A DNA stretch of 64,000 bases from Oscillospiraceae bacterium. GTDB lineage: Bacteria > Bacillota > Clostridia > Oscillospirales > Oscillospiraceae. The stretch covers positions 1-64,000 of the forward strand of contig JAFTGD010000038.1 in the NCBI GenBank assembly GCA_017458065.1. The letters are read 5' to 3'. The first letter of the stretch is position 1. Every line of letters starts with the position of its first letter. Position numbers and translations under genes: made by a program. Positions 1-64,000 of this stretch are shown here, piece after piece. A model generated the notes under the pieces. It was not told where the DNA came from and ran no database searches. It saw only the letters and a list, made by a program, of their open reading frames with translations.

Positions 1-123
1 CCCCGAGCTGGAGCAGAATATTAAGTACATCACCATGAAGCTGGAGGAGAACGAGAACTCCACCAAGGTCCGCCTCCTGAAGGTGAAGGAAATGGTCCTC
101 CAAAACGCCCATCACTACGCCTG
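1..123 (+). CDS. C-terminal end of an unidentified protein (partial)
   Basis: An open frame runs from the first base to a TGA at 121-123 and encodes about 40 residues rich in Lys and Glu, ending in NAHHYA. It is followed 8 bases later by a strong terminator hairpin, which supports this being the real end of a gene whose start lies outside the window. The fragment looks like a charged helix. I do not recognise the family and assign no function. Confidence 0.6.
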
Positions 124-131
124 AACACCCC

Positions 132-171
132 AAAGCCCACCCCAGTCGTTTTGATACCGGGGTGGGCTTTT
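132..171 (+). terminator. Rho-independent terminator
   Basis: A 12-bp perfect stem (AAAGCCCACCCC with GGGGTGGGCTTT) encloses a 15-base loop and ends in a short T run. It closes the partial gene at the window start. Confidence 0.85.
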
Positions 172-278
172 CCTGTGGTGTGATATAGAGATGTGAATTC
201 GGGAGGAAGCGGTCGGGTCGAGAGGAACGGACTCAGACCGCTCGAAGCTTCCGGAAGAAGGCAGATAACAGGGGCGAA

Positions 279-1076
279 TCAGACGCCGATTCCTGCAATG
301 TGAAGACAGAGGTATGCGGTTGGGATCGCGAACATCAGGCTGTCCGCCCGGTCGAACATTCCACCGTGTCCCGGGATCAGATTGCTGAAGTCTTTAAGAC
401 CAAGCATACGTTTGATCATCGACTCTGCCAAGTCTCCGATCTGGCCAAGAGAAGAGGACACCAGAGCAGTGACGAGGCTGGCCGGAAGGGAAATCTCGGG
501 GAACACGCGCAGCACCCAGATCAGAAACCCCGCAGCCACAGAGGCCAGTGCTCCGCAGAGGCTTCCTTCGATGGACTTGTTCGGACTGACGTTAGGGGCA
601 AGCTTATGCTTTCCAAAACGCATCCCGCCGAAGAGGGCAAAACTGTCGCAGGCCCAGCAGGAGATCGCGCCGAAAATAAGGGCTTCTTTCCAGATCTCTC
701 CGACACTGATCATCATCAGAACGCCGAAAATGACACCGGGATAAGCGAGACCGGCCACAGTGTAGATCGCGCCGTGGCCTGAGACCTTGCGATGGACGAT
801 CCCGGAAAACATGGCGAGATAAATCCCGCCCGTAAAGCATGCGATATAGCTAACAGCGCCCGCATGGAAGAGGGCGAGAACAGCCTGTACGGCAATGTAA
901 ACGTACATAACCCATGCGGCGCAGTAGACGTTGATTTTTTCCAGTCCGCGGCTGTATTCATATGCACAGAGAATCCCCGCCACGCCGAAAAACAAGACAC
1001 GCGTGACGAAGGACACAAAAATGCAGGTCAGAGCAAGCGCAAGGAGAACCACTGCCGAAATGACACGCTGCTTCAA
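279..1076 (-). CDS. cdsA: Phosphatidate cytidylyltransferase CdsA
   Basis: This membrane enzyme makes CDP-diacylglycerol from phosphatidic acid and CTP, the entry point to phosphatidylglycerol and cardiolipin synthesis. The 265-residue length is normal. Several hydrophobic membrane segments are visible. The C-terminal signature at about residues 218-245 is intact (MIKRMLGLKDF followed by PGHGGMFDRAD), including the metal-binding aspartates. The ATG at 1076 starts a typical hydrophobic N-terminus. It stands alone here, without the uppS, dxr or rseP genes that often accompany cdsA. A likely minus-strand promoter lies at 1126-1154. Confidence 0.95.
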   Translation of the reverse strand: MKQRVISAVVLLALALTCIFVSFVTRVLFFGVAGILCAYEYSRGLEKINVYCAAWVMYVYIAVQAVLALFHAGAVSYIACFTGGIYLAMFSGIVHRKVSGHGAIYTVAGLAYPGVIFGVLMMISVGEIWKEALIFGAISCWACDSFALFGGMRFGKHKLAPNVSPNKSIEGSLCGALASVAAGFLIWVLRVFPEISLPASLVTALVSSSLGQIGDLAESMIKRMLGLKDFSNLIPGHGGMFDRADSLMFAIPTAYLCLHIAGIGV

Positions 1077-1125
1077 TCAGACTCCGCCTTCCTACCTAAA
1101 ATAAAGGTCCAACACGAATAATAAT

Positions 1126-1154
1126 ACAATATCACAAATCAGAAGAAGGGACAA
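1126..1154 (-). promoter_or_regulatory. Putative sigma-A promoter for cdsA
   Basis: Read on the minus strand, TTGTCC (1149-1154) and TATTGT (1126-1131) are separated by exactly 17 bases, about 50 bases upstream of the cdsA start. Confidence 0.4.
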
Positions 1155-1201
1155 TACGCATTTTCCCTGAACTGTTCGAAAAACGATTCTTTTACGACCG
1201 A

Positions 1202-2011
1202 TTAACTCTGCGATGAAGAGGAGAGGGGACGCTCCTTCGGAAACTTCTGTCTACCATCGGCAAACAGGTAATATCGCCTCTTTCCTTTGGCGCGACGGCC
1301 GAATTCAATCGCGTCGACAGGACAGACGGCGATACACGCCTGGCACTGGGTGCAGTGCCCCTGCCAGACGGGATGGCCGTCCTTCATCGAGATGTTGACC
1401 ATCGGACAGAGCTTTGCGCAGGCGGAGCAGCCGATACAGCTATCCTTCACATAGAACTTCTTATCCGTTACAAACAACTTATAAAACAGCCGATAGAGAA
1501 AAGCCGGCATTCCGGGTCCGGCATAGCTGTCACGGATTTGATGACCGGAGCGAATCTGGAGGGAGATGTTCTCCAGCTGGGGCTTGGCCGCGCGGATGAT
1601 GCCCACGGCTTCGTCTGCATCGGGGGCATGGAAAAGCGAGATGTAGTTCTCCGGCATCAGGATGGAGGAGAGCCCCATGAAGTGCATGTCCAGTTCTCTG
1701 CAGAGTTCCTTTGCATGGGAGGCAGCCTGACCGGTGCCGCTGCCGCAGGTCAGAACAAAGTAGAGATCGCTGCTGCCGACAAAACGGCATTCGCGCAGAA
1801 AATCCTCCAGCACCTCCGGTACATGCCAGCAATAGGTTGGACACACGACCACAAAAGGCAGATCAGATTGAAAGGCGTATTGGGCGTTATAGGGATCCAG
1901 CTTCCGCTGACGCATATGGCGGTTGATGGAGACAAGCTCATCAGAACAGAGCTCTGCCAGCTCCTGGGCAATATAACGGCTGTTTCCGGTACCTGTGAAA
2001 TATAAAACCAT
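1202..2011 (-). CDS. EFR1-family ferredoxin (flavodoxin domain plus two 4Fe-4S clusters)
   Basis: A flavodoxin-like N-terminus begins VLYFTGTGNSRYIAQ, where the TGTGNS loop should bind the FMN phosphate. Two 4Fe-4S motifs follow at about residues 192-231 (CIGCSACAKLCP and CTQCQACIAVCP). This architecture is that of EFR1-type electron-transfer proteins; the redox partner is unknown. I start the gene at the ATG at 2011 because the flavodoxin fold begins there, giving 269 residues. A longer upstream extension of the frame is open but has no recognisable domain. The gene is divergent from the HerA-like gene. Confidence 0.85.
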   Translation of the reverse strand: MVLYFTGTGNSRYIAQELAELCSDELVSINRHMRQRKLDPYNAQYAFQSDLPFVVVCPTYCWHVPEVLEDFLRECRFVGSSDLYFVLTCGSGTGQAASHAKELCRELDMHFMGLSSILMPENYISLFHAPDADEAVGIIRAAKPQLENISLQIRSGHQIRDSYAGPGMPAFLYRLFYKLFVTDKKFYVKDSCIGCSACAKLCPMVNISMKDGHPVWQGHCTQCQACIAVCPVDAIEFGRRAKGKRRYYLFADGRQKFPKERPLSSSSQS

Positions 2012-2090
2012 GTCATCCCACTCATTTTGTTTTTTGCTATCATAACACAGAATATTTCTGTCGGCAACCGATGGAATTTGAATTTTTTCG

Positions 2091-2119
2091 TTGTTTTGTA
2101 AGGAAACCTGTGTTATAGT
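2091..2119 (+). promoter_or_regulatory. Putative sigma-A promoter for the HerA-like gene
   Basis: TTGTTT (2091-2096), a 17-base spacer and TATAGT (2114-2119) lie about 75 bases upstream of the HerA-like start. Confidence 0.5.
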
Positions 2120-2193
2120 AAGACACAGGATGTAGAGATGCAGCCGCAGCATCTCTCGAAGATATAGTATGCGGCAGAATGGAGAAACGAAAA

Positions 2194-3927
2194 ATGTACA
2201 GAGACGGCAAGATCTATCTCGCAAAGGCGGAGGATAAGGAACTTTTTCTGAGGCCTGAGATGGCCAATCGCCATGGTCTGATCGCCGGTGCGACCGGCAC
2301 AGGTAAAACCGTTACCATGAAGGTGATGGCGGAGTCTTTTTCCGATATGGGTGTCCCGGTTTTTCTCGCTGACGTCAAAGGGGACCTCTCCGGCATGTGC
2401 ATGCCCGGGGTAGATTCGGAAAACATGCAGGAACGTATTTCCCGGTTTGGCCTGGAAGAGGATTTCGTCTACAGTTCCTTCCCGACCCGCTTCTGGGATA
2501 TTTTTGGTGAGAACGGGCATCCTGTCCGCGTTACGGTTTCTTCCATGGGACCGACGCTCTTTGCGCGGCTCCTTGGCCTGACGGAGATTCAGGCAGGCGT
2601 GTTGAATATCGTGTTCCGCGTGGCGGACGACCACGGACTGCTGCTGCTGGATCTGAAGGATCTGCGTGCTATGCTGCAGTTTGTCGGAGACAACCGTGCG
2701 GAATTCACCACGATGTACGGCAACGTCTCTGCAGCGAGCGTCGGCGCGATCCAGCGCGCACTGCTGAAGTTTGAAGAAGAAGGCGGCGAGCTGTTTTTCG
2801 GCGAGCCGGAGTTGGATATCCGCGACTGGATGCGCACCGGGAAAGAGGGCAAAGGCTATATCAACATTCTCTCCGCCAAGCGTCTGATCCAGAGCCCGAC
2901 CGTGTATGCGACCTTCCTGCTGTGGATGATGTCGGATCTGTATGAGAAGCTGCCTGAAGTCGGCGATCTCGACAAGCCGAGAATGATTTTCTTCTTTGAT
3001 GAAGCGCATCTGCTCTTCACCGATTGCCCGAAAGCCCTGAACCAGAAGATCACGCAGATCGTGAAGCTGATTCGCTCAAAAGGCGTTGGCATCTACTTCG
3101 TGACGCAGAGCCCGTCGGATATCCCCAATGAGGTTCTCGCCCAGCTCTCCAACCGGGTCCAGCATGCTCTGCGCGCCTATACACCCGCAGAACAGAAGTC
3201 CATCACGGCGGCTGCCAAGGGCTTCCGCGTGAACCCGGCCTTCGACACCAAGACTGCGTTGACGGAGCTCGGCGTCGGCGAAGCGCTGGTCAGCTTCCTG
3301 GATGAAGAGGGTATTCCCAACGTCGTGGAGCGCGCCTTCGTACTGCCGCCTCAGAGCCTGATGGGAATTGCCGATGAAAACGCCGTAAAGACGTTCATTC
3401 TCTCGGATGAGTTTGAGGTCAAGTACCGTGAAAGCTATGACCGCGAGTCGGCGTTCGAGATCATCACAAGGGCCAATGAAGAGCTCGAAGCACAGCGGAT
3501 CCGCGAGGCAGAGGAAGCAGAAGCCGAGAAGCAGCGCCTGAAGGAAGAAGCTGAAGCTGAAAAGCAGCGTCTGAAAGAAGAAGCTGCAGCCCAGAAGGCG
3601 GCCGAGAAGGAAGCGCTTGCGGCACAAAAGGCTGCAGAGAAAGAAGCCCTCGCAGCGCAGAAGGCAGCGGAAAAGGAAGCTGCCGCAGCCGAAAAGGCCG
3701 CCCAGAAAGAAGCCGAGAAGAAAAAACAGGCCATGCAGAGAGCCGCGACTGCTGCGACATCTTCCGTCATGCGCTCGGTCAGCACAAACATCGTCAATAC
3801 TGTGCTCGGCGGCAAAAAGACTGATGCCAAGACCATTGCCAAGCGCGCAGCGACCACAGCCCTCAGCTCTGCGATGAGAAATGGAAGCAGCTCCATCATT
3901 CGCGGCCTGTTCGGCAACATCAAGTAA
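2194..3927 (+). CDS. HerA-like (DUF853/YjgR-type) ATPase with a long charged tail
   Basis: A P-loop ATPase of the HerA/DUF853 group, related to hexameric DNA-translocating pumps; the cellular role of the DUF853 branch is not established. Walker A is GATGTGKT at residues 32-39, and the Walker B region reads MIFFFDEAHLLF. The C-terminal third (about residues 435-525) is a predicted coiled coil with repeated AEKQRLKEEA and AAQKAAEKEA units, followed by a hydrophobic, Ser/Ala-rich end. GGAG at 2181-2184 is 9 bases from the ATG at 2194, so I prefer that start; an in-frame ATG at 2179 would add five residues and lacks a good RBS. A bidirectional terminator follows. Confidence 0.85.
   Translation: MYRDGKIYLAKAEDKELFLRPEMANRHGLIAGATGTGKTVTMKVMAESFSDMGVPVFLADVKGDLSGMCMPGVDSENMQERISRFGLEEDFVYSSFPTRFWDIFGENGHPVRVTVSSMGPTLFARLLGLTEIQAGVLNIVFRVADDHGLLLLDLKDLRAMLQFVGDNRAEFTTMYGNVSAASVGAIQRALLKFEEEGGELFFGEPELDIRDWMRTGKEGKGYINILSAKRLIQSPTVYATFLLWMMSDLYEKLPEVGDLDKPRMIFFFDEAHLLFTDCPKALNQKITQIVKLIRSKGVGIYFVTQSPSDIPNEVLAQLSNRVQHALRAYTPAEQKSITAAAKGFRVNPAFDTKTALTELGVGEALVSFLDEEGIPNVVERAFVLPPQSLMGIADENAVKTFILSDEFEVKYRESYDRESAFEIITRANEELEAQRIREAEEAEAEKQRLKEEAEAEKQRLKEEAAAQKAAEKEALAAQKAAEKEALAAQKAAEKEAAAAEKAAQKEAEKKKQAMQRAATAATSSVMRSVSTNIVNTVLGGKKTDAKTIAKRAATTALSSAMRNGSSSIIRGLFGNIK
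3500..3735 (+). repeat. Tandem Ala/Lys/Glu-coding repeats inside the HerA-like gene
   Basis: Imperfect 30-36-base units encode successive EAEKQRLKEEA and AAQKAAEKEAL blocks, giving a helical, highly charged segment. The unit number could vary between strains, but that is inference. Confidence 0.7.
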
Positions 3928-3963
3928 AGATTGTGACCGTTTGAGCATCACCTAAGACATCAT

Positions 3964-3998
3964 AAAAATCAGCCCTGCCGGAAGCAGGGCTGATTTTT
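3964..3998. terminator. Bidirectional Rho-independent terminator
   Basis: A 15-bp perfect stem (AAAAATCAGCCCTGC with its complement) around a 5-base loop has A and T runs on both sides. It can end both the plus-strand HerA-like gene and the convergent minus-strand gene, whose stop codon falls in the hairpin. Confidence 0.9.
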
Positions 3999-4323
3999 AT
4001 GCAGGTTCGTAGCTTTTCCCGGTCTCGTTGCCGTCTGCGTCGTAATCGATGTCTTCCATCAGGGCCAGGTCGACCCTGCTTCTCTTCTTGATAGTCATAC
4101 CCTTTCCCTGAAGATTGAAGACCCAGATCTTATATCCGGGAAAATCCGGGTCCTCTTTCCGGAAGACACCGGTCTCGTTCAGGCGGCAGAACTTGGCTCG
4201 TCCTTCCGCTGTGTCCAGCAGATCGCCGGGGCCGTTATAATAGAGAGGATCCTGAGACGCCTGCTTTTTGAATTCCTCCCAGTTCTCATCCTGGGCTTTC
4301 ATGACATCTTCGGGCTGAATCAT
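3997..4323 (-). CDS. Hypothetical 108-residue protein
   Basis: A soluble, acidic protein beginning MIQPEDVMKAQDENWEEF with no signal peptide or membrane segment. A GGAGA element precedes the ATG at 4323. It converges on the HerA-like gene and shares its terminator, which supports it being expressed. I do not recognise a domain. Confidence 0.65.
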   Translation of the reverse strand: MIQPEDVMKAQDENWEEFKKQASQDPLYYNGPGDLLDTAEGRAKFCRLNETGVFRKEDPDFPGYKIWVFNLQGKGMTIKKRSRVDLALMEDIDYDADGNETGKSYEPA

Positions 4324-4441
4324 ATGGGAAGATCTCCTTTGCTGATTTGATTGTTCTTATTATCGCGGATAACGGGGAAAAAAGCAAGCATTACTTTCCG
4401 CGAGAACAGGCTTTTGTTTACAATTCCTTTCAAAATGAGCA

Positions 4442-4470
4442 TGGACAGAGCACCGTGACCATGGTATAAT
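4442..4470 (+). promoter_or_regulatory. Putative sigma-A promoter for the first degV gene
   Basis: TGGACA (4442-4447) and a consensus TATAAT (4465-4470) are separated by 17 bases, about 55 bases upstream of the gene. Confidence 0.65.
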
Positions 4471-4528
4471 TCAAGCGTTTTGTAACAAATAAAAGAGATT
4501 TACGATGACTGATGAAGGGATGAGTTTC

Positions 4529-5377
4529 ATGCCAAAGCCTGTTGTAATCACTGCTGACAGCACCTGTGACCTCTCACAGGAGTTGCTGGACCGTTTTGAT
4601 ATTCACACCATTCCGCTTACCATTACCCTCGGGGACGACACCTTCCTCGACGGACAGGGCTTTACTCCTCTGGACATGTATGCACGCTATCGGAAGGACG
4701 GAACCCTGCCAAAAACTTCTGCGGTCGGCGTGCAGGAGTTTGTTGACTTTTTTGCGCAGTATACCGAACAGGGCTGCGCGGTTGTGCATCTCGATATCAG
4801 CGCCGAACTCTCCAACTCCTACAATGCCGCCTGCATGGCGGCTGCAGAACTGGGCGGCGTTTATGTGGTGGATACCAGGATGCTTTCCACCGGCGTCGGT
4901 CTGCTTGCCATAGAGGGGGCGGAATGCCGGGACCGGGGCATGGAGGCAAAAGAGATCGCCCAGCATCTCCGTTCATTGACCGATAAGGTTCAGACCAGTT
5001 TTGTGCTGGATACGCTTGAATTCATGTGGAAGGGCGGCAGGTGCTCCGGCGTTGCGGCGCTGGGGGCCAATCTGCTTCACCTGAAGCCGGGCCTTGAGAT
5101 GAGAGACGGCAAGCTCACCGTGTATAAAAAATACCGGGGAAGCATCAACAGCGTCTATAAACAGTATGTCAAGGAGCGCCTCGCGGGACGGAAAGTTCGA
5201 CCGGCACACGTGTTCGTGACAGAGTCCGGAGAGGTTGATGAGGTGGTTCTGGAAGAGATTTACGCGCTGATCCGGGAAACCATTCCCGTGAAGGAGATCC
5301 ATCACACCTACGCAGGCTGCACCGTTTCGACCCATTGCGGGCCGAAGACTCTCGGCATCCTGTTTTTGGAAGAATAA
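4529..5377 (+). CDS. DegV family fatty-acid-binding protein (copy 1)
   Basis: DegV/FakB-type proteins bind a fatty acid and, in studied cases, present it to a FakA kinase. The N-terminus VVITADSTCDLS is the usual DegV start, and the conserved core TSAVGVQEFVDFF and the C-terminal THCGPKTLGILF region are present. I prefer the ATG at 4529, which has AAGGG 9 bases upstream and matches the family N-terminus; ATGs at 4505 and 4520 are in frame and possible. Length is 282 residues, normal for the family. An XRE regulator follows 19 bases downstream. No fakA-like gene is in the window. Confidence 0.9.
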   Translation: MPKPVVITADSTCDLSQELLDRFDIHTIPLTITLGDDTFLDGQGFTPLDMYARYRKDGTLPKTSAVGVQEFVDFFAQYTEQGCAVVHLDISAELSNSYNAACMAAAELGGVYVVDTRMLSTGVGLLAIEGAECRDRGMEAKEIAQHLRSLTDKVQTSFVLDTLEFMWKGGRCSGVAALGANLLHLKPGLEMRDGKLTVYKKYRGSINSVYKQYVKERLAGRKVRPAHVFVTESGEVDEVVLEEIYALIRETIPVKEIHHTYAGCTVSTHCGPKTLGILFLEE

Positions 5378-5396
5378 AGAACAGTGAGATTGTTGC

Positions 5397-6047
5397 ATGC
5401 AACTGGAAGAACTTAAACTGATCACGGCCAGCAACCTGATTAATTTGCGGACCGGAGCAGGGCTGACTCAGGCGGAGCTCGGCGCGATGCTGAATTATTC
5501 TGACAAGACGATCTCCAAATGGGAACGGGCGGAGGCGATTCCGGACGCATTTGTGCTCAAACAGATTGGGGACATTTTCGGTGTGACGGTGGACAATCTG
5601 CTCACATCGCACGATGAGTGGAAACCGATCCCGACGGAGGAACCGGAGACCGAGCAGGTCTTATACAGCACGGACCGGATCATCGCGATCTCCATCATCG
5701 GGGTTTGGACGCTGGCGCTGACAGCTTTTGTTGCACTCTGGCTGGCCAACATCATCATGTGGCAGGTCTTTGTCATGGCGCTGCCAGTATCGATCCTCGT
5801 CTATATGATCCTGATCTGTGCCTTTCACCGCAGACGGCACCTGCAGTATGTGATTGCGGCCTTTGTGCTGTCGCTTTTTGTGGCGGGTTACCTGCTGTCG
5901 TACCCCAAGTACAATCCCTGGCAGGTGTTCCTGATTGCTATTCCTGCGGAAGTGATTGTCTTTCTCAGCTGTAATCTGAGAATGCCGAAAAAAGCCCTGA
6001 AAATACGGGGTTCTACGATTCGTAGAGAAAAGAAAAACAACGGGTAG
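5397..6047 (+). CDS. XRE-family helix-turn-helix regulator with four membrane segments
   Basis: Residues about 10-65 form a Cro/CI-type HTH (RTGAGLTQAELGAML, then SDKTISKWERAEAIPD). After a short linker, four hydrophobic segments follow (about residues 95-120, 122-145, 152-172 and 178-198), and the protein ends in a basic tail. This is a membrane-anchored DNA-binding protein; its signal is unknown. It starts 19 bases after degV copy 1, so the two are probably cotranscribed, and its stop codon sits inside the following terminator stem. Confidence 0.88.
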   Translation: MQLEELKLITASNLINLRTGAGLTQAELGAMLNYSDKTISKWERAEAIPDAFVLKQIGDIFGVTVDNLLTSHDEWKPIPTEEPETEQVLYSTDRIIAISIIGVWTLALTAFVALWLANIIMWQVFVMALPVSILVYMILICAFHRRRHLQYVIAAFVLSLFVAGYLLSYPKYNPWQVFLIAIPAEVIVFLSCNLRMPKKALKIRGSTIRREKKNNG

Positions 6048-6070
6048 AGCATCCGCTCCCCGTTGTTTTT
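6033..6070 (+). terminator. Rho-independent terminator
   Basis: AAAAACAACGGG pairs with CCCGTTGTTTTT across a loop of about 14 bases and ends in a T run. It separates the degV-XRE unit from the second degV gene. Confidence 0.85.
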
Positions 6071-6144
6071 GCTTGGTAGAGTGCTTTTTTCAGGGGGACA
6101 TGGTAAGCTGAGTTCAACAAAAGCCGAGAAAGGACGGGACGATC

Positions 6145-7029
6145 ATGAGTTATATTATCAGCTGCTGCTCCACTGCAGATCTGAGTAAAGAGCATTTTGA
6201 AGAAAGAGGGATCCATTACGTCTGCTTCCACTATGCCATTGACGGTGTGGAATACCCGGATGATCTGGGACAGAGTATTCCCTTTGACGAGTTCTACGCC
6301 CGCATGTCCAAAGGGGCCGACACCCGCACGGCGCAGGTGAACGTCGCGGAATATGTCGATTTCTTTACCCCGTTTCTGGAAGACGGAAAAGACATCATCC
6401 ATGTAAGTCTGTCTTCCGGCATCTCCGGGACGATCAACGCCGCACGGAATGCGGCTGCCATCCTGAGAGAGCGCTATCCGGAGCGAAAGATCCATGTTAT
6501 TGATTCCTTGGGCGCTTCTTCCGGTTATGGGCTTCTGATGGACACCGCAGCGACAAAGCGCGACGAGGGGATGAGCGTGGACGAGCTTGCCGCCTGGATT
6601 GAGGAAAACCGTCTGAAGGTCCACCACTGGTTCTTCTCTACAGATCTGACTTTCTTTGTCAAAGGGGGCCGCATCTCCAAAACGGCCGGCGTCTTTGGCG
6701 GCATGCTGGAGATCTGCCCGCTGATGAACATGGACAATCTGGGCAGGCTGATTCCCAGATTCAAGATCCGCACGAAGAAGCGCGTTATCCGAGAGATCGT
6801 CAAAAAAATGGAGGAATATGCGCAGGGCGGTCTGGACTATGACCAGAAGTGCTATATCTCCATGTCTGCCTGCTATGAGGACGCCCGCACTGTGGCTGAC
6901 CTGGTGGAACAGCGTTTCCCCAAGCTCAACGGAAAGGTGATCATCAACAACATCGGCACGACCATCGGCTCCCATACCGGACCGGGGACGGTAGCGCTGT
7001 TCTTCTGGGGCAGCGAACGGGTAGACTGA
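6145..7029 (+). CDS. DegV family fatty-acid-binding protein (copy 2)
   Basis: A second DegV-fold protein of 294 residues, clearly divergent from the first copy. It begins SYIISCCSTADLS, carries TRTAQVNVAEYVDFF and HVSLSSGISGTINAARNA in the ligand-binding region, and ends IGSHTGPGTVALFFWG. AAAGGACGGGACGATC precedes the ATG at 6145. It has its own terminator on both sides, so it is likely a separate unit. Different DegV paralogues usually differ in fatty-acid preference; which lipid this one binds cannot be read from sequence. Confidence 0.9.
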   Translation: MSYIISCCSTADLSKEHFEERGIHYVCFHYAIDGVEYPDDLGQSIPFDEFYARMSKGADTRTAQVNVAEYVDFFTPFLEDGKDIIHVSLSSGISGTINAARNAAAILRERYPERKIHVIDSLGASSGYGLLMDTAATKRDEGMSVDELAAWIEENRLKVHHWFFSTDLTFFVKGGRISKTAGVFGGMLEICPLMNMDNLGRLIPRFKIRTKKRVIREIVKKMEEYAQGGLDYDQKCYISMSACYEDARTVADLVEQRFPKLNGKVIINNIGTTIGSHTGPGTVALFFWGSERVD

Positions 7030-7050
7030 TCCCCAAATCTATAAAAACAG

Positions 7051-7093
7051 AAAACAGACATCTCACGGTATCATACGGTGGGATGTCTGTTTT
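7051..7093 (+). terminator. Rho-independent terminator
   Basis: AAAACAGACATC pairs with GATGTCTGTTTT as a 12-bp stem followed by T residues, ending the second degV gene. Confidence 0.85.
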
Positions 7094-7157
7094 AGCATCA
7101 GGGAAAAGCAGCCTGGGTGGCGAGAATACCGGCTGTCCGTGGAAGAACCAGGGATAG

Positions 7158-7886
7158 TCACTTCAATGAAGCGAAGGGATCCACGCCATCTCCGGACAGA
7201 CTGGTAAAGCTCAGACTTGAGGCAATGTGATCTGCCATGGACTGGCGGGCCAGCTCCGGCAGACGCAGACGTATGGCAGACACTACGGCAGCATGGTTGT
7301 ATTTGACATTAGAGAGCCATGGGTTGTTGTCGTTGGTACTGCGTCCGATGAACTCCAGCATGGAGGCCTGATAACGTGTCAGATAGGGGAGAATCTGCGC
7401 ATAGGAGCGCTTAAGATATTCATTGCCGCAGCTGTCAATGATCAGACGATGAAAGGGCATGTCGGTATCTTTCATCCCGCGGATATCATGCATGGTTACA
7501 CTGTCGCGAAAGGCATCGGACAGACGGGTCAGCTCTCGGATGACGGTATCGTCGGCATTGTAGGCACAGAGGAAGGCAGCTTCACTCTCAATGGCATCCC
7601 GGACCTGATAGAGGCTGATCATATCCGGCAAACTCAGTTCAAGCACGAAACTGCCGGACTGTTCCGGCCGGTTGACCACAAAACCCATCTCGACAAGACC
7701 TGCGACTGCCTCGACGACGGGCGTACGCGAGATCCCCAGGACTGAGGCGAGCTGGTTGACATTCAGTCTGGAACCCGGTGAGATCTTCAGGCTGATAATC
7801 TCGTCGTAGAGCATCTGCATGACGAGGTCCTTGAGCTTTGCCTCCGGGTATTCTGTGATTAAATCCTGCAGCTGATAACGATCCAT
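7158..7886 (-). CDS. GntR-family transcriptional regulator (FadR/FCD subfamily)
   Basis: An N-terminal winged HTH contains LYDEIISLKISPGSRLNV and LASVLGISRTPVVEAV, the GntR signature. The C-terminal all-helical FCD domain follows, with the usual ligand/metal-binding Asp, His and Arg pattern (DMPFHRLIIDSCGN). AAGAAGG lies about 8 bases upstream of the ATG at 7886, giving 242 residues; the frame stays open further upstream to TTG at 7937 without a visible RBS. FCD regulators usually control sugar-acid or carboxylate catabolism, but no such operon is adjacent, so the target is unknown. Confidence 0.88.
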   Translation of the reverse strand: MDRYQLQDLITEYPEAKLKDLVMQMLYDEIISLKISPGSRLNVNQLASVLGISRTPVVEAVAGLVEMGFVVNRPEQSGSFVLELSLPDMISLYQVRDAIESEAAFLCAYNADDTVIRELTRLSDAFRDSVTMHDIRGMKDTDMPFHRLIIDSCGNEYLKRSYAQILPYLTRYQASMLEFIGRSTNDNNPWLSNVKYNHAAVVSAIRLRLPELARQSMADHIASSLSFTSLSGDGVDPFASLK

Positions 7887-8011
7887 CCAATGCACCTTCT
7901 TTGCAGCCATTGTAGCGCGAAACGCAAGTTCCCGCAAGAGGAGAAATCAGAAAAACGCCACAGCTGCGCAAGAATTCATAATTCCTTTTTTTATCTTCCG
8001 GCTTTATGCGA

Positions 8012-8017
8012 TATAAT
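8012..8017 (+). promoter_or_regulatory. Putative -10 element upstream of the DUF975 gene
   Basis: A consensus TATAAT lies about 45 bases upstream of the DUF975 start. The -35 position is T-rich and not convincing. Confidence 0.35.
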
Positions 8018-8061
8018 ACGCAAAGAAATCAGGACTCAGGAATACAAGGAGTGCAGCAGTC

Positions 8062-8787
8062 ATGGTGATTGACCGGGTATCCGTGAAACAGAAATCGAAA
8101 GAAATGATCCGCATATCAAAGCCGAGCATGATCTCTGCGGGATTGATTTTTACGCTTTTTGCGGCTCTCGTGGGCTATCTCTCCCTGCGATTGACAGGTG
8201 TGGATGTCGATACGATGATGAAGATCATGCAGGCCTCGGCGGACGGCCGGTCGGAAGCCGCGATGAATCTGCTGATGAAGGCGACTCCGGGAGCGGGTGA
8301 GACGTTGATTGATGTGCTGCTTCATCTGGCAATCGGTGTCGTCGGCGTAGGAATGACCCTGTTTGCTCTGAATACGGTAAGGGGGACCAATCCGCAGATT
8401 GGCAATCTGCTGGACGGCTTTGGCATGATGCCAAGGCTTCTGTTCCTTCTGATTCTGGAATATATCTTCATTTTTCTCTGGTCTCTGCTGTTCTTTGTCC
8501 CCGGGATTATCGCTGCTTACCGATACAGCCTCGCGGTCTACATCATGATCGATCACCCCGAGTTCAGCGCGATGGACTGCCTTCGGGAGTCGAAGAGAAT
8601 GACCACAGGCTATAAGGGTCAGATCTTCCAACTGGATCTCTCGTTTCTTCCGTGGCTGATTCTCAGCGCCATGCCGGTTGTCGGCTACGCGGTACAGATT
8701 TATCTTACGCCCTATATGGAGACGGCCAAAGCGCTCTATTATGAAAAGATCCGCATGCATGATGAGCAGGTCCTGCCCGAGATGTGA
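8062..8787 (+). CDS. DUF975 family membrane protein
   Basis: A 241-residue integral membrane protein with about four to five hydrophobic segments. The conserved DUF975 elements are present: LFFVPGIIAAYRYSLAVYIM, then MDCLRESKRMTTGYKGQIF, then LDLSFLPWLIL. DUF975 proteins are widespread in Firmicutes and have no established function. GGAGTGCAGCAGTC precedes the ATG at 8062. A terminator hairpin follows about 45 bases after the stop. Confidence 0.85.
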   Translation: MVIDRVSVKQKSKEMIRISKPSMISAGLIFTLFAALVGYLSLRLTGVDVDTMMKIMQASADGRSEAAMNLLMKATPGAGETLIDVLLHLAIGVVGVGMTLFALNTVRGTNPQIGNLLDGFGMMPRLLFLLILEYIFIFLWSLLFFVPGIIAAYRYSLAVYIMIDHPEFSAMDCLRESKRMTTGYKGQIFQLDLSFLPWLILSAMPVVGYAVQIYLTPYMETAKALYYEKIRMHDEQVLPEM

Positions 8788-8831
8788 CACACAGCCTGAA
8801 AAATCAACACAGAGATATTCCAGAATGCAAA

Positions 8832-8866
8832 GCCGGGCTCTCCACGCGAAGAGCCCGGTTGTTCTT
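8832..8866. terminator. Terminator hairpin between convergent genes
   Basis: CCGGGCTCT pairs with AGAGCCCGG around an 8-base loop, followed on the plus strand by TTGTTCTT. It sits between the DUF975 gene and the convergent acyltransferase gene. Confidence 0.7.
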
Positions 8867-8895
8867 ATCAAATAATATAGGACAGGTTATTGCAG

Positions 8896-10002
8896 TCAGA
8901 AGGATTGTGCAGCATCTGGGCTCGTGTCCTCGAAGAAAAGAGCATCCCACTTCTGGAAAAGGGATTCCAGATGCGTATTCCTGGGGAAAAGAGCAAACAG
9001 CTGCAATCTCAGTTCCTCAATCATGATACAGATCAGATAGACAATGCAGACCGAGAAGAAAATCGCCAGAAAGCCGCTCCCGATTTTGCTGACATACCGG
9101 GAAGTCGGGAGAAGCACTCGCCATAAAACCGGATTAAGGGAAAAGTGAATCACGTAAACTGCAAAGCTGTTCTTGGAGAGAGCATTCACGATTCTGCCAG
9201 TGTTCTCGGATAAAGGCTTCATGACCAGGAAGAGAAGAAACAAGGTCACAGCCTGCAAGACTACAATCACCGAATCATACCCATAAAACCGGATCGCTGT
9301 GCCTTCGGAAATGTTGAGCCGCAGCATCAACAGCCGGCTGAAGGCAAGAACAAAGGCGAGTACCAGATAAAGGCATCGAAGAATAATGGGACGAATACGA
9401 CGGAGTTGGTTCAGAGGGACATAGAGGCGGAGCCAGCCTGCCAGGAAATATAAAACAATAAAGAAGAAAACCGTCTGCCCGGTGCTGGGATCCTGCGCCC
9501 ATTCCCTCGGAAAAAGAGTCGGACGCAGCACCATAAAGAGCAAGAGAAAGCAGAGGAGGAATCTGTATTGCGCTTTGCTGAGCGCTGTAATCAGGCGGCT
9601 CAGAAACGGACTAATTACCGCCAGAGCAAGCCAGGCGTTAACGAACCAGTATTTCTGGCTGATGATCGGAATCAGCATCCGCATGATTGACTTTGCCGTC
9701 ATGGAATAGCCTGCAAGCTGTGCGTTCAGAAGGGAGGTCAAAAAGGAATAGCTCCAGACAATAACAAGGACTCGCCAGATGTTCCGGGAACGGAACCTGG
9801 CATTGACGGAAAAGTACCCGGTGATCAGCATAAAAAGATCTACGGCAGGGATACAAAGCGATTCCAGAATCCAATAAAAGACGTTAACGCTGCCGCTCTG
9901 CTCATACAGGGCGCCGCTTTTTGCAAGACAGTGCAGCGTCAGCACCATCAGCATCGAAAGAATCCGAAGGAGCTCGATATTTGCGTTGCGAGTCTTTTTC
10001 AT
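8896..10002 (-). CDS. Membrane-bound acyltransferase (acyltransferase family 3)
   Basis: The N-terminus NANIELLRILSMLMVLTLHCL is the standard signature of this family, with the conserved Arg and His in the first membrane helix. About ten hydrophobic segments follow. Such enzymes O-acetylate surface polysaccharides or peptidoglycan-linked sugars; no glycan cluster is nearby, so the substrate is unknown. I use the ATG at 10002 because the family consensus begins right after it; a TTG at 10014 would add four residues. It lies 20 bases downstream of the PFL gene and could be read from the same transcript. Confidence 0.88.
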   Translation of the reverse strand: MKKTRNANIELLRILSMLMVLTLHCLAKSGALYEQSGSVNVFYWILESLCIPAVDLFMLITGYFSVNARFRSRNIWRVLVIVWSYSFLTSLLNAQLAGYSMTAKSIMRMLIPIISQKYWFVNAWLALAVISPFLSRLITALSKAQYRFLLCFLLLFMVLRPTLFPREWAQDPSTGQTVFFFIVLYFLAGWLRLYVPLNQLRRIRPIILRCLYLVLAFVLAFSRLLMLRLNISEGTAIRFYGYDSVIVVLQAVTLFLLFLVMKPLSENTGRIVNALSKNSFAVYVIHFSLNPVLWRVLLPTSRYVSKIGSGFLAIFFSVCIVYLICIMIEELRLQLFALFPRNTHLESLFQKWDALFFEDTSPDAAQSF

Positions 10003-10022
10003 AATTTGATTCAATCAGACAA

Positions 10023-11378
10023 TCAGTTCCTGAGGCTGTGCAGGGGAGCGGGGATCCGGCCGCCGCGGGAGATGAACTCACCGGCGCTTCCCTCATGGAG
10101 CGGCATGACAGGAGCGGAACCCAGCAGACCGCCAAAGTCCACGCGGTCGCCGACGTCCTTCCCGATGGCGGGAATCAAACGGACGGCGGTAGTCTTGTTG
10201 TTGACCATGCCGATTGCGGCTTCATCCGCAATGATGGCGGATAGAACATCCGCAGTTGTGCTGCCCGGTACGGCGATCATGTCCAGACCGACAGAGCACA
10301 CACAGGTCATGGCTTCCAGCTTGTCGATCGTGAGGGCACCCTCCTCCGCAGCGCGAATCATCCCGGCATCCTCCGAGACCGGAATGAAAGCGCCGGAAAG
10401 CCCACCAACATGGCTGCTGGCCATGACGCCGCCCTTCTTCACGGCGTCATTCAGGAGGGCAAGAGCCGCCGTTGTGCCGTGCGTACCGCAGCGCTCCAGA
10501 CCGATCAGCTCCAGAATCTCTGCCACGCTGTCTCCGATGGCAGGGGTGGGGGCGAGAGAGAGGTCCACCACGCCGAAGGGAACATCCAGCCGTCTGGAAG
10601 CCTCCTGGGCCACCAGCTGTCCCATCCGTGTGATCTTGAAAGCGGTGCGCTTGATGGTCTCGGCGACAGTGTCGATCTTTTCCCCCTTGCAGGCTTTGAG
10701 TGCATGGGCCACAACGCCCGGACCGGAGACGCCGACATTGATAACGCATTCCGGTTCCCCGACGCCATGGAAAGCGCCGGCCATAAAGGGGTTGTCCTCG
10801 ACGGCATTGCAGAACACGACGAGCTTTGCGCAGCCGATGGGATCAATCTCGGCGGTTGCACGGATAATTTTGCCCATGATCCCGACCGCGTCCATATTGA
10901 TGCCGGCTTTGGTGGAGCCGACATTGACGCTTCCGCAGACAAGCGAAGTCCCGGTCAGTGCCTGAGGCAGAGAACGGATCAGCCGAATATCGCTCTCGGT
11001 AAAACCCTTCTGCGCAAGGGCAGAAAAGCCACCGATAAAATCAATGCCGAGCTGTCGGGCAGCACGGTCCATCGCGAGTGCGATGGGGGTGTAGTCCTCG
11101 TCCGTGCAACTTGCGGCAACCAGGGCAATCGGCGAGACCGAGACACGCTTGTTCACAATCGGAATGCCAAATTCCTGCTCGATCCCGCATGCGACCGGGA
11201 CAAGCTGCTCCGCTTTCAGGCAGAGCTTGTCATAGATCTTCTCCGCGCATCTCTCGACGGAGGTATCCGCGCAGTCCAGAAGGCTCACGCCCATGGTGAC
11301 GGTTCGTACGTCGAGATGCTGCTGGTCGATCATCTGGATCGTCTGCAGAATCTCACTGCTGTTCATCAGGTAGCTCAT
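10023..11378 (-). CDS. PFL family protein (UPF0210/DUF711)
   Basis: A 451-residue soluble protein with the glycyl-radical-enzyme-like fold of the PFL (UPF0210) family. The family is found next to a small ACT-domain protein in many Firmicutes, and that pairing is present here. Its biochemical activity is unknown. The stop and start codons of the ACT gene and this gene overlap by 4 bases (11375-11378), indicating translational coupling. Recognisable features include [20 protein letters not shown] and several Gly-rich stretches such as [19 protein letters not shown]. Confidence 0.9.
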
Positions 11379-11647
11379 ATCCGGTGCATCGCCTCAAAGA
11401 TCTCTTCCCGCTGGATGTGGATATCCAGCGCGCGCTCTGCGCCCTTTTCCTGCAGCCACTCAGCAAGTTCGTGGAAAGGGAGAGGGCAGGCTTCCAGATC
11501 GACCAGCATGATCATGGCAAAGTACTCCTGCATCAGGGTCTGGCTGATATCCAGAATGTTGATTTCCTGCTGGGCCAGAAGAGCGGTCACATAAGCGGTG
11601 ATGCCGCGGGCGTCCCTGGCAAAGACGCTGACAATGGCTTTTTTCAT
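11375..11647 (-). CDS. ACT domain protein (UPF0237)
   Basis: A stand-alone 90-residue ACT domain beginning [19 protein letters not shown]. The conserved Gly after the first strand and the helix [14 protein letters not shown] match the UPF0237 group. ACT domains bind amino acids or similar small ligands. It directly precedes and overlaps the PFL gene, so the pair probably forms a sensing unit plus partner protein. Ligand unknown. Confidence 0.9.
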
Positions 11648-11665
11648 AATAATAGAGGTACCTCC

Positions 11666-12499
11666 TCAGTTCTTGATGCTCCCCGGCGTACATCCGAAGG
11701 AAGTCAGGAAAGCGCGGTGAAAACTGGAATAATCCCGGAACCCGCTCTGTGAGGCGGCTTCCGCGACAGGCGTCCCTTCACGGATCATTCGAGCAGCGTA
11801 GAGAAGACGACGCTGCCGGACATAGGCGTGGACGGTTTGCCCGGTCTGGGCTTTGAAGAGGCGCATAAAATGATACCGGCTGAGCCAGACGCGTTCAGCC
11901 AGGGCATCAACGGAGAGATCGACATTGAGGTTCTCACCGATGAAGGAGAGCGTACTGCGGATCTTCGGATCCATGAGGCCGCTCTCCTCCTGCGACTCAG
12001 TCGGCGTCAGACGCCCGGCCAGAATCAGGATCTGCATCACCAGCGTATCGCGCATCGCCTGGGAGCTGGGGTCTGAGCCGCTGTTGAGTTCCATCCCGGA
12101 GAGAAGAGACGAGAGCTGTTCCCACTCTGCCCCGACAGGCTTCAAAAGGTGCTGACTGATCCGGTCCGCCCGGTCAAAACAGTCCATCAGTCTGGCGTCA
12201 GGCAGAACGCGGTCAAAAAAACCTCGGCTCAGGTAGATAATGACGCGCTCATAAGGCTCGCTGCGGTCGATCAGCGCTTTGTGAATACAGTGGTGCCTCA
12301 CAAGAAGCAGGTCTCTCGGCGCCAGTTCGTAATCCTCGTTCTCTACCAGATAGCGGACCTTTCCCTCCAGCAGGATCACCAGCTTGTCGAAATCATGAAA
12401 GTGAAAATCCCGCTCCTGGCCGGCAGTATCCCGCAGGTGAAAATAGTGATAGTTTTCGTCCAGATAGCCTTCCCGGCTGTAGGGCTTTCCGCTGCTCAT
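11666..12499 (-). CDS. AraC-family transcriptional regulator
   Basis: An N-terminal cupin-like sensor domain (residues about 1-140, with FHFHDFDKLVILLEGK) is followed by a two-HTH AraC domain (about 175-277; LAERVWLSRYHFMRLFKAQ and AASQSGFRDYSSFHRAFL). The second HTH retains the usual GF-D-SSFHRAF pattern. The ATG at 12499 overlaps the stop of the ABC-F gene by 4 bases, so the two are coupled. The ACT-PFL pair begins 18 bases downstream and may belong to the same transcript. Confidence 0.9.
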   Translation of the reverse strand: MSSGKPYSREGYLDENYHYFHLRDTAGQERDFHFHDFDKLVILLEGKVRYLVENEDYELAPRDLLLVRHHCIHKALIDRSEPYERVIIYLSRGFFDRVLPDARLMDCFDRADRISQHLLKPVGAEWEQLSSLLSGMELNSGSDPSSQAMRDTLVMQILILAGRLTPTESQEESGLMDPKIRSTLSFIGENLNVDLSVDALAERVWLSRYHFMRLFKAQTGQTVHAYVRQRRLLYAARMIREGTPVAEAASQSGFRDYSSFHRAFLTSFGCTPGSIKN

Positions 12500-14085
12500 G
12501 TGTGGATCAGATCCATATACTCATCGTAGGTGCAGAGACGGTCGATGATCCCGTCATCGGTAATCTCGATGATGCGGTTGGCCACGGTTTGAGTCAGCTG
12601 ATGGTCATGGCAGGAGAAGATGACATTGTACTTGAAGGCCTCAAGCCCGTTGTTCAGCGCAGCAATGCTCTCCAGATCCAGGTGGTTCGTCGGCTGGTCC
12701 AGCACGAGGAAGTTCGCGCCGGAGAGCATCATACGGCTTAGCATGCAGCGGACCTTCTCCCCGCCGGAGAGGACCTTGGCCGGCTTGTAGACGTCGTCGC
12801 CGGAGAAGAGCATTCTCCCGAGGAAGGTGCGCAGATAGCTTTCGCGTTTGTCCTCGCTGAACTGCCGCATCCACTCGATCAGATCCTGATCAAAATTCTC
12901 GAAAAAGTCGTTGTGGTCTTTGGGATAATAAGCCGGCGCAATGGAAGCGCCCCACTTGACAGTACCGCTGTCAGGTTCCTCCAGACCCATCAGGATCTGG
13001 AACAGCATGGTGACAGCAAGTTCGTTGCGCCCGATGACGGCGATCTTATCCTCCTTGCCGACGATGAAGCTGACGTTGTTCAGAAGCTTGACACCGTCTA
13101 CGGTTTTGGAAATCTCTGTTACGAAGAGGCGGTCCTTTCCAGGTTCACGGTCGGCTTTGAAGCCCACCCAGGGATAACGCCGCTGAGAAGCCGGCAGCTC
13201 TTCCACAGTGATCTTATCCAGAAGCTTTCTGCGGCTGGTTGCCTGGCGGGACTTGCTGCGGTTGGCGGAGAAGCGGGCGATGAAGGTCTGGAGCTCCTGA
13301 ATCTTCTGCTCGGCGCGCTTATTCTGGTCGCGGATCAGTTTCTGGATCAGCTGGCTTGACTCATACCAGAAGTCATAATTGCCGACGTACATCTTGATTT
13401 TGCCGTAGTCGATATCCACAATGTGGGTGCAGACGTTGTTGAGAAAGTAACGGTCATGGCTGACCACCAGGACAGTCCCCTCATAGTCCATCAGGAAGTC
13501 CTCCAGCCGCACCACACTCTGCAGGTCGAGGTTGTTGGTAGGCTCATCCAGCAGAATCACGTCCGGGTGGCCGAAGAGTGCCTGTGCCAGAAGAACCTTA
13601 ACTTTCAGACGGGGATCAATCTCCCGCATCAGCTGGCTGTGCAGTTCCACCGGAACACCGAGCCCCTGCAGAATCCGGGCCGCGTCGCTCTCCGCTTCCC
13701 AGCCGCCGAGCTCCGCGTATTCCTCTTCGAGTTCCGCGGCGCGGATGCCATCCTCGTCGGAGAAATCCTCTTTCTCGTAGATGGCATCTTTCTCTTTGCC
13801 GCAGTCATAGAGGCGCTGGTTTCCCATAATGACAGTGTCGAGCACAAGGCAGTCGTCATAGAGCGTCTGATTTTGCTTGAGAACCGACATGCGCTTTTTG
13901 GGAGCGAGAACCACAGAACCGCTGGTGGGCTCCAGCTCGCCGGAGAGGATCTTGATAAAGGTCGATTTTCCGGCGCCGTTGGCGCCGATGATCCCGTAGC
14001 AGTTGCCGGAGGTAAACTGCAGATCGACCCGGCTGAAGAGAACCGACGGCCCAAACTGCATGGAAAGATCATTGACGGTAAGCAT
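12496..14085 (-). CDS. ABC-F family ATPase (YbiT-like)
   Basis: A cytosolic protein with two ABC ATPase domains joined by a charged linker and no membrane domain; ABC-F proteins act on the ribosome. Start at ATG 14085 has AAGGAGG about 10 bases upstream, giving 529 residues. The first domain has Walker A GANGAGKST (34-42) and LLDEPTNNLD but a degenerate signature (DPRLKVKVLLAQAL). The second has LSGGEKVRCMLSRMM and VLDQPTNHLD, but its Walker A position reads IGRNELAVTML, without the P-loop Lys. From memory this resembles the YbiT-like branch in Firmicutes, which would point to a translation factor rather than an antibiotic resistance protein. Confidence 0.9.
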   Translation of the reverse strand: MLTVNDLSMQFGPSVLFSRVDLQFTSGNCYGIIGANGAGKSTFIKILSGELEPTSGSVVLAPKKRMSVLKQNQTLYDDCLVLDTVIMGNQRLYDCGKEKDAIYEKEDFSDEDGIRAAELEEEYAELGGWEAESDAARILQGLGVPVELHSQLMREIDPRLKVKVLLAQALFGHPDVILLDEPTNNLDLQSVVRLEDFLMDYEGTVLVVSHDRYFLNNVCTHIVDIDYGKIKMYVGNYDFWYESSQLIQKLIRDQNKRAEQKIQELQTFIARFSANRSKSRQATSRRKLLDKITVEELPASQRRYPWVGFKADREPGKDRLFVTEISKTVDGVKLLNNVSFIVGKEDKIAVIGRNELAVTMLFQILMGLEEPDSGTVKWGASIAPAYYPKDHNDFFENFDQDLIEWMRQFSEDKRESYLRTFLGRMLFSGDDVYKPAKVLSGGEKVRCMLSRMMLSGANFLVLDQPTNHLDLESIAALNNGLEAFKYNVIFSCHDHQLTQTVANRIIEITDDGIIDRLCTYDEYMDLIHT

Positions 14086-14140
14086 GGCGGCTGCGCCTCC
14101 TTCTGTGTATTTTAAGCTTGTTTTACAGGAATGAATCCGC

Positions 14141-15355
14141 TCACTCGATGTTCTGGAACAACAGGGGCAGAGCGTTGTAGATATCGGTGAACCAGACCTT
14201 CCACTCATGTTCTCCGTTTACATCTACGCGCCAGGAGTTCACTCCGTCCGTAAAACGGGGGTCGTTCTCTACAAAGTATTCGTAACCGATCTCGGTATAG
14301 TGCTGCTGCCAGTCGTTGAGGGAACCTGCCCCGGTGAAGTAACAGTTGACCGGGAGCCTGGCAAAGTCCTCGTTGCTCTGGATCATGCTGATGGTTTTCC
14401 ACGGCTCGCCGTTTCCGGAAAAGGCCGCATAGCTACCGAACAGATCAAAATCATACCGCATACCGCCTTCATAGGTGAAGAGAGCGCCGTTGGAGAGCCC
14501 GCCGAGAGCAAAGTGATCTCTTGCCGCATGCAGGCTTTCCAGACTGCCGTCCGCTGAAAAGGTGCTGTAATGCTCCGCCACATAAGGCAGAATATACTCC
14601 CGCAGCTCTTCCTGCAGCTGGTAGATACCGGCGGTGAGACCCTGAATCTGATTGGTCTCGGTCACGGGCGTTATGATGATGCAGGGTTCGCATACACCCT
14701 TGTCAAACATGTTGTCGAAGAGAATACGGCCGCACATCTGAATCTCGCCGTAGTCATAGACTGTGTTGAGCCATGAATCCTGATTGCCGTCGTAGCCGTG
14801 AACAAGCACAAGCACATTATAGGGCCTGGTCTCGTCATAACCGTAGGGCAGATAGATGTTGAAGGATTTTGAAACGGTGCCCTGGCCGTAATTGGCATAG
14901 GCCGTGATTTCATACTGATGGAGCGTCACAGTACCTGCGTGCGCGTTCTCCTGATAGAACTCAGCCGGTAGAAAGTCCGTGATGAATTCCGGCTTTGCTC
15001 CGCACTCCGAACAGACGCCGTTTACGTAGCTGTGAATATGCACAGCCGGGGCCGGTTCCGGAGTGGGCTCCGGCTCAATGTCCACGACGGGTTCAGCAGC
15101 AGGCTCTTCGACAATCAGTGCCTCGTCGGCGGGAACAAGCTGCATGTCGTCAGCGGTCTCCGGGAGGAGCTCGTCGGATGTGTCTAAGGTCCTTTCCTCA
15201 GGGATATCGGGGACCGTGACATCGGCAGAATTGCCGGAGGAGAGCATGATCGGAATCCGGATCAGAAAGAAGATGACCAGAACCGCAAACAGAAGCAGAC
15301 ACAGAAGCCAGAGGGGGAAACGGGATTGATTGGAAGAATGCATGATACAACTCAC
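14141..15355 (-). CDS. Membrane-anchored esterase of the alpha/beta hydrolase fold
   Basis: The N-terminus has a membrane anchor (FPLWLLCLLLFAVLVIFFLI), then an acidic, Pro-rich linker to about residue 100. A small Cys motif (HIHSYVNGVCSECGAKP) follows, then an esterase D/feruloyl-esterase-like domain. The nucleophile elbow GGLSNGA places the catalytic Ser near residue 288, and VLVLVHGYDG supplies the oxyanion region. It should act outside the membrane; the substrate is unknown. The GTG at 15355 overlaps the DUF1846 stop by 4 bases; an ATG at 15343 with GTGAG upstream is an equally good start. Confidence 0.8.
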   Translation of the reverse strand: MSCIMHSSNQSRFPLWLLCLLLFAVLVIFFLIRIPIMLSSGNSADVTVPDIPEERTLDTSDELLPETADDMQLVPADEALIVEEPAAEPVVDIEPEPTPEPAPAVHIHSYVNGVCSECGAKPEFITDFLPAEFYQENAHAGTVTLHQYEITAYANYGQGTVSKSFNIYLPYGYDETRPYNVLVLVHGYDGNQDSWLNTVYDYGEIQMCGRILFDNMFDKGVCEPCIIITPVTETNQIQGLTAGIYQLQEELREYILPYVAEHYSTFSADGSLESLHAARDHFALGGLSNGALFTYEGGMRYDFDLFGSYAAFSGNGEPWKTISMIQSNEDFARLPVNCYFTGAGSLNDWQQHYTEIGYEYFVENDPRFTDGVNSWRVDVNGEHEWKVWFTDIYNALPLLFQNIE

Positions 15356-16836
15356 TTATGATATAATTTTTTTGCCTGATACCGGGGCTCAAAGGTGATG
15401 TTGACCCCGATCTTTTTAAACAGCTCGATATCCACATGGGACAGGATGACGCTGGAATGCGCCTCACAGCCGCGCAGCGAACTGAGCTCTTCGATCGCCC
15501 GCCCGGCGATGGGGTTCGTCACAGCGCAGATGGCCAGCGTGATCAGAAGCTCATCCGTATGCATGCGGGGGTTGTGATTGCCGAGGTGCTCGACCTTCAG
15601 GTGCTGGATCTGCTCGATGATGCTCGGCGTGATGAGGAGAAGCTTTTTGTCGATCCCGGCGAGTGCCTTCAGCGCGTTCATCAGGCAGGCGGATGCCGCG
15701 CCGAGCAGAGAAGTGGTCTTCCCCGTGACGATCTGTCCGTTCGGAAGCTCTATGGCGACGCATGGCCCGCCGGTCTCCTCAGCGCGGGCGAGCGCCGCAC
15801 CGACAACGGGACGGTCTTCCGGGCCGGCTCCGATCGACGCAAGAAGAAGCTCGATTTTCCTTTGTTCCGAGCCGTCGGAGAGGCCTTCGCGGACAGAGCA
15901 GGCTGCCTCATACCAGCGGCGGATGATTTCCTGTTTGGAAGCTTCGCAGCAGGCTTCGTCATCCGTGATGCAGTAACCTGCCATGTTGACGCCCATGTCC
16001 GTAGGGCTTTTATAAGGGCTCTCGCCGTAGATCTGGCGGAAGATGGCCTCCAGCACCGGAAAGCCTTCGACATCGCGGTTGTAGTTGATTGTGGTCTTGC
16101 CATAGGCCTCCAGATGGAAGGGGTCGATCATGTTGACATCGTCGAGATCCGCAGTGGCGGCTTCATAGGCCATGTTGACCGGGTGCTTCAGCGGGAGGTT
16201 CCAGATCGGGAAGGTCTCAAATTTTGCATACCCTGCGTCGATGCCGCGCTTATGCTCGTGATAGAGCTGGCTGAGGCAGGTGGCGAGCTTGCCGCTTCCG
16301 GGGCCGGGTGCGGTGATGACCACCAGGCCGCGGGAAGTCTCGATATATTCGTTGCGGCCGAAGCCCTCCTCCGAGACAATCAGAGAGATGTTGGACGGGT
16401 AGTCCGGGATGATATAATGGCGGTATACGCGCACGCCGAGCGACTCGAGGCGCTTCATGAACTTCTCGGCCGCACTCTGCCCGCGAAAGTGGGTGATCAC
16501 GACACTGCCGATGTAGAGGCCGATGCCCCGGAACGCATCAATGAGACGCAGCGTGTCCTCGTCGTAGGTGATGCCGAGATCTCCGCGCCGCTTGGCACGT
16601 TCGATGTCATCGGCGGAGAGCACAATGACGATCTCTGCGTCGTCCTTCATTTCCAACAGCATCTTTACCTTGCTGTCCGGCTCAAACCCGGGCAGAACTC
16701 TCGACGCATGGTAGTCGTCGAAAAGCTTGCCGCCAAACTCCAGATAGAGTTTGCCGCCAAACTGGGAAATCCGGTCGCGGATGTTCTGAGACTGCAGCTT
16801 CACATATTTCTCATTGTCGAACCCGATCCTGGTCAT
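15352..16836 (-). CDS. DUF1846 family protein
   Basis: A 494-residue cytosolic protein that matches the length of the DUF1846 family. It begins TRIGFDNEKYVKLQSQNI and contains VVITAPGPGSGKLATCLSQ, a P-loop-like segment typical of the family. The function is not established. GGAGG lies 9 bases upstream of the ATG at 16836. A minus-strand promoter with 17-base spacing lies about 80 bases upstream. The stop overlaps the start of the membrane-anchored esterase gene. Confidence 0.9.
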   Translation of the reverse strand: MTRIGFDNEKYVKLQSQNIRDRISQFGGKLYLEFGGKLFDDYHASRVLPGFEPDSKVKMLLEMKDDAEIVIVLSADDIERAKRRGDLGITYDEDTLRLIDAFRGIGLYIGSVVITHFRGQSAAEKFMKRLESLGVRVYRHYIIPDYPSNISLIVSEEGFGRNEYIETSRGLVVITAPGPGSGKLATCLSQLYHEHKRGIDAGYAKFETFPIWNLPLKHPVNMAYEAATADLDDVNMIDPFHLEAYGKTTINYNRDVEGFPVLEAIFRQIYGESPYKSPTDMGVNMAGYCITDDEACCEASKQEIIRRWYEAACSVREGLSDGSEQRKIELLLASIGAGPEDRPVVGAALARAEETGGPCVAIELPNGQIVTGKTTSLLGAASACLMNALKALAGIDKKLLLITPSIIEQIQHLKVEHLGNHNPRMHTDELLITLAICAVTNPIAGRAIEELSSLRGCEAHSSVILSHVDIELFKKIGVNITFEPRYQAKKLYHK

Positions 16837-16912
16837 GATGCGTTTCCTCCATTCTGCTTTACCCGTGAGGGAACAGAGCGATCTGTTTTGGCATAGACAT
16901 TCACAAATTAAT

Positions 16913-16941
16913 ATTTTACCACAAGAAGACAATCGGAACAA
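16913..16941 (-). promoter_or_regulatory. Putative sigma-A promoter for the DUF1846-esterase unit
   Basis: On the minus strand, TTGTTC (16936-16941) and TAAAAT (16913-16918) are 17 bases apart. Confidence 0.5.
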
Positions 16942-16976
16942 GACACAAATTCATGCTTTTTTTCTTCACAAGTTTA

Positions 16977-16985
16977 TGTTATACT
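16977..16985 (+). promoter_or_regulatory. Putative extended -10 promoter for secA
   Basis: TG-T-TATACT at 16977-16985 fits an extended -10 element about 60 bases upstream of secA. The -35 region is only a T run. Confidence 0.4.
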
Positions 16986-17044
16986 CATTATTTGTATGAG
17001 TATGCGGATCGATCCGCGTGAAGAAATGTATTCCGGAGGCTCGT

Positions 17045-19813
17045 ATGGGACTTTTTAATAAACTGTTCGGAAGCTATTCCGACCGGGAACTGAAAAAAAT
17101 CATGCCGATCGCCAGAGCGGTCGAGGCAAAAGAAGCGGCCTACAGCGCACTGACGGACGAGCAGCTGCGCGGCAAGACGGCGGAGCTGAAGCAGCGCCTT
17201 GCCGAAGGGGAGACCCTGGACGACATTCTCCCCGATGCCTTTGCCACGGGGAGAGAGGCCGCGTGGCGCGTGCTGGGGATGAAGCCGTTCCCGGTGCAGA
17301 TCATTGGCGGCATTGTGCTCCATCAGGGGCGTATTGCCGAGATGAAGACCGGTGAAGGCAAAACCCTCGTGGCAGTCCTCCCGGCCTACCTCAACGCGCT
17401 GGCGGGCGAGGGCGTCCATATCGTCACGGTGAACGACTATCTGGCGCGCCGCGACAGCGAGTGGATGGGGAAAGTGCACCGCTTCCTTGGTCTGGATGTC
17501 GGCCTGATCGTACACGGCCTTACCAACGATGAACGCCGCGCTGCGTATAACTGCGATATCACTTACGGCACAAACAACGAAATGGGCTTTGACTATCTGC
17601 GTGATAACATGGCCCTTTATAAAGAGGACATGGTACAGCGCGGCCATTCCTTTGCCATCGTCGACGAGGTGGACTCCATCCTCATCGATGAAGCGCGAAC
17701 CCCGCTGATCATTTCCGGTCAGGGCGACGAGAGTACGGACCTCTACCGCCAGGCGGACGATTTTGTCAGCAGGCTGAAAAAGGTCGTCTATGCCTCCGTC
17801 GACGAGAAGGAAGAGGAGAGCGAGGACATCGACGCCGATTATGTCGTCGACGAGAAAGCCCGCACCGCAACCCTGACCGCGAGAGGTGTCGCCAAAGCCG
17901 AGCGCGCCTTCGGTCTGGAGAATCTGGCGGATATGGAAAACGCCACGCTCAGCCACCACATCAACCAGGCGCTGCGCGCCCACGGCATTATGAAACGCGA
18001 CATCGACTACATCGTCAAGGACGGCGAGATCATCATTGTCGATGAGTTCACCGGCCGTCTGATGCTGGGCCGGCGTTACTCCGAGGGCCTCCATCAGGCC
18101 ATCGAGGCGAAGGAACACGTCGATGTACAGAAGGAGAACAAGACCCTCGCGACGATCACGTTCCAGAACTACTTCCGTCTGTACGACAAGCTCTCCGGTA
18201 TGACCGGTACTGCCGTGACGGAGTCTGAGGAATTCGCCGCGATCTACAAGCTGGATATCATCGAGATCCCGACCAACAAACCTGTGATCCGCCAGGATTG
18301 GCCGGATGTTGTCTACCGCAGCGATATCGGCAAGAACAAAGCCATCATCGACCAGATTGTCGAGTGCCATGAGAAGGGTCAGCCGGTTCTGGTCGGTACC
18401 GTCTCGATTGAAAAGAGCGAATACCTCTCCTCGCTGCTGAAAAGACGCGGGGTACCCCATACGGTCCTGAACGCCAAGTACCATGAACGTGAGGCCGAGA
18501 TCGTCGCGCAGGCCGGCAAGCTGGGCGCTGTGACCATCGCCACCAACATGGCGGGCCGCGGCACGGATATCATGCTGGGCGGCAATGCCGAGTTCCTGGC
18601 CAAGAACGACCTTAAGAAGGCCGGTTTCGACGACTTTATTATAAATGAAGCCACCGGCTTCGCCGAGACCGATGACGAGAACATTCAGGCGGCCCGTGCT
18701 CTCTTTGCAGAGCGTCTGGCTGCCCACAAGGAAGTTACCAATGCCGAGGCCGAGCAGGTCCGCTCGGTGGGCGGCCTCTTCATCCTGGGTACCGAGCGTC
18801 ATGAATCCCGCCGTATCGATAACCAGCTGCGCGGCCGTTCCGGCCGTCAGGGCGATCCGGGCGAAAGCCGTTTTTACCTTGCCATGACCGACGATGTGAT
18901 GCGTCTGTTCGGCTCCGAGCGGATCATGGGCATGATGGACAGTCTGAAGATGGATGAGGATACCCCGCTGGACGCCAAGATGCTCTCCGGCGCCATTGAG
19001 CAGGCACAGAAGACCGTTGAAAGCCGCAACTTCCAGACCCGTAAGAGCGTGCTGGAATACGACGATGTCATGAACAAGCAGCGTGAGATCATCTACGGCG
19101 AGCGGCGCAAGGTGCTGGACGGAGAGGATCTGCAGGTTCAGATCCGGGGCATGGTGGAGGAGTTTGTCTCGTCAACGGTTTCCGACGGCCTCGGCGGTAC
19201 TCCTGCCGAGAGCCAGCAGCAGCTTGACGAAGCGCTGAAGCCCTTTGAGGGGCTCTTCCTCCGCCGCGGTGATGTCAGGCTGGACGAGTTTAAGAAGGCC
19301 GATGCGCCCGAGGTCACTGCGCGCGTCCTCGCGACGGCCAACGCCGTCTATGACGCCCGCGAGCAGGCCTTCGGCGAAGGACCGAACGGGGCGCCGCTGA
19401 TGCGGGAGCTCGAGCGCGTCATCATGCTGCGCGTGGTCGACGAATACTGGATGGATCACATTGATGCCATGGATGATCTCAAGCAGGGCATCGGGCTGCG
19501 CGGCTACGGCGCCACAAAGCCCATCGACGCCTACAAGCAGGAAGGCTTCGATATGTTTGAGGCCATGGTCCGAGGCATCCGGGAAGAGACGGTGCGCCGC
19601 CTCTACACCGTCCGCGTGCGCGTGCAGCAGCCGATCGAGCGAAAGGCCGTGTCCAGGAACGCCGCCGCCAACGTCGGGGGCGAGCCGGAGAAGAAAAAAC
19701 CCGTCAAGAAGGCTCCGAAGCCCGGCAGGAACGACCCCTGCCCCTGCGGCAAGATGAAGGCCGACGGCAGCCGGAGACTGAAGTATAAGGAATGCTGCGG
19801 CCGCAACGAGTGA
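17045..19813 (+). CDS. secA: Preprotein translocase ATPase SecA
   Basis: The motor that drives protein export through SecYEG. Walker A TGEGKT is at residues 102-107, followed by the [16 protein letters not shown] helicase segment, the [15 protein letters not shown] motif and [22 protein letters not shown] at 17035-17039 fixes the start at ATG 17045 (922 residues). The C-terminus is a SEC-C zinc site in which the usual CxCGSGKKYKxCHG is expanded to [13 protein letters not shown] then LKYKECCG. The gene leads into pgeF without a terminator. Confidence 0.97.
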
Positions 19814-19823
19814 GGATATCAGA

Positions 19824-20636
19824 TTGTTTAGAGAACAGAACCAAAACGGACTCGTCTTCATGACATCGGACTGCATCCCGTTCCGGCACGCGTTTACGAC
19901 GCGTCTCGGCGGCGTCAGCACAGGGTATCTTTCGAGCCTCAACCTCATCGGCGGCCACGGAGACGAAACGGAGAACATCCGGGAGAATTTCCGCCGGGTG
20001 ACTGCGCTCTTCGGCGTCGGTGTGGATGACTGCGCCGTGACGCGCCAGGTACACGGGAACACCGTTCGGACCGTCACAGAGGCGGACCGCCACGTCTGCT
20101 GCAGTCCCGTGTCCTACGAGGCGGACGGAATTGTGACGGCGACGCCGGGGCTTCCGCTGTTCTGCTTTACGGCGGACTGCGTGCCCGTGCTTCTCTGCGA
20201 CCCGGTCCATGCTGTCGTCGGCGCGGTCCACTGCGGATGGCGCAGCTCGACCGCGGATATCCTGAAGAACGCCCTGAAGGCCATGGGAGCCCTTGGCGCG
20301 GAAGCTGCGGAGATCCGTGCGGCGATCGGTCCCGCCATTGGGAAATGCTGCTTTGAGACGGACGCGGATGTCCCGGAGGCTGTGATTGCATGGCTGGGAG
20401 CTAAAGACGCCGCACCGACCATCAAGCAGAGAGAAGACGGCAAGTATCTTGTCGATCTGCGGGAAGCCAACGCCCGCCGCCTGACACAGCTCGGTGTTCT
20501 GCCGGAGCACATTGATCTATCGGAAGAATGCACCTTCTGCAGCCATGAGAAGTATTTTTCTCACCGCTATACCAGAGGAAAACGCGGCGGTCAGGGGGCC
20601 TGCATCATGCTGCCGAAGCCGGAGGAGCGCCTATGA
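19824..20636 (+). CDS. pgeF: Multicopper-type laccase-domain protein PgeF (YfiH)
   Basis: PgeF family proteins remove misincorporated amino acids from peptidoglycan precursors in E. coli, and other members act as purine nucleoside phosphorylases. The conserved metal-site residues are visible in TRQVHGNTV, FTADCVPVLLCDP and GAVHCGWR. I use the TTG at 19824 because GAGG is 8 bases upstream and the family N-terminus precedes the first ATG. Length is 270 residues. It starts 10 bases after secA, and its stop overlaps the next start by 4 bases. Confidence 0.9.
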   Translation: MFREQNQNGLVFMTSDCIPFRHAFTTRLGGVSTGYLSSLNLIGGHGDETENIRENFRRVTALFGVGVDDCAVTRQVHGNTVRTVTEADRHVCCSPVSYEADGIVTATPGLPLFCFTADCVPVLLCDPVHAVVGAVHCGWRSSTADILKNALKAMGALGAEAAEIRAAIGPAIGKCCFETDADVPEAVIAWLGAKDAAPTIKQREDGKYLVDLREANARRLTQLGVLPEHIDLSEECTFCSHEKYFSHRYTRGKRGGQGACIMLPKPEERL

Positions 20637-22273
20637 GGACAGATTGGAAGCGCTGTGCGGCGCTGATTCTGGCAAGTATGATGCTGTTTGGTCTCACTGC
20701 CTGCGGCAGGGGAGACCGGGAGGATGAGAATCAGATTCCCGAATCGACGGGAGGAAAGGACCTTGCGAGGGCGGAGTCGGTGGACAACGTCTTCTCCCTC
20801 AATACCAACACCAACTACTCCCTGAATCCCTATGTCGCGACCAACCACTCCAACCAGCTTGTCTGCGACCTGGTCTATGAGAACATGGTTGAAGTGGATG
20901 AAAACTTCAGGGCGATCCCCAACGTGATCGGCTCCTGGACGATGAACGACGACGCCACCATCTGGACGCTCACGCTGGATACCAGCCGGGAACACAATTT
21001 CTCAGACGGGGATCCCGTCACCGGACGCGATCTGGTCTATTCCATCGGCTACGCGATTTATAACGACCGCTTCCGGGGACGCTTTGCCAGCTTCAAGGGC
21101 GCATCCTACACCGACGACGGTATGACCGTCACGCTCGGTATCGGCGACAGCCAGTTTATCAAGCTTCTGAATATCCCGGTGATCAAGCAGGGAACTTTTG
21201 AGGTCGAGGCCCATGTGCCTCCGATCGGTTCGGGACCCTATATGTACGACGAGGAGCGGATCACACTTCTTGCAAACCCCTATTATCCCGATTCGAAGAA
21301 TCTCCCGCTCCAGACCATCTATCTCCAGGAGTACACCGACGCCGAGGGAACGCTGGAGGCCTTTGAGGACGGCATTATCGACGTCGCCGTGAACGACCCC
21401 TCCAGCTATACCTCTCTGGGCTACGCCAGTTCCAACGAGATCCACTCCTTTGCCACCACAAACTATCACTTCATCATGTTCAATGAGGAGTCGACCTTCG
21501 GCAAATCCTCCGCCTTCCGCATTGCAATGCAATATGCTTTCGACCGGGACTATCTGATCGAGCTTTTGGGCGGAGACGCGGTCCCGTCTGCAGTCCCGCT
21601 TTATCCCACGGTGGACTATTACCCCCACGCGCTGGCCGACTCGCTGCAGTATAACCTCAAGACCTGTGCCGCCGTCCTGCAGTCTGCGGGCATCGCGGAT
21701 ACGGACGGGGACGGGCGCATGGAATACAGCGGCAGTGCCAGCGGCAGGTTTGAGATTGTCATCATCGTCTGCGCCGACTCCAGCGCCAAGGCGGGTATCG
21801 TCAACCGCTTCAAGGACGATATGAAGTCCATCGGCATCAATGTGAATGTTCAGGAGCTCGGCTGGGATGAATATCTGCAGGCCCTGAAGGACGGCTACTT
21901 TGAGAGCGGCAACCTGGAAGTCACCTGGGATATGTACTATGGCGAGGTCAAGCTGCGGAACAATTTTGACCTGACAGAGCTGATGCAGGTCCGCACCAAG
22001 GACAACGAAAACCTGAATATCAACTACAGCCGTACCCGTGACACCAGCATTGTGGACCGCATCAACAACTATCTCCGGGCAACGGACGCCGCACGCCCGG
22101 TCGTCTACAACGAGCTTTGCGACTATCTGACCCGTACCTCGGGGAATCTGGTCTCTATCGGCTTTGAAAAACAGCAGCTGATCACCCACCGCGGCGTGGT
22201 CAAGGGGCTGAACCCGAATTTTGGCAATCCGCTGTACGACTTCCAGAACTGGACCATTATCTTAGACGAGTGA
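20633..22273 (+). CDS. Oligopeptide-type ABC transporter substrate-binding lipoprotein
   Basis: A 546-residue family 5 extracellular solute-binding protein. The N-terminus is a lipoprotein signal with lipobox LTAC, so Cys24 should be lipid-anchored. Family features include the segment starting VTGRDLVYSI and FRIAMQYAFDRDYLIELLGG. It usually delivers peptides or nickel to a DppBCDF-type importer, but no permease or ATPase is encoded here. The ATG overlaps the pgeF stop (ATGA), so it is coupled to pgeF. Confidence 0.9.
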   Translation: MRTDWKRCAALILASMMLFGLTACGRGDREDENQIPESTGGKDLARAESVDNVFSLNTNTNYSLNPYVATNHSNQLVCDLVYENMVEVDENFRAIPNVIGSWTMNDDATIWTLTLDTSREHNFSDGDPVTGRDLVYSIGYAIYNDRFRGRFASFKGASYTDDGMTVTLGIGDSQFIKLLNIPVIKQGTFEVEAHVPPIGSGPYMYDEERITLLANPYYPDSKNLPLQTIYLQEYTDAEGTLEAFEDGIIDVAVNDPSSYTSLGYASSNEIHSFATTNYHFIMFNEESTFGKSSAFRIAMQYAFDRDYLIELLGGDAVPSAVPLYPTVDYYPHALADSLQYNLKTCAAVLQSAGIADTDGDGRMEYSGSASGRFEIVIIVCADSSAKAGIVNRFKDDMKSIGINVNVQELGWDEYLQALKDGYFESGNLEVTWDMYYGEVKLRNNFDLTELMQVRTKDNENLNINYSRTRDTSIVDRINNYLRATDAARPVVYNELCDYLTRTSGNLVSIGFEKQQLITHRGVVKGLNPNFGNPLYDFQNWTIILDE

Positions 22274-22299
22274 AGGAACCTTCAGAAAGGACGGATATC

Positions 22300-22680
22300 A
22301 TGAACGACCGTGAACTTATGTCCCTTGCCCGCGAAGCCTCTCTCAATGCCTATGTGCCGTATTCTCATTTTTCTGTAGGTGCAGCCCTCGAATGCATAGA
22401 CGGCAGTGTCTTTACCGGCTGCAATGTGGAGAACGCCGCCCTCGGCAGCACCATTTGTGCAGAGCGCACTGCCTGCGTCAAAGCTGTCAGTGAGGGAAAG
22501 CGCAGCTTTCGCCGCATCGCCATCTATGCCGACAGCGAGAACTGGTGCACCCCCTGCGGCGCCTGCAGGCAGTTCCTGGCCGAGTTCTCTCCGGAGATGG
22601 AAGTGCTCTGCGCCAAGGCGGGCTCCCGCTATGTCAGCTATAAGCTCAGCGAGCTGCTGCCGCACACCTTTAATTATTAA
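22300..22680 (+). CDS. cdd: Cytidine deaminase
   Basis: Converts cytidine and deoxycytidine to uridine forms in pyrimidine salvage. The zinc site is complete: TICAERTA supplies the Cys and catalytic Glu, and TPCGACRQ supplies the other two Cys. The N-terminal AYVPYSHFSVGAAL is the standard substrate-binding segment. I choose the ATG at 22300 (AAAGGA upstream, 126 residues), the normal size for tetrameric bacterial Cdd. A GTG at 22270 is in frame and overlaps the lipoprotein stop. Confidence 0.94.
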   Translation: MNDRELMSLAREASLNAYVPYSHFSVGAALECIDGSVFTGCNVENAALGSTICAERTACVKAVSEGKRSFRRIAIYADSENWCTPCGACRQFLAEFSPEMEVLCAKAGSRYVSYKLSELLPHTFNY

Positions 22681-22708
22681 AAAACGTCATATTACACAGA
22701 AACCTGGC

Positions 22709-22740
22709 AATGCACAGCGAGAAAAGCTGTGCATTTTGCT
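22709..22740 (+). terminator. Rho-independent terminator after cdd
   Basis: AATGCACAGC pairs with GCTGTGCATT around a 7-base loop, followed by a T-rich stretch. It overlaps the -35 element of the next promoter by one base. Confidence 0.8.
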
Positions 22741-22768
22741 TTACACAGGCAAAAAAATATGATATATT
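22740..22768 (+). promoter_or_regulatory. Sigma-A promoter for the aminotransferase-thioesterase operon
   Basis: TTTACA (22740-22745), a 17-base A-rich spacer and TATATT (22763-22768) lie about 75 bases before the start codon. Confidence 0.7.
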
Positions 22769-22842
22769 ATCTTTAGTGATACCGTGGGTCGGCCATGCGG
22801 TAGCTGAGAGATTCAATAATAACAGTACAGGAGGTTTTATTT

Positions 22843-24030
22843 ATGGTTTCCTTTGCGGAAAGAATGGGCGGCATCAAAGCGTCCGACATTCGACAACTCC
22901 TCGCAGTTGCATCAAAGCCCGAAATCATTTCCTTTGCAGGCGGTCTTCCCGCACCGGAACTGTTCCCGGTCGCGGATATCAAGGCGGCCTATGACGCAGT
23001 GCTGGACGAGGCAGGCCCCACTGCTCTGCAGTATGGCGCTACCGACGGGTGGGCTCCTCTGAGAAAGCAGATTTCCGAGCGCATGCTCAAGAAAAACAAC
23101 GTCACCATTGATCCTGCACAGATCATTCTGACCGCTGGAAGCCAGCAGGGCCTGGACTTTATCGGAAAGCTGTTCCTGAACCCGGGCGATGTGGTCGTGC
23201 TTGAGAGCCCGAGCTACCTGGGCGCCATCAATGCGTTCCGTCAGTATCAGCCCAAGTTTGTGGAAGTCCCGACGGATGAGAACGGCATGATCATGGAAGA
23301 ACTGGACCGGATCCTTGCAACCACCGAGAATGTCAAGTTCATCTACATCATCCCCGACTTCCAGAATCCGAGCGGGCGCACCTGGCCGCTGGAGCGCCGC
23401 AAGCAGTTCATGGATATCATCAACAAGTACGAGATCCCCGCCATCGAAGACAATCCCTACGGCGATCTCCGCTTCAAGGGTGAGTTCCTCCCGGCGCTCA
23501 AGAGCATGGACCCGAAGGAACTGATCATGTACTTCGGCACTTTCTCCAAGATCTTGTCTCCCGGTATGCGCCTGGGCTGGATCGCCGCGAGCGAGGCTAT
23601 CATCGGCAAGGTCAATCTGATCGCGCAGGCTGCGGTTCTGCAGACGGCCACCATCAACGCCATGGCCATTTCCAAGTATCTTGACATGTTCGATATCGAT
23701 GCCCATGTGGCAAAGATCCTGCCGGTCTACAAGCATCGGTGCGAGCTGATGATCAACACCATGAGAGAGACCTTCCCGGAGGAGTGCAAGTTCACCGATC
23801 CGGACGGCGGCCTCTTCACCTGGTGCGAGCTGCCTGAGTATATCAACACCCGTGACATTGCCCCCATTGCGCTGGAGAAGAAAGTCGCCTTCGTACCCGG
23901 CGACGGCTTCTATCCCTCCGGCTCGGTGAAGAACTGCATGAGACTCAACTACTCCAACGCCACGGACGAGCGCCTCGTGGAAGGCGTGCACCGTCTGGCG
24001 GATGTCATCAAGGGGGCCATGAAAGCATGA
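22843..24030 (+). CDS. PLP-dependent aminotransferase (class I/II, 2-aminoadipate transaminase-like)
   Basis: A 395-residue fold-type I aminotransferase. GSQQGLDFIGK, the N-P segment in YIIPDFQNPSGRTWP, and the cofactor Lys in GTFSKILSPGMRLGW are all present. The N-terminus (ASDIRQLLAV, then ISFAGGLPAPELFP) matches the LysN/MocR-like aminotransferases, which act on 2-aminoadipate or branched and aromatic amino acids; the exact substrate is uncertain. GGAGG precedes the ATG. Its stop overlaps the thioesterase start by 4 bases. Confidence 0.9.
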   Translation: MVSFAERMGGIKASDIRQLLAVASKPEIISFAGGLPAPELFPVADIKAAYDAVLDEAGPTALQYGATDGWAPLRKQISERMLKKNNVTIDPAQIILTAGSQQGLDFIGKLFLNPGDVVVLESPSYLGAINAFRQYQPKFVEVPTDENGMIMEELDRILATTENVKFIYIIPDFQNPSGRTWPLERRKQFMDIINKYEIPAIEDNPYGDLRFKGEFLPALKSMDPKELIMYFGTFSKILSPGMRLGWIAASEAIIGKVNLIAQAAVLQTATINAMAISKYLDMFDIDAHVAKILPVYKHRCELMINTMRETFPEECKFTDPDGGLFTWCELPEYINTRDIAPIALEKKVAFVPGDGFYPSGSVKNCMRLNYSNATDERLVEGVHRLADVIKGAMKA

Positions 24031-24422
24031 GTCTGCAGCCGGGACTGAAAGGCAGCGCAGAGGTCCTTGTCGTTCATGAGAACACCGCCGCTGCTGTCGG
24101 AAGCGGCGCGCTGGAGGTCTTCGCCACGCCGTCGATGATCGCGCTGATGGAGAAGGCGGCGCTTGACACGGTCCGGCCTTTCCTGAACGAAGGGGAGAGC
24201 ACGGTGGGGACCGAGATCCATGTCACGCATGATGTCGCGATCCCGCTTGGCTTCACCGTGACGGCAGAGGCGGAGCTGGTCGAAGTCGACCGTCGGCGCC
24301 TGAGCTTCCGGGTGCTGGCACGCGCCGGTGAAGAGATCATCGGGCAGGGGACTCATACCCGCTTTATCGTCTCCCAGGAGCGCTTCATGCAGAAGGTCGA
24401 GGCAAAGAAGCAGGAGCTATGA
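24027..24422 (+). CDS. Hotdog-fold thioesterase (FlK-like)
   Basis: A 131-residue single hotdog domain. The residues expected for a fluoroacetyl-CoA thioesterase-like catalytic set are visible in ATPSMIALMEKAA (Thr, Glu) and VTHDVAIPLG (His). In gut Clostridia such small enzymes are generic acyl-CoA thioesterases; fluoroacetate activity is not implied. Translationally coupled to the aminotransferase, so it may hydrolyse a CoA thioester derived from the keto acid product. That link is inference. Confidence 0.82.
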   Translation: MSLQPGLKGSAEVLVVHENTAAAVGSGALEVFATPSMIALMEKAALDTVRPFLNEGESTVGTEIHVTHDVAIPLGFTVTAEAELVEVDRRRLSFRVLARAGEEIIGQGTHTRFIVSQERFMQKVEAKKQEL

Positions 24423-24467
24423 GAAGCCCTGACGGTTCGCGCCGCTGACCGCTTAATCGTCACAACA

Positions 24468-24527
24468 GCAAAAAATGCATCGGGCAGAGGTCTCTCAGAA
24501 AGAGAGGATCTGTCCGATGTTTTTTGC
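24468..24527. terminator. Rho-independent terminator
   Basis: GCAAAAAATGCATCGGGCAGA pairs almost fully with TCTGTCCGATGTTTTTTGC, with an inner CTCTC/GAGAG hairpin. It lies between the thioesterase gene and the convergent rsmE and has A/T runs on both sides. Confidence 0.85.
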
Positions 24528-24549
24528 AGTATCTGGATAGAGAAGAAAC

Positions 24550-25284
24550 TCAGGAGAGATTGCCCGTGGCGTACATCACGGCGGTTATGGCGACGACCGG
24601 CGCCGTCTCACAGCGGAGGATCCGATCTCCCATGGAGCAGATATGGAGCCCGGAAAGTTTCGCAAGATCGGCCTCGTAGGGCTCAAAGCCGCCTTCCGGC
24701 CCCGTGATGATCGAGACGCTGCCGACCGTCTTGTTCGCCTCCAGAACGTTGTTCAGCGGCTCGCGTTCACCGGTCTCATACATGAAAAGAGGGAGGTCGT
24801 GGTGGACGGCGGTGTTGAGCACTTCGCCATAATCCGGGGCCCAGCTGACCTGGGGGATGATCCCGCGGCCGGACTGCTTGGCGGCTTCTTCGCTGATCCG
24901 GTTCCAGCGTTCCAGCTTTTTATACGGATCATCGGGCTTCGCGATGCAGCGGGCCGACTGGAAAAAGACGATCCTGTGCGCTCCCGCTTCGACGGACTTC
25001 TGGATAATATAGTCCACACGGTCCCCCTTGGGAAGACCGCAGAGCGCGGTGACTTCGACAGAAGGCTCACCCTTGCAGGGGACAACTTCGACGACCTCAA
25101 GCTCAGCCTCTTCCTTGTTGGACCGAACGAGGCGGCATTTATAATCCGTTCCCTCAGTGTCGCAGATGACGACATCCTCGCCGGGGCGGATCCGAAGAAC
25201 CTGTATATGCTCGGCGTCGCGGCCGCGAATGATGGCGGTCGGGCCGTTCAAGAGATTGGTACCGGCAATAAAAAATCTGGCCAT
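24550..25284 (-). CDS. rsmE: 16S rRNA (uracil-1498-N3)-methyltransferase RsmE
   Basis: A SPOUT methyltransferase that modifies U1498 of 16S rRNA using S-adenosylmethionine. The knot region carries ITGPEGGFEPYE and MGDRILRCETAPVVAI, both diagnostic. The N-terminal PUA-like domain starts ARFFIAGTNL. I choose the ATG at 25284 with GGGAG 8 bases upstream (244 residues); a GTG at 25293 is in frame. A minus-strand promoter lies close upstream. Unlike many Firmicutes, prmA and dnaJ are not adjacent. Confidence 0.95.
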   Translation of the reverse strand: MARFFIAGTNLLNGPTAIIRGRDAEHIQVLRIRPGEDVVICDTEGTDYKCRLVRSNKEEAELEVVEVVPCKGEPSVEVTALCGLPKGDRVDYIIQKSVEAGAHRIVFFQSARCIAKPDDPYKKLERWNRISEEAAKQSGRGIIPQVSWAPDYGEVLNTAVHHDLPLFMYETGEREPLNNVLEANKTVGSVSIITGPEGGFEPYEADLAKLSGLHICSMGDRILRCETAPVVAITAVMYATGNLS

Positions 25285-25310
25285 AACACACACTCCCTTC
25301 CGGTTTGCTT

Positions 25311-25339
25311 ATTATGGCATATTTTCAGACGCTTTGCAA
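25311..25339 (-). promoter_or_regulatory. Putative sigma-A promoter for rsmE
   Basis: On the minus strand, TTGCAA (25334-25339) and CATAAT (25311-25316) are 17 bases apart, about 30 bases from the start codon. Confidence 0.55.
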
Positions 25340-25348
25340 GTTCCTTTC

Positions 25349-25377
25349 TTGACGGATGACAAAGCCTGCACTATAAT
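25349..25377 (+). promoter_or_regulatory. Sigma-A promoter for the AAA ATPase gene
   Basis: TTGACG (25349-25354), a 17-base spacer and TATAAT (25372-25377) lie 40 bases before the start codon. It is divergent from the rsmE promoter. Confidence 0.75.
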
Positions 25378-25416
25378 ACACTACATGCAGTAAGAAAGAA
25401 ACGGAGGCACACCCTT

Positions 25417-26925
25417 ATGCCCACTACCTGGAGCCGTACGCCCGAAGAATTTCATAAAATCTACCTCGCGAATACTGACGCCTTTTACCGCATCGGCAGC
25501 GCCAATCTCGCCCCCGAACTGGATGAGTTTATGACCAAGTGCGCCTTGTCCCTCTGGAGCCGGGCCGGCGGGATCGGAGAACGCCATGTCCAGATGGCGA
25601 ACCAGATCTATTCCCGTACCCGTCCCCAGCCAAAGTGGCTGCTGTGGAACCTGACGAGCTCTGTCTGCGAAGACGACGTGTTTCTGCCTCCGGTGTTCTT
25701 CTGGAACCTGGCGGAATCGGATGCCAAGCGAGGCACCGAGACCTCCAGGACCTTCATCCGGATGCTGACCAACATTCTGCTCTATCTGGCGGCGGTAGAC
25801 GATGACGTGAGTTATGCGGAGGCGGAGTTTATCACCGAGTGCACCGACCGCCTGACGGCGATCTGCGATACGACGGGCGTCCGCAAGTCTAGAGAGGGCT
25901 TGAATCCTCTGGACTATGTGACAAGCGGCGAACCCAGCTTTGTGGAAAAGCACAGCAAGCAGGTTCAGACCTCCGGCGGCTCTGAGGCGGCGCCGAAACA
26001 GGAGGAAGAGAAAGATCCCGAGAAGCCGAACTTTGACGAGCTCATGGAGCAGCTGGACAACCTGGTCGGTCTGGAGACGGTCAAAAAGGAAGTCAAGAAC
26101 CTGATGAACCTCGTCAAGGTCCGCAAACTCCGCCTGGAGAATGATCTCCCGGTTCCGCCGATGAGCTTCCATATGGTCTTCCTCGGCAATCCCGGCACCG
26201 GCAAGACGACCGTGGCGAGACTGATCAGCGGTCTCTACGCCGCTATTGGCGTTCTGAGCAAGGGGCAGCTGGTCGAAGTGGACCGCTCGGGTCTGGTCGC
26301 CGGATACGTAGGACAGACCGCGCTGAAAACACAGGAGGTCATCCAGTCCGCGCTCGGCGGCGTGCTCTTTATCGACGAGGCATATTCGCTCTCCTCCGGC
26401 GGGGAGAACGACTTCGGCCGCGAAGCGATCGAGACGCTGCTGAAGGCCATGGAGGATCATCGGGACGACCTGGTGGTGATCGTCGCAGGGTACACGGGCC
26501 CCATGGAGGGCTTCATCACCTCCAACCCGGGTCTGGAGAGCCGATTCAACCGGTATTTCTACTTCCCGGATTATGACGGCAAACAGCTGATGGATATCTT
26601 CCGCATCCAGTGTAAAAAGAACAGCTATGTTCTCACTCCGGAGGCGGAGGAAGCCGCCCTCAGCATGTTTAACGAGCTGTATGAAGAACGGAACGAGAAC
26701 TTCGGCAACGGGCGCGATGTGCGCAACTGCTTTGAGGACATGGTTGTGCGGCAGTCCAACCGCGTTGCCGCGATGGAGAACCCGACCAAGGACGATCTGA
26801 TTTCCGTGCTCCCCGAGGATCTCGTCGATCCGGAGGACGAGCCTGAGAAAGAAGAAGCGGCGGAGGCTCCCGCTGATAACCGGGAAGAGGCCGCTGAGGC
26901 ACAGGAACCGGCAGAAAAAGAATAA
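25417..26925 (+). CDS. CbbX/SpoVK-like AAA+ ATPase with a unique N-terminal domain
   Basis: The C-terminal two thirds is a CbxX/CfqX-type AAA+ module: NLVGLETVKKEVKNLMNLV, Walker A GNPGTGKTTVA, Walker B VLFIDEAYSL, and the ESRFNRYFYFPDY arginine-finger region. The first 190 residues are helical and acidic and include a segment (LAAVDDDVSYAEAEFITEC) reminiscent of TerB-like domains. The last 40 residues are a Glu/Ala-rich tail. CbxX ATPases remodel partner complexes (Rubisco, ESX proteins); no obvious client is encoded nearby. GGAGG precedes the ATG at 25417. Confidence 0.85.
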   Translation: MPTTWSRTPEEFHKIYLANTDAFYRIGSANLAPELDEFMTKCALSLWSRAGGIGERHVQMANQIYSRTRPQPKWLLWNLTSSVCEDDVFLPPVFFWNLAESDAKRGTETSRTFIRMLTNILLYLAAVDDDVSYAEAEFITECTDRLTAICDTTGVRKSREGLNPLDYVTSGEPSFVEKHSKQVQTSGGSEAAPKQEEEKDPEKPNFDELMEQLDNLVGLETVKKEVKNLMNLVKVRKLRLENDLPVPPMSFHMVFLGNPGTGKTTVARLISGLYAAIGVLSKGQLVEVDRSGLVAGYVGQTALKTQEVIQSALGGVLFIDEAYSLSSGGENDFGREAIETLLKAMEDHRDDLVVIVAGYTGPMEGFITSNPGLESRFNRYFYFPDYDGKQLMDIFRIQCKKNSYVLTPEAEEAALSMFNELYEERNENFGNGRDVRNCFEDMVVRQSNRVAAMENPTKDDLISVLPEDLVDPEDEPEKEEAAEAPADNREEAAEAQEPAEKE

Positions 26926-26932
26926 GCCCCAT

Positions 26933-26972
26933 GCGTGCACAGAGACAGCCTTTGTGCACGCACTTGTTTTTC
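26933..26972 (+). terminator. Rho-independent terminator
   Basis: GCGTGCACA pairs with TGTGCACGC around an 11-base loop, followed by TTGTTTTT. It ends the AAA ATPase gene. Confidence 0.8.
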
Positions 26973-26992
26973 GGGTTCAATTATGATACAAT
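26964..26992 (+). promoter_or_regulatory. Sigma-A promoter for the UppP-like gene
   Basis: TTGTTT (26964-26969) and TACAAT (26987-26992) are 17 bases apart. The -35 sits in the T run of the preceding terminator. Confidence 0.6.
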
Positions 26993-27034
26993 ATTCTGTA
27001 AACTATCCATCGGAAGATTACAGGAGGTGAGGTC

Positions 27035-27865
27035 ATGTCAGTCGGAAACGCCATTGTCGCAGGGATTATCTATGCCTTGACGGAGATGCTGGGGTTGTCG
27101 GGCTCAGGCCACCTGGCGGTGGTGAATACGCTGTTTGACATGCATCTGACCGAGATCCACCTGCTGTTCAAAGCGTTTACAGAACTTGCGGTCATGATCG
27201 CGGTGATCCTTGTCTACCGGAAGGACATCGCCTTGATCATCCGGGATACTGCCGGGCTGACCGGCTTCTCCAACCGTACGCGAAAGCGCGGAGAGCGCTA
27301 TCCGGAGGCGAGACTGCTGTTCATGCTGGTGATGGGGACGCTGCCGCTGCTGATCATGCTGCCGTTTCGAAGGGATTACTTCCGCCTCTGGGACAGCACC
27401 TCGTTTGTCGGGGTGATGTTCGTGTTTAACGGCGCGGTACTCTACGTCTGTGAGAGGCTGCTGCCCGGAAAGAAAGGCCTCGGCCGGATGAGGATCCCCG
27501 ACGCGCTGATCATCGGCATCTGTCAGGCGGTCGCTGTGATCCCGGGGCTTTCTCGTCTCGCGCTGACCGTCACCGCCGGAGAGGCGGACGGTTTCCAGAA
27601 AAGCTTTGCCATTCGTTTTGCAATGCTGCTTACGATCCCGGCCATGTTCGGTGCGTCCATTCTGAGCCTTGCCGATGCCGCCGTCGCTGGCATCGAAACT
27701 GCCAACATGGCTGTGTATCTCGCGGGCGCGGGCGCAGCGCTGGTCACGGCTTTCCTTACGGTTTACGGCTTCCGCCGGCTCGTGCACCGGCGCGGCTACA
27801 GCGGACTGGCATATTACAGTCTGGTGATCGGGGTGCTGACGATCATCCTCACCCTGATATTTTAA
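27035..27865 (+). CDS. Divergent undecaprenyl-diphosphate phosphatase (UppP/BacA)-like protein
   Basis: A 276-residue polytopic protein of the BacA family. It retains TE-x(8)-H in LTEMLGLSGSGHLAVV (Glu17, His26) and the PGLSR Arg174. However, the first acidic residue of the E-x3-E motif is Tyr13, FLPxSS is changed to MLGLSG, and the usual SRSGAT is SRLALT. UppP recycles the lipid carrier for cell-wall synthesis; with these changes phosphatase activity is uncertain and a transport role is possible. AGGAGGTGA precedes the ATG. ftsK follows 26 bases downstream. Confidence 0.8.
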   Translation: MSVGNAIVAGIIYALTEMLGLSGSGHLAVVNTLFDMHLTEIHLLFKAFTELAVMIAVILVYRKDIALIIRDTAGLTGFSNRTRKRGERYPEARLLFMLVMGTLPLLIMLPFRRDYFRLWDSTSFVGVMFVFNGAVLYVCERLLPGKKGLGRMRIPDALIIGICQAVAVIPGLSRLALTVTAGEADGFQKSFAIRFAMLLTIPAMFGASILSLADAAVAGIETANMAVYLAGAGAALVTAFLTVYGFRRLVHRRGYSGLAYYSLVIGVLTIILTLIF

Positions 27866-27891
27866 CATACAGAACAGGATTCAGGTACTTT

Positions 27892-30603
27892 ATGGCAAGA
27901 AAAGCGACAACCAGTAAAAAAACAACAAAGAAGAACAGCAAGGCAGCGCCTCCGCCGCCACCGAAACCGAAGAAGAACATCGGCCAGAATGTGCCGGAAA
28001 CTTCCACGGTCTATGGCAGCAACATCATCGGCGGTGTCATTTTCCTGGTGCTGGCGATCTGCTCGGTCATCAGTTATTTCAATACCGAGGGCAGCTTTGT
28101 CAACTTCTTCTCCACCTGGATGAAGGGCCTGCTGGGCTGGGGTTTCTATCTCGCGGCGCCCGCTTTCGCGGTGTCTTCTATCATGCTCTTCACCTGCGGA
28201 GACCGCCCCATCGGCGCACGCGTGTTTGCGACGGTGATGATGCCGGTGCTGCTCTCCGCCCTGTCTGAGCTGATGCTCAGCACCGGGATCCGGGACGGAG
28301 TCGCGATCCGCGACGCGGTGAACGACCTCTTTGAACTTGGCAAGGTCATGAAGTCCGGCGGCGTTATAGGCGGTCTCATCGCCTGGGGGATGAACCGCAC
28401 TCTCAGCATGTACGGGACGCTCCCGCTGCTGGTGCTGGGCTTTCTCTACTGCTTCGTTGTCTGCTGCTGGGGCAGCATGCGGGGCCTGGTGGCACGCATC
28501 ACCCGCTCTCACAACGCTTATGTGCGTTATGAGCAGGAGCACCAGAAGATCGAGAAGAAAGCCGCAGCCAGAGGCGTTGCGGACCTGCGCACTGCGCCGA
28601 AGAAGCAGCCGACCAAGATCATGCAGGGCACCCGGCAGGGAATGTTTAATGTGGATATTCCTCTCGGCGAGGAGGACGATTCCCTCGACCTGAACGCAGT
28701 TGCAGAAAAGGTCAAGAAAGCTCCTGTGCGCAAGACGACCCGCGCAACCGCCAACACAAAGATCATCCGGGATATCCCGCTGGAGGATGAGGACTACCTC
28801 AGCCCTGCGGCCCCGGGTTCCGAGTCTGTCCTCTCAGAGGTAGAAGCCGCTATGCGGCAGCCGCTGAGACCCGCTGCGCAGGAGAAAAAGCCTGAAAAGA
28901 AAGAACCCCGCACGGTAAAGCCTCAGCCAAAGACCAGGAGCGCAAAGGCGGAGCCTGCGAAGGTCGAGACCCTGAAACGCGATGCCATCGCGGAGGAGCG
29001 GCAGAAGATCGAGCAGGAGATCGCCGGCAGCGACACAGCGCCGGATGAATATGTGTATCCGCCGCTCTCCCTTCTGCGGGCCAGCAGCGGCGGCATAGCG
29101 GACGCCACGGACGAGGTGAACCTCAACCGCGTCAGACTGGAAGAAGCGATCCAGAGCTTTGGGATCAGCGCGGCGGTGGTAGGGGTGATCCGCGGTCCTA
29201 CGGTCACGCGTTATGACCTGGAGTTGGACCGCGGGGTGAAACTCGCCCGGATCACCAATCTGGCAGGGGATTTGGCACTCTCCCTCGGCGTTGTGAACGT
29301 CCGTATCGCACCGATCCCGGACAAGATCTCCACCGTCGGGATTGAAGTCCCGAACAAGACTGTCAGCACGGTTTTCCTGCGCGATATCCTGGACTCCGCT
29401 AATTTTTCCGGGGCCAAGTCGAAGCTCAGTTTTGCCCTGGGCAAGGATATCGGCGGCAACTGCATTGTCGGCAACATCTCCAAGCTTCCGCATCTGCTGA
29501 TCGCCGGTACCACCGGCTCCGGTAAATCGGTCTGCATGAATTCCCTGATCCTGAGCCTGCTGTATAAAGCGCGCCCGGATGAGGTCAAGCTTATCATGAT
29601 CGATCCGAAAATGGTCGAGCTCGGTATCTATAACGGCATCCCGCACCTCTATGTGCCTGTCGTGACCGATCCGAAGAAGGCGGCCGGCGCCCTGCAGTGG
29701 TCTGTTGTGGAGATGCTCAAGCGCTACCGTGCGTTTTCGGAGATCGGTGTCCGCGATCTGGATGCCTATAACCGCATCATGCTTCAACAGCAGCAGGAGA
29801 CCCTGCCGCGCGTTGTGATTGTGATCGACGAGCTTGCGGATCTGATGCTGGTGGCCTCCAAGGACGTGGAGGAGAGTATCTGCCGTGTCGCCCAGATGGG
29901 CCGTGCAGCAGGCATGCACCTCGTGATCGCCACACAGCGTCCTTCGGCCGACGTCATCACCGGCCTCATGAAGGCCAACATCCCATCCAGAATCGCCTTT
30001 GCGGTCTCTTCCGCGCTGGAGAGCCGCATCATCCTCGACCAGGGCGGTGCCGAAAAGCTGATCGGCTTCGGCGATATGCTCTATTCGCCCATCGGCAGCG
30101 GAAAGCCAACCCGTATTCAGGGCTCGTTTGTCTCGGATGAAGAGCGCGAGGATGTCATCAACTTCATCAAGGAACACAACAATCTTGAGGTCGAGAAAAA
30201 CAGCGAGATCGAAGAATACATGGTAAAGGCCACCAAGGACAAGAACAGCGCCTCCGAGGAAAAGAGCGGCGGCGGAGAAAGCCCCGCCGGCGACTATGAT
30301 GAGATGCTGCCGCAGGCGGCCGAGGTCGTCATCGAGATGGGCTCCTGTTCGGTCTCCATGCTGCAGCGCCGCATCAAGCTGGGCTACTCTCGCGCGGCCC
30401 GCATTGTGGACCAGATGGAAGAGCTCGGCATTGTCGGCCCCTATGAGGGCGCAAAGCCCAGAAGCGTGACCATCGATAAAGCCGGCTGGCAGGAACTGCA
30501 GGTGAAGCTGGGCTTCCTTCCCGCGGACGCACTCCCGCAGTCAGACGCGGGCTTGGTCGATCTCGCGGAGGAGACGGAAGATGATGCCGATGCGGACTTC
30601 TGA
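27892..30603 (+). CDS. ftsK: FtsK/SpoIIIE DNA translocase
   Basis: A 903-residue septal DNA pump. After a basic N-terminus, four membrane segments lie between about residues 45 and 205. A variable linker runs to about 380, then the RecA-like motor follows with Walker A AGTTGSGKS and a Walker B segment VVIVIDELADLMLVA. The C-terminal gamma winged helix (MLQRRIKLGYSRAARIVDQM) should read polar KOPS/SRS-type DNA sequences. It moves chromosomes through the closing septum or into forespores. The last 23 bases overlap the Mini-III start. Confidence 0.95.
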   Translation: MARKATTSKKTTKKNSKAAPPPPPKPKKNIGQNVPETSTVYGSNIIGGVIFLVLAICSVISYFNTEGSFVNFFSTWMKGLLGWGFYLAAPAFAVSSIMLFTCGDRPIGARVFATVMMPVLLSALSELMLSTGIRDGVAIRDAVNDLFELGKVMKSGGVIGGLIAWGMNRTLSMYGTLPLLVLGFLYCFVVCCWGSMRGLVARITRSHNAYVRYEQEHQKIEKKAAARGVADLRTAPKKQPTKIMQGTRQGMFNVDIPLGEEDDSLDLNAVAEKVKKAPVRKTTRATANTKIIRDIPLEDEDYLSPAAPGSESVLSEVEAAMRQPLRPAAQEKKPEKKEPRTVKPQPKTRSAKAEPAKVETLKRDAIAEERQKIEQEIAGSDTAPDEYVYPPLSLLRASSGGIADATDEVNLNRVRLEEAIQSFGISAAVVGVIRGPTVTRYDLELDRGVKLARITNLAGDLALSLGVVNVRIAPIPDKISTVGIEVPNKTVSTVFLRDILDSANFSGAKSKLSFALGKDIGGNCIVGNISKLPHLLIAGTTGSGKSVCMNSLILSLLYKARPDEVKLIMIDPKMVELGIYNGIPHLYVPVVTDPKKAAGALQWSVVEMLKRYRAFSEIGVRDLDAYNRIMLQQQQETLPRVVIVIDELADLMLVASKDVEESICRVAQMGRAAGMHLVIATQRPSADVITGLMKANIPSRIAFAVSSALESRIILDQGGAEKLIGFGDMLYSPIGSGKPTRIQGSFVSDEEREDVINFIKEHNNLEVEKNSEIEEYMVKATKDKNSASEEKSGGGESPAGDYDEMLPQAAEVVIEMGSCSVSMLQRRIKLGYSRAARIVDQMEELGIVGPYEGAKPRSVTIDKAGWQELQVKLGFLPADALPQSDAGLVDLAEETEDDADADF

Positions 30604-30985
30604 AACGCTCAGCGCCGCTGAGGCGAATGCCCTGAGTATGCTGGCGCTGGCCCATGTGGGAGACGCGGTGTTTGAGCTTCTTGTCCGCAGCCGCCTGGCC
30701 TCTCAGGGCCCCGCGACGGTGCAGGACCTGCATCGCAGGACGGTCTCTTATGTGCGCGCCGAGTCCCAGGCGAGGGCGGTGAGGAAGCTTCTGCCGTTTC
30801 TCGACGAAGAGGAGACCGCCGTCTATAAGCGTGGCCGGAACAGCCATGTTCATGGGATCCCCGCACACACGAACCCCGGCGAGTACCACAGTGCGACAGG
30901 TCTTGAGGCGCTGCTTGGCTGGCTGTACCTTCAGGGGAGAACAGAGCGCATTGACGAGCTGTTTGAAGCGATGATGGAGGAGTGA
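30581..30985 (+). CDS. mrnC: Mini-ribonuclease III
   Basis: A 134-residue RNase III catalytic domain without a dsRNA-binding domain, which matures 23S rRNA in Firmicutes. The signature LAHVGDAVFELLVRSRL carries the catalytic Asp, and EYHSATGLEALLGWLYL supplies the second acidic cluster. The start overlaps the end of ftsK by 23 bases; ATGs at 30581 and 30590 are both possible. In many Firmicutes mrnC sits with cysS and rlmB; here it lies between ftsK and rqcH. Confidence 0.93.
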   Translation: MMPMRTSETLSAAEANALSMLALAHVGDAVFELLVRSRLASQGPATVQDLHRRTVSYVRAESQARAVRKLLPFLDEEETAVYKRGRNSHVHGIPAHTNPGEYHSATGLEALLGWLYLQGRTERIDELFEAMMEE

Positions 30986-30989
30986 AGAG

Positions 30990-32474
30990 ATGGCGCTGGA
31001 TGCTGCACTGATTGCTGAACTGGCGGCTGAACTCTCCAGGGAGCTTACAGACGGCCGTATCGAAAAAATCCAGCAGCCGGAGAAGGACCTGCTCCTTCTG
31101 ACCATCCGGGCGGAAGGTGAGAACAAAAAGCTGCTGATCCGGGCGGCGGGGCCGAATGCGAGAGTGCATCTCACAGGCCGCAGCTTCGAAAACCCCAAAG
31201 AAGCCCCGATGTTCTGTATGCTGCTGCGGAAACACATGACCGGCGCGCGTGTCCGCGCTGTCGAACAGCCAAACGGCGACCGCATCATCATGTTTTCGCT
31301 GGAGGGTCGGAACGAACTCGGCGACAGCGTTTCCCTGCGGCTTGTTATCGAACTGATGGGCCGTGCGGCCAATGTGGTCCTCGTCGATGGCGAAGGACGC
31401 ATTCTGGACTGCCTGCGGCGGATCCCGCTTTCGGAACACGGCAGCAGAGCATTGCTGCCGGGCCTGCGTTACGAGCTGCCGGAGCGGCCGGAGACTTTCC
31501 TGCGCGAAAGGTCCGAAGGAAACCGGAAAGACGGAACTGCAGTCCCGGACGGACCGAGCGTGAGCAGCTGGCTGGACGAGCGCTACGGCACAATGGAACA
31601 GCGGGAGCTGCAGCGCAGGCGCGCACAGGAGATTGTCAGGTCCGTGCGCCGCGCCCGCGACCGGCAGCAGCGCAAGCTCGCTGCCCAGACAGAGGAGCTG
31701 CACCGCACGGAAAAGCTGGAGGAAACACGCCAGCTTGCCGAACTACTGCAGGCCAACCTCTACCGCGTCCGTCGCGGCGACCGCGTTCTGGAATGTGAGA
31801 ATTACTACGAGGAAGGTTCGCCCTCTGTGCGCATCCCTCTCGACCCGACCAAGACCCCGCAGCAGAACCTCGCGCGCAGTTTCCGCGAATACCGCAAGCT
31901 CAAGGGCGCAAAGGAGCATCTGAACGTGCTGCTGGCGGACGGGGAAAAACAGCTTGATTACCTCAACAGCGTACTGGAAGAGCTCGACCGGGCGGAGACG
32001 ACACGCGATCTGGAAGAGATCCGCGCCGAGCTCGAATCCACCGGCTGGCTCAGAGCCCAGCGGCAGAAGCAGCGGAAAAAGCAGACGCTGATGAAGCCAT
32101 CCGCGCCGCTTGCTTTTACGACTCCGGACGGGTGGGAAATCCTGGTCGGCCGCAACAACGCGCAGAACGACGAACTCACCACCCGCATCGCGCGGCGCAC
32201 CGACTACTGGTTCCATGTAAAGAATCTGCACGGCAGCCATGTGATCCTGCGCTGCGAGGGGGAGACGCCCTCCGAGGAGGCCCTGAGGACCGCAGCGGAA
32301 TACGCCGCATACTATTCCCAGTCCCGGGACAGCGGAAAGATCCCCGTGGACTATACCATGGTACGCAATGTGAAGAAGCCCTCCGGGGCTCTCCCCGGCA
32401 AAGTGATCTACCAGAACTACCAGACGCTGATCGTCGACAGTTCAGCCGTCAGCGGGGAAGGAGGCAGGCCTTGA
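30990..32474 (+). CDS. rqcH: RqcH/NFACT family protein lacking the HhH domain
   Basis: RqcH recruits tRNA-Ala to stalled 50S subunits and adds Ala tails for degradation. The NFACT-N domain (LTDGRIEKIQQPEKDLLLL, then MFCMLLRKHMTGA) is present. The coiled coils with ELLQANLYRV follow, and then NFACT-R (FHVKNLHGSHVILR, VRNVKKPSGALPGKV). The protein has 494 residues against about 570 in B. subtilis, and the shortfall falls between residues 165 and 215, where the helix-hairpin-helix domain should be. Only a short linker is left there. Stop and glycosyltransferase start overlap. Confidence 0.88.
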   Translation: MALDAALIAELAAELSRELTDGRIEKIQQPEKDLLLLTIRAEGENKKLLIRAAGPNARVHLTGRSFENPKEAPMFCMLLRKHMTGARVRAVEQPNGDRIIMFSLEGRNELGDSVSLRLVIELMGRAANVVLVDGEGRILDCLRRIPLSEHGSRALLPGLRYELPERPETFLRERSEGNRKDGTAVPDGPSVSSWLDERYGTMEQRELQRRRAQEIVRSVRRARDRQQRKLAAQTEELHRTEKLEETRQLAELLQANLYRVRRGDRVLECENYYEEGSPSVRIPLDPTKTPQQNLARSFREYRKLKGAKEHLNVLLADGEKQLDYLNSVLEELDRAETTRDLEEIRAELESTGWLRAQRQKQRKKQTLMKPSAPLAFTTPDGWEILVGRNNAQNDELTTRIARRTDYWFHVKNLHGSHVILRCEGETPSEEALRTAAEYAAYYSQSRDSGKIPVDYTMVRNVKKPSGALPGKVIYQNYQTLIVDSSAVSGEGGRP

Positions 32475-33457
32475 AGCTCAGCATTGTGGTCCCGGTGTAC
32501 AACACCTTTGATTACCTGCCGAAGTGCCTTGACTCGCTGATTGTTCCCGAACAGGGTGACTATGAGATCATCGCGGTGAACGATGGCTCGACCGATCGTT
32601 CCCGGGAGGTCCTCACGCGCTATGCCGAGCGTTTTCCGCAGCTCATTCGTGTGATCGACACGCCGAACGGCGGCCTCGGCCATGCCCGCAACACCGGCCT
32701 TACGGATGCGAAGGGGGACTTTGTCTTCTTTGTCGACAGCGACGACTGGCTTCCGGAACATACGGTTTCCGAGATGCTGCAGCTGCCTTATGAGGAATTC
32801 GACGTGGCGGTGTTCGACTTTGTCCATGTCGATGAGACCGGTACCGAGACGGCCCATTACTCCGGATGCGGCCGCGAGACGGCGTTCACGCTGGAAGAAT
32901 ATCCCGAGTTTCTTTTCGCACCGCATAACGCCGTGAACAAGCTCTGGAGACGGAGCCTGTTTACCCAGACCGGTATCCGTTTTCCGGATCGGCTGTGGTT
33001 CGAGGACCTCGCCACGACGCCGAAGCTTTATCTCAGTGCCGGGCGGATCCTTCCGCTGTGCAGGACCTGGTACTGCTATTTTCAGCGCCGCGGCTCCATC
33101 ATGCTGAATGCCTCCAAGGCCGCCCGCAACAGCGAGATGATCGAGGTCGCGGAGACCGTCATGGAATACTACCGCAGCGTCGGCGCGCTGGAGCAGTACC
33201 GCCCTCAGCTGGAATACAAGTTTTTCTATGAAGAATACCTGGCCTCGGTAACGCGGGTCAATCAGATTGACCCCGCGAGCCCTGTCCAGGCTCAGCTCCG
33301 GGACGACTATATCAGCCGCTTCCCGGATTACCGAAGGAACCCCTATGTCCGCGCCGCGTCTCCGCAGCTCCGTCTGCTGGAGACCATGATCCGAAAGGGA
33401 CACTGGCACGCCGTCGGCGCTCTGGTTGCCCTGAACAACAAAAGGAAAGGCCGTTGA
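32471..33457 (+). CDS. Glycosyltransferase family 2
   Basis: A GT-A fold transferase of 328 residues. It begins KLSIVVPVYNTFDYLPKCLD, followed by VNDGSTDRS and the DxD-type FFVDSDDW, with a typical C-terminal half for sugar transfer to a surface polymer. Start is the TTG at 32471: GGAGG lies 6 bases upstream, and TTGA overlaps the rqcH stop. A longer open frame upstream is only an antiframe of rqcH. The donor and acceptor cannot be told. It is unusual to find it between rqcH and lepB. Confidence 0.88.
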   Translation: MKLSIVVPVYNTFDYLPKCLDSLIVPEQGDYEIIAVNDGSTDRSREVLTRYAERFPQLIRVIDTPNGGLGHARNTGLTDAKGDFVFFVDSDDWLPEHTVSEMLQLPYEEFDVAVFDFVHVDETGTETAHYSGCGRETAFTLEEYPEFLFAPHNAVNKLWRRSLFTQTGIRFPDRLWFEDLATTPKLYLSAGRILPLCRTWYCYFQRRGSIMLNASKAARNSEMIEVAETVMEYYRSVGALEQYRPQLEYKFFYEEYLASVTRVNQIDPASPVQAQLRDDYISRFPDYRRNPYVRAASPQLRLLETMIRKGHWHAVGALVALNNKRKGR

Positions 33458-33460
33458 ATC

Positions 33461-34045
33461 ATGAAGAAAAAAGAAAAAGAAACCAAGACGCCAGAAGAAG
33501 AGCAGCTGCCGAAGGACCAGCAGCTCCGTCTGGACATGTATGACTGGATTCAGTCCCTGATGGTAGCGCTGGTGATCTGCATCGCGCTGTTCATCTTTGT
33601 CGTACGCATCATTGACGTCAGCGGCTCCTCCATGTGGCCCACGCTCAAGAACGGGGACAAGATGATCGTCTCGGACCTGTTCTATAAACCTAAGTACGGC
33701 GATGTGATTGTCTTCAAGACGGACAGCTATGACCCGAATAAGGCCCTGGTCAAACGCGTCATCGCAACCGAGGGCCAGGAGATCAGCATCGACTTTGACC
33801 GCGGCGTCGTCTATATCGACGGCTCTCCCCTCGAGGAAGACTACGTGGCCGAGCTCACCACCACCAAGCTTGACTTCATCGGACCGCAGAAGGTCCCGGA
33901 GGGCTGCATCTTTGTGATGGGCGACAACCGTAACGCCTCCACCGACAGCCGCAAGAAGGAAATCGGCATGGTCGACGAGCGCATGATCCTCGGCCGCGCG
34001 TACTATGTCGCGTTCCCGACCGGTGATATGGGATGGATCAGCTGA
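33461..34045 (+). CDS. lepB: Signal peptidase I
   Basis: A type I signal peptidase that releases exported proteins. A single N-terminal membrane helix (about residues 31-48) is followed by the catalytic Ser57 in SGSSMWPTL and Lys98 in LVKRVIATEGQ. The MGDNRNASTDSR box near the end is intact. Length is 194 residues. It sits 3 bases after the glycosyltransferase gene, and its end overlaps rbgA by 13 bases. Confidence 0.95.
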   Translation: MKKKEKETKTPEEEQLPKDQQLRLDMYDWIQSLMVALVICIALFIFVVRIIDVSGSSMWPTLKNGDKMIVSDLFYKPKYGDVIVFKTDSYDPNKALVKRVIATEGQEISIDFDRGVVYIDGSPLEEDYVAELTTTKLDFIGPQKVPEGCIFVMGDNRNASTDSRKKEIGMVDERMILGRAYYVAFPTGDMGWIS

Positions 34046-34893
34046 ACATCCAGTGGTTTCCCGGTCATATGACCAAAGCACGGCGCATGATGCAGGAGAG
34101 CATGCAGTCTGTCGATGCGCTGTGCGAGATTCTGGACGCGCGCATCCCCAACGCCAGCCGCAATCCTGAAATCGACGCGCTGGCCGCAGGGAAACCCCGC
34201 CTCATCATTCTGAACCGCTCGGACCTCGCCGATCCCGCCATGACCAAACGCTGGAAGCAGTACTACGAGTCACGCGGCTTTGCCGTCCTGGACTGCGACG
34301 CCAGAAGCGGAAAAGGCGCTTCCGTCTTTGCCCCCGCTGTGCGCAGCATTCTCGCGGACCGGCTCGAAGCCTGGCGCGGGAAAGGGCAGGTGGGCAGAAA
34401 GCTCCGTGTCATGGTCGCCGGCATCCCCAATGTCGGGAAGTCGACGTTCATCAACCGCGTAGCCGGCCGCAAAGCGGCTCAGGCGGGCGACAAGCCCGGC
34501 GTGACCCGGGGCAAACAGTGGATCGCCGTTGATTCCGGCCTCGAGCTGCTGGACACTCCCGGCATTCTGTGGCCCAAGTTCGAAGACCCCGAGGTGGGCG
34601 AGCTCCTCGCCGTGACCAATGCCATCAAGGCCGAGGTCGTGGATAGGGAGGCGCTGGGCGCCCGCTTTTTGTCCCGGCTTTGCGCGATATACCCCGACGC
34701 TGTCCGGGAGCGCTACAAAATCGAAGCGGAGGAAGGGGAGAACGGCTACGACCTGCTGGAGAAGGCAGCGCAGAAGCGAGGCTTCCTTATCTCCCGCGGG
34801 GAATACGACATCGAGCGCATGGCGAACACCCTTCTCACCGAGTACCACAGCGGCAAGCTCGGCCGTCTGACGCTCGAAACGCCGCCCGTGTAA
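34033..34893 (+). CDS. rbgA: Ribosome biogenesis GTPase RbgA (YlqF)
   Basis: A circularly permuted GTPase needed for late 50S assembly. The motifs appear in the order G4 (LNRSDLAD), G1 (GIPNVGKST), G2/G3 (GVTRGKQW, LLDTPGILWP), which defines the YlqF group. The N-terminus (IQWFPGHMTKARRMMQ) and the C-terminal ANTAR-like helices are present. The lepB-rbgA-rnhB-yraN order is conserved in Firmicutes. The ATG at 34033 lies inside lepB. Confidence 0.95.
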   Translation: MDQLNIQWFPGHMTKARRMMQESMQSVDALCEILDARIPNASRNPEIDALAAGKPRLIILNRSDLADPAMTKRWKQYYESRGFAVLDCDARSGKGASVFAPAVRSILADRLEAWRGKGQVGRKLRVMVAGIPNVGKSTFINRVAGRKAAQAGDKPGVTRGKQWIAVDSGLELLDTPGILWPKFEDPEVGELLAVTNAIKAEVVDREALGARFLSRLCAIYPDAVRERYKIEAEEGENGYDLLEKAAQKRGFLISRGEYDIERMANTLLTEYHSGKLGRLTLETPPV

Positions 34894-34955
34894 TCGGAAA
34901 GCGTCCTCATACAATACTCAACGGCAAAAGAAAAGCCGAAGAAAAGGAGAGACCG

Positions 34956-35555
34956 ATGCCTGCTGACCTCTGGGAAATGGAAAACGCCCTGCACCGCGAG
35001 GGTTACGGACTCATCTGCGGCGTCGACGAAGCGGGCCGCGGTCCGCTTGCCGGACCGGTCTGCGCGGCGGCGGTGATTCTGCCGCAGGGACTGGAGATCC
35101 CCGGTCTCGACGACTCGAAGAAGCTCACGGAGAAAAAGCGCGAGCTTCTTTTTCCTGTGATCCGGGAACAGGCTTTGAGCTGGAGCGTGGCCTATGCCAC
35201 GGTGGAGGAGATCGAGGAGCGGAATATCCTCCGCGCGACCTTTCTCGCCATGAACCGCGCCATCGCCGGTCTCGAACCGCAGCCGGAGCTGGCGCTCATC
35301 GACGGCAACCAGAACCGCGAGATCGAGTTCCCGAGCCGTACCGTCATCCACGGAGACGCGCTCTGCGCGTCCATCGCGGCGGCGTCCATCCTCGCCAAGG
35401 TCAGCCGTGATCATCTGATGCTTGAGCTTGCGGAGCAGTATCCGGAGTACGGCTTTGAACAGCACAAGGGCTATGGGACCAAAGCTCATTATGAGGCCTT
35501 GCGCAGGTTCGGACCGAGCCCTGTGCACCGCCTGAGCTTTCTGAAGAACCTCTGA
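34956..35555 (+). CDS. rnhB: Ribonuclease HII
   Basis: Cleaves RNA in RNA-DNA hybrids and removes single ribonucleotides. The catalytic core CGVDEAGRGPLAGPV, the LALIDGNQ motif, the VIHGDAL segment and SILAKVSRDHLM are all present. AGGAGA lies 6 bases upstream of the ATG at 34956, giving 199 residues; the open frame further upstream is antiframe of rbgA and should not be annotated. Confidence 0.95.
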   Translation: MPADLWEMENALHREGYGLICGVDEAGRGPLAGPVCAAAVILPQGLEIPGLDDSKKLTEKKRELLFPVIREQALSWSVAYATVEEIEERNILRATFLAMNRAIAGLEPQPELALIDGNQNREIEFPSRTVIHGDALCASIAAASILAKVSRDHLMLELAEQYPEYGFEQHKGYGTKAHYEALRRFGPSPVHRLSFLKNL

Positions 35556-35560
35556 CGCTC

Positions 35561-35929
35561 ATGCAGAAGTCGGAGCTTGGCGCATGGGGCGAGCAGCAGG
35601 CAGCTCTGTATCTCCAGCAGCAGGGATACCGCATCGCAGCGCGGAACTACCGCTGCCGCATGGGTGAGATCGATCTCATCGCGCAGAAGGACGAAACCCT
35701 GGCCTTCGTCGAGGTGAAGCTGCGGAAGGACGCGTGCCACGGGGAAGCGCGGGAGTTTGTGACCGCTTCCAAACAGCAGAAGCTGATTCTCGCCGCACGG
35801 TATTACATCATGAGCCATCCGCAGGCGGAGGAACTGTCTCTCCGCTTTGACGTGGCGGAGGTCTACGCGCCGCAGGGCGCAGGCGGTCCCTGCAGGATTG
35901 TGCATCTGACAGACGCCTTTACCTGCTGA
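35561..35929 (+). CDS. YraN family (UPF0102) endonuclease-like protein
   Basis: A 122-residue protein with the restriction-endonuclease-like core: LGAWGEQQAALYLQQQGY, then RCRMGEIDLIAQKD and FVEVKLR, where E-x(n)-D-x(n)-EVK forms a PD-(D/E)XK site. The family is almost always next to rnhB, as here; its role in DNA repair or processing is not well defined. Confidence 0.9.
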   Translation: MQKSELGAWGEQQAALYLQQQGYRIAARNYRCRMGEIDLIAQKDETLAFVEVKLRKDACHGEAREFVTASKQQKLILAARYYIMSHPQAEELSLRFDVAEVYAPQGAGGPCRIVHLTDAFTC

Positions 35930-35967
35930 CGGGAAAACGCGGCAATAAACAGAGATAGGAACAGCAC

Positions 35968-36666
35968 ATGGCACTATACACCATCGGGGATCTCCATCTC
36001 TCCATCGGCGGCGATAAGCCGATGGACAAATTCGGCGAGATCTGGCAGGATCACCCGCAAAAACTGATAGAAGGCTTTCAGACCGTCGGGAACAGCGACC
36101 TGACGGTCCTCTGCGGTGACCTCAGCTGGGGCATGAGCCTTGACAGCGCCGTGGAAGATTTCCGTTTTATCCACAATCTTCCCGGGAAGAAGCTGATCCT
36201 GAAGGGAAACCACGACTACTGGTGGAGCACGGCGACAAAAGCCTACCGTTTCTTCGGCGAGCACGGCTTCGACAGCCTGGAGATCCTGCACAACAACGCT
36301 TATATCTATGGGGATTACGCCCTCTGCGGAACCCGGGGCTGGTTCTATGAAGAGGACCACGGTACCGAGCACGACCGCAAGATGATGCTGCGCGAAGTGC
36401 AGAGGCTGGAGACCTCCCTGAAAGCCGGCGGCGACCGGGAGAAAATCGTCTTTCTGCACTACCCGCCTGTTTTCCAAAACTACCGCTGCGAAGAGATCCT
36501 GCAGCTGCTTCAGGACTACCGGGTAAAGCAGTGCTATTACGGGCATATCCACGGCAGAGGCTGCCCGCTTGCCTTCAACAGCTGGATCGGCTGCACCCGC
36601 TTCCGGCTCGTCAGCGCGGACTGGCTCCGCTTCCGGCCGGTGGAAATCCCGCTGGAAAACCCATAA
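35968..36666 (+). CDS. Metallophosphoesterase
   Basis: A calcineurin-like phosphoesterase of 232 residues. The metal motifs are TIGDLHLS, LCGDLSWGM, KGNHDYWW and YGHIHGRG. It has no signal peptide, so it should act in the cytosol; substrate unknown. It follows yraN after 38 bases and is the last gene before the tig promoter. Confidence 0.88.
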   Translation: MALYTIGDLHLSIGGDKPMDKFGEIWQDHPQKLIEGFQTVGNSDLTVLCGDLSWGMSLDSAVEDFRFIHNLPGKKLILKGNHDYWWSTATKAYRFFGEHGFDSLEILHNNAYIYGDYALCGTRGWFYEEDHGTEHDRKMMLREVQRLETSLKAGGDREKIVFLHYPPVFQNYRCEEILQLLQDYRVKQCYYGHIHGRGCPLAFNSWIGCTRFRLVSADWLRFRPVEIPLENP

Positions 36667-36694
36667 AAAGCCCTGAAAATTGCGTATTTTGTGA

Positions 36695-36723
36695 TTGATT
36701 TTACGTCTGAAATCTGTTATGAT
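36695..36723 (+). promoter_or_regulatory. Sigma-A promoter for the tig-clpP-clpX operon
   Basis: TTGATT (36695-36700), a 17-base spacer and TATGAT (36718-36723) lie 36 bases before the tig start. Confidence 0.65.
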
Positions 36724-36758
36724 ACGACAGCATGTGCAAATGAGGAGGAAAAAGACCC

Positions 36759-38156
36759 ATGATTTTGAAAAATGTTGAGAAAAAAGAGCACAATTCCGCT
36801 GTTTTTACAGTTGCCGCCGATGCGGCCGAGTTTGAGAAGGCCGTCAACGCCGCTTATCTGAAAAACAAGAAGGATGTCTATATTCCCGGTTTCCGCAAGG
36901 GCAAAGCACCCCGCCAGGTGATTGAGGGTATGTACGGGAAGGAAGTTTTCTACCAGGACGCTATGGACGATCTGGCCCCTCTGGCCTATCAGCATGGCAT
37001 CGATGAAGGCGATCTCCGTGTCGTCGGCCAGCCCCGTATCAGCGACGTCAACGTCACCGAAGAAAAGGGCTGCGAGTTCTCTTTTGACGTCACCACCTAT
37101 CCTGAGGTCACCCTTGGCGACTACAAGGGCATCGAGGCCCTCAAGACCTCCGAGACCGTCTCCGACGAGACCGTCGACAACGAGATCAGAAACGTCCAGA
37201 AGCGCAACGCCCGCATGGTCACCGTCGAGCGTCCCGCCGAGATGGGCGACACCGTCAACATCGATTTTGAGGGCTTTCTCAACGGCGAGCCTTTCGAGGG
37301 CGGCAAGGCCGAAGGCCACGCTCTTGAGCTCGGCTCCAACTCTTTCGTCCCCGGCTTTGAGGACCAGCTTGTCGGCATGAGCGCCGGCGAGGAGAAAGAC
37401 ATCGACATCACCTTCCCCGAGAACTACGCTGAGAATCTGGCTGGCAAGGCCGTCGTCTTCCACATCGTCTGCAACGAAGTCAGCTCTCCCGAGTATCCGG
37501 AGCTGGATGACGAGTTTGCAAAGGACGTCTCCGAGTTCGACACCTTTGAAGAGTACAAAGCCGATATCCGCGCCGGTCTTCAGAAGCGCGCCGATGACGC
37601 CGCCGAGACCGCATACAAGGATGAGATTATCCGCAAGGCCTGCGACAACATGACCGCCGAGATCCCCGAAGTCATGTTTGAGGAGAAGGTCGATGAGTTC
37701 CTGCGCAACTATGCCGCGCAGTTCGGAATGAACGATCCCGACATGACCCGCGAGCAGCTTCTGAAGCTCTTCGGCATGAACGAAGAGACCCTCAAGTTCT
37801 CCATCCGTCCGGCCGCCGAGGCCCAGGTGAAGACCGAGCTGCTGCTCGAGGCCGTTGCCAACGCCGAATCTCTGGAACCCACCGAGGAAGAGCTTGAAGC
37901 CTATTACGCCAAGACCGCGGAAGGCGTCGGCGCCACGGCTGAGGATGTCAAGCGCTACTTCGGCGAGGCCTTCCTCAAGAACGAGCTCCGCAAGGAAAAG
38001 GCCATGAACCTGATCGTCGAGAACGCCGTTCCCAAAACCGCCGACGAGCTGGAGCCGGAAGAGGCCGCCAAGGAGCTTAAGGAAGAGTTTGCCGAGGAGG
38101 TCGCTGAGCAGGTGGTTGCCGAGGCTGTCGAACAGGCTGAGGAGAAGGCGGAATGA
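36759..38156 (+). CDS. tig: Trigger factor
   Basis: A ribosome-bound chaperone and prolyl isomerase. The ribosome-docking loop [18 protein letters not shown] is near residue 45. The FKBP-like domain (about 150-245) carries [11 protein letters not shown] and [12 protein letters not shown]. The C-terminal arms end in an acidic Glu/Ala tail from residue 430. Length 465 residues. AGGAGG precedes the ATG, and the stop overlaps clpP by 4 bases, coupling chaperone and protease subunit synthesis. Confidence 0.96.
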
Positions 38157-38734
38157 GCTTCATCCCTTATGTGGTCGAACAGACCAGCCGGGGAGAGCGC
38201 TCTTATGACATATTTTCCCGTCTGCTGAACGACCGGATCATCATGCTCTCGGAGGAGGTCAACGACACCACCGCGAGCCTGGTTGTCGCCCAGCTGCTGT
38301 TCCTGGAAGCCCAGGATCCCGATAAGGATATTCAGTTCTACATCAATAGCCCCGGCGGCAGCGTGAGCGCGGGTCTCGCGATCTATGATACCATGCAGTA
38401 TGTGAAGCCTGACGTCTCCACCATCTGCATTGGGATGGCCGCGTCCATGGGCGCCTTCCTGCTGTCCTCCGGCGCGAAGGGGAAGCGGATCGCCCTGCCC
38501 AACAGCGAGATCATGATCCACCAGCCCTCCGGCGGCAGCAGAGGCCAGGCCACGGATATCCAGATCCAGGCCGAGCAGATCCTGAAGATCAAACAGCGCC
38601 TGAACCGGATCCTCGCCGACAACACCGGCAAGACGGTCGAGCAGATCGAACGTGACTGCGAGCGCGACCATTTCATGACGGCCGAAGAGGCCCTCGATTA
38701 CGGGATCATCGATCAGGTGATCACCAAACGCTGA
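38153..38734 (+). CDS. clpP: ATP-dependent Clp protease proteolytic subunit ClpP
   Basis: The serine peptidase barrel of the Clp machine. The catalytic Ser98 (GMAASMGAF) and His123 ([10 protein letters not shown]) are in the standard positions, and the handle and N-terminal loop ([18 protein letters not shown]) are normal. Length 193 residues. It is coupled to tig and followed by clpX after 118 bases holding two hairpins. Confidence 0.97.
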
Positions 38735-38739
38735 ATGTG

Positions 38740-38772
38740 ATATGGGGGAACACCTTGTGTGCTCCCCCATAT
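38740..38772 (+). other. Hairpin without T run in the clpP-clpX gap
   Basis: A 10-bp stem (ATATGGGGGA with TCCCCCATAT) with an inner CAC/GTG pair lies just after clpP. No T run follows, so it may act in mRNA processing or stability rather than full termination. Confidence 0.55.
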
Positions 38773-38796
38773 TGAACTAAATTACAGCCCGGTGCA

Positions 38797-38817
38797 TCCC
38801 CTGCTTTAGACAGGGGA
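38797..38817 (+). other. Second short hairpin in the clpP-clpX gap
   Basis: TCCCCTG pairs with CAGGGGA around a 7-base loop, about 35 bases before clpX. No T run follows. Confidence 0.45.
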
Positions 38818-38852
38818 GAGCGCAGTTTTCCGGGCGCACAGGAGATTGACGA

Positions 38853-40115
38853 ATGGCAAAAAACGACGATAGACGCAGTCTGCGCTGCTCCTTCTGCGGC
38901 AAGCCGCAGGGGCAGGTGAACCGCCTCATTGCCGGCAACGGCAGCTACATCTGCGACGACTGTGTCCGCATGTGCATGAGCATCATCGGCGACGGTTCCG
39001 ACCCCAGCCCGATGACAGGCTATGACGGGCTTCCTCTGGTGTTTGACCGCCTGCCCAGGCCCATCCAGATCAAGGCCAACCTCGACCAGTACGTGATCGG
39101 ACAGGAGCGCGCCAAGAAGGCGCTCTCCGTCGCGGTCTACAACCACTATAAACGGATTCTCCGCAGCACCGGGAAGAACGATGTTGAGCTACAGAAAAGC
39201 AACATCCTTCTGATCGGCCCCACGGGCAGCGGCAAGACGCTTTTTGCCCAGACCATGGCCAAGATGCTGGACGTCCCCTTTGCCATTGCGGACGCCACCA
39301 CGCTTACGGAAGCGGGCTATGTCGGCGAGGACGTGGAAAACGTCATTGTCAAGCTCCTCCAGGCGGCGGATTTTGACGTTGAGCGCGCCCAGAAGGGCAT
39401 CATCTACATCGACGAGATCGACAAGATCGCCCGTAAGAGCGAAAACACCTCCATCACCCGCGACGTCTCCGGTGAGGGCGTACAGCAGGCGCTGCTGAAG
39501 CTGCTCGAAGGGACCGTGGCCAACGTGCCGCCTCAGGGCGGCCGGAAGCATCCGCATCAGGAGTTCATCCAGGTCGACACGACCAACATCCTCTTCATCT
39601 GCGGCGGCGCCTTCGACGGCTTGGACAAGATCATCGAACGCCGCACGACCAAAAAGAGCATGGGCTTCGGTGCTGAGATCAGCAGCGGCGCGGAGAAGGA
39701 CCTCGGCGTCCTGTTTGAACAGGTCCAGCAGCAGGATCTGCTGAAGTTCGGCATCATCCCCGAGCTTATCGGCCGCCTCCCGGTGGTCGCGACGCTGGAC
39801 ACCCTCAAGCGCGAGGATCTCGTACGCATCCTGACCGAGCCGAAGAACGCCATGACCAAACAGTATGAGGCGCTTATGAAGATGGACGGCGTCGAGCTTG
39901 TCTTTGAGCCTGCCGCACTGGAGACAATTGCCGACCGCGCCATTGAGCGCAAGATCGGCGCCCGCGGCCTGCGCAGCATCATGGAGTCGGTCATGACGGA
40001 CATCATGTACACCGCCCCCTCCGACACCGGGATCCTGCGCGTGGTGATCACCGAGGATGCAGTCCGCGGAAACGGCCAGCCTCTCGTGCTCCGTACCAAG
40101 GACCTGGCCGGCTGA
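38853..40115 (+). CDS. clpX: ATP-dependent Clp protease ATPase subunit ClpX
   Basis: The unfoldase partner of ClpP. The N-terminal zinc domain has CSFCGKPQG and YICDDCV. The AAA+ module follows with Walker A GPTGSGKT, pore loop [10 protein letters not shown], Walker [12 protein letters not shown] and sensor 2 KIGARGLRS. The ClpP-docking loop, usually I/LGF, reads MGF here. Length 420 residues. AGGAGATTGACG precedes the ATG. Confidence 0.97.
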
Positions 40116-40148
40116 GCGCAGACCGACACAGCAACAGATCCATCTGCT

Positions 40149-40173
40149 GTTCCCCCGCCACCGGCGGGGGAAC
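40149..40173 (+). other. Strong hairpin without T run in the clpX-lon gap
   Basis: GTTCCCCCGCC pairs perfectly with GGCGGGGGAAC around a 3-base loop. It lacks a T run, so complete termination is unlikely; partial termination or RNA processing is possible. Confidence 0.55.
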
Positions 40174-40197
40174 ACGGCACAAGGGAAAGAATAAACC

Positions 40198-42606
40198 ATG
40201 AACAATAACACGGAACAACTTAATATCATGACTCTGCCGGTGATCGCCATGCGGGGCCTTCTGGTCTTCCCGCAGATGACCTTCTCCATCGATGTTGAGC
40301 GCAGCTCCTCCGTGCAGGCAGCGGACCTCGCGGCGAGCGGCGACCATCTTGTCTTCCTCTGCATGCAGAAAAACCTTGAGGACAACGAACCGAAGCCCGA
40401 GGACATCTATACCGTCGGAACGGTCTGCCGTGTCCGTCAGATGCTGCGCCAGATCAACCAGGGCCTCAGCCGCCTGATCGTCGAGGGCCTCTACCGCGCA
40501 GAGGCGGTCTCAATGGAAGAACGCGACGGCGTCTACTACGCCGCGGTACGGGAGCGCCCGGACCGGAAGGAGCGCATCAGCGGAGTGCGCCGCGAAGCTG
40601 CCGTCCGCAGCTGCCTTGACGCTTTCCACGAGTATATCGAGCTTACGCACGATATGCCCACGGCTCAGATCCTCCCGCTTCTCGCACAGCCGAACACCGA
40701 TTACATCGCTTTCTTCATCGCCCAGAACCTGCAGATCAATCCCGACGACAAACAGGCGATCCTCGAGTGCGACTATCCCTCCAAGCGCTTCAACCTTCTC
40801 AACCGCATCCTCCGCAGCGAGGTCCAGGTCCTCCGGATTGAGCAGGAGCTGACTTCCCAGGCACAGGAGCAGATGGCGGAGAACCAGCGCGAGTACCTCC
40901 TCCGCGAGGAGCTCCGCGCCATCCAGGCCGAACTCGGCGAGGACGACCAGGTGGACGATTTTGCCGACTACGCCGACCGCATCAAGCAGCTGGAGTGCTC
41001 CGACGAGGTCCGCGAGAAGCTGGAGAAGGAGCTGAGCCGCCTCCGCAAGCAGGCTTTCGGCTCGTCTGAAGCGGCCGTCCTGCGAAGCTACCTGGACATC
41101 TGCCTCGAGCTTCCCTGGGGAAAAAGAAACGAGGAGGTCAGCGATCTGCCTCTGGCCCGCCGGATGCTGGACGAGGACCACTACGGCCTCGAGAAGGTCA
41201 AGGAGCGCATCATGGAATACCTCGCGGTCCGTACTCTCGCGCCCGAGGTCCGCGGCGGCATGCTCTGTCTGGTCGGCCCTCCGGGCACCGGCAAGACCAG
41301 CATCGCCATGAGCATCGCCCGCGCCACGGGCAGGGAACTGGTTCGCGTTTCCCTCGGCGGCATCCACGATGAAGCGGAAATCCGCGGCCACCGCAAGACC
41401 TATATCGGCTCCATGCCCGGCCGCATCATCAACGGTATTATCCAGGCCAAGAGCTGCAACCCCCTCATGGTCCTTGACGAGATCGACAAGCTGGGCTCCG
41501 ACTACCGGGGCGATCCCTCCGCGGCGCTGCTGGAAGCTCTCGACCCGGAACAGAACCAGACCTTCCGCGATCACTTTCTGGAGATCCCCTTCGACCTCTC
41601 CGGTGTGTTCTTCATCACCACGGCCAACACCACCGAGACCATTCCGCGTGCGCTTCTCGACCGCATGGAAATCATCGAGCTCACCAGCTACACCGACGAG
41701 GAGAAGCTGCAGATCGCAAAACGCCACCTGCTTCCCAAGCAGCGTAAAAAACACGGGCTCAAAGCGACCCAGCTCAAGTTCAGCGACGACGCCATTCGTG
41801 CCGTGATCCGCGGCTATACGCGGGAGTCCGGTGTCCGCCAGCTCGAACGCGAGATCGCCGCCGTCTGCCGCAAGGCGGCCAGTGGCATTGCCGAAGCCCG
41901 CTTCAAGTCCCTCTTCGTACGCCCCGAGCGCCTGGAGAAGCTGCTCGGCCCCGTGAAGTTCAAGCCCGACGAGCGCCGCAGCACCGACACCGTTGGCCTT
42001 GTGCGCGGTCTGGCCTATACCTCCGTCGGCGGCGAGGTCCTCGATGTCGAGACCGCTGTCGTCAGCGGTACCGGCAAGGTCGAGCTTACCGGCAACCTCG
42101 GCGATGTGATGAAGGAGTCCGCCCGGGCTGCCATCACCTACATCCGCAGCCGTGCCGAGATCCTCGGCATCGACCCGGAGTTCTACAAGACCAAGGACAT
42201 CCATATCCACTTCCCGGAGGCCGCCGTCCCCAAGGACGGGCCCTCCGCCGGCATCACGATGTGCATTGCTCTGATCTCTGCCCTCAGCGACCGCCCGGTC
42301 CGAGGCGATATCGCCATGACCGGCGAGATCAGTCTTCGCGGCCGCGTCCTCCCGATCGGCGGCCTGCGTGAAAAGACCATGGCTGCGCTCCGCGCCGGAG
42401 TGAAAACCGTCATCATCCCGAAAGAGAACGAGAGTGACCTCGAGGAGATCGATCCTTTGGTCCGCAGCCGCCTGAACTTTGTCACGGTCGAGCACGCCGA
42501 CGAGGTGCTGGATCTGGTCTTCCACAAGCATGAAACAACTGCGCCCAAAGCAGGGAAGCGGCATCGGAATACCCGCCCTTCCACGGCAGAATCCGTGAGG
42601 CTTTGA
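40198..42606 (+). CDS. lon: ATP-dependent protease La (Lon)
   Basis: A one-chain AAA+ protease. The N-terminal substrate domain (LPVIAMRGLLVFPQM) is followed by Walker A GPPGTGKTS, Walker B PLMVLDEIDKLG, and the protease domain with catalytic Ser683 (PKDGPSAGIT) and Lys726 (GGLREKTMAAL), a 43-residue spacing as in E. coli Lon. Length 802 residues. It lies directly upstream of engB, the usual Firmicutes order clpX-lon-engB. Confidence 0.97.
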   Translation: MNNNTEQLNIMTLPVIAMRGLLVFPQMTFSIDVERSSSVQAADLAASGDHLVFLCMQKNLEDNEPKPEDIYTVGTVCRVRQMLRQINQGLSRLIVEGLYRAEAVSMEERDGVYYAAVRERPDRKERISGVRREAAVRSCLDAFHEYIELTHDMPTAQILPLLAQPNTDYIAFFIAQNLQINPDDKQAILECDYPSKRFNLLNRILRSEVQVLRIEQELTSQAQEQMAENQREYLLREELRAIQAELGEDDQVDDFADYADRIKQLECSDEVREKLEKELSRLRKQAFGSSEAAVLRSYLDICLELPWGKRNEEVSDLPLARRMLDEDHYGLEKVKERIMEYLAVRTLAPEVRGGMLCLVGPPGTGKTSIAMSIARATGRELVRVSLGGIHDEAEIRGHRKTYIGSMPGRIINGIIQAKSCNPLMVLDEIDKLGSDYRGDPSAALLEALDPEQNQTFRDHFLEIPFDLSGVFFITTANTTETIPRALLDRMEIIELTSYTDEEKLQIAKRHLLPKQRKKHGLKATQLKFSDDAIRAVIRGYTRESGVRQLEREIAAVCRKAASGIAEARFKSLFVRPERLEKLLGPVKFKPDERRSTDTVGLVRGLAYTSVGGEVLDVETAVVSGTGKVELTGNLGDVMKESARAAITYIRSRAEILGIDPEFYKTKDIHIHFPEAAVPKDGPSAGITMCIALISALSDRPVRGDIAMTGEISLRGRVLPIGGLREKTMAALRAGVKTVIIPKENESDLEEIDPLVRSRLNFVTVEHADEVLDLVFHKHETTAPKAGKRHRNTRPSTAESVRL

Positions 42607-42608
42607 GC

Positions 42609-43202
42609 ATGGCGGAGCTGAACCTCAACAATGCGGAGTTCATCCGCTCGGCGGCGGCCCCCAAACAGTTCATCCGCTCGCCGCTGCCGAAGATCGCTTT
42701 TGCCGGCCGCTCCAACGTCGGCAAATCCTCGGTGATCAACCGCCTCCTCAACCGCAGACAGTTTGCCAAAGTCGGCGCGACCCCCGGCAAGACCGTCCAT
42801 GTGAACTACTTCATGATCGACGGCAAGCTCTACTTCATCGATCTGCCAGGCTACGGCTTTGCAAAGGTTTCCCAGAGCGAGCGCGACCGCTGGGCAAAGC
42901 TGATGGAGAACTTCTTCGCCGACAGTCTCGCATTCGATTTCGGCGTCCTCATCGTCGACGCCCGGCATAAGCCGACGGCGGACGACCGGCAGATGACCAC
43001 ATTCTTCCAGCAGTCCGGCCATCCCTTCCTCGTGGTGGCGAACAAGCTCGATAAGCTGAAAAAAAGCGAGATCGAGCCCTCCCTCGCCCTGATCCGCGAG
43101 ACGCTCGGTCTGAATGAGGATACCGCCCTGATTCCGTTCTCGGCGGAGAAAGGCGACGGCCGTGAAGCGCTGCTGAGGCAGCTGCTGCGCCTGCTCGCCT
43201 GA
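42609..43202 (+). CDS. yihA: Ribosome biogenesis GTPase YihA/YsxC (EngB)
   Basis: A small TRAFAC GTPase needed for 50S assembly. G1 is GRSNVGKSSV, G3 is DLPGYGFA, G4 is NKLDK, and the segment FAKVGATPGKTVHVNYF is the switch region. Start at ATG 42609, two bases after the lon stop; a TTG at 42603 overlapping lon is also possible. Length 197 residues. Confidence 0.95.
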   Translation: MAELNLNNAEFIRSAAAPKQFIRSPLPKIAFAGRSNVGKSSVINRLLNRRQFAKVGATPGKTVHVNYFMIDGKLYFIDLPGYGFAKVSQSERDRWAKLMENFFADSLAFDFGVLIVDARHKPTADDRQMTTFFQQSGHPFLVVANKLDKLKKSEIEPSLALIRETLGLNEDTALIPFSAEKGDGREALLRQLLRLLA

Positions 43203-43213
43203 GGGATGCCCCG

Positions 43214-43927
43214 ATGATGCGTCTGGATAAATTCGTCGCCGACACCGCTGGCATGACCCGCAGCCAGGCTGCCAGAGCCATCCGCTCCGGTACCGTCACG
43301 GTAAACGGTGTTCCGGTCCGGAAGCCGGAACAGAAGATCGACGAGAACCATGACACCGTTACAACAGAGGGCAGGCCCTGCACATACCGCAGGTTCCGCT
43401 ACTTCCTCCTCGATAAGCCCACCGGCGTCATCACCGCGTCGAAGGACCCGCATCAGCCCACCGTTCTCGACCTGTTCCCGCCCGAGCTGCGCAGGCAGGG
43501 CATCTTTCCGGTCGGCCGCCTCGACAAGGACACCAGCGGTCTTCTGCTGATCACCAACGACGGCGAGTTTGCCCACCGGGTCATCTCGCCGAAGAGCGGT
43601 TTGGCCAAGGTCTACCGCGCCACCGTGGAGGGCAGCCTGACCCCGGAGGATGTCGAACGCTTCCGGAACGGTATCGTCCTCGCCGACGGGACCAAATGTC
43701 TCCCGGCCGGGCTTGAGATCCTCAGCGAAGGGGAGTGCCTTGTCACGGTCCGGGAAGGGAAGTACCACCAGGTGCGACGCATGCTAGCCGCAGTCGGGAA
43801 ACCTGTCCTGACCCTGCGCCGTCTCTCCGTCGGCCCCCTCTCTCTGGACCCCGCTCTGGCGCCCGGCGGGTATCGGGAACTGAGCGAAGAAGATTTGTGC
43901 ACTCTGTTCAAATTGCTTCATATGTAA
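43214..43927 (+). CDS. 16S rRNA pseudouridine synthase (RsuA family)
   Basis: An N-terminal S4 RNA-binding domain (RLDKFVADTAGMTRSQAARAI) is followed by the RsuA/RluB catalytic domain, with GRLDKDTSGLLLITND carrying the catalytic Asp and YHQVRRMLAAVGKPVL near the end. RsuA modifies U516 of 16S rRNA; RluB/E/F act on 23S rRNA, so the exact site is uncertain. ATGs at 43214 and 43217 are adjacent; the second matches the family N-terminus. A terminator follows. Confidence 0.92.
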   Translation: MMRLDKFVADTAGMTRSQAARAIRSGTVTVNGVPVRKPEQKIDENHDTVTTEGRPCTYRRFRYFLLDKPTGVITASKDPHQPTVLDLFPPELRRQGIFPVGRLDKDTSGLLLITNDGEFAHRVISPKSGLAKVYRATVEGSLTPEDVERFRNGIVLADGTKCLPAGLEILSEGECLVTVREGKYHQVRRMLAAVGKPVLTLRRLSVGPLSLDPALAPGGYRELSEEDLCTLFKLLHM

Positions 43928-43935
43928 AATGTTCA

Positions 43936-43965
43936 AAAAAATGGCCTGAAAAACGGCCATTTTTG
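43936..43965 (+). terminator. Rho-independent terminator ending the lon-engB-rsuA unit
   Basis: AAAAATGGCC pairs with GGCCATTTTT around an 8-base loop and ends in T residues. Confidence 0.85.
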
Positions 43966-43978
43966 ACTCCTATGGAAA

Positions 43979-44023
43979 TTCAATAGAAAACTTTCACAAA
44001 AATCCGACGCATTTTCTATTGAA
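43979..44023. promoter_or_regulatory. 12-bp inverted repeat overlapping a -35 element (candidate operator)
   Basis: TTCAATAGAAAA (43979-43990) and its exact complement TTTTCTATTGAA (44012-44023) are separated by 21 bases. The right arm overlaps the -35 element of the regulator promoter, so a repressor bound here could block transcription. Confidence 0.5.
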
Positions 44024-44047
44024 AATTACCGAAAATAGAGTTATTAT
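44019..44047 (+). promoter_or_regulatory. Sigma-A promoter for the PucR-type regulator gene
   Basis: TTGAAA (44019-44024), a 17-base spacer and TATTAT (44042-44047) lie about 120 bases before the start codon in an AT-rich gap. Confidence 0.65.
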
Positions 44048-44169
44048 AGGAACAGACATTTTTTCGGAGCGCGGATTTTATTACGCATTTTGCCCAAATG
44101 GGCCATCCGTATCCTCCGCCCGGTTTTGCCGGAATGATTCAGCCGGATTGGCAGAATGGAGAATGCAGT

Positions 44170-45264
44170 ATGCCGAGTAGAATTTTTCAGAATGTTATTA
44201 TCCAGATGAAGGACTCCATCGACAGGACGGTCGGCGTCGTGGACGACCAGGGCTATGTGATCGCCTGCAGCGAGCTGGCGTCTATCGGCTCCCGGGTGGA
44301 GGATTTCCGTATCGCGCTGGTCGACGCGGTGAGCCACGAGCTTGTGACCTCCGTTCGTACCTACGTGATGCTGAGCTCCGAAAGCGGCCAGCTGGGCTAC
44401 GCGGCTTTTGTGGAGGGGACAGACGCGGTCGCCAAGACCGTCTGCGCCATTTCCGCGGTCGCCTTTGACGAGGCCCTTGCCAATTATGAAGAGAAGCACA
44501 ACCGCGCCGCGTTTATCAAGAACATCATCTCGGACAATATTCTGCCCGGCGATGTCTATGTCCGGGCCAAGGAACTCCACTTTGTCACGGACGAGCCCCG
44601 CAGTGTGTTCCTGATCCGCCAGATGGAGAACGCCGACGTCACGGCAGGGGAACTGGTCAGCCGCCTTTTCCCGGACCGCCAGCACGATTTTGTTCTCAAC
44701 ATCAATGAGAACGACATTGTCGTGGTCAAGTCCATCCAGGCTGAGACCACCAAGGAAGAGATCCACGAGATCGCCGCCGGCATCGAGAAGGCCCTCTTCG
44801 AGCAGCTCGGCATCCGCTGTGTCATCGGCATAAGCACCGAGGCCCGTCACCTGCGCGAGCTCGCCGACCGCTATAAAGAAGCCCAGGTCGCCATCGATGT
44901 CGGCCGGGTCTTCGAAAGCGACAAGACCATCATCCACTATGAGAGCCTCGGCCTCGGCCGGATCATCTATCAGCTTCCCACGACTCTGTGTGAGATGTTC
45001 CTCAACGAGGTCTTTAAGAAAAACCCGATTGAGACCCTTGACGAGGACACGTTGGAGACAATCAACCGCTTTTTTGAGAACAATCTTAACGTTTCTGAAA
45101 CATCCAGGAAACTGTATGTTCACAGAAATACGTTAGTATACAGGCTGGAAAAGATCAAGAAAATCACGGGTCTTGACCTTCGTGAGTTTGATCACGCCAT
45201 TGTTTTCAAAGTCGCGATGATGGTAAAACAGTATCTCGACTCGCTCAGCGCGACGAAATACTGA
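44170..45264 (+). CDS. PucR/CdaR-type transcriptional regulator
   Basis: A 364-residue protein. It begins with a sugar-diacid-recognition-like segment (PSRIFQNVIIQMKDSIDRTV) and ends with a PucR-type HTH_30 domain (FFENNLNVSETSRKLYVHRN, then LEKIKKITGLDLREF). GGAGA before the ATG at 44170 supports this start; the frame is open to 44098. CdaR-type proteins usually activate carboxylate catabolism, but here the next gene is ftsE, 51 bases downstream with no terminator, so it could read into or control the cell-division operon. That link is inference. Confidence 0.85.
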   Translation: MPSRIFQNVIIQMKDSIDRTVGVVDDQGYVIACSELASIGSRVEDFRIALVDAVSHELVTSVRTYVMLSSESGQLGYAAFVEGTDAVAKTVCAISAVAFDEALANYEEKHNRAAFIKNIISDNILPGDVYVRAKELHFVTDEPRSVFLIRQMENADVTAGELVSRLFPDRQHDFVLNINENDIVVVKSIQAETTKEEIHEIAAGIEKALFEQLGIRCVIGISTEARHLRELADRYKEAQVAIDVGRVFESDKTIIHYESLGLGRIIYQLPTTLCEMFLNEVFKKNPIETLDEDTLETINRFFENNLNVSETSRKLYVHRNTLVYRLEKIKKITGLDLREFDHAIVFKVAMMVKQYLDSLSATKY

Positions 45265-45315
45265 ACTACAATTTCTCTCCGCTCTGTGCGGGGAGGAATC
45301 TGTTCGGAGGCATTT

Positions 45316-46008
45316 ATGGTTCAGATGACAGATGTCACGAAGATCTACGACAGCAGCAGCACGGTTGCGCTGGACGGGATCGACCTGACGATCAACGAAG
45401 GTGAATTTGTCTTTCTCGTGGGCCCGTCCGGCTCCGGGAAGACCACATTGATGAAGCTTATCACCGGCGAGGTTCGTGCAACCGCCGGTGAGATTGTTGT
45501 CAACGATTTTGACATGGTCAAGATCAAACGCCGCAAGCTTCCCAAGGTCCGGCGTACGCTCGGCGTGATCTTTCAGGATTACCGCCTGATCGAGAATATG
45601 ACCGTCTACGACAACGTCGCCTTTGCGATGCGCGTTGTCGGCGCAAAAGGGAAGAACATCGCAAAGCGCGTGCCCTACGTGCTGGAGCTGGTTGGCCTCG
45701 AGGGGCGCGAGAAGCGTTTCCCGAACGAGCTCTCCGGCGGCGAGCAGCAGCGTGTCGCCATTGCCCGCGCCCTGGTCAACAATCCCCGCATGATCGTCGC
45801 GGACGAGCCGACCGGCAACCTCGACCCGGTTCGCAGCCTGGAGCTGATGCTCCTCTTTGAAAAGATCAACGAGATGGGCACGACCATTCTGGTTGTCACT
45901 CACGAGAAGGAACTGGTCAACGCCTTTTCCAAGCGTGTTATAACCATTGACGACGGTCACGTTGTCAGTGATGACGGAGATGGGTATTACAGCTATGAGC
46001 TTGAGTAA
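45316..46008 (+). CDS. ftsE: Cell division ATPase FtsE
   Basis: The cytosolic ATPase of the FtsEX complex that switches on septal peptidoglycan hydrolases. Walker [10 protein letters not shown], signature [15 protein letters not shown] and Walker [14 protein letters not shown] are intact. GGAGG lies 5 bases before the ATG at 45316; the longer frame from 45286 lacks support. Length 230 residues. The end overlaps ftsX by 14 bases. Confidence 0.95.
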
Positions 46009-46882
46009 AGGAGCATATCTGATTCGCGAGGGCTTCCGGAGCATCAAGACTCACAGCTTCATGTCCTTTGCCTCGGTGACGATTATCACCGCCTGCCTGA
46101 TCATCATGGGCAGCATCACGCTGCTCTCCCTGAACATCGACGCTCTGATTGCCGACCTTGAGCAGCAGAACGAGGTCGTCGCCTTTGTCGATGAGAGCAT
46201 TGTCGACCCGTCCGCGGCCGCCGCGCTGCAGCCCAGCCTCCTCGGCGTAGAGAATGTACTCTCGGCCGATTTTGTCTCACGCACCGACGCCATGGACAGC
46301 TTCATGAGCAAGTATGACGACCGCCTCATGGAGGGTATCGACGAGTCAGTCTTCCGCCACAGGTTTGTTATCCACCTGGTGGATATCTCCCAGATGGCGG
46401 ATACCAAGACCCAGCTTGAGGCCATCCCGGGCATCGTCAAGGTGAACGCCCATATCGAGTACGCCAACCGCTTTGTCCGCGTGCGCAACATCGTGAGCGT
46501 GGTGTCCCTGATCCTGACGGTCATCCTGTTCTTCGTGTCCTTCTTCATCATGTCCAATACCATCAAGCTGACCACCTACGGCCGGCGCGAGGAGATCGCC
46601 ATTATGAAGATGGTCGGCGCTACCAACGGCTTTATCCGCACCCCCTTTGTCATTGAGGGCCTGATCCTCGGTCTGCTGGGCGGCCTTTTCGGCTTCCTCG
46701 CCGTCTGGGGGATCTATACCGTCCTCAACAGCAGTCTGCTGGACACCCTGACCGGCAGCTTTATTTCCCTCGTCCCCTTCAGAACCGTACGGCTTCCGCT
46801 CCTTCTGTCCTATCTCGGGGTCGGGATTCTGATCGGTGTGTTTGGCGGCGTCAACGCCATTCGCAATTATCTGAAGGTGTGA
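45995..46882 (+). CDS. ftsX: Cell division membrane protein FtsX
   Basis: A four-helix membrane protein with a large extracellular loop (about residues 50-165) between the first and second helices, the part that contacts the hydrolase. It begins YLIREGFRSIKTHSFMSFAS, typical of Firmicutes FtsX, and has MSNTIKLTTYGRREEIAIMK after helix two. The ATG at 45995 lies inside ftsE. Length 295 residues. The PcsB-like hydrolase gene begins 4 bases after its stop. Confidence 0.95.
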   Translation: MSLSKGAYLIREGFRSIKTHSFMSFASVTIITACLIIMGSITLLSLNIDALIADLEQQNEVVAFVDESIVDPSAAAALQPSLLGVENVLSADFVSRTDAMDSFMSKYDDRLMEGIDESVFRHRFVIHLVDISQMADTKTQLEAIPGIVKVNAHIEYANRFVRVRNIVSVVSLILTVILFFVSFFIMSNTIKLTTYGRREEIAIMKMVGATNGFIRTPFVIEGLILGLLGGLFGFLAVWGIYTVLNSSLLDTLTGSFISLVPFRTVRLPLLLSYLGVGILIGVFGGVNAIRNYLKV

Positions 46883-46886
46883 TCCG

Positions 46887-48200
46887 ATGAAGTTTCGTAA
46901 AAGAGTCATTTCCATCATCGCCATCATCATGGCGATCCTGATGGCGCTGTCACTGGTGGCGAGTGTGCTGCCTTCGGCTTTTGCCATCTCCCAGAGCGAC
47001 ATCGACGCTCTGAAGAAGAAGAAAGAAGAAATCTCCGCCCGCGTCGCCGAGGCCGAGGCCTATGTCAACACCCTGAAGGATGAGCAGGCCAACGTCCTCG
47101 ACCAGAAGGCCGCCCTGGAGGAGAAAAACGACGCCGCCAAGGAAGCCCTCGCCATCGTCGCGGAGGAGATCCTGATGTATGACGGCATCATCGAGGAGAA
47201 GACAGAAGAGCTCAACGAGGCGCTGAACAGGGAAGCGGTCCAGCTGGACAAGTACCGCGTCCGCGTCCGCGCCATGGAGGAGAGCGGCGGATACAACATC
47301 CTCTCCGTCCTCATGAGTTCCGGTGACTTTAACGAGTTTCTGACGGCCCTCGACGATATGGAGAAGATCATGACCTCCGACCGCGATCTGGAGGACCTCT
47401 ACATCGCTGCCCGCGAGGAGAGCGAGCGTGTCAAGGCCGAGTACGAGGCTGTCAAGACCGAGTGCGAGGAGAAGCAGGACGGTCTCCGCGCCGAACAGGC
47501 CGGCATCGAGAAGCAGATCGAAGAGACCGAGAAGGATCTTGCCGAACTGGAGGACCAGCTCGAGGCTGCTGTCGCCGAGTATGAGGAATGGCAGTCAGCC
47601 GAAGAGCAGGCCGCGCAGGAAGTCCTCAACATGATCGCCGCCTATGAGCGCCAGAAGGAAGAAGAGGCCGCCGCGAGAGCCGCGGCACAGGCCGCAGCCG
47701 CAGCTGCCGCTGCGCAGCAGGCCGGGTCCGCCGAGGGCGGCGAGAGCTCCGGAGGGCTGAACCCCGGCGCGGCTTCCGGTACGGGCAGCTTCATCTGGCC
47801 GGTGCCCTGCAGCACCCGTATCACCAGCCGCTTCGGCTATCGTACTGACCCCTTCACCGGCGAGCAGCGCTACCACAGCGGCATCGACATCGACGGCTAC
47901 GGCAATGAGGGCGGCGCCATCATCGCGGCCGACGGCGGCACGGTCGTCACGGCCACCTATAACGACGGTTACGGCAACTACATCATCATCGACCACGGAA
48001 ACGGCTACCAGACGCTGTACGGCCATATGTCCGGTCTGGCTGTCGGCTCCGGCGCCACGGTGTCCCAGGGCCAGACCATCGGCTACCTCGGCGCCACCGG
48101 CCGTGCTACCGGTACCCACTGCCATTTCGAAGTTTTCATCAACGGTAGCAGGACGGACCCCGCCGGCTTCTTCTCCGGCCTGTCCTATTATAATTGCTAA
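46887..48200 (+). CDS. PcsB/EnvC-like murein hydrolase (M23 peptidase with coiled coil)
   Basis: An exported hydrolase partner of FtsEX. A signal peptide ends near VLPSAFA (residue 32). A long coiled coil (about 35-255) follows, then an Ala/Gly-rich linker, then an M23/LytM domain with the zinc ligands H330-x3-D334 (HSGIDID) and H411-C-H413. The intact zinc site suggests an active DD- or DL-endopeptidase, unlike EnvC, which only activates amidases. The 4-base gap to ftsX indicates one operon. Confidence 0.92.
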   Translation: MKFRKRVISIIAIIMAILMALSLVASVLPSAFAISQSDIDALKKKKEEISARVAEAEAYVNTLKDEQANVLDQKAALEEKNDAAKEALAIVAEEILMYDGIIEEKTEELNEALNREAVQLDKYRVRVRAMEESGGYNILSVLMSSGDFNEFLTALDDMEKIMTSDRDLEDLYIAAREESERVKAEYEAVKTECEEKQDGLRAEQAGIEKQIEETEKDLAELEDQLEAAVAEYEEWQSAEEQAAQEVLNMIAAYERQKEEEAAARAAAQAAAAAAAAQQAGSAEGGESSGGLNPGAASGTGSFIWPVPCSTRITSRFGYRTDPFTGEQRYHSGIDIDGYGNEGGAIIAADGGTVVTATYNDGYGNYIIIDHGNGYQTLYGHMSGLAVGSGATVSQGQTIGYLGATGRATGTHCHFEVFINGSRTDPAGFFSGLSYYNC

Positions 48201-48293
48201 TTCTGCTGGTGGCAGACCCGCCGGCGCTTCAGCGGCTTATGTCTGGCTGGAGCGCTGGCGTATTTCGGCCTGCCCCTTGAAAGGAGTGACTGC

Positions 48294-49541
48294 ATGAGAC
48301 GGGTTCTCCAACGCATGTTTGGCGGCGTAGGGATCTTCATCTCACGCCTGTTTAGCCTCGGGATACCCCTCTGGTTCGTTATTTTGGTCGTGCTCGGCTC
48401 TCTGTTCGGCACCCGGATCCTGACCCGCAATCAGGTGATCAACGAGGTCGGCGGCAAGGACGACTACGACGAGGCCATGCGCTATATCGAGATCAAGGAC
48501 ATCATCGATGAGAAGTACATCGAGCAGGTCGACCGCAAGAGCATGGGCTATTCGGCCGCAACCGCCATGGTCTCGGGTCTCGGCGACGCCTGGAGCAGCT
48601 TCCTCACCGACGACGAGTACCGGACCTATCAGCTCTCGTCCTCCAATGAGTATTCCGACATCGGCATGAGCCTTGTGAAGGATTCCAGCGGCGGCTTCCA
48701 GATTGTCACTGTCTATCCCGATTCTCCCGCGGCCCGCTCGGGCATCGTTATCGGCATGGTCATCACCGCCGTCGACGGCGAGCGCGTCTCCGACTATACC
48801 ACCGACGAGGTCCGTACCCTGATCCGCTCCAAGATGAGCGGCAAGTTCAACCTCTCGATCGTCGGCATGTCCGATCCCCTCGAGATCGACGCCACCAGCG
48901 TCAACTCCGAGACCATCACTTACCGTCTGGAGAAGACGGGCGCCGGCTATATCCAGATCCACAACTTTGAGGCCGGCAGCGGCCAGGCCTGTATTGACGC
49001 GGTGGAGTACCTTCTGTCCCAGGGCGCCGTGGCGCTGGTAATAGACGTCCGCGATAACTCCGGCGGGCTGACCACCGAGGCCGCGCTCTTTCTGGACTAC
49101 CTGCTTCCCGCAGGCCGCCTGTTCTCGGATATCAGCAAGGACGGCACCGAGCGCGTCACCGAGTCCGACAGCATGAGCCTTGAGCTTCCCATGGTTGTCC
49201 TCATCAACGCCGGCAGCTTCCGCGAATCCGAGCTCTTCGCCGCCGTCCTGAAGGATTATCACTGGGCCACCCTCATCGGCGAGCCCACCACCGGCAACAC
49301 GCGCACCCAGGAGACCATTGTCCTCCATGACGGAAGCGCGCTCCGCCTCAGCACCCACAGCCTGCTCTCGCCCAACGGCACCGACATTGCCGCGGTCGGC
49401 GGCGTGGTCCCCGACATGATCGTCTTTAACCGCGACGCCTCCGCCACCGGCACCACCGAAGGCACCACCGGCGGCGAAGAGGGCACGGCCAGTACCTCTG
49501 ACGACACCCAGCTCATGGAGGCGCTGCGCTTCCTCAGCTGA
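48294..49541 (+). CDS. S41-fold (CtpA/CtpB-like) protein, predicted catalytically inactive
   Basis: An N-terminal membrane anchor (about residues 22-40), a PDZ domain (about 105-200, with VYPDSPAARSGIVIGMVI) and an S41 C-terminal fold are all recognisable. At the active site the usual Ser of SxSAxE is Arg310 (NAGSFRESEL) and the general-base Lys is Asn335 (TTGNTRTQ). The 25-residue spacing and the following Gln339 match the Ser430/Lys455/Gln459 set of E. coli Prc, so the alignment is firm. It is likely a pseudoprotease acting as a scaffold near FtsEX-PcsB. GGAG precedes the ATG. Confidence 0.85.
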   Translation: MRRVLQRMFGGVGIFISRLFSLGIPLWFVILVVLGSLFGTRILTRNQVINEVGGKDDYDEAMRYIEIKDIIDEKYIEQVDRKSMGYSAATAMVSGLGDAWSSFLTDDEYRTYQLSSSNEYSDIGMSLVKDSSGGFQIVTVYPDSPAARSGIVIGMVITAVDGERVSDYTTDEVRTLIRSKMSGKFNLSIVGMSDPLEIDATSVNSETITYRLEKTGAGYIQIHNFEAGSGQACIDAVEYLLSQGAVALVIDVRDNSGGLTTEAALFLDYLLPAGRLFSDISKDGTERVTESDSMSLELPMVVLINAGSFRESELFAAVLKDYHWATLIGEPTTGNTRTQETIVLHDGSALRLSTHSLLSPNGTDIAAVGGVVPDMIVFNRDASATGTTEGTTGGEEGTASTSDDTQLMEALRFLS

Positions 49542-49633
49542 GTCATGATATCCACGATTGGATCAAACAGCATTCTTCACCCGGCCCACGCGGCCGATCC
49601 AGATAAACAAGTAACAATAGGAGAGGATCAGTA

Positions 49634-50128
49634 ATGGCAACTTCGAATTCCAACCGCTACAAAATGAGCCAGGAGCGCCTGGACGAGCTCAAGAAAGAGC
49701 TCAACTACATGGAAACCGTCCGTGAGAAGGAAGTTTCCGAGCAGATCAAGGAAGCCCGCAGCTTCGGCGACCTGTCTGAGAACAGCGAGTACGACGAGGC
49801 CAAAACCGAACAGGGCAAGCTCTACTCCCGCATCGCCGAGTACAAGGACCTGATCGAGCACGCCGAGATCGTCGACAATGTCGACCACAATCTCCCCAAG
49901 GACGCCGTCACCCTCGGCAGCATCGTCGTGGTGAAGGACCTGGACGAGGATTTTGAAGATAAGTACGAGATCGTCGGCTCCCAGGAGGCCAATCCCCGTG
50001 AGGGCAGGATCTCCGATGACTCTCCCGTCGGCAAGGGCCTGATCGGCCATCGTGCAGGCGAGCAGGTCACCATCGCGGTCCCCTCCGGCGAGATCCGGAT
50101 CGAACTCATCTCTGTAGAGAATCTTTGA
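49634..50128 (+). CDS. greA: Transcription elongation factor GreA
   Basis: Rescues backtracked RNA polymerase by stimulating transcript cleavage. The N-terminal coiled coil with the acidic tip ([17 protein letters not shown]) and the C-terminal FKBP-like domain ([20 protein letters not shown]) are complete. Length 164 residues. GGAGAGGATCAGTA precedes the ATG. lysS follows after 7 bases, as in several Firmicutes. Confidence 0.96.
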
Positions 50129-50135
50129 GGTGTCT

Positions 50136-51632
50136 ATGAGCGAGACAAACGAAAATGTAATATCCACGGAACAGGAGCTCTCCGAGCTTCTACAGATCCG
50201 CCGCGATAAGCTGACCGCCCTGCAGGAGGCGGGCCGGGATCCTTTCAAGGAGACCCGCTTCGACCGCACTGCCATGTCGGCCCAGATCAAGAACGCCTTT
50301 GAGACCTTCGAGAATCAGCAGGTCGCCGTCGCCGGCCGCATCATGTCCAAGCGCGGCATGGGCAAGGCCATCTTCTGCCACATCCAGGACCGCGAGGGCC
50401 AGATCCAGCTCTATATCCGCAAGGACGCCGTCACCGAGACCGAGTTTGCCGACTTCCGCAAATACGATGTCGGCGATATCATCGGTGTCAACGGTTATGT
50501 CTTCAAGACCCAGACCGGTGAGATCACCGTCCATGTCGAGAAAGTGAAGCTTCTCTCCAAGTCGCTCCGTCCTCTGCCGGAAAAGTACCACGGCATGACC
50601 AATACCGACCTGCGCTACCGTCAGCGTTATACCGACCTCATTATGAACGAGGATGTGCGGGACACTTTCATCAAGCGCTCCCGCATCATCAGCAGCATCC
50701 GCCGCTACCTCGACGCGCAGGGCTTCCTCGAGGTCGAGACCCCCATGCTGGTACAGAACGCCGGCGGCGCCGCGGCCCGTCCCTTCCTGACCCACTTCAA
50801 CGCCCTCGATCAGGACCTCAAGCTTCGCATCTCGCTTGAGCTGTATCTCAAGCGCCTCATCGTCGGCGGCCTGGAGAAGGTCTATGAGATCGGCCGTGTC
50901 TTCCGCAACGAGGGCATGGACACCAAACACAACCCCGAGTTCACCCTCATGGAGCTCTATCAGGCCTATACCGATTTCCACGGCATGATGGACCTGACCG
51001 AGAATCTCTACCGCCATGTCGCCGAGGAAGTGCTCGGCACGACGACCGTCGTCTATAACGGCGTCGAGATTGACCTCGGCAAGCCTTTTGCCCGCATCAC
51101 CATGACCGATGCGGTCAAGCAGTATTCCGGTGTCGACTTTCATGAGATCAGGACCCTCGAGGAGGCGAGAGCCGCCGCGAAGGCCCACGGCGTCGAGTAC
51201 GAGGACCGCCACCAGATCGGCGATATCCTGAACCTCTTCTTTGACGCCTTTGTCGAAGAGCATCTCATCCAGCCCACCTTCCTGACCGAGCATCCGGTCG
51301 AGATTTCGCCGCTGACCAAGCGCAAGCCGGACGACCCTGCCCATGTCGAGCGCTTTGAGCTCTTCATCAATGGTTGGGAGATGGCGAACGCCTACTCCGA
51401 GCTCAATGACCCCATTGATCAGAGGGAACGCTTCCGCGCACAGGAGGAGCAGCTGGCCAAGGGGGATGAAGAGGCCAACACCACCGATGAAGACTTCCTC
51501 AACGCCCTCGAGATCGGCATGCCGCCCACAGGTGGTATCGGTTACGGCATCGACCGTCTCTGCATGCTGCTGACCGACTCCGCTGCCATCCGCGACGTGC
51601 TGCTGTTCCCGACAATGAAGCCGCTCGACTGA
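50136..51632 (+). CDS. lysS: Lysyl-tRNA synthetase (class II)
   Basis: Charges tRNA-Lys. The OB-fold anticodon domain ([18 protein letters not shown]) is followed by the class II motifs: QRYTDLIMN, the segment around [18 protein letters not shown], and [17 protein letters not shown]. Start ATG at 50136 has GAGG 5 bases upstream; a GTG at 50130 is in frame. Length 498 residues. A terminator-like hairpin follows about 130 bases later, marking the end of the housekeeping block. Confidence 0.97.
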
Positions 51633-51764
51633 GCAAATCGCAAAAAAGTCTGATTTCATGCGGGTTTCAGCGTTTCCCGCGAGGAGGGAAACGTACATCT
51701 TACATCACGCTTACATCAATCGCTTCCAAAATGCCCCAGCAGGAAAAAAATCGCACATTTGATA

Positions 51765-51805
51765 CATAAAAGGCCTTGAGAGCTGCACTCTTGAGGCCTT
51801 TTATG
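51765..51805. terminator. Terminator hairpin after lysS
   Basis: CATAAAAGGCCT pairs with AGGCCTTTTATG, extended inward by an AGAG/CTCT helix. A/T runs lie on both sides. Confidence 0.75.
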
Positions 51806-51887
51806 GGTTTAAAGGAAATGTAGCTTTATCGCAAACTGTACGAATCACATCTGCCCGTTTATACTCTGCGCAGGAGAGTGATTCGAG

Positions 51888-52139
51888 ATGGAAAATGCTT
51901 TATCTAAAGTGCATCCGGAATTGATCGGGGAGTGGTCAGAACGAAATCTGCCGATCACGCCGGAAGATGTAAGCTATGGGTCAAATAAGGTCTTTTGGTG
52001 GAAAGGGAGCAGTGGATATGAATGGCAGACAAGTGTAAAGGCGAGGTCGGTCGGAGAGAAATGTCCGATCTGTTCCGGAGCAAGAGTAGTCCCCGGCGTC
52101 AACGACCTTGCTACGACAAATCCGGAGTTGCCTATCTGA
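51888..52139 (+). pseudogene. Truncated DUF4379 zinc-ribbon gene
   Basis: The 83 residues hold one complete DUF4379 repeat (KVHPELIGEWSERN, VFWWKGSSGYEWQ, CPICSGARVVPGVNDLA) and only the first residues of a second, ending TTNPELPI and a stop. Intact members contain several such repeats and are linked to Vsr-like nucleases or mobile elements. AGGAG precedes the ATG. A short hairpin (CCTATCT with AGATAGG) surrounds the stop. It is best read as a 3'-truncated remnant, though a one-repeat protein could still be made. Confidence 0.7.
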
Positions 52140-52368
52140 AAGAGATAGGGGCTATTTAGTGAGCAGGTTGGTTATCTGCATATATTTTGAAATAGAATGT
52201 GCAGATAAACTGTATATTGTCTGCTGTAACATATGCAGAGTAGATATGTTTCCCACAAGCAGAGAAGCACACTTTAGATTTTCCTTCCTGTTGACTTTAG
52301 ATTATTGCCATGCTATACTTTGGAATATCACCACATCAGACTTTGGATTCCTCCAGGGAGGGCGTATC

Positions 52369-53538
52369 ATGATTGAAAGAACCGCAAAAGACGCGCTGGT
52401 CCGCTTAGCCTCACAATTTCCCGTGATCGGGGTCATAGGTCCTCGGCAGAGCGGCAAATCCACATTGACGCAGGCCACGTTCCCGGACAAAAGATATGTG
52501 ACGTTTGATGATAAGAATATGCGGGAGCTTGCCGCCTCCAACCCAAGCGATTTTATCATGGCTTTTCCCAATGGCGCAATCATCGACGAGGCGCAGAAGG
52601 TGCCGGAGATCTTCGACGCCATTAAGCTCCATGTGGATCGCAGCCCCTTTGTGCCGGGCAAGTTTATTTTGACCGGTTCCAGTCAATTCCGTCTTCGGGA
52701 AAATATGACAGACAGCATGGCGGGCAGGGCTGCGTTTTTGAAACTCCTCCCGTTTTCTGTCCGCGAGCTGAAAACAGCAAATGCGCTGCCGGACAATGCC
52801 TATGATCTCATATTCAACGGCCAGTATCCGCCGCTACACGATTCGGATAAGCACTTTATTCCGGAGGATTGGTATGAAAGCTACATTGACACCTATCTGG
52901 ATCTGGATGTCAGAGATCAGATAAACCCTAACAACCTTTCCACGTTTAAAAAGTTTATTCAGATCTGCGCCCTGTACAGCGGGCAGTTGCTTTCTATGGA
53001 CAGCATTGCAAGGGATGTGGGCGTATCCGCACCAACGATCAAAACATGGCTGTCCATTCTGGAGACCTCGTTCATCATTCATTTCCTGGAGCCGGATAGC
53101 AATAACCTGGGCAGAAGCATTGTTAAAACACCCAAACTATATTTTGTCGATTCCGGTCTCCTGTGTCATCTTCTGCGGCTGGAGTCCAAGGAGGACTTGC
53201 TTCTCAGCCGTCACAAAGGGGCCGCCGTGGAAACCTTTGCAGTAGCAGAGCTGCTGAAAAGCCGCATGAACCAGGCAAAGAAAGCTAATCTTACATTTTT
53301 CCGTGACACGAAAGGCTTCGAGGTGGACACCATTGCCGACTGGAAGCGCACATTTGCCATTGAGATCAAAAGTGCGAATGAACCAGAAACCAAACTGTCC
53401 GCAAACACAAAAAAATATCTTGAACTGCTGAAGGACGAGGAAGCCCGAAACGCGGTCTTTTATTTAGGCGACGTTAGTATGACCGTTAACGGTACTGCCT
53501 ATGTAGGATGGCGAGACTGGGGCGAATTCCTGAAATAA
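52369..53538 (+). CDS. AAA ATPase with DUF4143 domain
   Basis: A 389-residue protein with an N-terminal P-loop ATPase (GVIGPRQSGKSTL, Walker B GAIIDEAQKVP, sensor FILTGSSQFRL) and a C-terminal DUF4143 region with a PD-(D/E)XK-like core (FFRDTKGFEVDTIADW then FAIEIKSAN). Such proteins are common single-gene accessory elements in gut anaerobes; function unknown, with toxin or defence roles suggested. GGGAGG lies about 9 bases before the ATG at 52369; the open frame from 52108 has no coding support. A terminator follows. Confidence 0.88.
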   Translation: MIERTAKDALVRLASQFPVIGVIGPRQSGKSTLTQATFPDKRYVTFDDKNMRELAASNPSDFIMAFPNGAIIDEAQKVPEIFDAIKLHVDRSPFVPGKFILTGSSQFRLRENMTDSMAGRAAFLKLLPFSVRELKTANALPDNAYDLIFNGQYPPLHDSDKHFIPEDWYESYIDTYLDLDVRDQINPNNLSTFKKFIQICALYSGQLLSMDSIARDVGVSAPTIKTWLSILETSFIIHFLEPDSNNLGRSIVKTPKLYFVDSGLLCHLLRLESKEDLLLSRHKGAAVETFAVAELLKSRMNQAKKANLTFFRDTKGFEVDTIADWKRTFAIEIKSANEPETKLSANTKKYLELLKDEEARNAVFYLGDVSMTVNGTAYVGWRDWGEFLK

Positions 53539-53555
53539 CGCAACAATCGCTCTTC

Positions 53556-53590
53556 CCGATTGGTTTTCATATGAAGATCAATCGGTTTTT
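53556..53590 (+). terminator. Rho-independent terminator after the DUF4143 gene
   Basis: CCGATTG pairs with CAATCGG around a 16-base loop and is followed directly by TTTTT. Confidence 0.75.
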
Positions 53591-53679
53591 GTATTTGAAT
53601 ACAGTTGGCTTTACCTCCCACTTTACATAGTCGGCCTTCCGCCAAGGCTAATCCATGACTATGGAAAGGGGGCTTTTTT

Positions 53680-53916
53680 ATGCCATATATCCCGGCAGAT
53701 GTAGTGTCCAGGGCAAAGCAGATGGATCTGTACACCTATCTTCGCAACTTCGAGCCGCAGGAGCTGGTACACGTCGGCGGCGGCACCTACTGCACCCGAG
53801 AGCATGATAGCCTGAAAATCTCCGACACTGTATTGACGCTGGTTTCCCCGACCGGCGAGAAAGCGGGGTACGATCTGCGCATCGAGCGGGATACCTACGA
53901 AATGACAAAGCGGTAA
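53680..53916 (+). pseudogene. Stub of a conjugative-element primase (DUF3991/TOPRIM type)
   Basis: The first 48 residues (IPADVVSRAKQMDLYTYLRN, then GGTYCTREHDSLKIS) match the N-terminus of DUF3991-TOPRIM proteins of Tn1549-like conjugative elements. After HDSLKIS the sequence switches to an unrelated 30-residue tail ending YEMTKR, where the family would continue into its zinc and TOPRIM domains. This looks like an internal deletion that fused two element genes. AAAGGGGG precedes the ATG, so it may still be translated. A strong terminator follows. Confidence 0.65.
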
Positions 53917-53935
53917 TCGCAAATACAAGACAGCA

Positions 53936-53989
53936 AAATCCCCGATTTCAAGGTCCCGCAAGGGCGGCTTGAAATCGGGGATTTCTTTT
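53936..53989 (+). terminator. Very strong Rho-independent terminator
   Basis: A perfect 17-bp stem (AAATCCCCGATTTCAAG and its complement at 53968-53984) around a 15-base loop, followed by TTTT. Confidence 0.9.
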
Positions 53990-54082
53990 GTGATCTATTC
54001 ACGATCCCGCTGATCGTTTTGCCGATCATGTAGGTCAGGAAAGCGGAGACAAGCTCTGTTTTGTTGGACTCTCCAACGCAGC

Positions 54083-55057
54083 CTATTTGGTAAGGCAGAC
54101 AGTAACGGCGCTGTCAAAAAGGCGGGTAAAGCCCTCCATCACGGTGTTATCGGCAATAAGCGCCTGCATTTCATCGTTTACGCCGATATCATCGAAAAGA
54201 TAGCTGTAATCGCCCCAGCTAACGGCTGAATCAACAACGAGGCCGTGAACGGCAAAGATATTTTCTTCAAATGCCGACTGCTCCTCGGCGGTAAGCCCGC
54301 ACCACGCCTCAGCGAGATTCACTTTCAGCTCGGAGGGATCGTTAGACCAGATAAGATAGTCACTTGCAAGCTTCAGCGCATCGTAGGCTGCCCGCGCCCT
54401 TTTAAGGAGAGAGCCGCTCTCACCGCTATGCAGGTTGGCTATGGGCTTCAAAAAGCTCTCAAGCAGCACGTCGGCGCTGGGCGCGTAGTTCGTGAGAAGC
54501 GCAAATCGCAGATCCACGTCGCTCTCCTCCTTGCCGTCTTCCCAGCGTAGCTTGCCGTCTTCAAAGTGTAAGCGCCCTGCTGAATTATCCCATTGGAGCT
54601 GGCGCACCTCGTCCGCGTCCTCGGAAAGCGTGACCGTATATCTTGCGCCGTCGGTATATTTAATGCTGTCGCTGACCTCGTCGTAGCTCGCGGTCATATC
54701 CCACTCGGCAAACTCCGCGTAACTGCTGCTCCAGTGGATCGTCACACTGTAAACACCGTAACGCTCTGTGGGGACGACGGTCATATAGGCGCGCTGAGAA
54801 TATTCGTCGCTCCACTGGCCGACAAACTTATCTCCGCCGAAACCCGAGTCCTCCGCTGCATCCGGATTTCCGGCGGGCTCCGCCGGAGGATCCTCGCGCG
54901 ACGTCGTTTCGCCCGTTGCGGTTTCGCTCGGCGCGGTTTCGTCGGGCTTGTCGGCGGCGGAGGTCGCTTCGGTTTCAGCGACCGGCGCGCTTCCGCAGGC
55001 GGCCAGCAAAAGCATGAGCGCCGTAAAAATCGCAAATGCAATCAGTTTCTTTTTCAT
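54083..55057 (-). CDS. Hypothetical lipoprotein (324 residues)
   Basis: A lipoprotein signal (KKKLIAFAIFTALMLLLAAC) ends in lipobox LAAC-G. A Thr/Glu/Pro-rich linker of about 60 residues follows, then a globular domain starting FVGQWSDEYSQRAYMTVVPT. GGAGG lies 5 bases before the ATG at 55057. The signal peptide and leader closely resemble those of the next lipoprotein gene, but the mature domain differs. It is the last gene of a three-gene minus-strand series driven from about 56.3 kb. No known domain recognised. Confidence 0.8.
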   Translation of the reverse strand: MKKKLIAFAIFTALMLLLAACGSAPVAETEATSAADKPDETAPSETATGETTSREDPPAEPAGNPDAAEDSGFGGDKFVGQWSDEYSQRAYMTVVPTERYGVYSVTIHWSSSYAEFAEWDMTASYDEVSDSIKYTDGARYTVTLSEDADEVRQLQWDNSAGRLHFEDGKLRWEDGKEESDVDLRFALLTNYAPSADVLLESFLKPIANLHSGESGSLLKRARAAYDALKLASDYLIWSNDPSELKVNLAEAWCGLTAEEQSAFEENIFAVHGLVVDSAVSWGDYSYLFDDIGVNDEMQALIADNTVMEGFTRLFDSAVTVCLTK

Positions 55058-55109
55058 TAAATCCTCCAAAGTTTTTCTGCTGTTTTTGCGCGGCTTGCCA
55101 GCATAGGAA

Positions 55110-55616
55110 TTACCGGAAAATGCTGCCAGAGATGCTGCTGTCCTGGGGGATGCTCCAGACAAACCCGCCGTTGCCGTCCGTACTGAGGCTGCCGGTGGCC
55201 CAGGAATACTCTGTGGTAGCGTCCTGGACTTCGCCGTTCTCGTAATAGGCTGTTGTAACCTTGAAGCAGTCGGAGAAATTCAGAACGCCGTCGCTGTCAA
55301 AGGTGCCGCTGAAGGTCCAGGTTGTGTTCTCGCCGGGGTTGAAAGACCAGTCGACTGAAATGTCGTAATGGTCAGGGCTACCGCTGATGTGCATCTCGCC
55401 GCGCCCGCTGTTGGTCTCCTGGTAGACACCGCTGTAATCGGTGGAATCCGTCACAGGGGAATTCTGCCCATTGTCCTCCACGGGAGTCCCGACGGTCTCT
55501 GTGACCTGCGGCTCGGCAACGGGCGCTTCGGTTTTAGCGACCGCCGAGCTTCCGCAGGCAGAGAGCGAAAGCGAGAGCGCCATAAAGATCGCAAAAGCAA
55601 ACAGTTTCTTTTTCAC
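55110..55616 (-). CDS. Hypothetical lipoprotein, tandem-duplicate family copy 1
   Basis: Signal peptide with lipobox LSAC, then a linker and a beta-rich domain of about 109 residues from TDYSGVYQETNSGRGEMHIS to SISGSIFR. Start is the GTG at 55616 with GGAGG 5 bases upstream; the TTG at 55628 is in frame but is part of that RBS region. The mature domain is about 90% identical to the upstream copy (55670-56010), and the gap between the genes is also similar, so they arose by tandem duplication. Function unknown; surface exposed. Confidence 0.82.
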   Translation of the reverse strand: MKKKLFAFAIFMALSLSLSACGSSAVAKTEAPVAEPQVTETVGTPVEDNGQNSPVTDSTDYSGVYQETNSGRGEMHISGSPDHYDISVDWSFNPGENTTWTFSGTFDSDGVLNFSDCFKVTTAYYENGEVQDATTEYSWATGSLSTDGNGGFVWSIPQDSSISGSIFR

Positions 55617-56010
55617 ACTATCCTCCAATGGTTTTCTTTTTTTTCTATGCGGGCCTGCCCGCGTATAAGTTACCGAAAAATGCTGCCGGAGACGCTGCTA
55701 TCCTGGGGGATGCTCCAGACGAACCCGCCGTTACCGTCTGTGCTGAGGCCGCCAATGGCCCAGGAATACTCGGTGGTAGCCTCCTGGACTTCGCCGTTCT
55801 CGTAATAGGCTGTTGTAACCTTGACGCAATCGGAGAAGTTCAGCGTGCCGTTGTTGTCAAAGGTGCCGCTGAAGGTCCATGTAGTGTTCTCGCCGGGGTT
55901 GAAGGACCAGTCAACCGAAATATCGTAATGGTCGGGGCTGCCGCTGATGCGCAGATCGCCGCGCCCGCTGTTAGTCTCCTGGTAGACGCCGCTATAATCG
56001 GTGGGAGTAA
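55130..56010 (-). repeat. Tandem duplication of a lipoprotein domain
   Basis: The segments coding TDYSGVYQETNSGRG to SGSIFR occur twice, at about 55110-55436 and 55670-55996, with about 11 differing residues of 109. The short gaps downstream of each copy (the start regions of the next gene) are also alike. Confidence 0.85.
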
Positions 56011-56252
56011 GCGCGGGTGTGACAGCCAGACCACTGCCTGCCCGAAAAACGCTGCCGGATACAGAGCTGTATTCCTTGTCTGTGCGTCCATCAGGACTGA
56101 CGAAACGCCACACGATGCCGGAGGCGTTATCCGCTCTGGCTACGAACATGCAGGAGTCGCCCTCACTGATTCGTCGTATTTGGGATACTGCCACAGGCTG
56201 TCAAAAGGAGCATTACGCCTGACAGAAGTACACAGCTGGTATTCTTCTTCAC
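55670..56252 (-). pseudogene. Frameshifted lipoprotein, tandem-duplicate family copy 2
   Basis: The GTG at 56252 (AGGAAA upstream) starts a normal lipoprotein signal, KKNTSCVLLSGVMLLLTAC, but that frame stops at SIPNTTNQ. The mature part continues in another frame from about 56190, running SEGDSCMFVARADN to the 109-residue duplicated domain ending SVSGSIFR. One small indel between about 56170 and 56200 would join the two. As it stands, the domain could only be made without a signal from the internal GTG at 56194. Confidence 0.8.
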
Positions 56253-56313
56253 GATTGTTTCCTTTCCTACCATAGTTTCCGCAGAGCATTTCATTTCCCC
56301 GCGGCGTTTTCGG

Positions 56314-56342
56314 ATTATATCACCGTGTGGGAGCTTACGCAA
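56314..56342 (-). promoter_or_regulatory. Sigma-A promoter for the lipoprotein series
   Basis: On the minus strand, TTGCGT (56337-56342) and TATAAT (56314-56319) are exactly 17 bases apart, about 60 bases before the frameshifted copy. Confidence 0.65.
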
Positions 56343-56537
56343 GAGAAAAAGATAGAGACTTGCCTGATCGACAGGAGGAGAACATTTTTTTGAAAAAAAT
56401 TTGCGGTGAACCTGATTTTTCGCCTATATTGTTGGAAGTTGGTTGGATGTGGCGTGCTATGCTAAAAAAGAGTGTGTTGCGAACAGCAATATAATGATGA
56501 TGCCAATCAAGAGGAAACAAATAGTGGAGGGATTCTT

Positions 56538-56771
56538 ATGAGCAACACCGAGGCATTCGCACGCGGCACCGTCCTGTTCCGGGAGGGGGATTCCGGCGAC
56601 TGCATGTATGAGCTGGAATCTGGCGGCGTCGGCATCTATCACGACTATGGCGGCCCGGACGAAAAGCTGATCACCACATTGTACAACAGCAGCAACGACA
56701 TCAAAGTGTTTGGCGAGACCGCTGTTTCCTGCCGCTTGAGACCAGCCTCGTCATCGCGGGTGCTTTTGTGA
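56538..56771 (+). pseudogene. Truncated cyclic-nucleotide-binding (Crp-like) protein
   Basis: GGAGG precedes the ATG at 56538. The first 48 residues (EAFARGTVLFREGDSGDCMY, then GGPDEKLITTL) match the start of a cNMP-binding domain. The strand order then breaks: the FGE of the domain appears after an insertion-like YNSSNDIKV, and the frame runs into permease sequence and stops. The C-terminal half of the domain is missing, so this is a remnant. Confidence 0.65.
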
Positions 56772-57095
56772 TTTCCCTGTTTGCGGTATATCTGGGCTGT
56801 TCCCAGCTTCTTCGCCAGTCCGCACTTTCTCTGATGCAGGGGGGGAAGGTATCCCGGGGCCGGAAGAAAAAGCGCTTCGGCTCCGCGAAGAGGACTGCCG
56901 GAGAGCGGTACGCTGATTCCGCGCCGCTTCTGGGAATACTATAACACCGGTGTGGGCGATACCGTCACGGTCTATGACTCCATACTCAATCCCTATCAGG
57001 CAAAAGTCGCCGGTGTGTTCGAGAACTATTATGGCCACAGGCCTGTAAGATTTTTTACTGATTTGTCCCGCACGAATGTCAACGGACGCAGATAA
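56729..57095 (+). pseudogene. Fragments of an FtsX-like ABC permease
   Basis: Frame one (56729-56944) encodes a membrane helix followed by LLRQSALSLMQGGKVS and a Lys/Arg-rich stretch, typical of the cytosolic edge of large FtsX-like permeases. Frame two (56916-57095) encodes RRFWEYYNTGVGDTVTVYDS and then VAGVFENYYGH, a piece of the extracellular domain of the same kind of protein, before a stop. The two pieces lie close together with the middle missing, so a deletion joined them. No intact permease remains. Confidence 0.65.
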
Positions 57096-57098
57096 AAG

Positions 57099-57127
57099 TC
57101 ACCCTCGCTTGCAATTAGCGAGGGTGA
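57099..57127. other. Perfect 11-bp inverted repeat
   Basis: TCACCCTCGCT and its complement enclose TGCAATT. No T run follows on the plus strand (GGCTTCC) so it is not a classic terminator there. It lies about 95 bases past the stop of the minus-strand LSGG peptide gene. Confidence 0.5.
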
Positions 57128-57220
57128 GGCTTCCGTGCAGCTTAACAGGCAAGTTTTAAGTCAATGTGACGGGAATACTCCTCATTAAGCGCTGCAACCG
57201 GAAAAGATTATTCGATTACG

Positions 57221-57427
57221 TCAATCCCGGATGATCTCATCGCTGATGCCGATCGACCCGGCGTATTCCCGGAGCTGCTGAAGCTGATCTCCCCGGAAGG
57301 TCCATTGGTAATTCCCCTCGTCGTCGTACAGGTCATAGCATCCGGCACTGTTGATCTTCACATATCCGCCGGACAGAACAGCCAGCTCTTCATCGGTGAG
57401 TGCGTTGAATTCTTTATTATCCATCAT
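57221..57427 (-). CDS. Small peptide with a double-glycine leader (putative RiPP or bacteriocin-like precursor)
   Basis: The 68-residue product starts MMDNKEFNALTDEELAVLSGG, which fits a leader with an ELxxLSGG cleavage motif. Cleavage after GG would release a 47-residue acidic peptide with one Cys (YVKINSAGCYDLYDDEG at its start). AAAGGA lies about 11 bases before the ATG. The upstream minus-strand neighbour is a truncated redoxin, and an exporter-type ATPase tail lies 1.9 kb away, so a processing or export system may have been lost. No modification enzyme is seen. The role is inference from the leader only. Confidence 0.6.
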   Translation of the reverse strand: MMDNKEFNALTDEELAVLSGGYVKINSAGCYDLYDDEGNYQWTFRGDQLQQLREYAGSIGISDEIIRD

Positions 57428-57541
57428 TTTAAAGTTTTTCCTTTCGGTTTTTCCTGACTGCAGGAAGAAGATAACACATCCGGCGTCACAGCCCTGTCAC
57501 ACATGTGGCCGGGAAACGCGGAGGCGGAACGTCTGCCGGAA

Positions 57542-57846
57542 TCAGGGATTGTTTCCGGCGAGAATGTCCCGCACGGCCTGCGCATAAGCGTTGACCTGCG
57601 CTCCTTCAATGGGAACGCCGACCAGCGTGCCGCTGCGGTCAACAAAATAGGTGACCGGGAGCGCCTGAAGGTCGAAGATCTCATCGCCGTCCGTCGGCAT
57701 GTTAATAACCGGGTATGTTACACCGGCATTCTGAGCATATTGCCTGGCGTCTGCCAGATCCTCCGGGTCCTGCCCGTCGGCGAGAATGCCCACAATACCG
57801 CAGCCCATGGCCTGCAGTTCGTTATGAATGCGCGCCAGTTCTGGAA
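57542..57846 (-). pseudogene. 5'-truncated TlpA-like redoxin
   Basis: The last 100 residues of a thioredoxin-fold protein: LPELARIHNELQAMGCGIVG, then AQNAGVTYPVINM, the cis-Pro strand LPVTYFVDRSGTLVG and a C-terminal helix. The N-terminal strand and the CxxC active site that should precede LPEL are absent, because the sequence joins antisense carboxylesterase DNA near 57,845. Without the CxxC it cannot be an active disulfide reductase. Confidence 0.7.
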
Positions 57847-59301
57847 GCCTATCTTGGCATCCCCTACGCACGGTCAGAGGCTTTTGGCCTTCCGGAGAGC
57901 GTGGACAGCTATGAGGAAAAACCGGCGAATACAGGATATGGCGTTCGGTTTCCGCAGCGGGATGTTCCGCCGCTGATGAACCGTTTCCTGAAAATGCCGA
58001 TGATGCGCCCGGAGATCCTGACAAACTCGGACAGAACTTCGGATGACGCTTTCGTTCTGAACATCTGGACGAGCAGCACAGAGGAGAAAAAGCCGGTTCT
58101 GGTATTCCTCCACGGCGGCGGGTTTACCTATGGATCCGGCACGACGCCGCTCTATAACGGCCGATATCTGGCGGCCAAAGGGATCGTCGTCGTGACCGTC
58201 AACTATCGGCTGGGGATCGCCGGCTTTCTGCCCGTGGTGAAGGCCGACGGCACCTTTTCGGCTAACCGTGGTTTCTATGACCAGCAGTGTGCTCTCATGT
58301 GGGTGAGGAAACATATCGCGCTGTTTGGCGGGGACGAGAATAACATCACGCTCATGGGACAGTCCGCAGGAGCGCTATCCGCATTCACACAGATGCTCTC
58401 CATCGAAAGCCCGCAGTACTTTGACAAACTGATCGTATGCTCAGCAGGCGAACCGACATGCATGGCAAAGGACCGAGCCCTTTCGATCTGGGAGGATTTC
58501 AAAAAGAAGAATCATATTTCTTCCGCGGAGCAGCTGATGGCGATGAGCGGGAAGAAGCTGTTGAAATATGTCATGCCGCTCGAGATCGTTTCCTCTCCTG
58601 TGCTGGACGGTGTGCTGCTTAAGGATAATACGGGTTCCGCTATGGCGGATGGACGCTTCCCCGTCAAGCCGGTGCTGGTGGGTTCCACCGGAGACGAGAT
58701 GAAAATGGTGGACAATAAGTCCTGGTATAAGAAGCTGGGCATCGCCATGAACGAGGCAGACTTTAAAAAGAAGTGCGAGACTGTCTACGGTGAGGCGGGG
58801 ACGCGGCTGGCGGAGGCTATCCGCCCCACGGCAAAGGATCTGCCGGATCTGCAGTTCAAGGTGATCGAGGTTCCCATGTTCCACGCTTCTGTTCTGAAAG
58901 CACTGGAGCAGTTTTCAAAGAAAACCAATGCCTATGGCTACCGGATGAATTATGTTCCGGGGTTCTGGAAAGGCATCCGTGGCGCGTATCACTGCGCGGA
59001 GCTGCCACTGTTTTTCGGCACGATCCGGGATATACCCGATATTCCAAATGAGTCCATGGAAATCAATCTGAGGCAGTCAGAGGTTCTGCAGAACGACTGG
59101 ATCGGTTTCATGAAAAACGGCGCGCTTCCCGGCGCGGAAGCCTTCGGGACTTCTGAAACGATCCGCATCTATGAGGGAACAGGATCTGCGGATCTTCCCT
59201 TCCCGCAGAAGGACGAGATCCGGGCCGCGTATAAAAGCGACCTGTTCGACTGTCTGCGAAAGGACTTCATGCGTGCAAGAAACCAGAACTTTGTTGCGTA
59301 A
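57844..59301 (+). pseudogene. Carboxylesterase (type B) lacking its N-terminus and start
   Basis: From EAYLGIPYAR onward the sequence is a nearly complete type-B carboxylesterase: VFLHGGGFTYGSG oxyanion loop, catalytic Ser in LMGQSAGALS, and catalytic His in GAYHCAELPLFFG. The expected 20-30 residues before LGIPYA are missing, and upstream DNA is antisense redoxin, so the gene has lost its start and promoter. An in-frame ATG at 57715 lies inside the antisense region without a good RBS. The rest is intact, so the truncation may be recent. Confidence 0.7.
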
Positions 59302-59339
59302 CATGTTTTAGAAATGGGTACATATAGGAGGAAGAGTAA

Positions 59340-59781
59340 AAAGGAAGCCACGGATGAAGAAGTGCTGAACGCGGCAAGGCTTGCCAACTGCGATGAGTAT
59401 GTGCAGGGACTCCCGAATGGTTACGATACCGTCATCGGCGAAAATGGTAGTGAGCTTTCCGGTGGCGAGCGCCAGCGCATTTCGATTGCAAGAGCGTTCC
59501 TGAAGGATGCGCCAATTATCCTGCTCGATGAGGCTACGGCATCCCTTGACGTGGAAAATGAAACAAAGGTGCAGGGTGCATTGTCAAGGCTCATCAAGAA
59601 CAAGACGGTCATGGTCATTGCCCACCGTATGCGCACCGTCGAGGCCGCGGATCATATCGTCGTTCTGGCGGACGGAAAGGTTGCGGAAGACGGTACTCCT
59701 GCGGAACTCTTTGCGCAGGAGGGCGGCATGTTCCACCGTATGACGCAGCTGCAGGCGGTCAGTGCGAATTGGAGCATCTAA
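59340..59781 (+). pseudogene. C-terminal half of an exporter-type ABC ATPase
   Basis: The fragment begins at [20 protein letters not shown], the segment just after the Q-loop in MsbA/McjD-type exporters. It includes the signature [15 protein letters not shown], Walker [13 protein letters not shown] and the H-loop VMVIAHRM. The membrane domain and Walker A are absent. A short open frame from 59314 (GTYRRKSKK) extends it but has no homologous content. It cannot bind ATP in the normal way. Confidence 0.75.
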
Positions 59782-59790
59782 TGGTATAAC

Positions 59791-59874
59791 GGAAATCACC
59801 GAACCGTGCTGGTCATTACGCACGACACAGAATTGGTGCGGGAGGCCGCAGATCAGATTGTTTCAATGGTATAG
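59791..59874 (+). pseudogene. Tail of a second ABC ATPase
   Basis: GNHRTVLVITHDTELVREAA and then DQIVSMV plus a stop match the H-loop and C-terminal end of an importer-type (CbiO/EcfA-like) ABC ATPase. Only about 27 residues remain, 10 bases after the exporter fragment. Confidence 0.5.
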
Positions 59875-59992
59875 ACTACGTACTCGGGTATGGGTCAAAG
59901 CGTTTAGTGCGCTCTTCTATTTGTCTACAGGAAGAGGAGTTTTCGTTTTTTAAGCCAGGCAAAAAAGAAACAAAAAATTTAAAATAGTATTG

Positions 59993-60044
59993 AAACAGGC
60001 TGTTTCTGGTATTGTACTCTTAATCAGAAACAGCCTGTTTTCTT
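59993..60044 (+). terminator. Rho-independent terminator
   Basis: AAACAGGCTGTTTCTG pairs with CAGAAACAGCCTGTTT as a perfect 16-bp stem around a 16-base loop, followed by a T-rich stretch. Confidence 0.8.
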
Positions 60045-60074
60045 TGGAGGTTCCCATGCGAAGTAAAGATGAAT

Positions 60075-60185
60075 CGAAGAAAGGGTGATGAGTGCAAGTG
60101 GTACTTCACCTGTTCAAACTCCCGCGGTAAGGATTCTCCCTGCACCGCTCATTACATCCCTAATTCCCGGAATACAGCACTATGA
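60075..60185 (+). pseudogene. Zinc-ribbon fragment of a large serine recombinase
   Basis: The frame GDECKWYFTCSNSRGKDSPC then TAHYIPNS resembles the recombinase zinc beta ribbon domain, in which a CxxC pair is followed by a second Cys and THYI-like residues. It ends at a stop after 36 codons and has no start. The catalytic domain is not present. Confidence 0.45.
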
Positions 60186-60195
60186 AACATAGTGT

Positions 60196-60390
60196 GAATG
60201 CCAGAAAACCCCAAGTTTTCTTCCGTTTTATTACCGAAAGATTGCCGGGAATGTACCAGATGTAAAGACCGTTCGGGAACTGCTCCAGGAACTGGATGTG
60301 CTTGGATACGAGAAGGTTTAACTGGTAATAGACCGTGGATATTACAGCAAGACTGGCTACTGCCAACCGATCGTTATAGAGAGGGAATAA
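60196..60390 (+). pseudogene. IS1634-type transposase remnant
   Basis: The frame reads PFYYRKIAGNVPDVKTVREL, LQELDVLGYEKV, a TAA stop at 60319, then LVIDRGYYSKTG and a second stop. AGN-PD-KT and the V-DRG-YS segment around a catalytic Asp are typical of IS1634-family DDE transposases. About 65 codons remain, without terminal repeats recognised. Confidence 0.7.
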
Positions 60391-60531
60391 TCCGTCCATT
60401 GCTGCATAATTGAGCCATAAGGCTTGATTAATAATATTTTTATTCTGGGAACAAACCGGTATCATTCCGGCTTTGCATGTCATCCATGAAAAACAACTTA
60501 TCAATTTTTACAAATTTTGTTATATTTCTTC

Positions 60532-60560
60532 TTGCAATTTTGTCAATGATGTGTTATAGT
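60532..60560 (+). promoter_or_regulatory. Strong sigma-A promoter of an orphan transcript
   Basis: TTGCAA (60532-60537), exactly 17 bases, and TATAGT (60555-60560). No open frame of useful size follows before the terminator at 60697. Confidence 0.7.
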
Positions 60561-60566
60561 ATCTTA

Positions 60567-60697
60567 CACAGTTAATTATGTTAATTGTGTTATGTTAATT
60601 GTCTTTCCAGGCGCGTCAAGCACAAAATAAGTTGAATGCGCCGCAGCATCAGGGAACTGCTTTCAATGTAGCAACTTTCCTGATGCTGCTATTTTTA
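60567..60697 (+). ncRNA. Candidate small structured RNA of about 130 bases
   Basis: The predicted transcript begins with three GTTAATT copies (60571, 60580 variant, 60594). It then forms a hairpin GGCGC-TCAA / TTGA-GCGCC (60611-60642) and ends with an 11-bp terminator stem GCAGCATCAGG / CCTGATGCTGC followed by TATTTTTAT. There is no gene between this terminator and the GIY-YIG promoter, so it is not an obvious leader. It could be a stand-alone sRNA or the leader of a deleted gene. Confidence 0.45.
60643..60697 (+). terminator. Rho-independent terminator of the orphan transcript
   Basis: GCAGCATCAGG (60643-60653) pairs with CCTGATGCTGC (60679-60689) and is followed by TATTTTTAT. A small inner hairpin (GCT/AGC) sits in the loop. 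Confidence 0.75.
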
Positions 60698-60949
60698 TGT
60701 CCGGATTAAGATGGATACCTGATCCAGTTTGTTTTCCGGCATGAAGCAAAAGGAGAGCTATGCTGCAGCAGCTGCGTTATCATTGATGATGACAGATGTA
60801 CAAAAGGCAAAAGATACCCATTCAGAATTTACAACACTATCTCTTCATATTCGCCGTCATCCAGAACGACTGCCCGGATGAGGCTGCACTATAAAATGCT
60901 CATGGTCGGCATTGCCTGGATGGGCCCGGCCCAATACAGGGGGCAGCGA
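60698..60949. other. Gap with no convincing gene
   Basis: Only an 8-codon frame (60760-60786, after AAAGGAGAGCT) and a short antisense frame around 60,850-60,900 (LIRAVVLDDGEYEEIVL) are visible. Both are too short to call. The stretch is probably worn-down island DNA. Confidence 0.4.
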
Positions 60950-60978
60950 TTGAAGAGATCGTCATATTCTGGTATAAT
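60950..60978 (+). promoter_or_regulatory. Sigma-A promoter for the GIY-YIG gene
   Basis: TTGAAG (60950-60955), a 17-base spacer and consensus TATAAT (60973-60978) lie about 50 bases before the start codon. Confidence 0.7.
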
Positions 60979-61030
60979 GTGAACGCTGCATGACAAATGA
61001 CGATCTTCTAAAGGAAAGAAAGAGAATCGC

Positions 61031-61300
61031 ATGAACTACGTCTATCTCCTCAAATGTTCCGATGATACGCTCTACTGCGGATGGACTACTGATCTGGCGC
61101 ACCGGGTCGCGGCCCACAACGAGGGGACCGGTGCAAAATATACACGGTCTCGCAGACCGGTCAAGCTGGTGTATTTTGAAGAACATGAAGACCGCCACGA
61201 TGCTCTCAGCCGGGAGTGGCACATCAAGCGAATGAGCCGGGAAGAGAAGCTGCAATTGATAAGCAACGCGGAGGAGACTAACTCCTTCCAAGCTTGCTGA
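61031..61300 (+). CDS. GIY-YIG nuclease family protein (YhbQ/UPF0213-like)
   Basis: A single GIY-YIG domain of 89 residues: YVYLLKCSDDTLYCGWT provides the Y-x(n)-Y core, HRVAAHNEGTGAKYTRSRRP follows, and the catalytic Glu region is FEEHEDRHDALSREWHIKRM. Stand-alone proteins of this size may act in DNA repair or processing; the activity of this group is weakly defined. AGAGAATCGC precedes the ATG. Confidence 0.9.
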   Translation: MNYVYLLKCSDDTLYCGWTTDLAHRVAAHNEGTGAKYTRSRRPVKLVYFEEHEDRHDALSREWHIKRMSREEKLQLISNAEETNSFQAC

Positions 61301-61416
61301 CTCCATTATACATCAGATGCTGTCCCAAAACTGCTCCGTGCTGCAGCAAGGCAAAAAAAGACCGCCGCTCTTTCGAGCAGCGATCGATGAGAATCAGTAT
61401 GGAGTGTAACGGGGCA

Positions 61417-61842
61417 TCAGTCCCATTTGATGGTGGGCATCAGGTCCGTCATCACTTCGCTGCATACCGGACAGCGGAGCGTGTCTTCTTCCAGTTTGGC
61501 GACCCGCATGCGCCCGCCGCACTCCGGGCATTTGTGCCGCGATTTCTTCAGCGCCCGGTTCCGCGGCAGGTTGCTCTTGCTGTGGTCGGCGTTGCCCTTT
61601 TCCCACATGGTCTTCCGGGTGTCCACTTCCCAGTGGCCGCATTCACAGAGATAAAGGGTGTTTTCGCAGTCCAGCCCGCCCTCCGGGTGCATCCTGGCTG
61701 CCCGTGCCCAGCCAGGCCCGTATTCTCCGTTTAAGATGTCGTTCCAGGTCTCGCGGCAGATATTGGCATAGAGCATCCCGCGGCCCAGCATGATCGGAGA
61801 GGGATCCTTACATCCGCATTTGTATGTATATCCGGTTCCCAT
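61417..61842 (-). CDS. Hypothetical zinc-ribbon protein
   Basis: A 141-residue soluble protein with four Cys pairs: CGC near residue 9, CECGHW near 66, CPECGGRM near 104 and CPVCSEVM near 123. The last two form a classical zinc ribbon. No catalytic domain is apparent. The ATG at 61842 is preceded by GGAGG (in ACTGGAGGTCTGCTCT). Convergent with the GIY-YIG gene. Possibly a metal-binding accessory protein; function unknown. Confidence 0.72.
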   Translation of the reverse strand: MGTGYTYKCGCKDPSPIMLGRGMLYANICRETWNDILNGEYGPGWARAARMHPEGGLDCENTLYLCECGHWEVDTRKTMWEKGNADHSKSNLPRNRALKKSRHKCPECGGRMRVAKLEEDTLRCPVCSEVMTDLMPTIKWD

Positions 61843-61949
61843 AGAGCAGACCTCCAGTCCTTGACTGTCTACAGTCTACATGAAAAAAGCGCAAAACGCA
61901 AGTGCAAACTGACCTTTTTCTTTCTGGCGTTGACTTATCTTATTACTTC

Positions 61950-62081
61950 TCAGCGGGTGAAGCAAATTGTGACCAGCAGCGCGACCAGCATTCCGGCGCC
62001 GGTCTGGAGCACAAGTTTCTTCAGGACTTTATCCTCCCGTTCCACCCGTTCTTTTACCTGTTGATATTCCATTTTTTTCAT
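61950..62081 (-). CDS. Small single-pass membrane protein (43 residues)
   Basis: The minus strand encodes a charged N-terminus (KKMEYQQVKERVEREDKVLK) followed by one hydrophobic helix (TGAGMLVALLVTICF) and a stop. GGAGTG lies about 7 bases before the ATG at 62081. Overlapping plus-strand frames look like noise. Small size keeps this tentative. Confidence 0.55.
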   Translation of the reverse strand: MKKMEYQQVKERVEREDKVLKKLVLQTGAGMLVALLVTICFTR

Positions 62082-62147
62082 CGGGGTTCACTCCTTCCGA
62101 GAGATGTTATCCTCATTCTAACACAGCTTTCTGCCGTACACAAGCCG

Positions 62148-62708
62148 TCATATGATAGATTTTGCTTTTTTACGGTCTGAGGCCAACATGGCGTATTCCA
62201 GTTCGTCATGCCAGGAGATTTTGCCCCGCTTGATATACCGGCACTTCTGCCGGAGGCAGGCCTCCAGCTGCAGCCCGCAGCGCTCCAGAACCCGCCGGGA
62301 GGCGGCGTTCTTGGGGTTGCAGACTGCGTTCACCCGGTGTAGCCCCAGCGTATCAAAGCAGTAGCTTACCAGCGCCTCGCCGGATTCCAGCGCGTAGTGC
62401 TGCCCCCAGTGCTCCCGCCGCAGGAGCCAGCCGATCATCCCCGTGTCCGTCTCCGGGTCTATGAGGATGTGGCAGCGGCCGATTTTCTCCCCGTCACGCT
62501 TGCGCTCCATCGCAAATTCCATGCTCAGCAGCCGCTGATCCTCCCAGTCGCGGACGATCTTTGCAAGATGCTCTTTTGCCTGCTCCTGAGTCAGAGCGTC
62601 AAAAGGCGTATATTCCAGGATCTCCTCGTCGCAGTAGAGCGCCTGGATGAGGTCCAGGTCGTCCATGCAAAACGGTCGTAATACTAATCTTTCGGTTTCG
62701 ATCATCAT
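62148..62708 (-). CDS. GNAT family N-acetyltransferase (RimJ/RimL type)
   Basis: A 186-residue acetyl-CoA-dependent acetyltransferase: IETERLVLRPFCMDDLDLIQ at the start, IGWLLRREHWGQHYALESGE across the acetyl-CoA-binding strand and helix, and LHRVNAVCNPKNAASRRVLE near the end. Such enzymes acetylate protein N-termini or small molecules; the target is unknown. AAGGAG precedes the ATG at 62708; ATG at 62705 is adjacent. Confidence 0.9.
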   Translation of the reverse strand: MMIETERLVLRPFCMDDLDLIQALYCDEEILEYTPFDALTQEQAKEHLAKIVRDWEDQRLLSMEFAMERKRDGEKIGRCHILIDPETDTGMIGWLLRREHWGQHYALESGEALVSYCFDTLGLHRVNAVCNPKNAASRRVLERCGLQLEACLRQKCRYIKRGKISWHDELEYAMLASDRKKAKSII

Positions 62709-62916
62709 GGGGCTCCTTCTTTGCCGTTGGTTGCGGTTCTGTTCCGCCGGGTTCTGTCCGGCGGTTTTCTTCTAATGAGGGCAGTATAGCACAAATCCTC
62801 CGATTCAGCCATCAGGGACTTGCATTTTTCTTGAACTGTCCGTCTTTTTGCGCTATACTGTTAACAACGCGCAAAGAGCGGCAGTTTCTGCCGTAACAGT
62901 CAGGATAGGAATCGCC

Positions 62917-64000
62917 ATGAAAAGAAACCTCAGAATCATCCTCGCGGCGCTCGCGGCCTATGTCCTTTTGGTCGTGCTGCTGTTCGCGGTCGAATACCGT
63001 GCCCCCTCCGCCGGCATCCACAGCATCTGGGACGCTGTCTGGTACTCCCTCATTACCATGACCACCGTCGGCTACGGGGATATCGCGCCCGTCACGCCCT
63101 TTGGACGCCTGATCGGTGCGCTCTTTGCCCTCTGCAGCGTCGGGATCTTTGCCGCGCTGATCGGCCTTGGAATCCACATGATCGGCGGCCAGCTTCTTCC
63201 GCGTCTGAAGCTGATGGACGCAAAGAACAAGCCCTGGTACGTGTTCAACGAAGTAAATGAGGATTCCCTCGTCCTGGCCGACGCTCTGCAGCGGCAGGAG
63301 GACTGCGCTGTGATCTTCCTGGAGGGGGAGCGGAAGGAGCGCCTCCCGGGCGCTGTCATCCTCAATACGGATTTTGAGAGCCTGATCGCCCGGTTTTCCG
63401 GGAAGAAGACGGCAAGCTTTTTCTTTATGGGTGATGATCCCTGGCAGAACTATTCCAACGGTCTTCTGGCCGCCGACCGCGGTATGCAGGCCTACAGCAT
63501 GTCCTCTGCAGCCATAGACCGCTATCCGGCCAATCTCCATCTCTTCTGCCGGGAGGACGCGCTGAGCCGCTTCTACTGGCAGCAGCACCCGCTGAGAAGG
63601 GAAGAGCGCTGCGTGGTCCTGATCGGCTGCGGCTGTTTTGGCAGCGCGCTGCTCGAGCGGGCGCTGCTCACCAACGTCTATGAACCGGACCGGACAGTCG
63701 AATACCATGTTTTTGAAGATACCGCATGCTTTCAGGCAATGCACAGCGAGCTGGCGCAGGTGCTCAGCGGGGAGAAAACAGGGGAGGACAGGCTCGTCTT
63801 CCATGAAGATAGCTGGACCGACTGCCGCGACCTGATTCTCCGCGCCGACCGCGTCATCATCTGCCAGGACAGCGACACGGCCTGCATGAGCACCTATGAG
63901 ACTATGAAGAAGTGGTATGTCGCTGTCTCTCCGATCCATGTCCGCCTCTCTGCGGACTTTGCCGGGATCACGGCCTTCGGCGAGCGGGCGCAGGTTTTGA
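62917..64000 (+). CDS. Two-helix potassium channel (partial, cut by the window end)
   Basis: A first membrane helix (about residues 7-24) and a pore loop with the K+ selectivity filter TVGYGD (50-55) are followed by a second helix (about 65-92). Beyond residue 100 the cytosolic part has NAD-binding-like folds (VVLIGCGCFGSALLERALL) reminiscent of RCK/TrkA-N domains but divergent. The frame is open to the last base, so at least 361 residues are encoded and the end is missing. AGGATAGGAATCGCC precedes the ATG at 62917. Confidence 0.85.
   Translation, partial: MKRNLRIILAALAAYVLLVVLLFAVEYRAPSAGIHSIWDAVWYSLITMTTVGYGDIAPVTPFGRLIGALFALCSVGIFAALIGLGIHMIGGQLLPRLKLMDAKNKPWYVFNEVNEDSLVLADALQRQEDCAVIFLEGERKERLPGAVILNTDFESLIARFSGKKTASFFFMGDDPWQNYSNGLLAADRGMQAYSMSSAAIDRYPANLHLFCREDALSRFYWQQHPLRREERCVVLIGCGCFGSALLERALLTNVYEPDRTVEYHVFEDTACFQAMHSELAQVLSGEKTGEDRLVFHEDSWTDCRDLILRADRVIICQDSDTACMSTYETMKKWYVAVSPIHVRLSADFAGITAFGERAQVL

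Follow-up and report, generated by a model that had tools for sequence, protein, structure and literature searches.

Loss of catalysis without loss of the protein is the main feature of an S41-type protease homologue encoded at positions 48294..49541 (+ strand) of the window analysed here, i.e., the whole stretch of 64,000 nucleotides from an Oscillospiraceae bacterium whose genus appears to be Candidatus Limivicinus. The open reading frame (ORF; 415 amino acids plus stop), characterised by profile matches and alignment as an S41/PDZ pseudoprotease, has Arg310 where the catalytic Ser would be and Asn335 where the Lys would be, and the sequence gives good support for a C-terminal processing protease (CTP) fold that has lost catalysis. 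The case is broader than that of a lineage-specific paralogue, as such losses run through nearly the whole genus and parts of six other families. As to function, we tentatively propose, at just short of an even chance, that the protein may regulate or tether the FtsEX-activated hydrolase through its PDZ domain, without proteolysis.

The ORF matches Pfam Peptidase_S41 (PF03572) with 120.4 bits against a cut-off of 24 and PDZ_6 with 36.6 bits against a cut-off of 27, and it stays under the subfamily cut-off of NCBIfam TIGR00225 (167.2 vs 218.6 bits). A predicted single-chain model has a CtpB-like tertiary fold. Helix 26–52 of this model (48369..48449, +), called from its hydrophobic stretch, is a probable N-terminal membrane anchor; the protein would thus sit in the membrane, with the PDZ and S41 domains probably facing outwards. 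The PDZ domain covers residues ~120–185 (48651..48848, +; profile match and fold matches to PDZ domains), and the S41 core spans residues 217–376 (48942..49421, +; profile match). Within the PDZ domain, Arg178 (48825..48827, +) is Arg in 91/91 genus rows and in 16/39 outside rows; by alignment, it probably corresponds to Arg168, the substrate sensor of CtpB. Asp122 (48657..48659, +), in the carboxylate-binding loop, is Asp in 48/91 genus rows and Gly in 39/39 outside rows; in our reading of the alignment, it seems to match Gly113 of CtpB, with the loop taken as PMC3808539 describes it.

Alignment to solved chains of Pseudomonas aeruginosa CtpA—7rpq, which has the Ser, and 7rqh, the S302A mutant—puts Arg310 (49221..49223, +) and Asn335 (49296..49298, +) on the Ser and Lys columns, while the third member of the Ser-Lys-Gln triad, Gln339 (49308..49310, +), is kept here as in 91/91 genus and 39/39 outside rows. 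The protein consequently has Arg310, Asn335 and Gln339 where the triad would stand, at a spacing (25/29 residues) identical to that of Ser309-Lys334-Gln338 in CtpB (PMC3808539). Directly after the Ser position, Glu311 (49224..49226, +) is Glu in 85/91 genus rows, a position held by Ala in 38/39 outside rows. These substitutions, the retained Gln and the intact S41/PDZ fold had been noted in a preliminary description of this DNA, and alignment and Pfam searches bear them out. Because the nearest relatives in other metagenome-assembled genomes carry the same Arg/Asn pair, chance or assembly error can be dismissed as its source, as can a loss private to this genome. The preliminary term ‘paralogue’ does not fit, since a Pfam S41 search of the 96% complete assembly found this gene only, and in the tree all genus copies group as a single clade. 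Compensation for the loss by a second, active S41 was likewise considered and rejected, as that search found none.

The gene had also been placed next to ftsEX-pcsB, and the order ftsE-ftsX-M23(PcsB-like)-S41-greA-lysS is indeed found, with greA and lysS assigned by sequence only. FtsEX switches on a cell-wall-cutting hydrolase at division. All on the + strand, ftsE (45286..46008) matches TIGR02673 with 275 bits, over the cut-off, and ftsX (45947..46882) exceeds the cut-offs of two Pfam families, FtsX and FtsX_ECD; the TTG listed as the start of ftsX overlaps ftsE, and its true start probably lies further in. There follow the PcsB-like coiled-coil and M23 hydrolase gene (46887..48200), the S41 gene and greA (49634..50128), a conserved downstream neighbour. 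The hydrolase has intact HxGxD and HxH metal-site motifs and is the sole M23 match found in the genome; past its M23 domain, it carries a C-terminal tail ending in SYYNC (48162..48197, +) that is a candidate PDZ ligand. Further along the window, at 54083-56194 on the - strand, lie three neighbouring ORFs with the look of lipoprotein-type paralogues, two of which have an almost identical segment in common (SGVYQETNSGRG...ISGSPDHYDISVDW); the remaining one is more distant.

A homologue free of internal stops is present in 90/101 genus genomes, a few copies being cut by contig ends; apart from G008 and G003, most records of the genus come from rumen and gut samples. The copies of 89 of the 90 could be read, that of G034 being fragmented at a contig end. 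At positions 310 and 335, they show Arg-Asn in 22 genomes, Gly-Lys in 15, Gly-Asn in 11, Ala-Ser and Ala-Lys in 9 each, Gly-Arg in 6, Arg-Ser in 5, Ser-Arg, Ala-Met and Ser-Lys in 3 each, Gly-Met in 2 and Lys-Asn in 1. Hence the catalytic Ser is lost in 83/89 and both residues in 59; 24 genomes have lost only Ser, 3 only Lys, and 3 neither. Conservation of Arg and Asn, a question raised at the outset, is not genus-wide: in the tree, the Arg-Asn state marks the query's subclade. The preliminary description had further held that relatives keeping Ser and Lys in the same gene would speak against a pseudoprotease. Three of the 89 genomes (G004, G035, G098) do keep both, yet they do not make the query active because they are scattered on the tree and have the genus-specific Glu at the Ser+1 position. 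Outside the genus, Ser and Lys are present in 38/39 rows, the exception (L198) having Ala and Lys, and the same ftsE-ftsX-M23-S41-greA-lysS locus elsewhere in the family encodes Ser and Lys in nearly all copies read. Some genus members have additional, distant S41 proteins.

Despite the degenerate site, the scaffold is under purifying selection. Across 25 genus pairs, pairwise dN/dS lies between 0.02 and 0.27 (a 26th was not computable); for 5 intact-homologue pairs, the values are 0.05 to 0.20. These figures are rough given near-saturated dS in several pairs. Of 52 alignment columns conserved to 95% or more among the outside rows, 22 are kept in 91/91 genus rows; the five least-kept are 250 (Phe to Ile/Leu/Val), 311 (Ser+1), 310 (Ser), 365 (Leu to Ile) and 335 (Lys). 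Conservation specific to the genus has been gained near the old site at Glu311, Thr336 (87/91) and Arg351 (83/91), which suggests a remodelled pocket, not decay. The view of a retained pseudoprotease beside ftsEX-pcsB, proposed beforehand, is supported by the losses, the intact scaffold and the dN/dS values.

The history of the losses was read from an alignment of 131 rows, among them the query as well as L001, the copy from its own genome (132 distinct sequences kept; shorter fragments dropped). From this, a 109-row tree leaves out L001, the genus fragments L071, L117, L118 and L119, and 17 of the 39 outside rows, 4 of them deliberately skipped and 13 simply unselected. Parsimony gives 6 Ser and 5 Lys changes on this tree, and Dollo counting 9 Ser and 8 Lys losses. 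A two-state likelihood model, a crude one applied with an outgroup that is non-monophyletic after rooting, prefers a loss at the base of the genus and later reappearance. The 11 genus genomes without a homologue were examined via ftsX: seven have no ftsX match above 40% identity, and three (G016, G020, G091) have contigs that stop no more than ~1.1 kb from the M23 gene. The remaining genome, G012 (locus L213), reads ftsE-ftsX-M23-(254 aa ORF)-greA-lysS, with an unrelated ORF replacing the S41 gene; its contig may stem from another organism or a contaminant because its ftsX is only 46% identical.

Beyond the genus, our sample of the order (128 genomes, 23 families) contains 25 genomes with a degenerate S41 at the ftsEX locus, a count that is not a rate because the last 20 genomes were partly picked for degenerate S41s. 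Since six further families have such proteins at this locus, the trait is not strictly lineage-specific, contrary to the first suggestion. Family f10 has one in 8/8 genomes, each time as the first gene of a tandem pair at the ftsEX-M23-greA locus (L344, L345, L346, L351, L352, L353, L354, L355) that lacks the catalytic Ser and is followed by a second with intact Ser and Lys. The counts are 6/6 for f23, 6/6 for f26, 3/8 for f15 (one of the three keeps Ser and has Phe for Lys), 1/4 for f16 and 1/3 for f18; in the other 17 families of the sample, f1 included, no degenerate S41 was found. Four of the six f26 copies (L350, L360, L361, L364) have Cys at the nucleophile position and keep Lys; judging from these residues, they might be a Cys-Lys variant of S41 and still enzymes. 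A quick order-wide tree of 128 rows, built with a simple model and including selected rows of Limivicinus and f1, shows 10 changes of the Ser state and 8 of the Ser-Lys pair. The changes in Limivicinus, f15 and f18 are well separated on it; f10, f16, f23 and f26 stand close together and may share a single loss, and any count of independent losses is provisional because their deep groupings are weakly supported.

Linkage of the S41 gene to ftsE, ftsX and the M23 gene is conserved, although a few loci lack the M23 gene (L185, L193, L197 and L359). Among the loci listed, L185, L193 and L197, all outside the genus, encode an intact S41 but show no M23 match in the interval that follows ftsX. The same absence is seen in G371 (family f23), whose S41 is dead; an M23 neighbour is therefore not required. 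Among listed genus loci with enough upstream sequence, most Limivicinus loci (e.g. L133, L136, L101, L061) have two tandem M23 (PcsB-like) genes between ftsX and S41; one f23 locus (G334) and one f16 locus (G329) likewise show two M23 matches beside a dead S41. A single M23 gene characterises the query-clade loci, the basal G065/G074 pair and most outside loci among those listed.

Many locus M23 proteins extend ~10 residues past the domain into conserved tail ends, and the tandem M23 proteins of Limivicinus have differing conserved C-terminal tails. When sorted by position—imperfectly, as L015 was sorted as single and a longer locus shows two—first-position proteins end in Cys in 46/64 cases, with YYNC the commonest end (22). 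Among those in second position or on the S41 side, 60/78 have the terminus (A/S)G(V/E/G) (DAGV 26, DAGE 20, DSGG 7) and 7/78 have YYNC. In loci sorted as single-M23, YYNC is the end in 5/10 and absent in 5/10, and it is found in 9/9 query-clade members listed, query included. Outside the genus, 8/34 M23 proteins end in Ala, four of those in APDA. The S41-side protein of G008 has no tail and ends in DPMSFF. Among six non-locus M23 proteins from eight genomes, five end near the domain, that of G065 being longer.

Repeated loss of the catalytic residues, with the protein kept intact at its locus, points to a non-proteolytic role, and recurrence across the order adds to the view that the protein probably acts by binding, not cutting. 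Under the regulator or tether proposal, the PDZ domain would capture the end of a peptide, for which the conserved tail of the M23 hydrolase encoded next door is the likeliest candidate, and what was once a protease ring could hold the enzyme near FtsEX, so that it would be restrained, positioned or presented and not degraded as by the active CTP of P. aeruginosa. The CtpB study reports that the PDZ domain of B. subtilis CtpB binds C-termini, preferring Y/F/W-V/A and also taking Val-Pro-Ala, even in the S309A mutant (PMC3808539), and the CtpA study reports that the protease degrades two M23 hydrolases and that its S302A mutant traps MepM (PMC6050968); a dead CTP gripping an M23 tail is therefore mechanistically reasonable. 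Regulation or scaffolding of the hydrolase, as first suggested, is plausible, with the conserved hydrolase C-termini as its concrete candidate. Several observations speak against it, however. Asp in place of the first Gly of the PDZ carboxylate loop could weaken binding of a free carboxylate, and the YNC and AGE tails are unlike the known CtpB ligands, Y/F/W-V/A or Pro-Ala; an acidic Asp-Ser-Glu tail was non-cognate for CtpB (PMC3808539). Tail conservation is partial (the G008, single-M23 and outside cases above), some S41 loci lack M23, and the full Ser/Lys dyad persists in three genomes of the genus.

An unlikely though far from negligible alternative keeps the protein non-catalytic and gives it a target other than M23: it may be a trap or chaperone for exported proteins, or partner FtsX only or the sporulation signalling pathway. 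B. subtilis CtpB does work in the sigma-K pathway, matches to Spo0A and to a SpoIVB-type S55 protease occur in 47/61 and 39/61 genus genomes (38 of the latter over the cut-off), and four loci have an S41 with no M23 match beside it. Yet the query genome (G000) and its close-subclade relatives G010, G015, G028 (57% complete) and G053 keep the protein without a Spo0A match, the Ser is missing in 31/61 genomes despite matches to both Spo0A and S55, and gene order ties the S41 to ftsEX and usually to M23. Those five genomes also have no S55 match, unlike most genus genomes tested. Sporulation loss as the cause of catalytic loss was rejected, since with those 31 genomes the one does not follow the other.

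That the protein still cuts peptides through a different catalytic arrangement strikes us as quite improbable. In its favour, Gln339 persists, as does a Ser/Thr at 308, and the Cys-Lys copies in 4/6 f26 genomes point to an alternative nucleophile elsewhere in the order; the query, however, has non-catalytic residues at both positions, and Q338E alone abolished CtpB activity (PMC3808539). Conservation of Ser/Thr308 and Lys214 led us to reject a nearby Ser or Lys as a likely replacement for the dyad: Ser/Thr308 is no gain because it is equally present in intact homologues, and Lys214, the sole Lys among the gained conservation, is far from the site in sequence. More improbable again is a decoy subunit tuning an active S41 through mixed oligomers, for which the dead/intact pair of f10 (8/8 genomes) speaks and which can hardly apply here, since no second S41 was found in the 96% complete genome. 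Drift towards a pseudogene under relaxed constraint would explain why residues 310 and 335 differ between clades and why Ser and Lys occur in scattered rows, but it is scarcely credible against dN/dS well below 1 in the selection test, 22 invariant scaffold columns over 91 rows, new conservation at Glu311, Thr336 and Arg351 and stop-free homologues in 90/101 genomes.

Extended to the order, the regulator or tether proposal would make the S41 of ftsEX-M23 loci mainly a non-proteolytic PDZ adaptor that reads the hydrolase tail, its cutting dispensable and repeatedly lost, leaving a dead S41 alone (Limivicinus, f23, part of f15 and f26) or in a dead/live tandem (f10); we hold this wider version to be doubtful. 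Genes of CtpB type and those of FtsEX-activated hydrolases sit together, and among open-licence literature no paper was found on a physical link between them, on an FtsEX-CtpB link or on bacterial S41 pseudoproteases. Dead S41s offer a natural separation of binding from cutting, with the simple prediction that the hydrolase tail binds the PDZ domain, and a peptidase annotation of such genes would be misleading in many gut bacteria.

Among known systems, E. coli EnvC is a degenerate M23 protein, and FtsEX-EnvC resembles the present case in that a degenerate enzyme serves as a regulator in an FtsEX system; the degenerate component there is M23 and not S41, whereas the M23 partner in the query locus keeps its motifs. 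Interphotoreceptor retinoid-binding protein, an animal ligand carrier whose structures were matched, has modules of S41-like fold and is not known as a protease; it has no known link to cell division. CspC and CspA of C. difficile are of the subtilisin type, a protease family other than S41. They are bacterial pseudoproteases in signalling, acting in the germination pathway. The closest solved relative by sequence is CtpA, an active protease with the lipoprotein activator LbcA, in contrast to the query without its catalytic dyad; cell-wall hydrolases of the M23 and NlpC/P60 types are targets of CtpA-LbcA (PMC6050968). Finally, B. subtilis CtpB has Ser309 and Lys334 and cleaves SpoIVFA (PMC3808539), whereas both catalytic residues are lost in the query.
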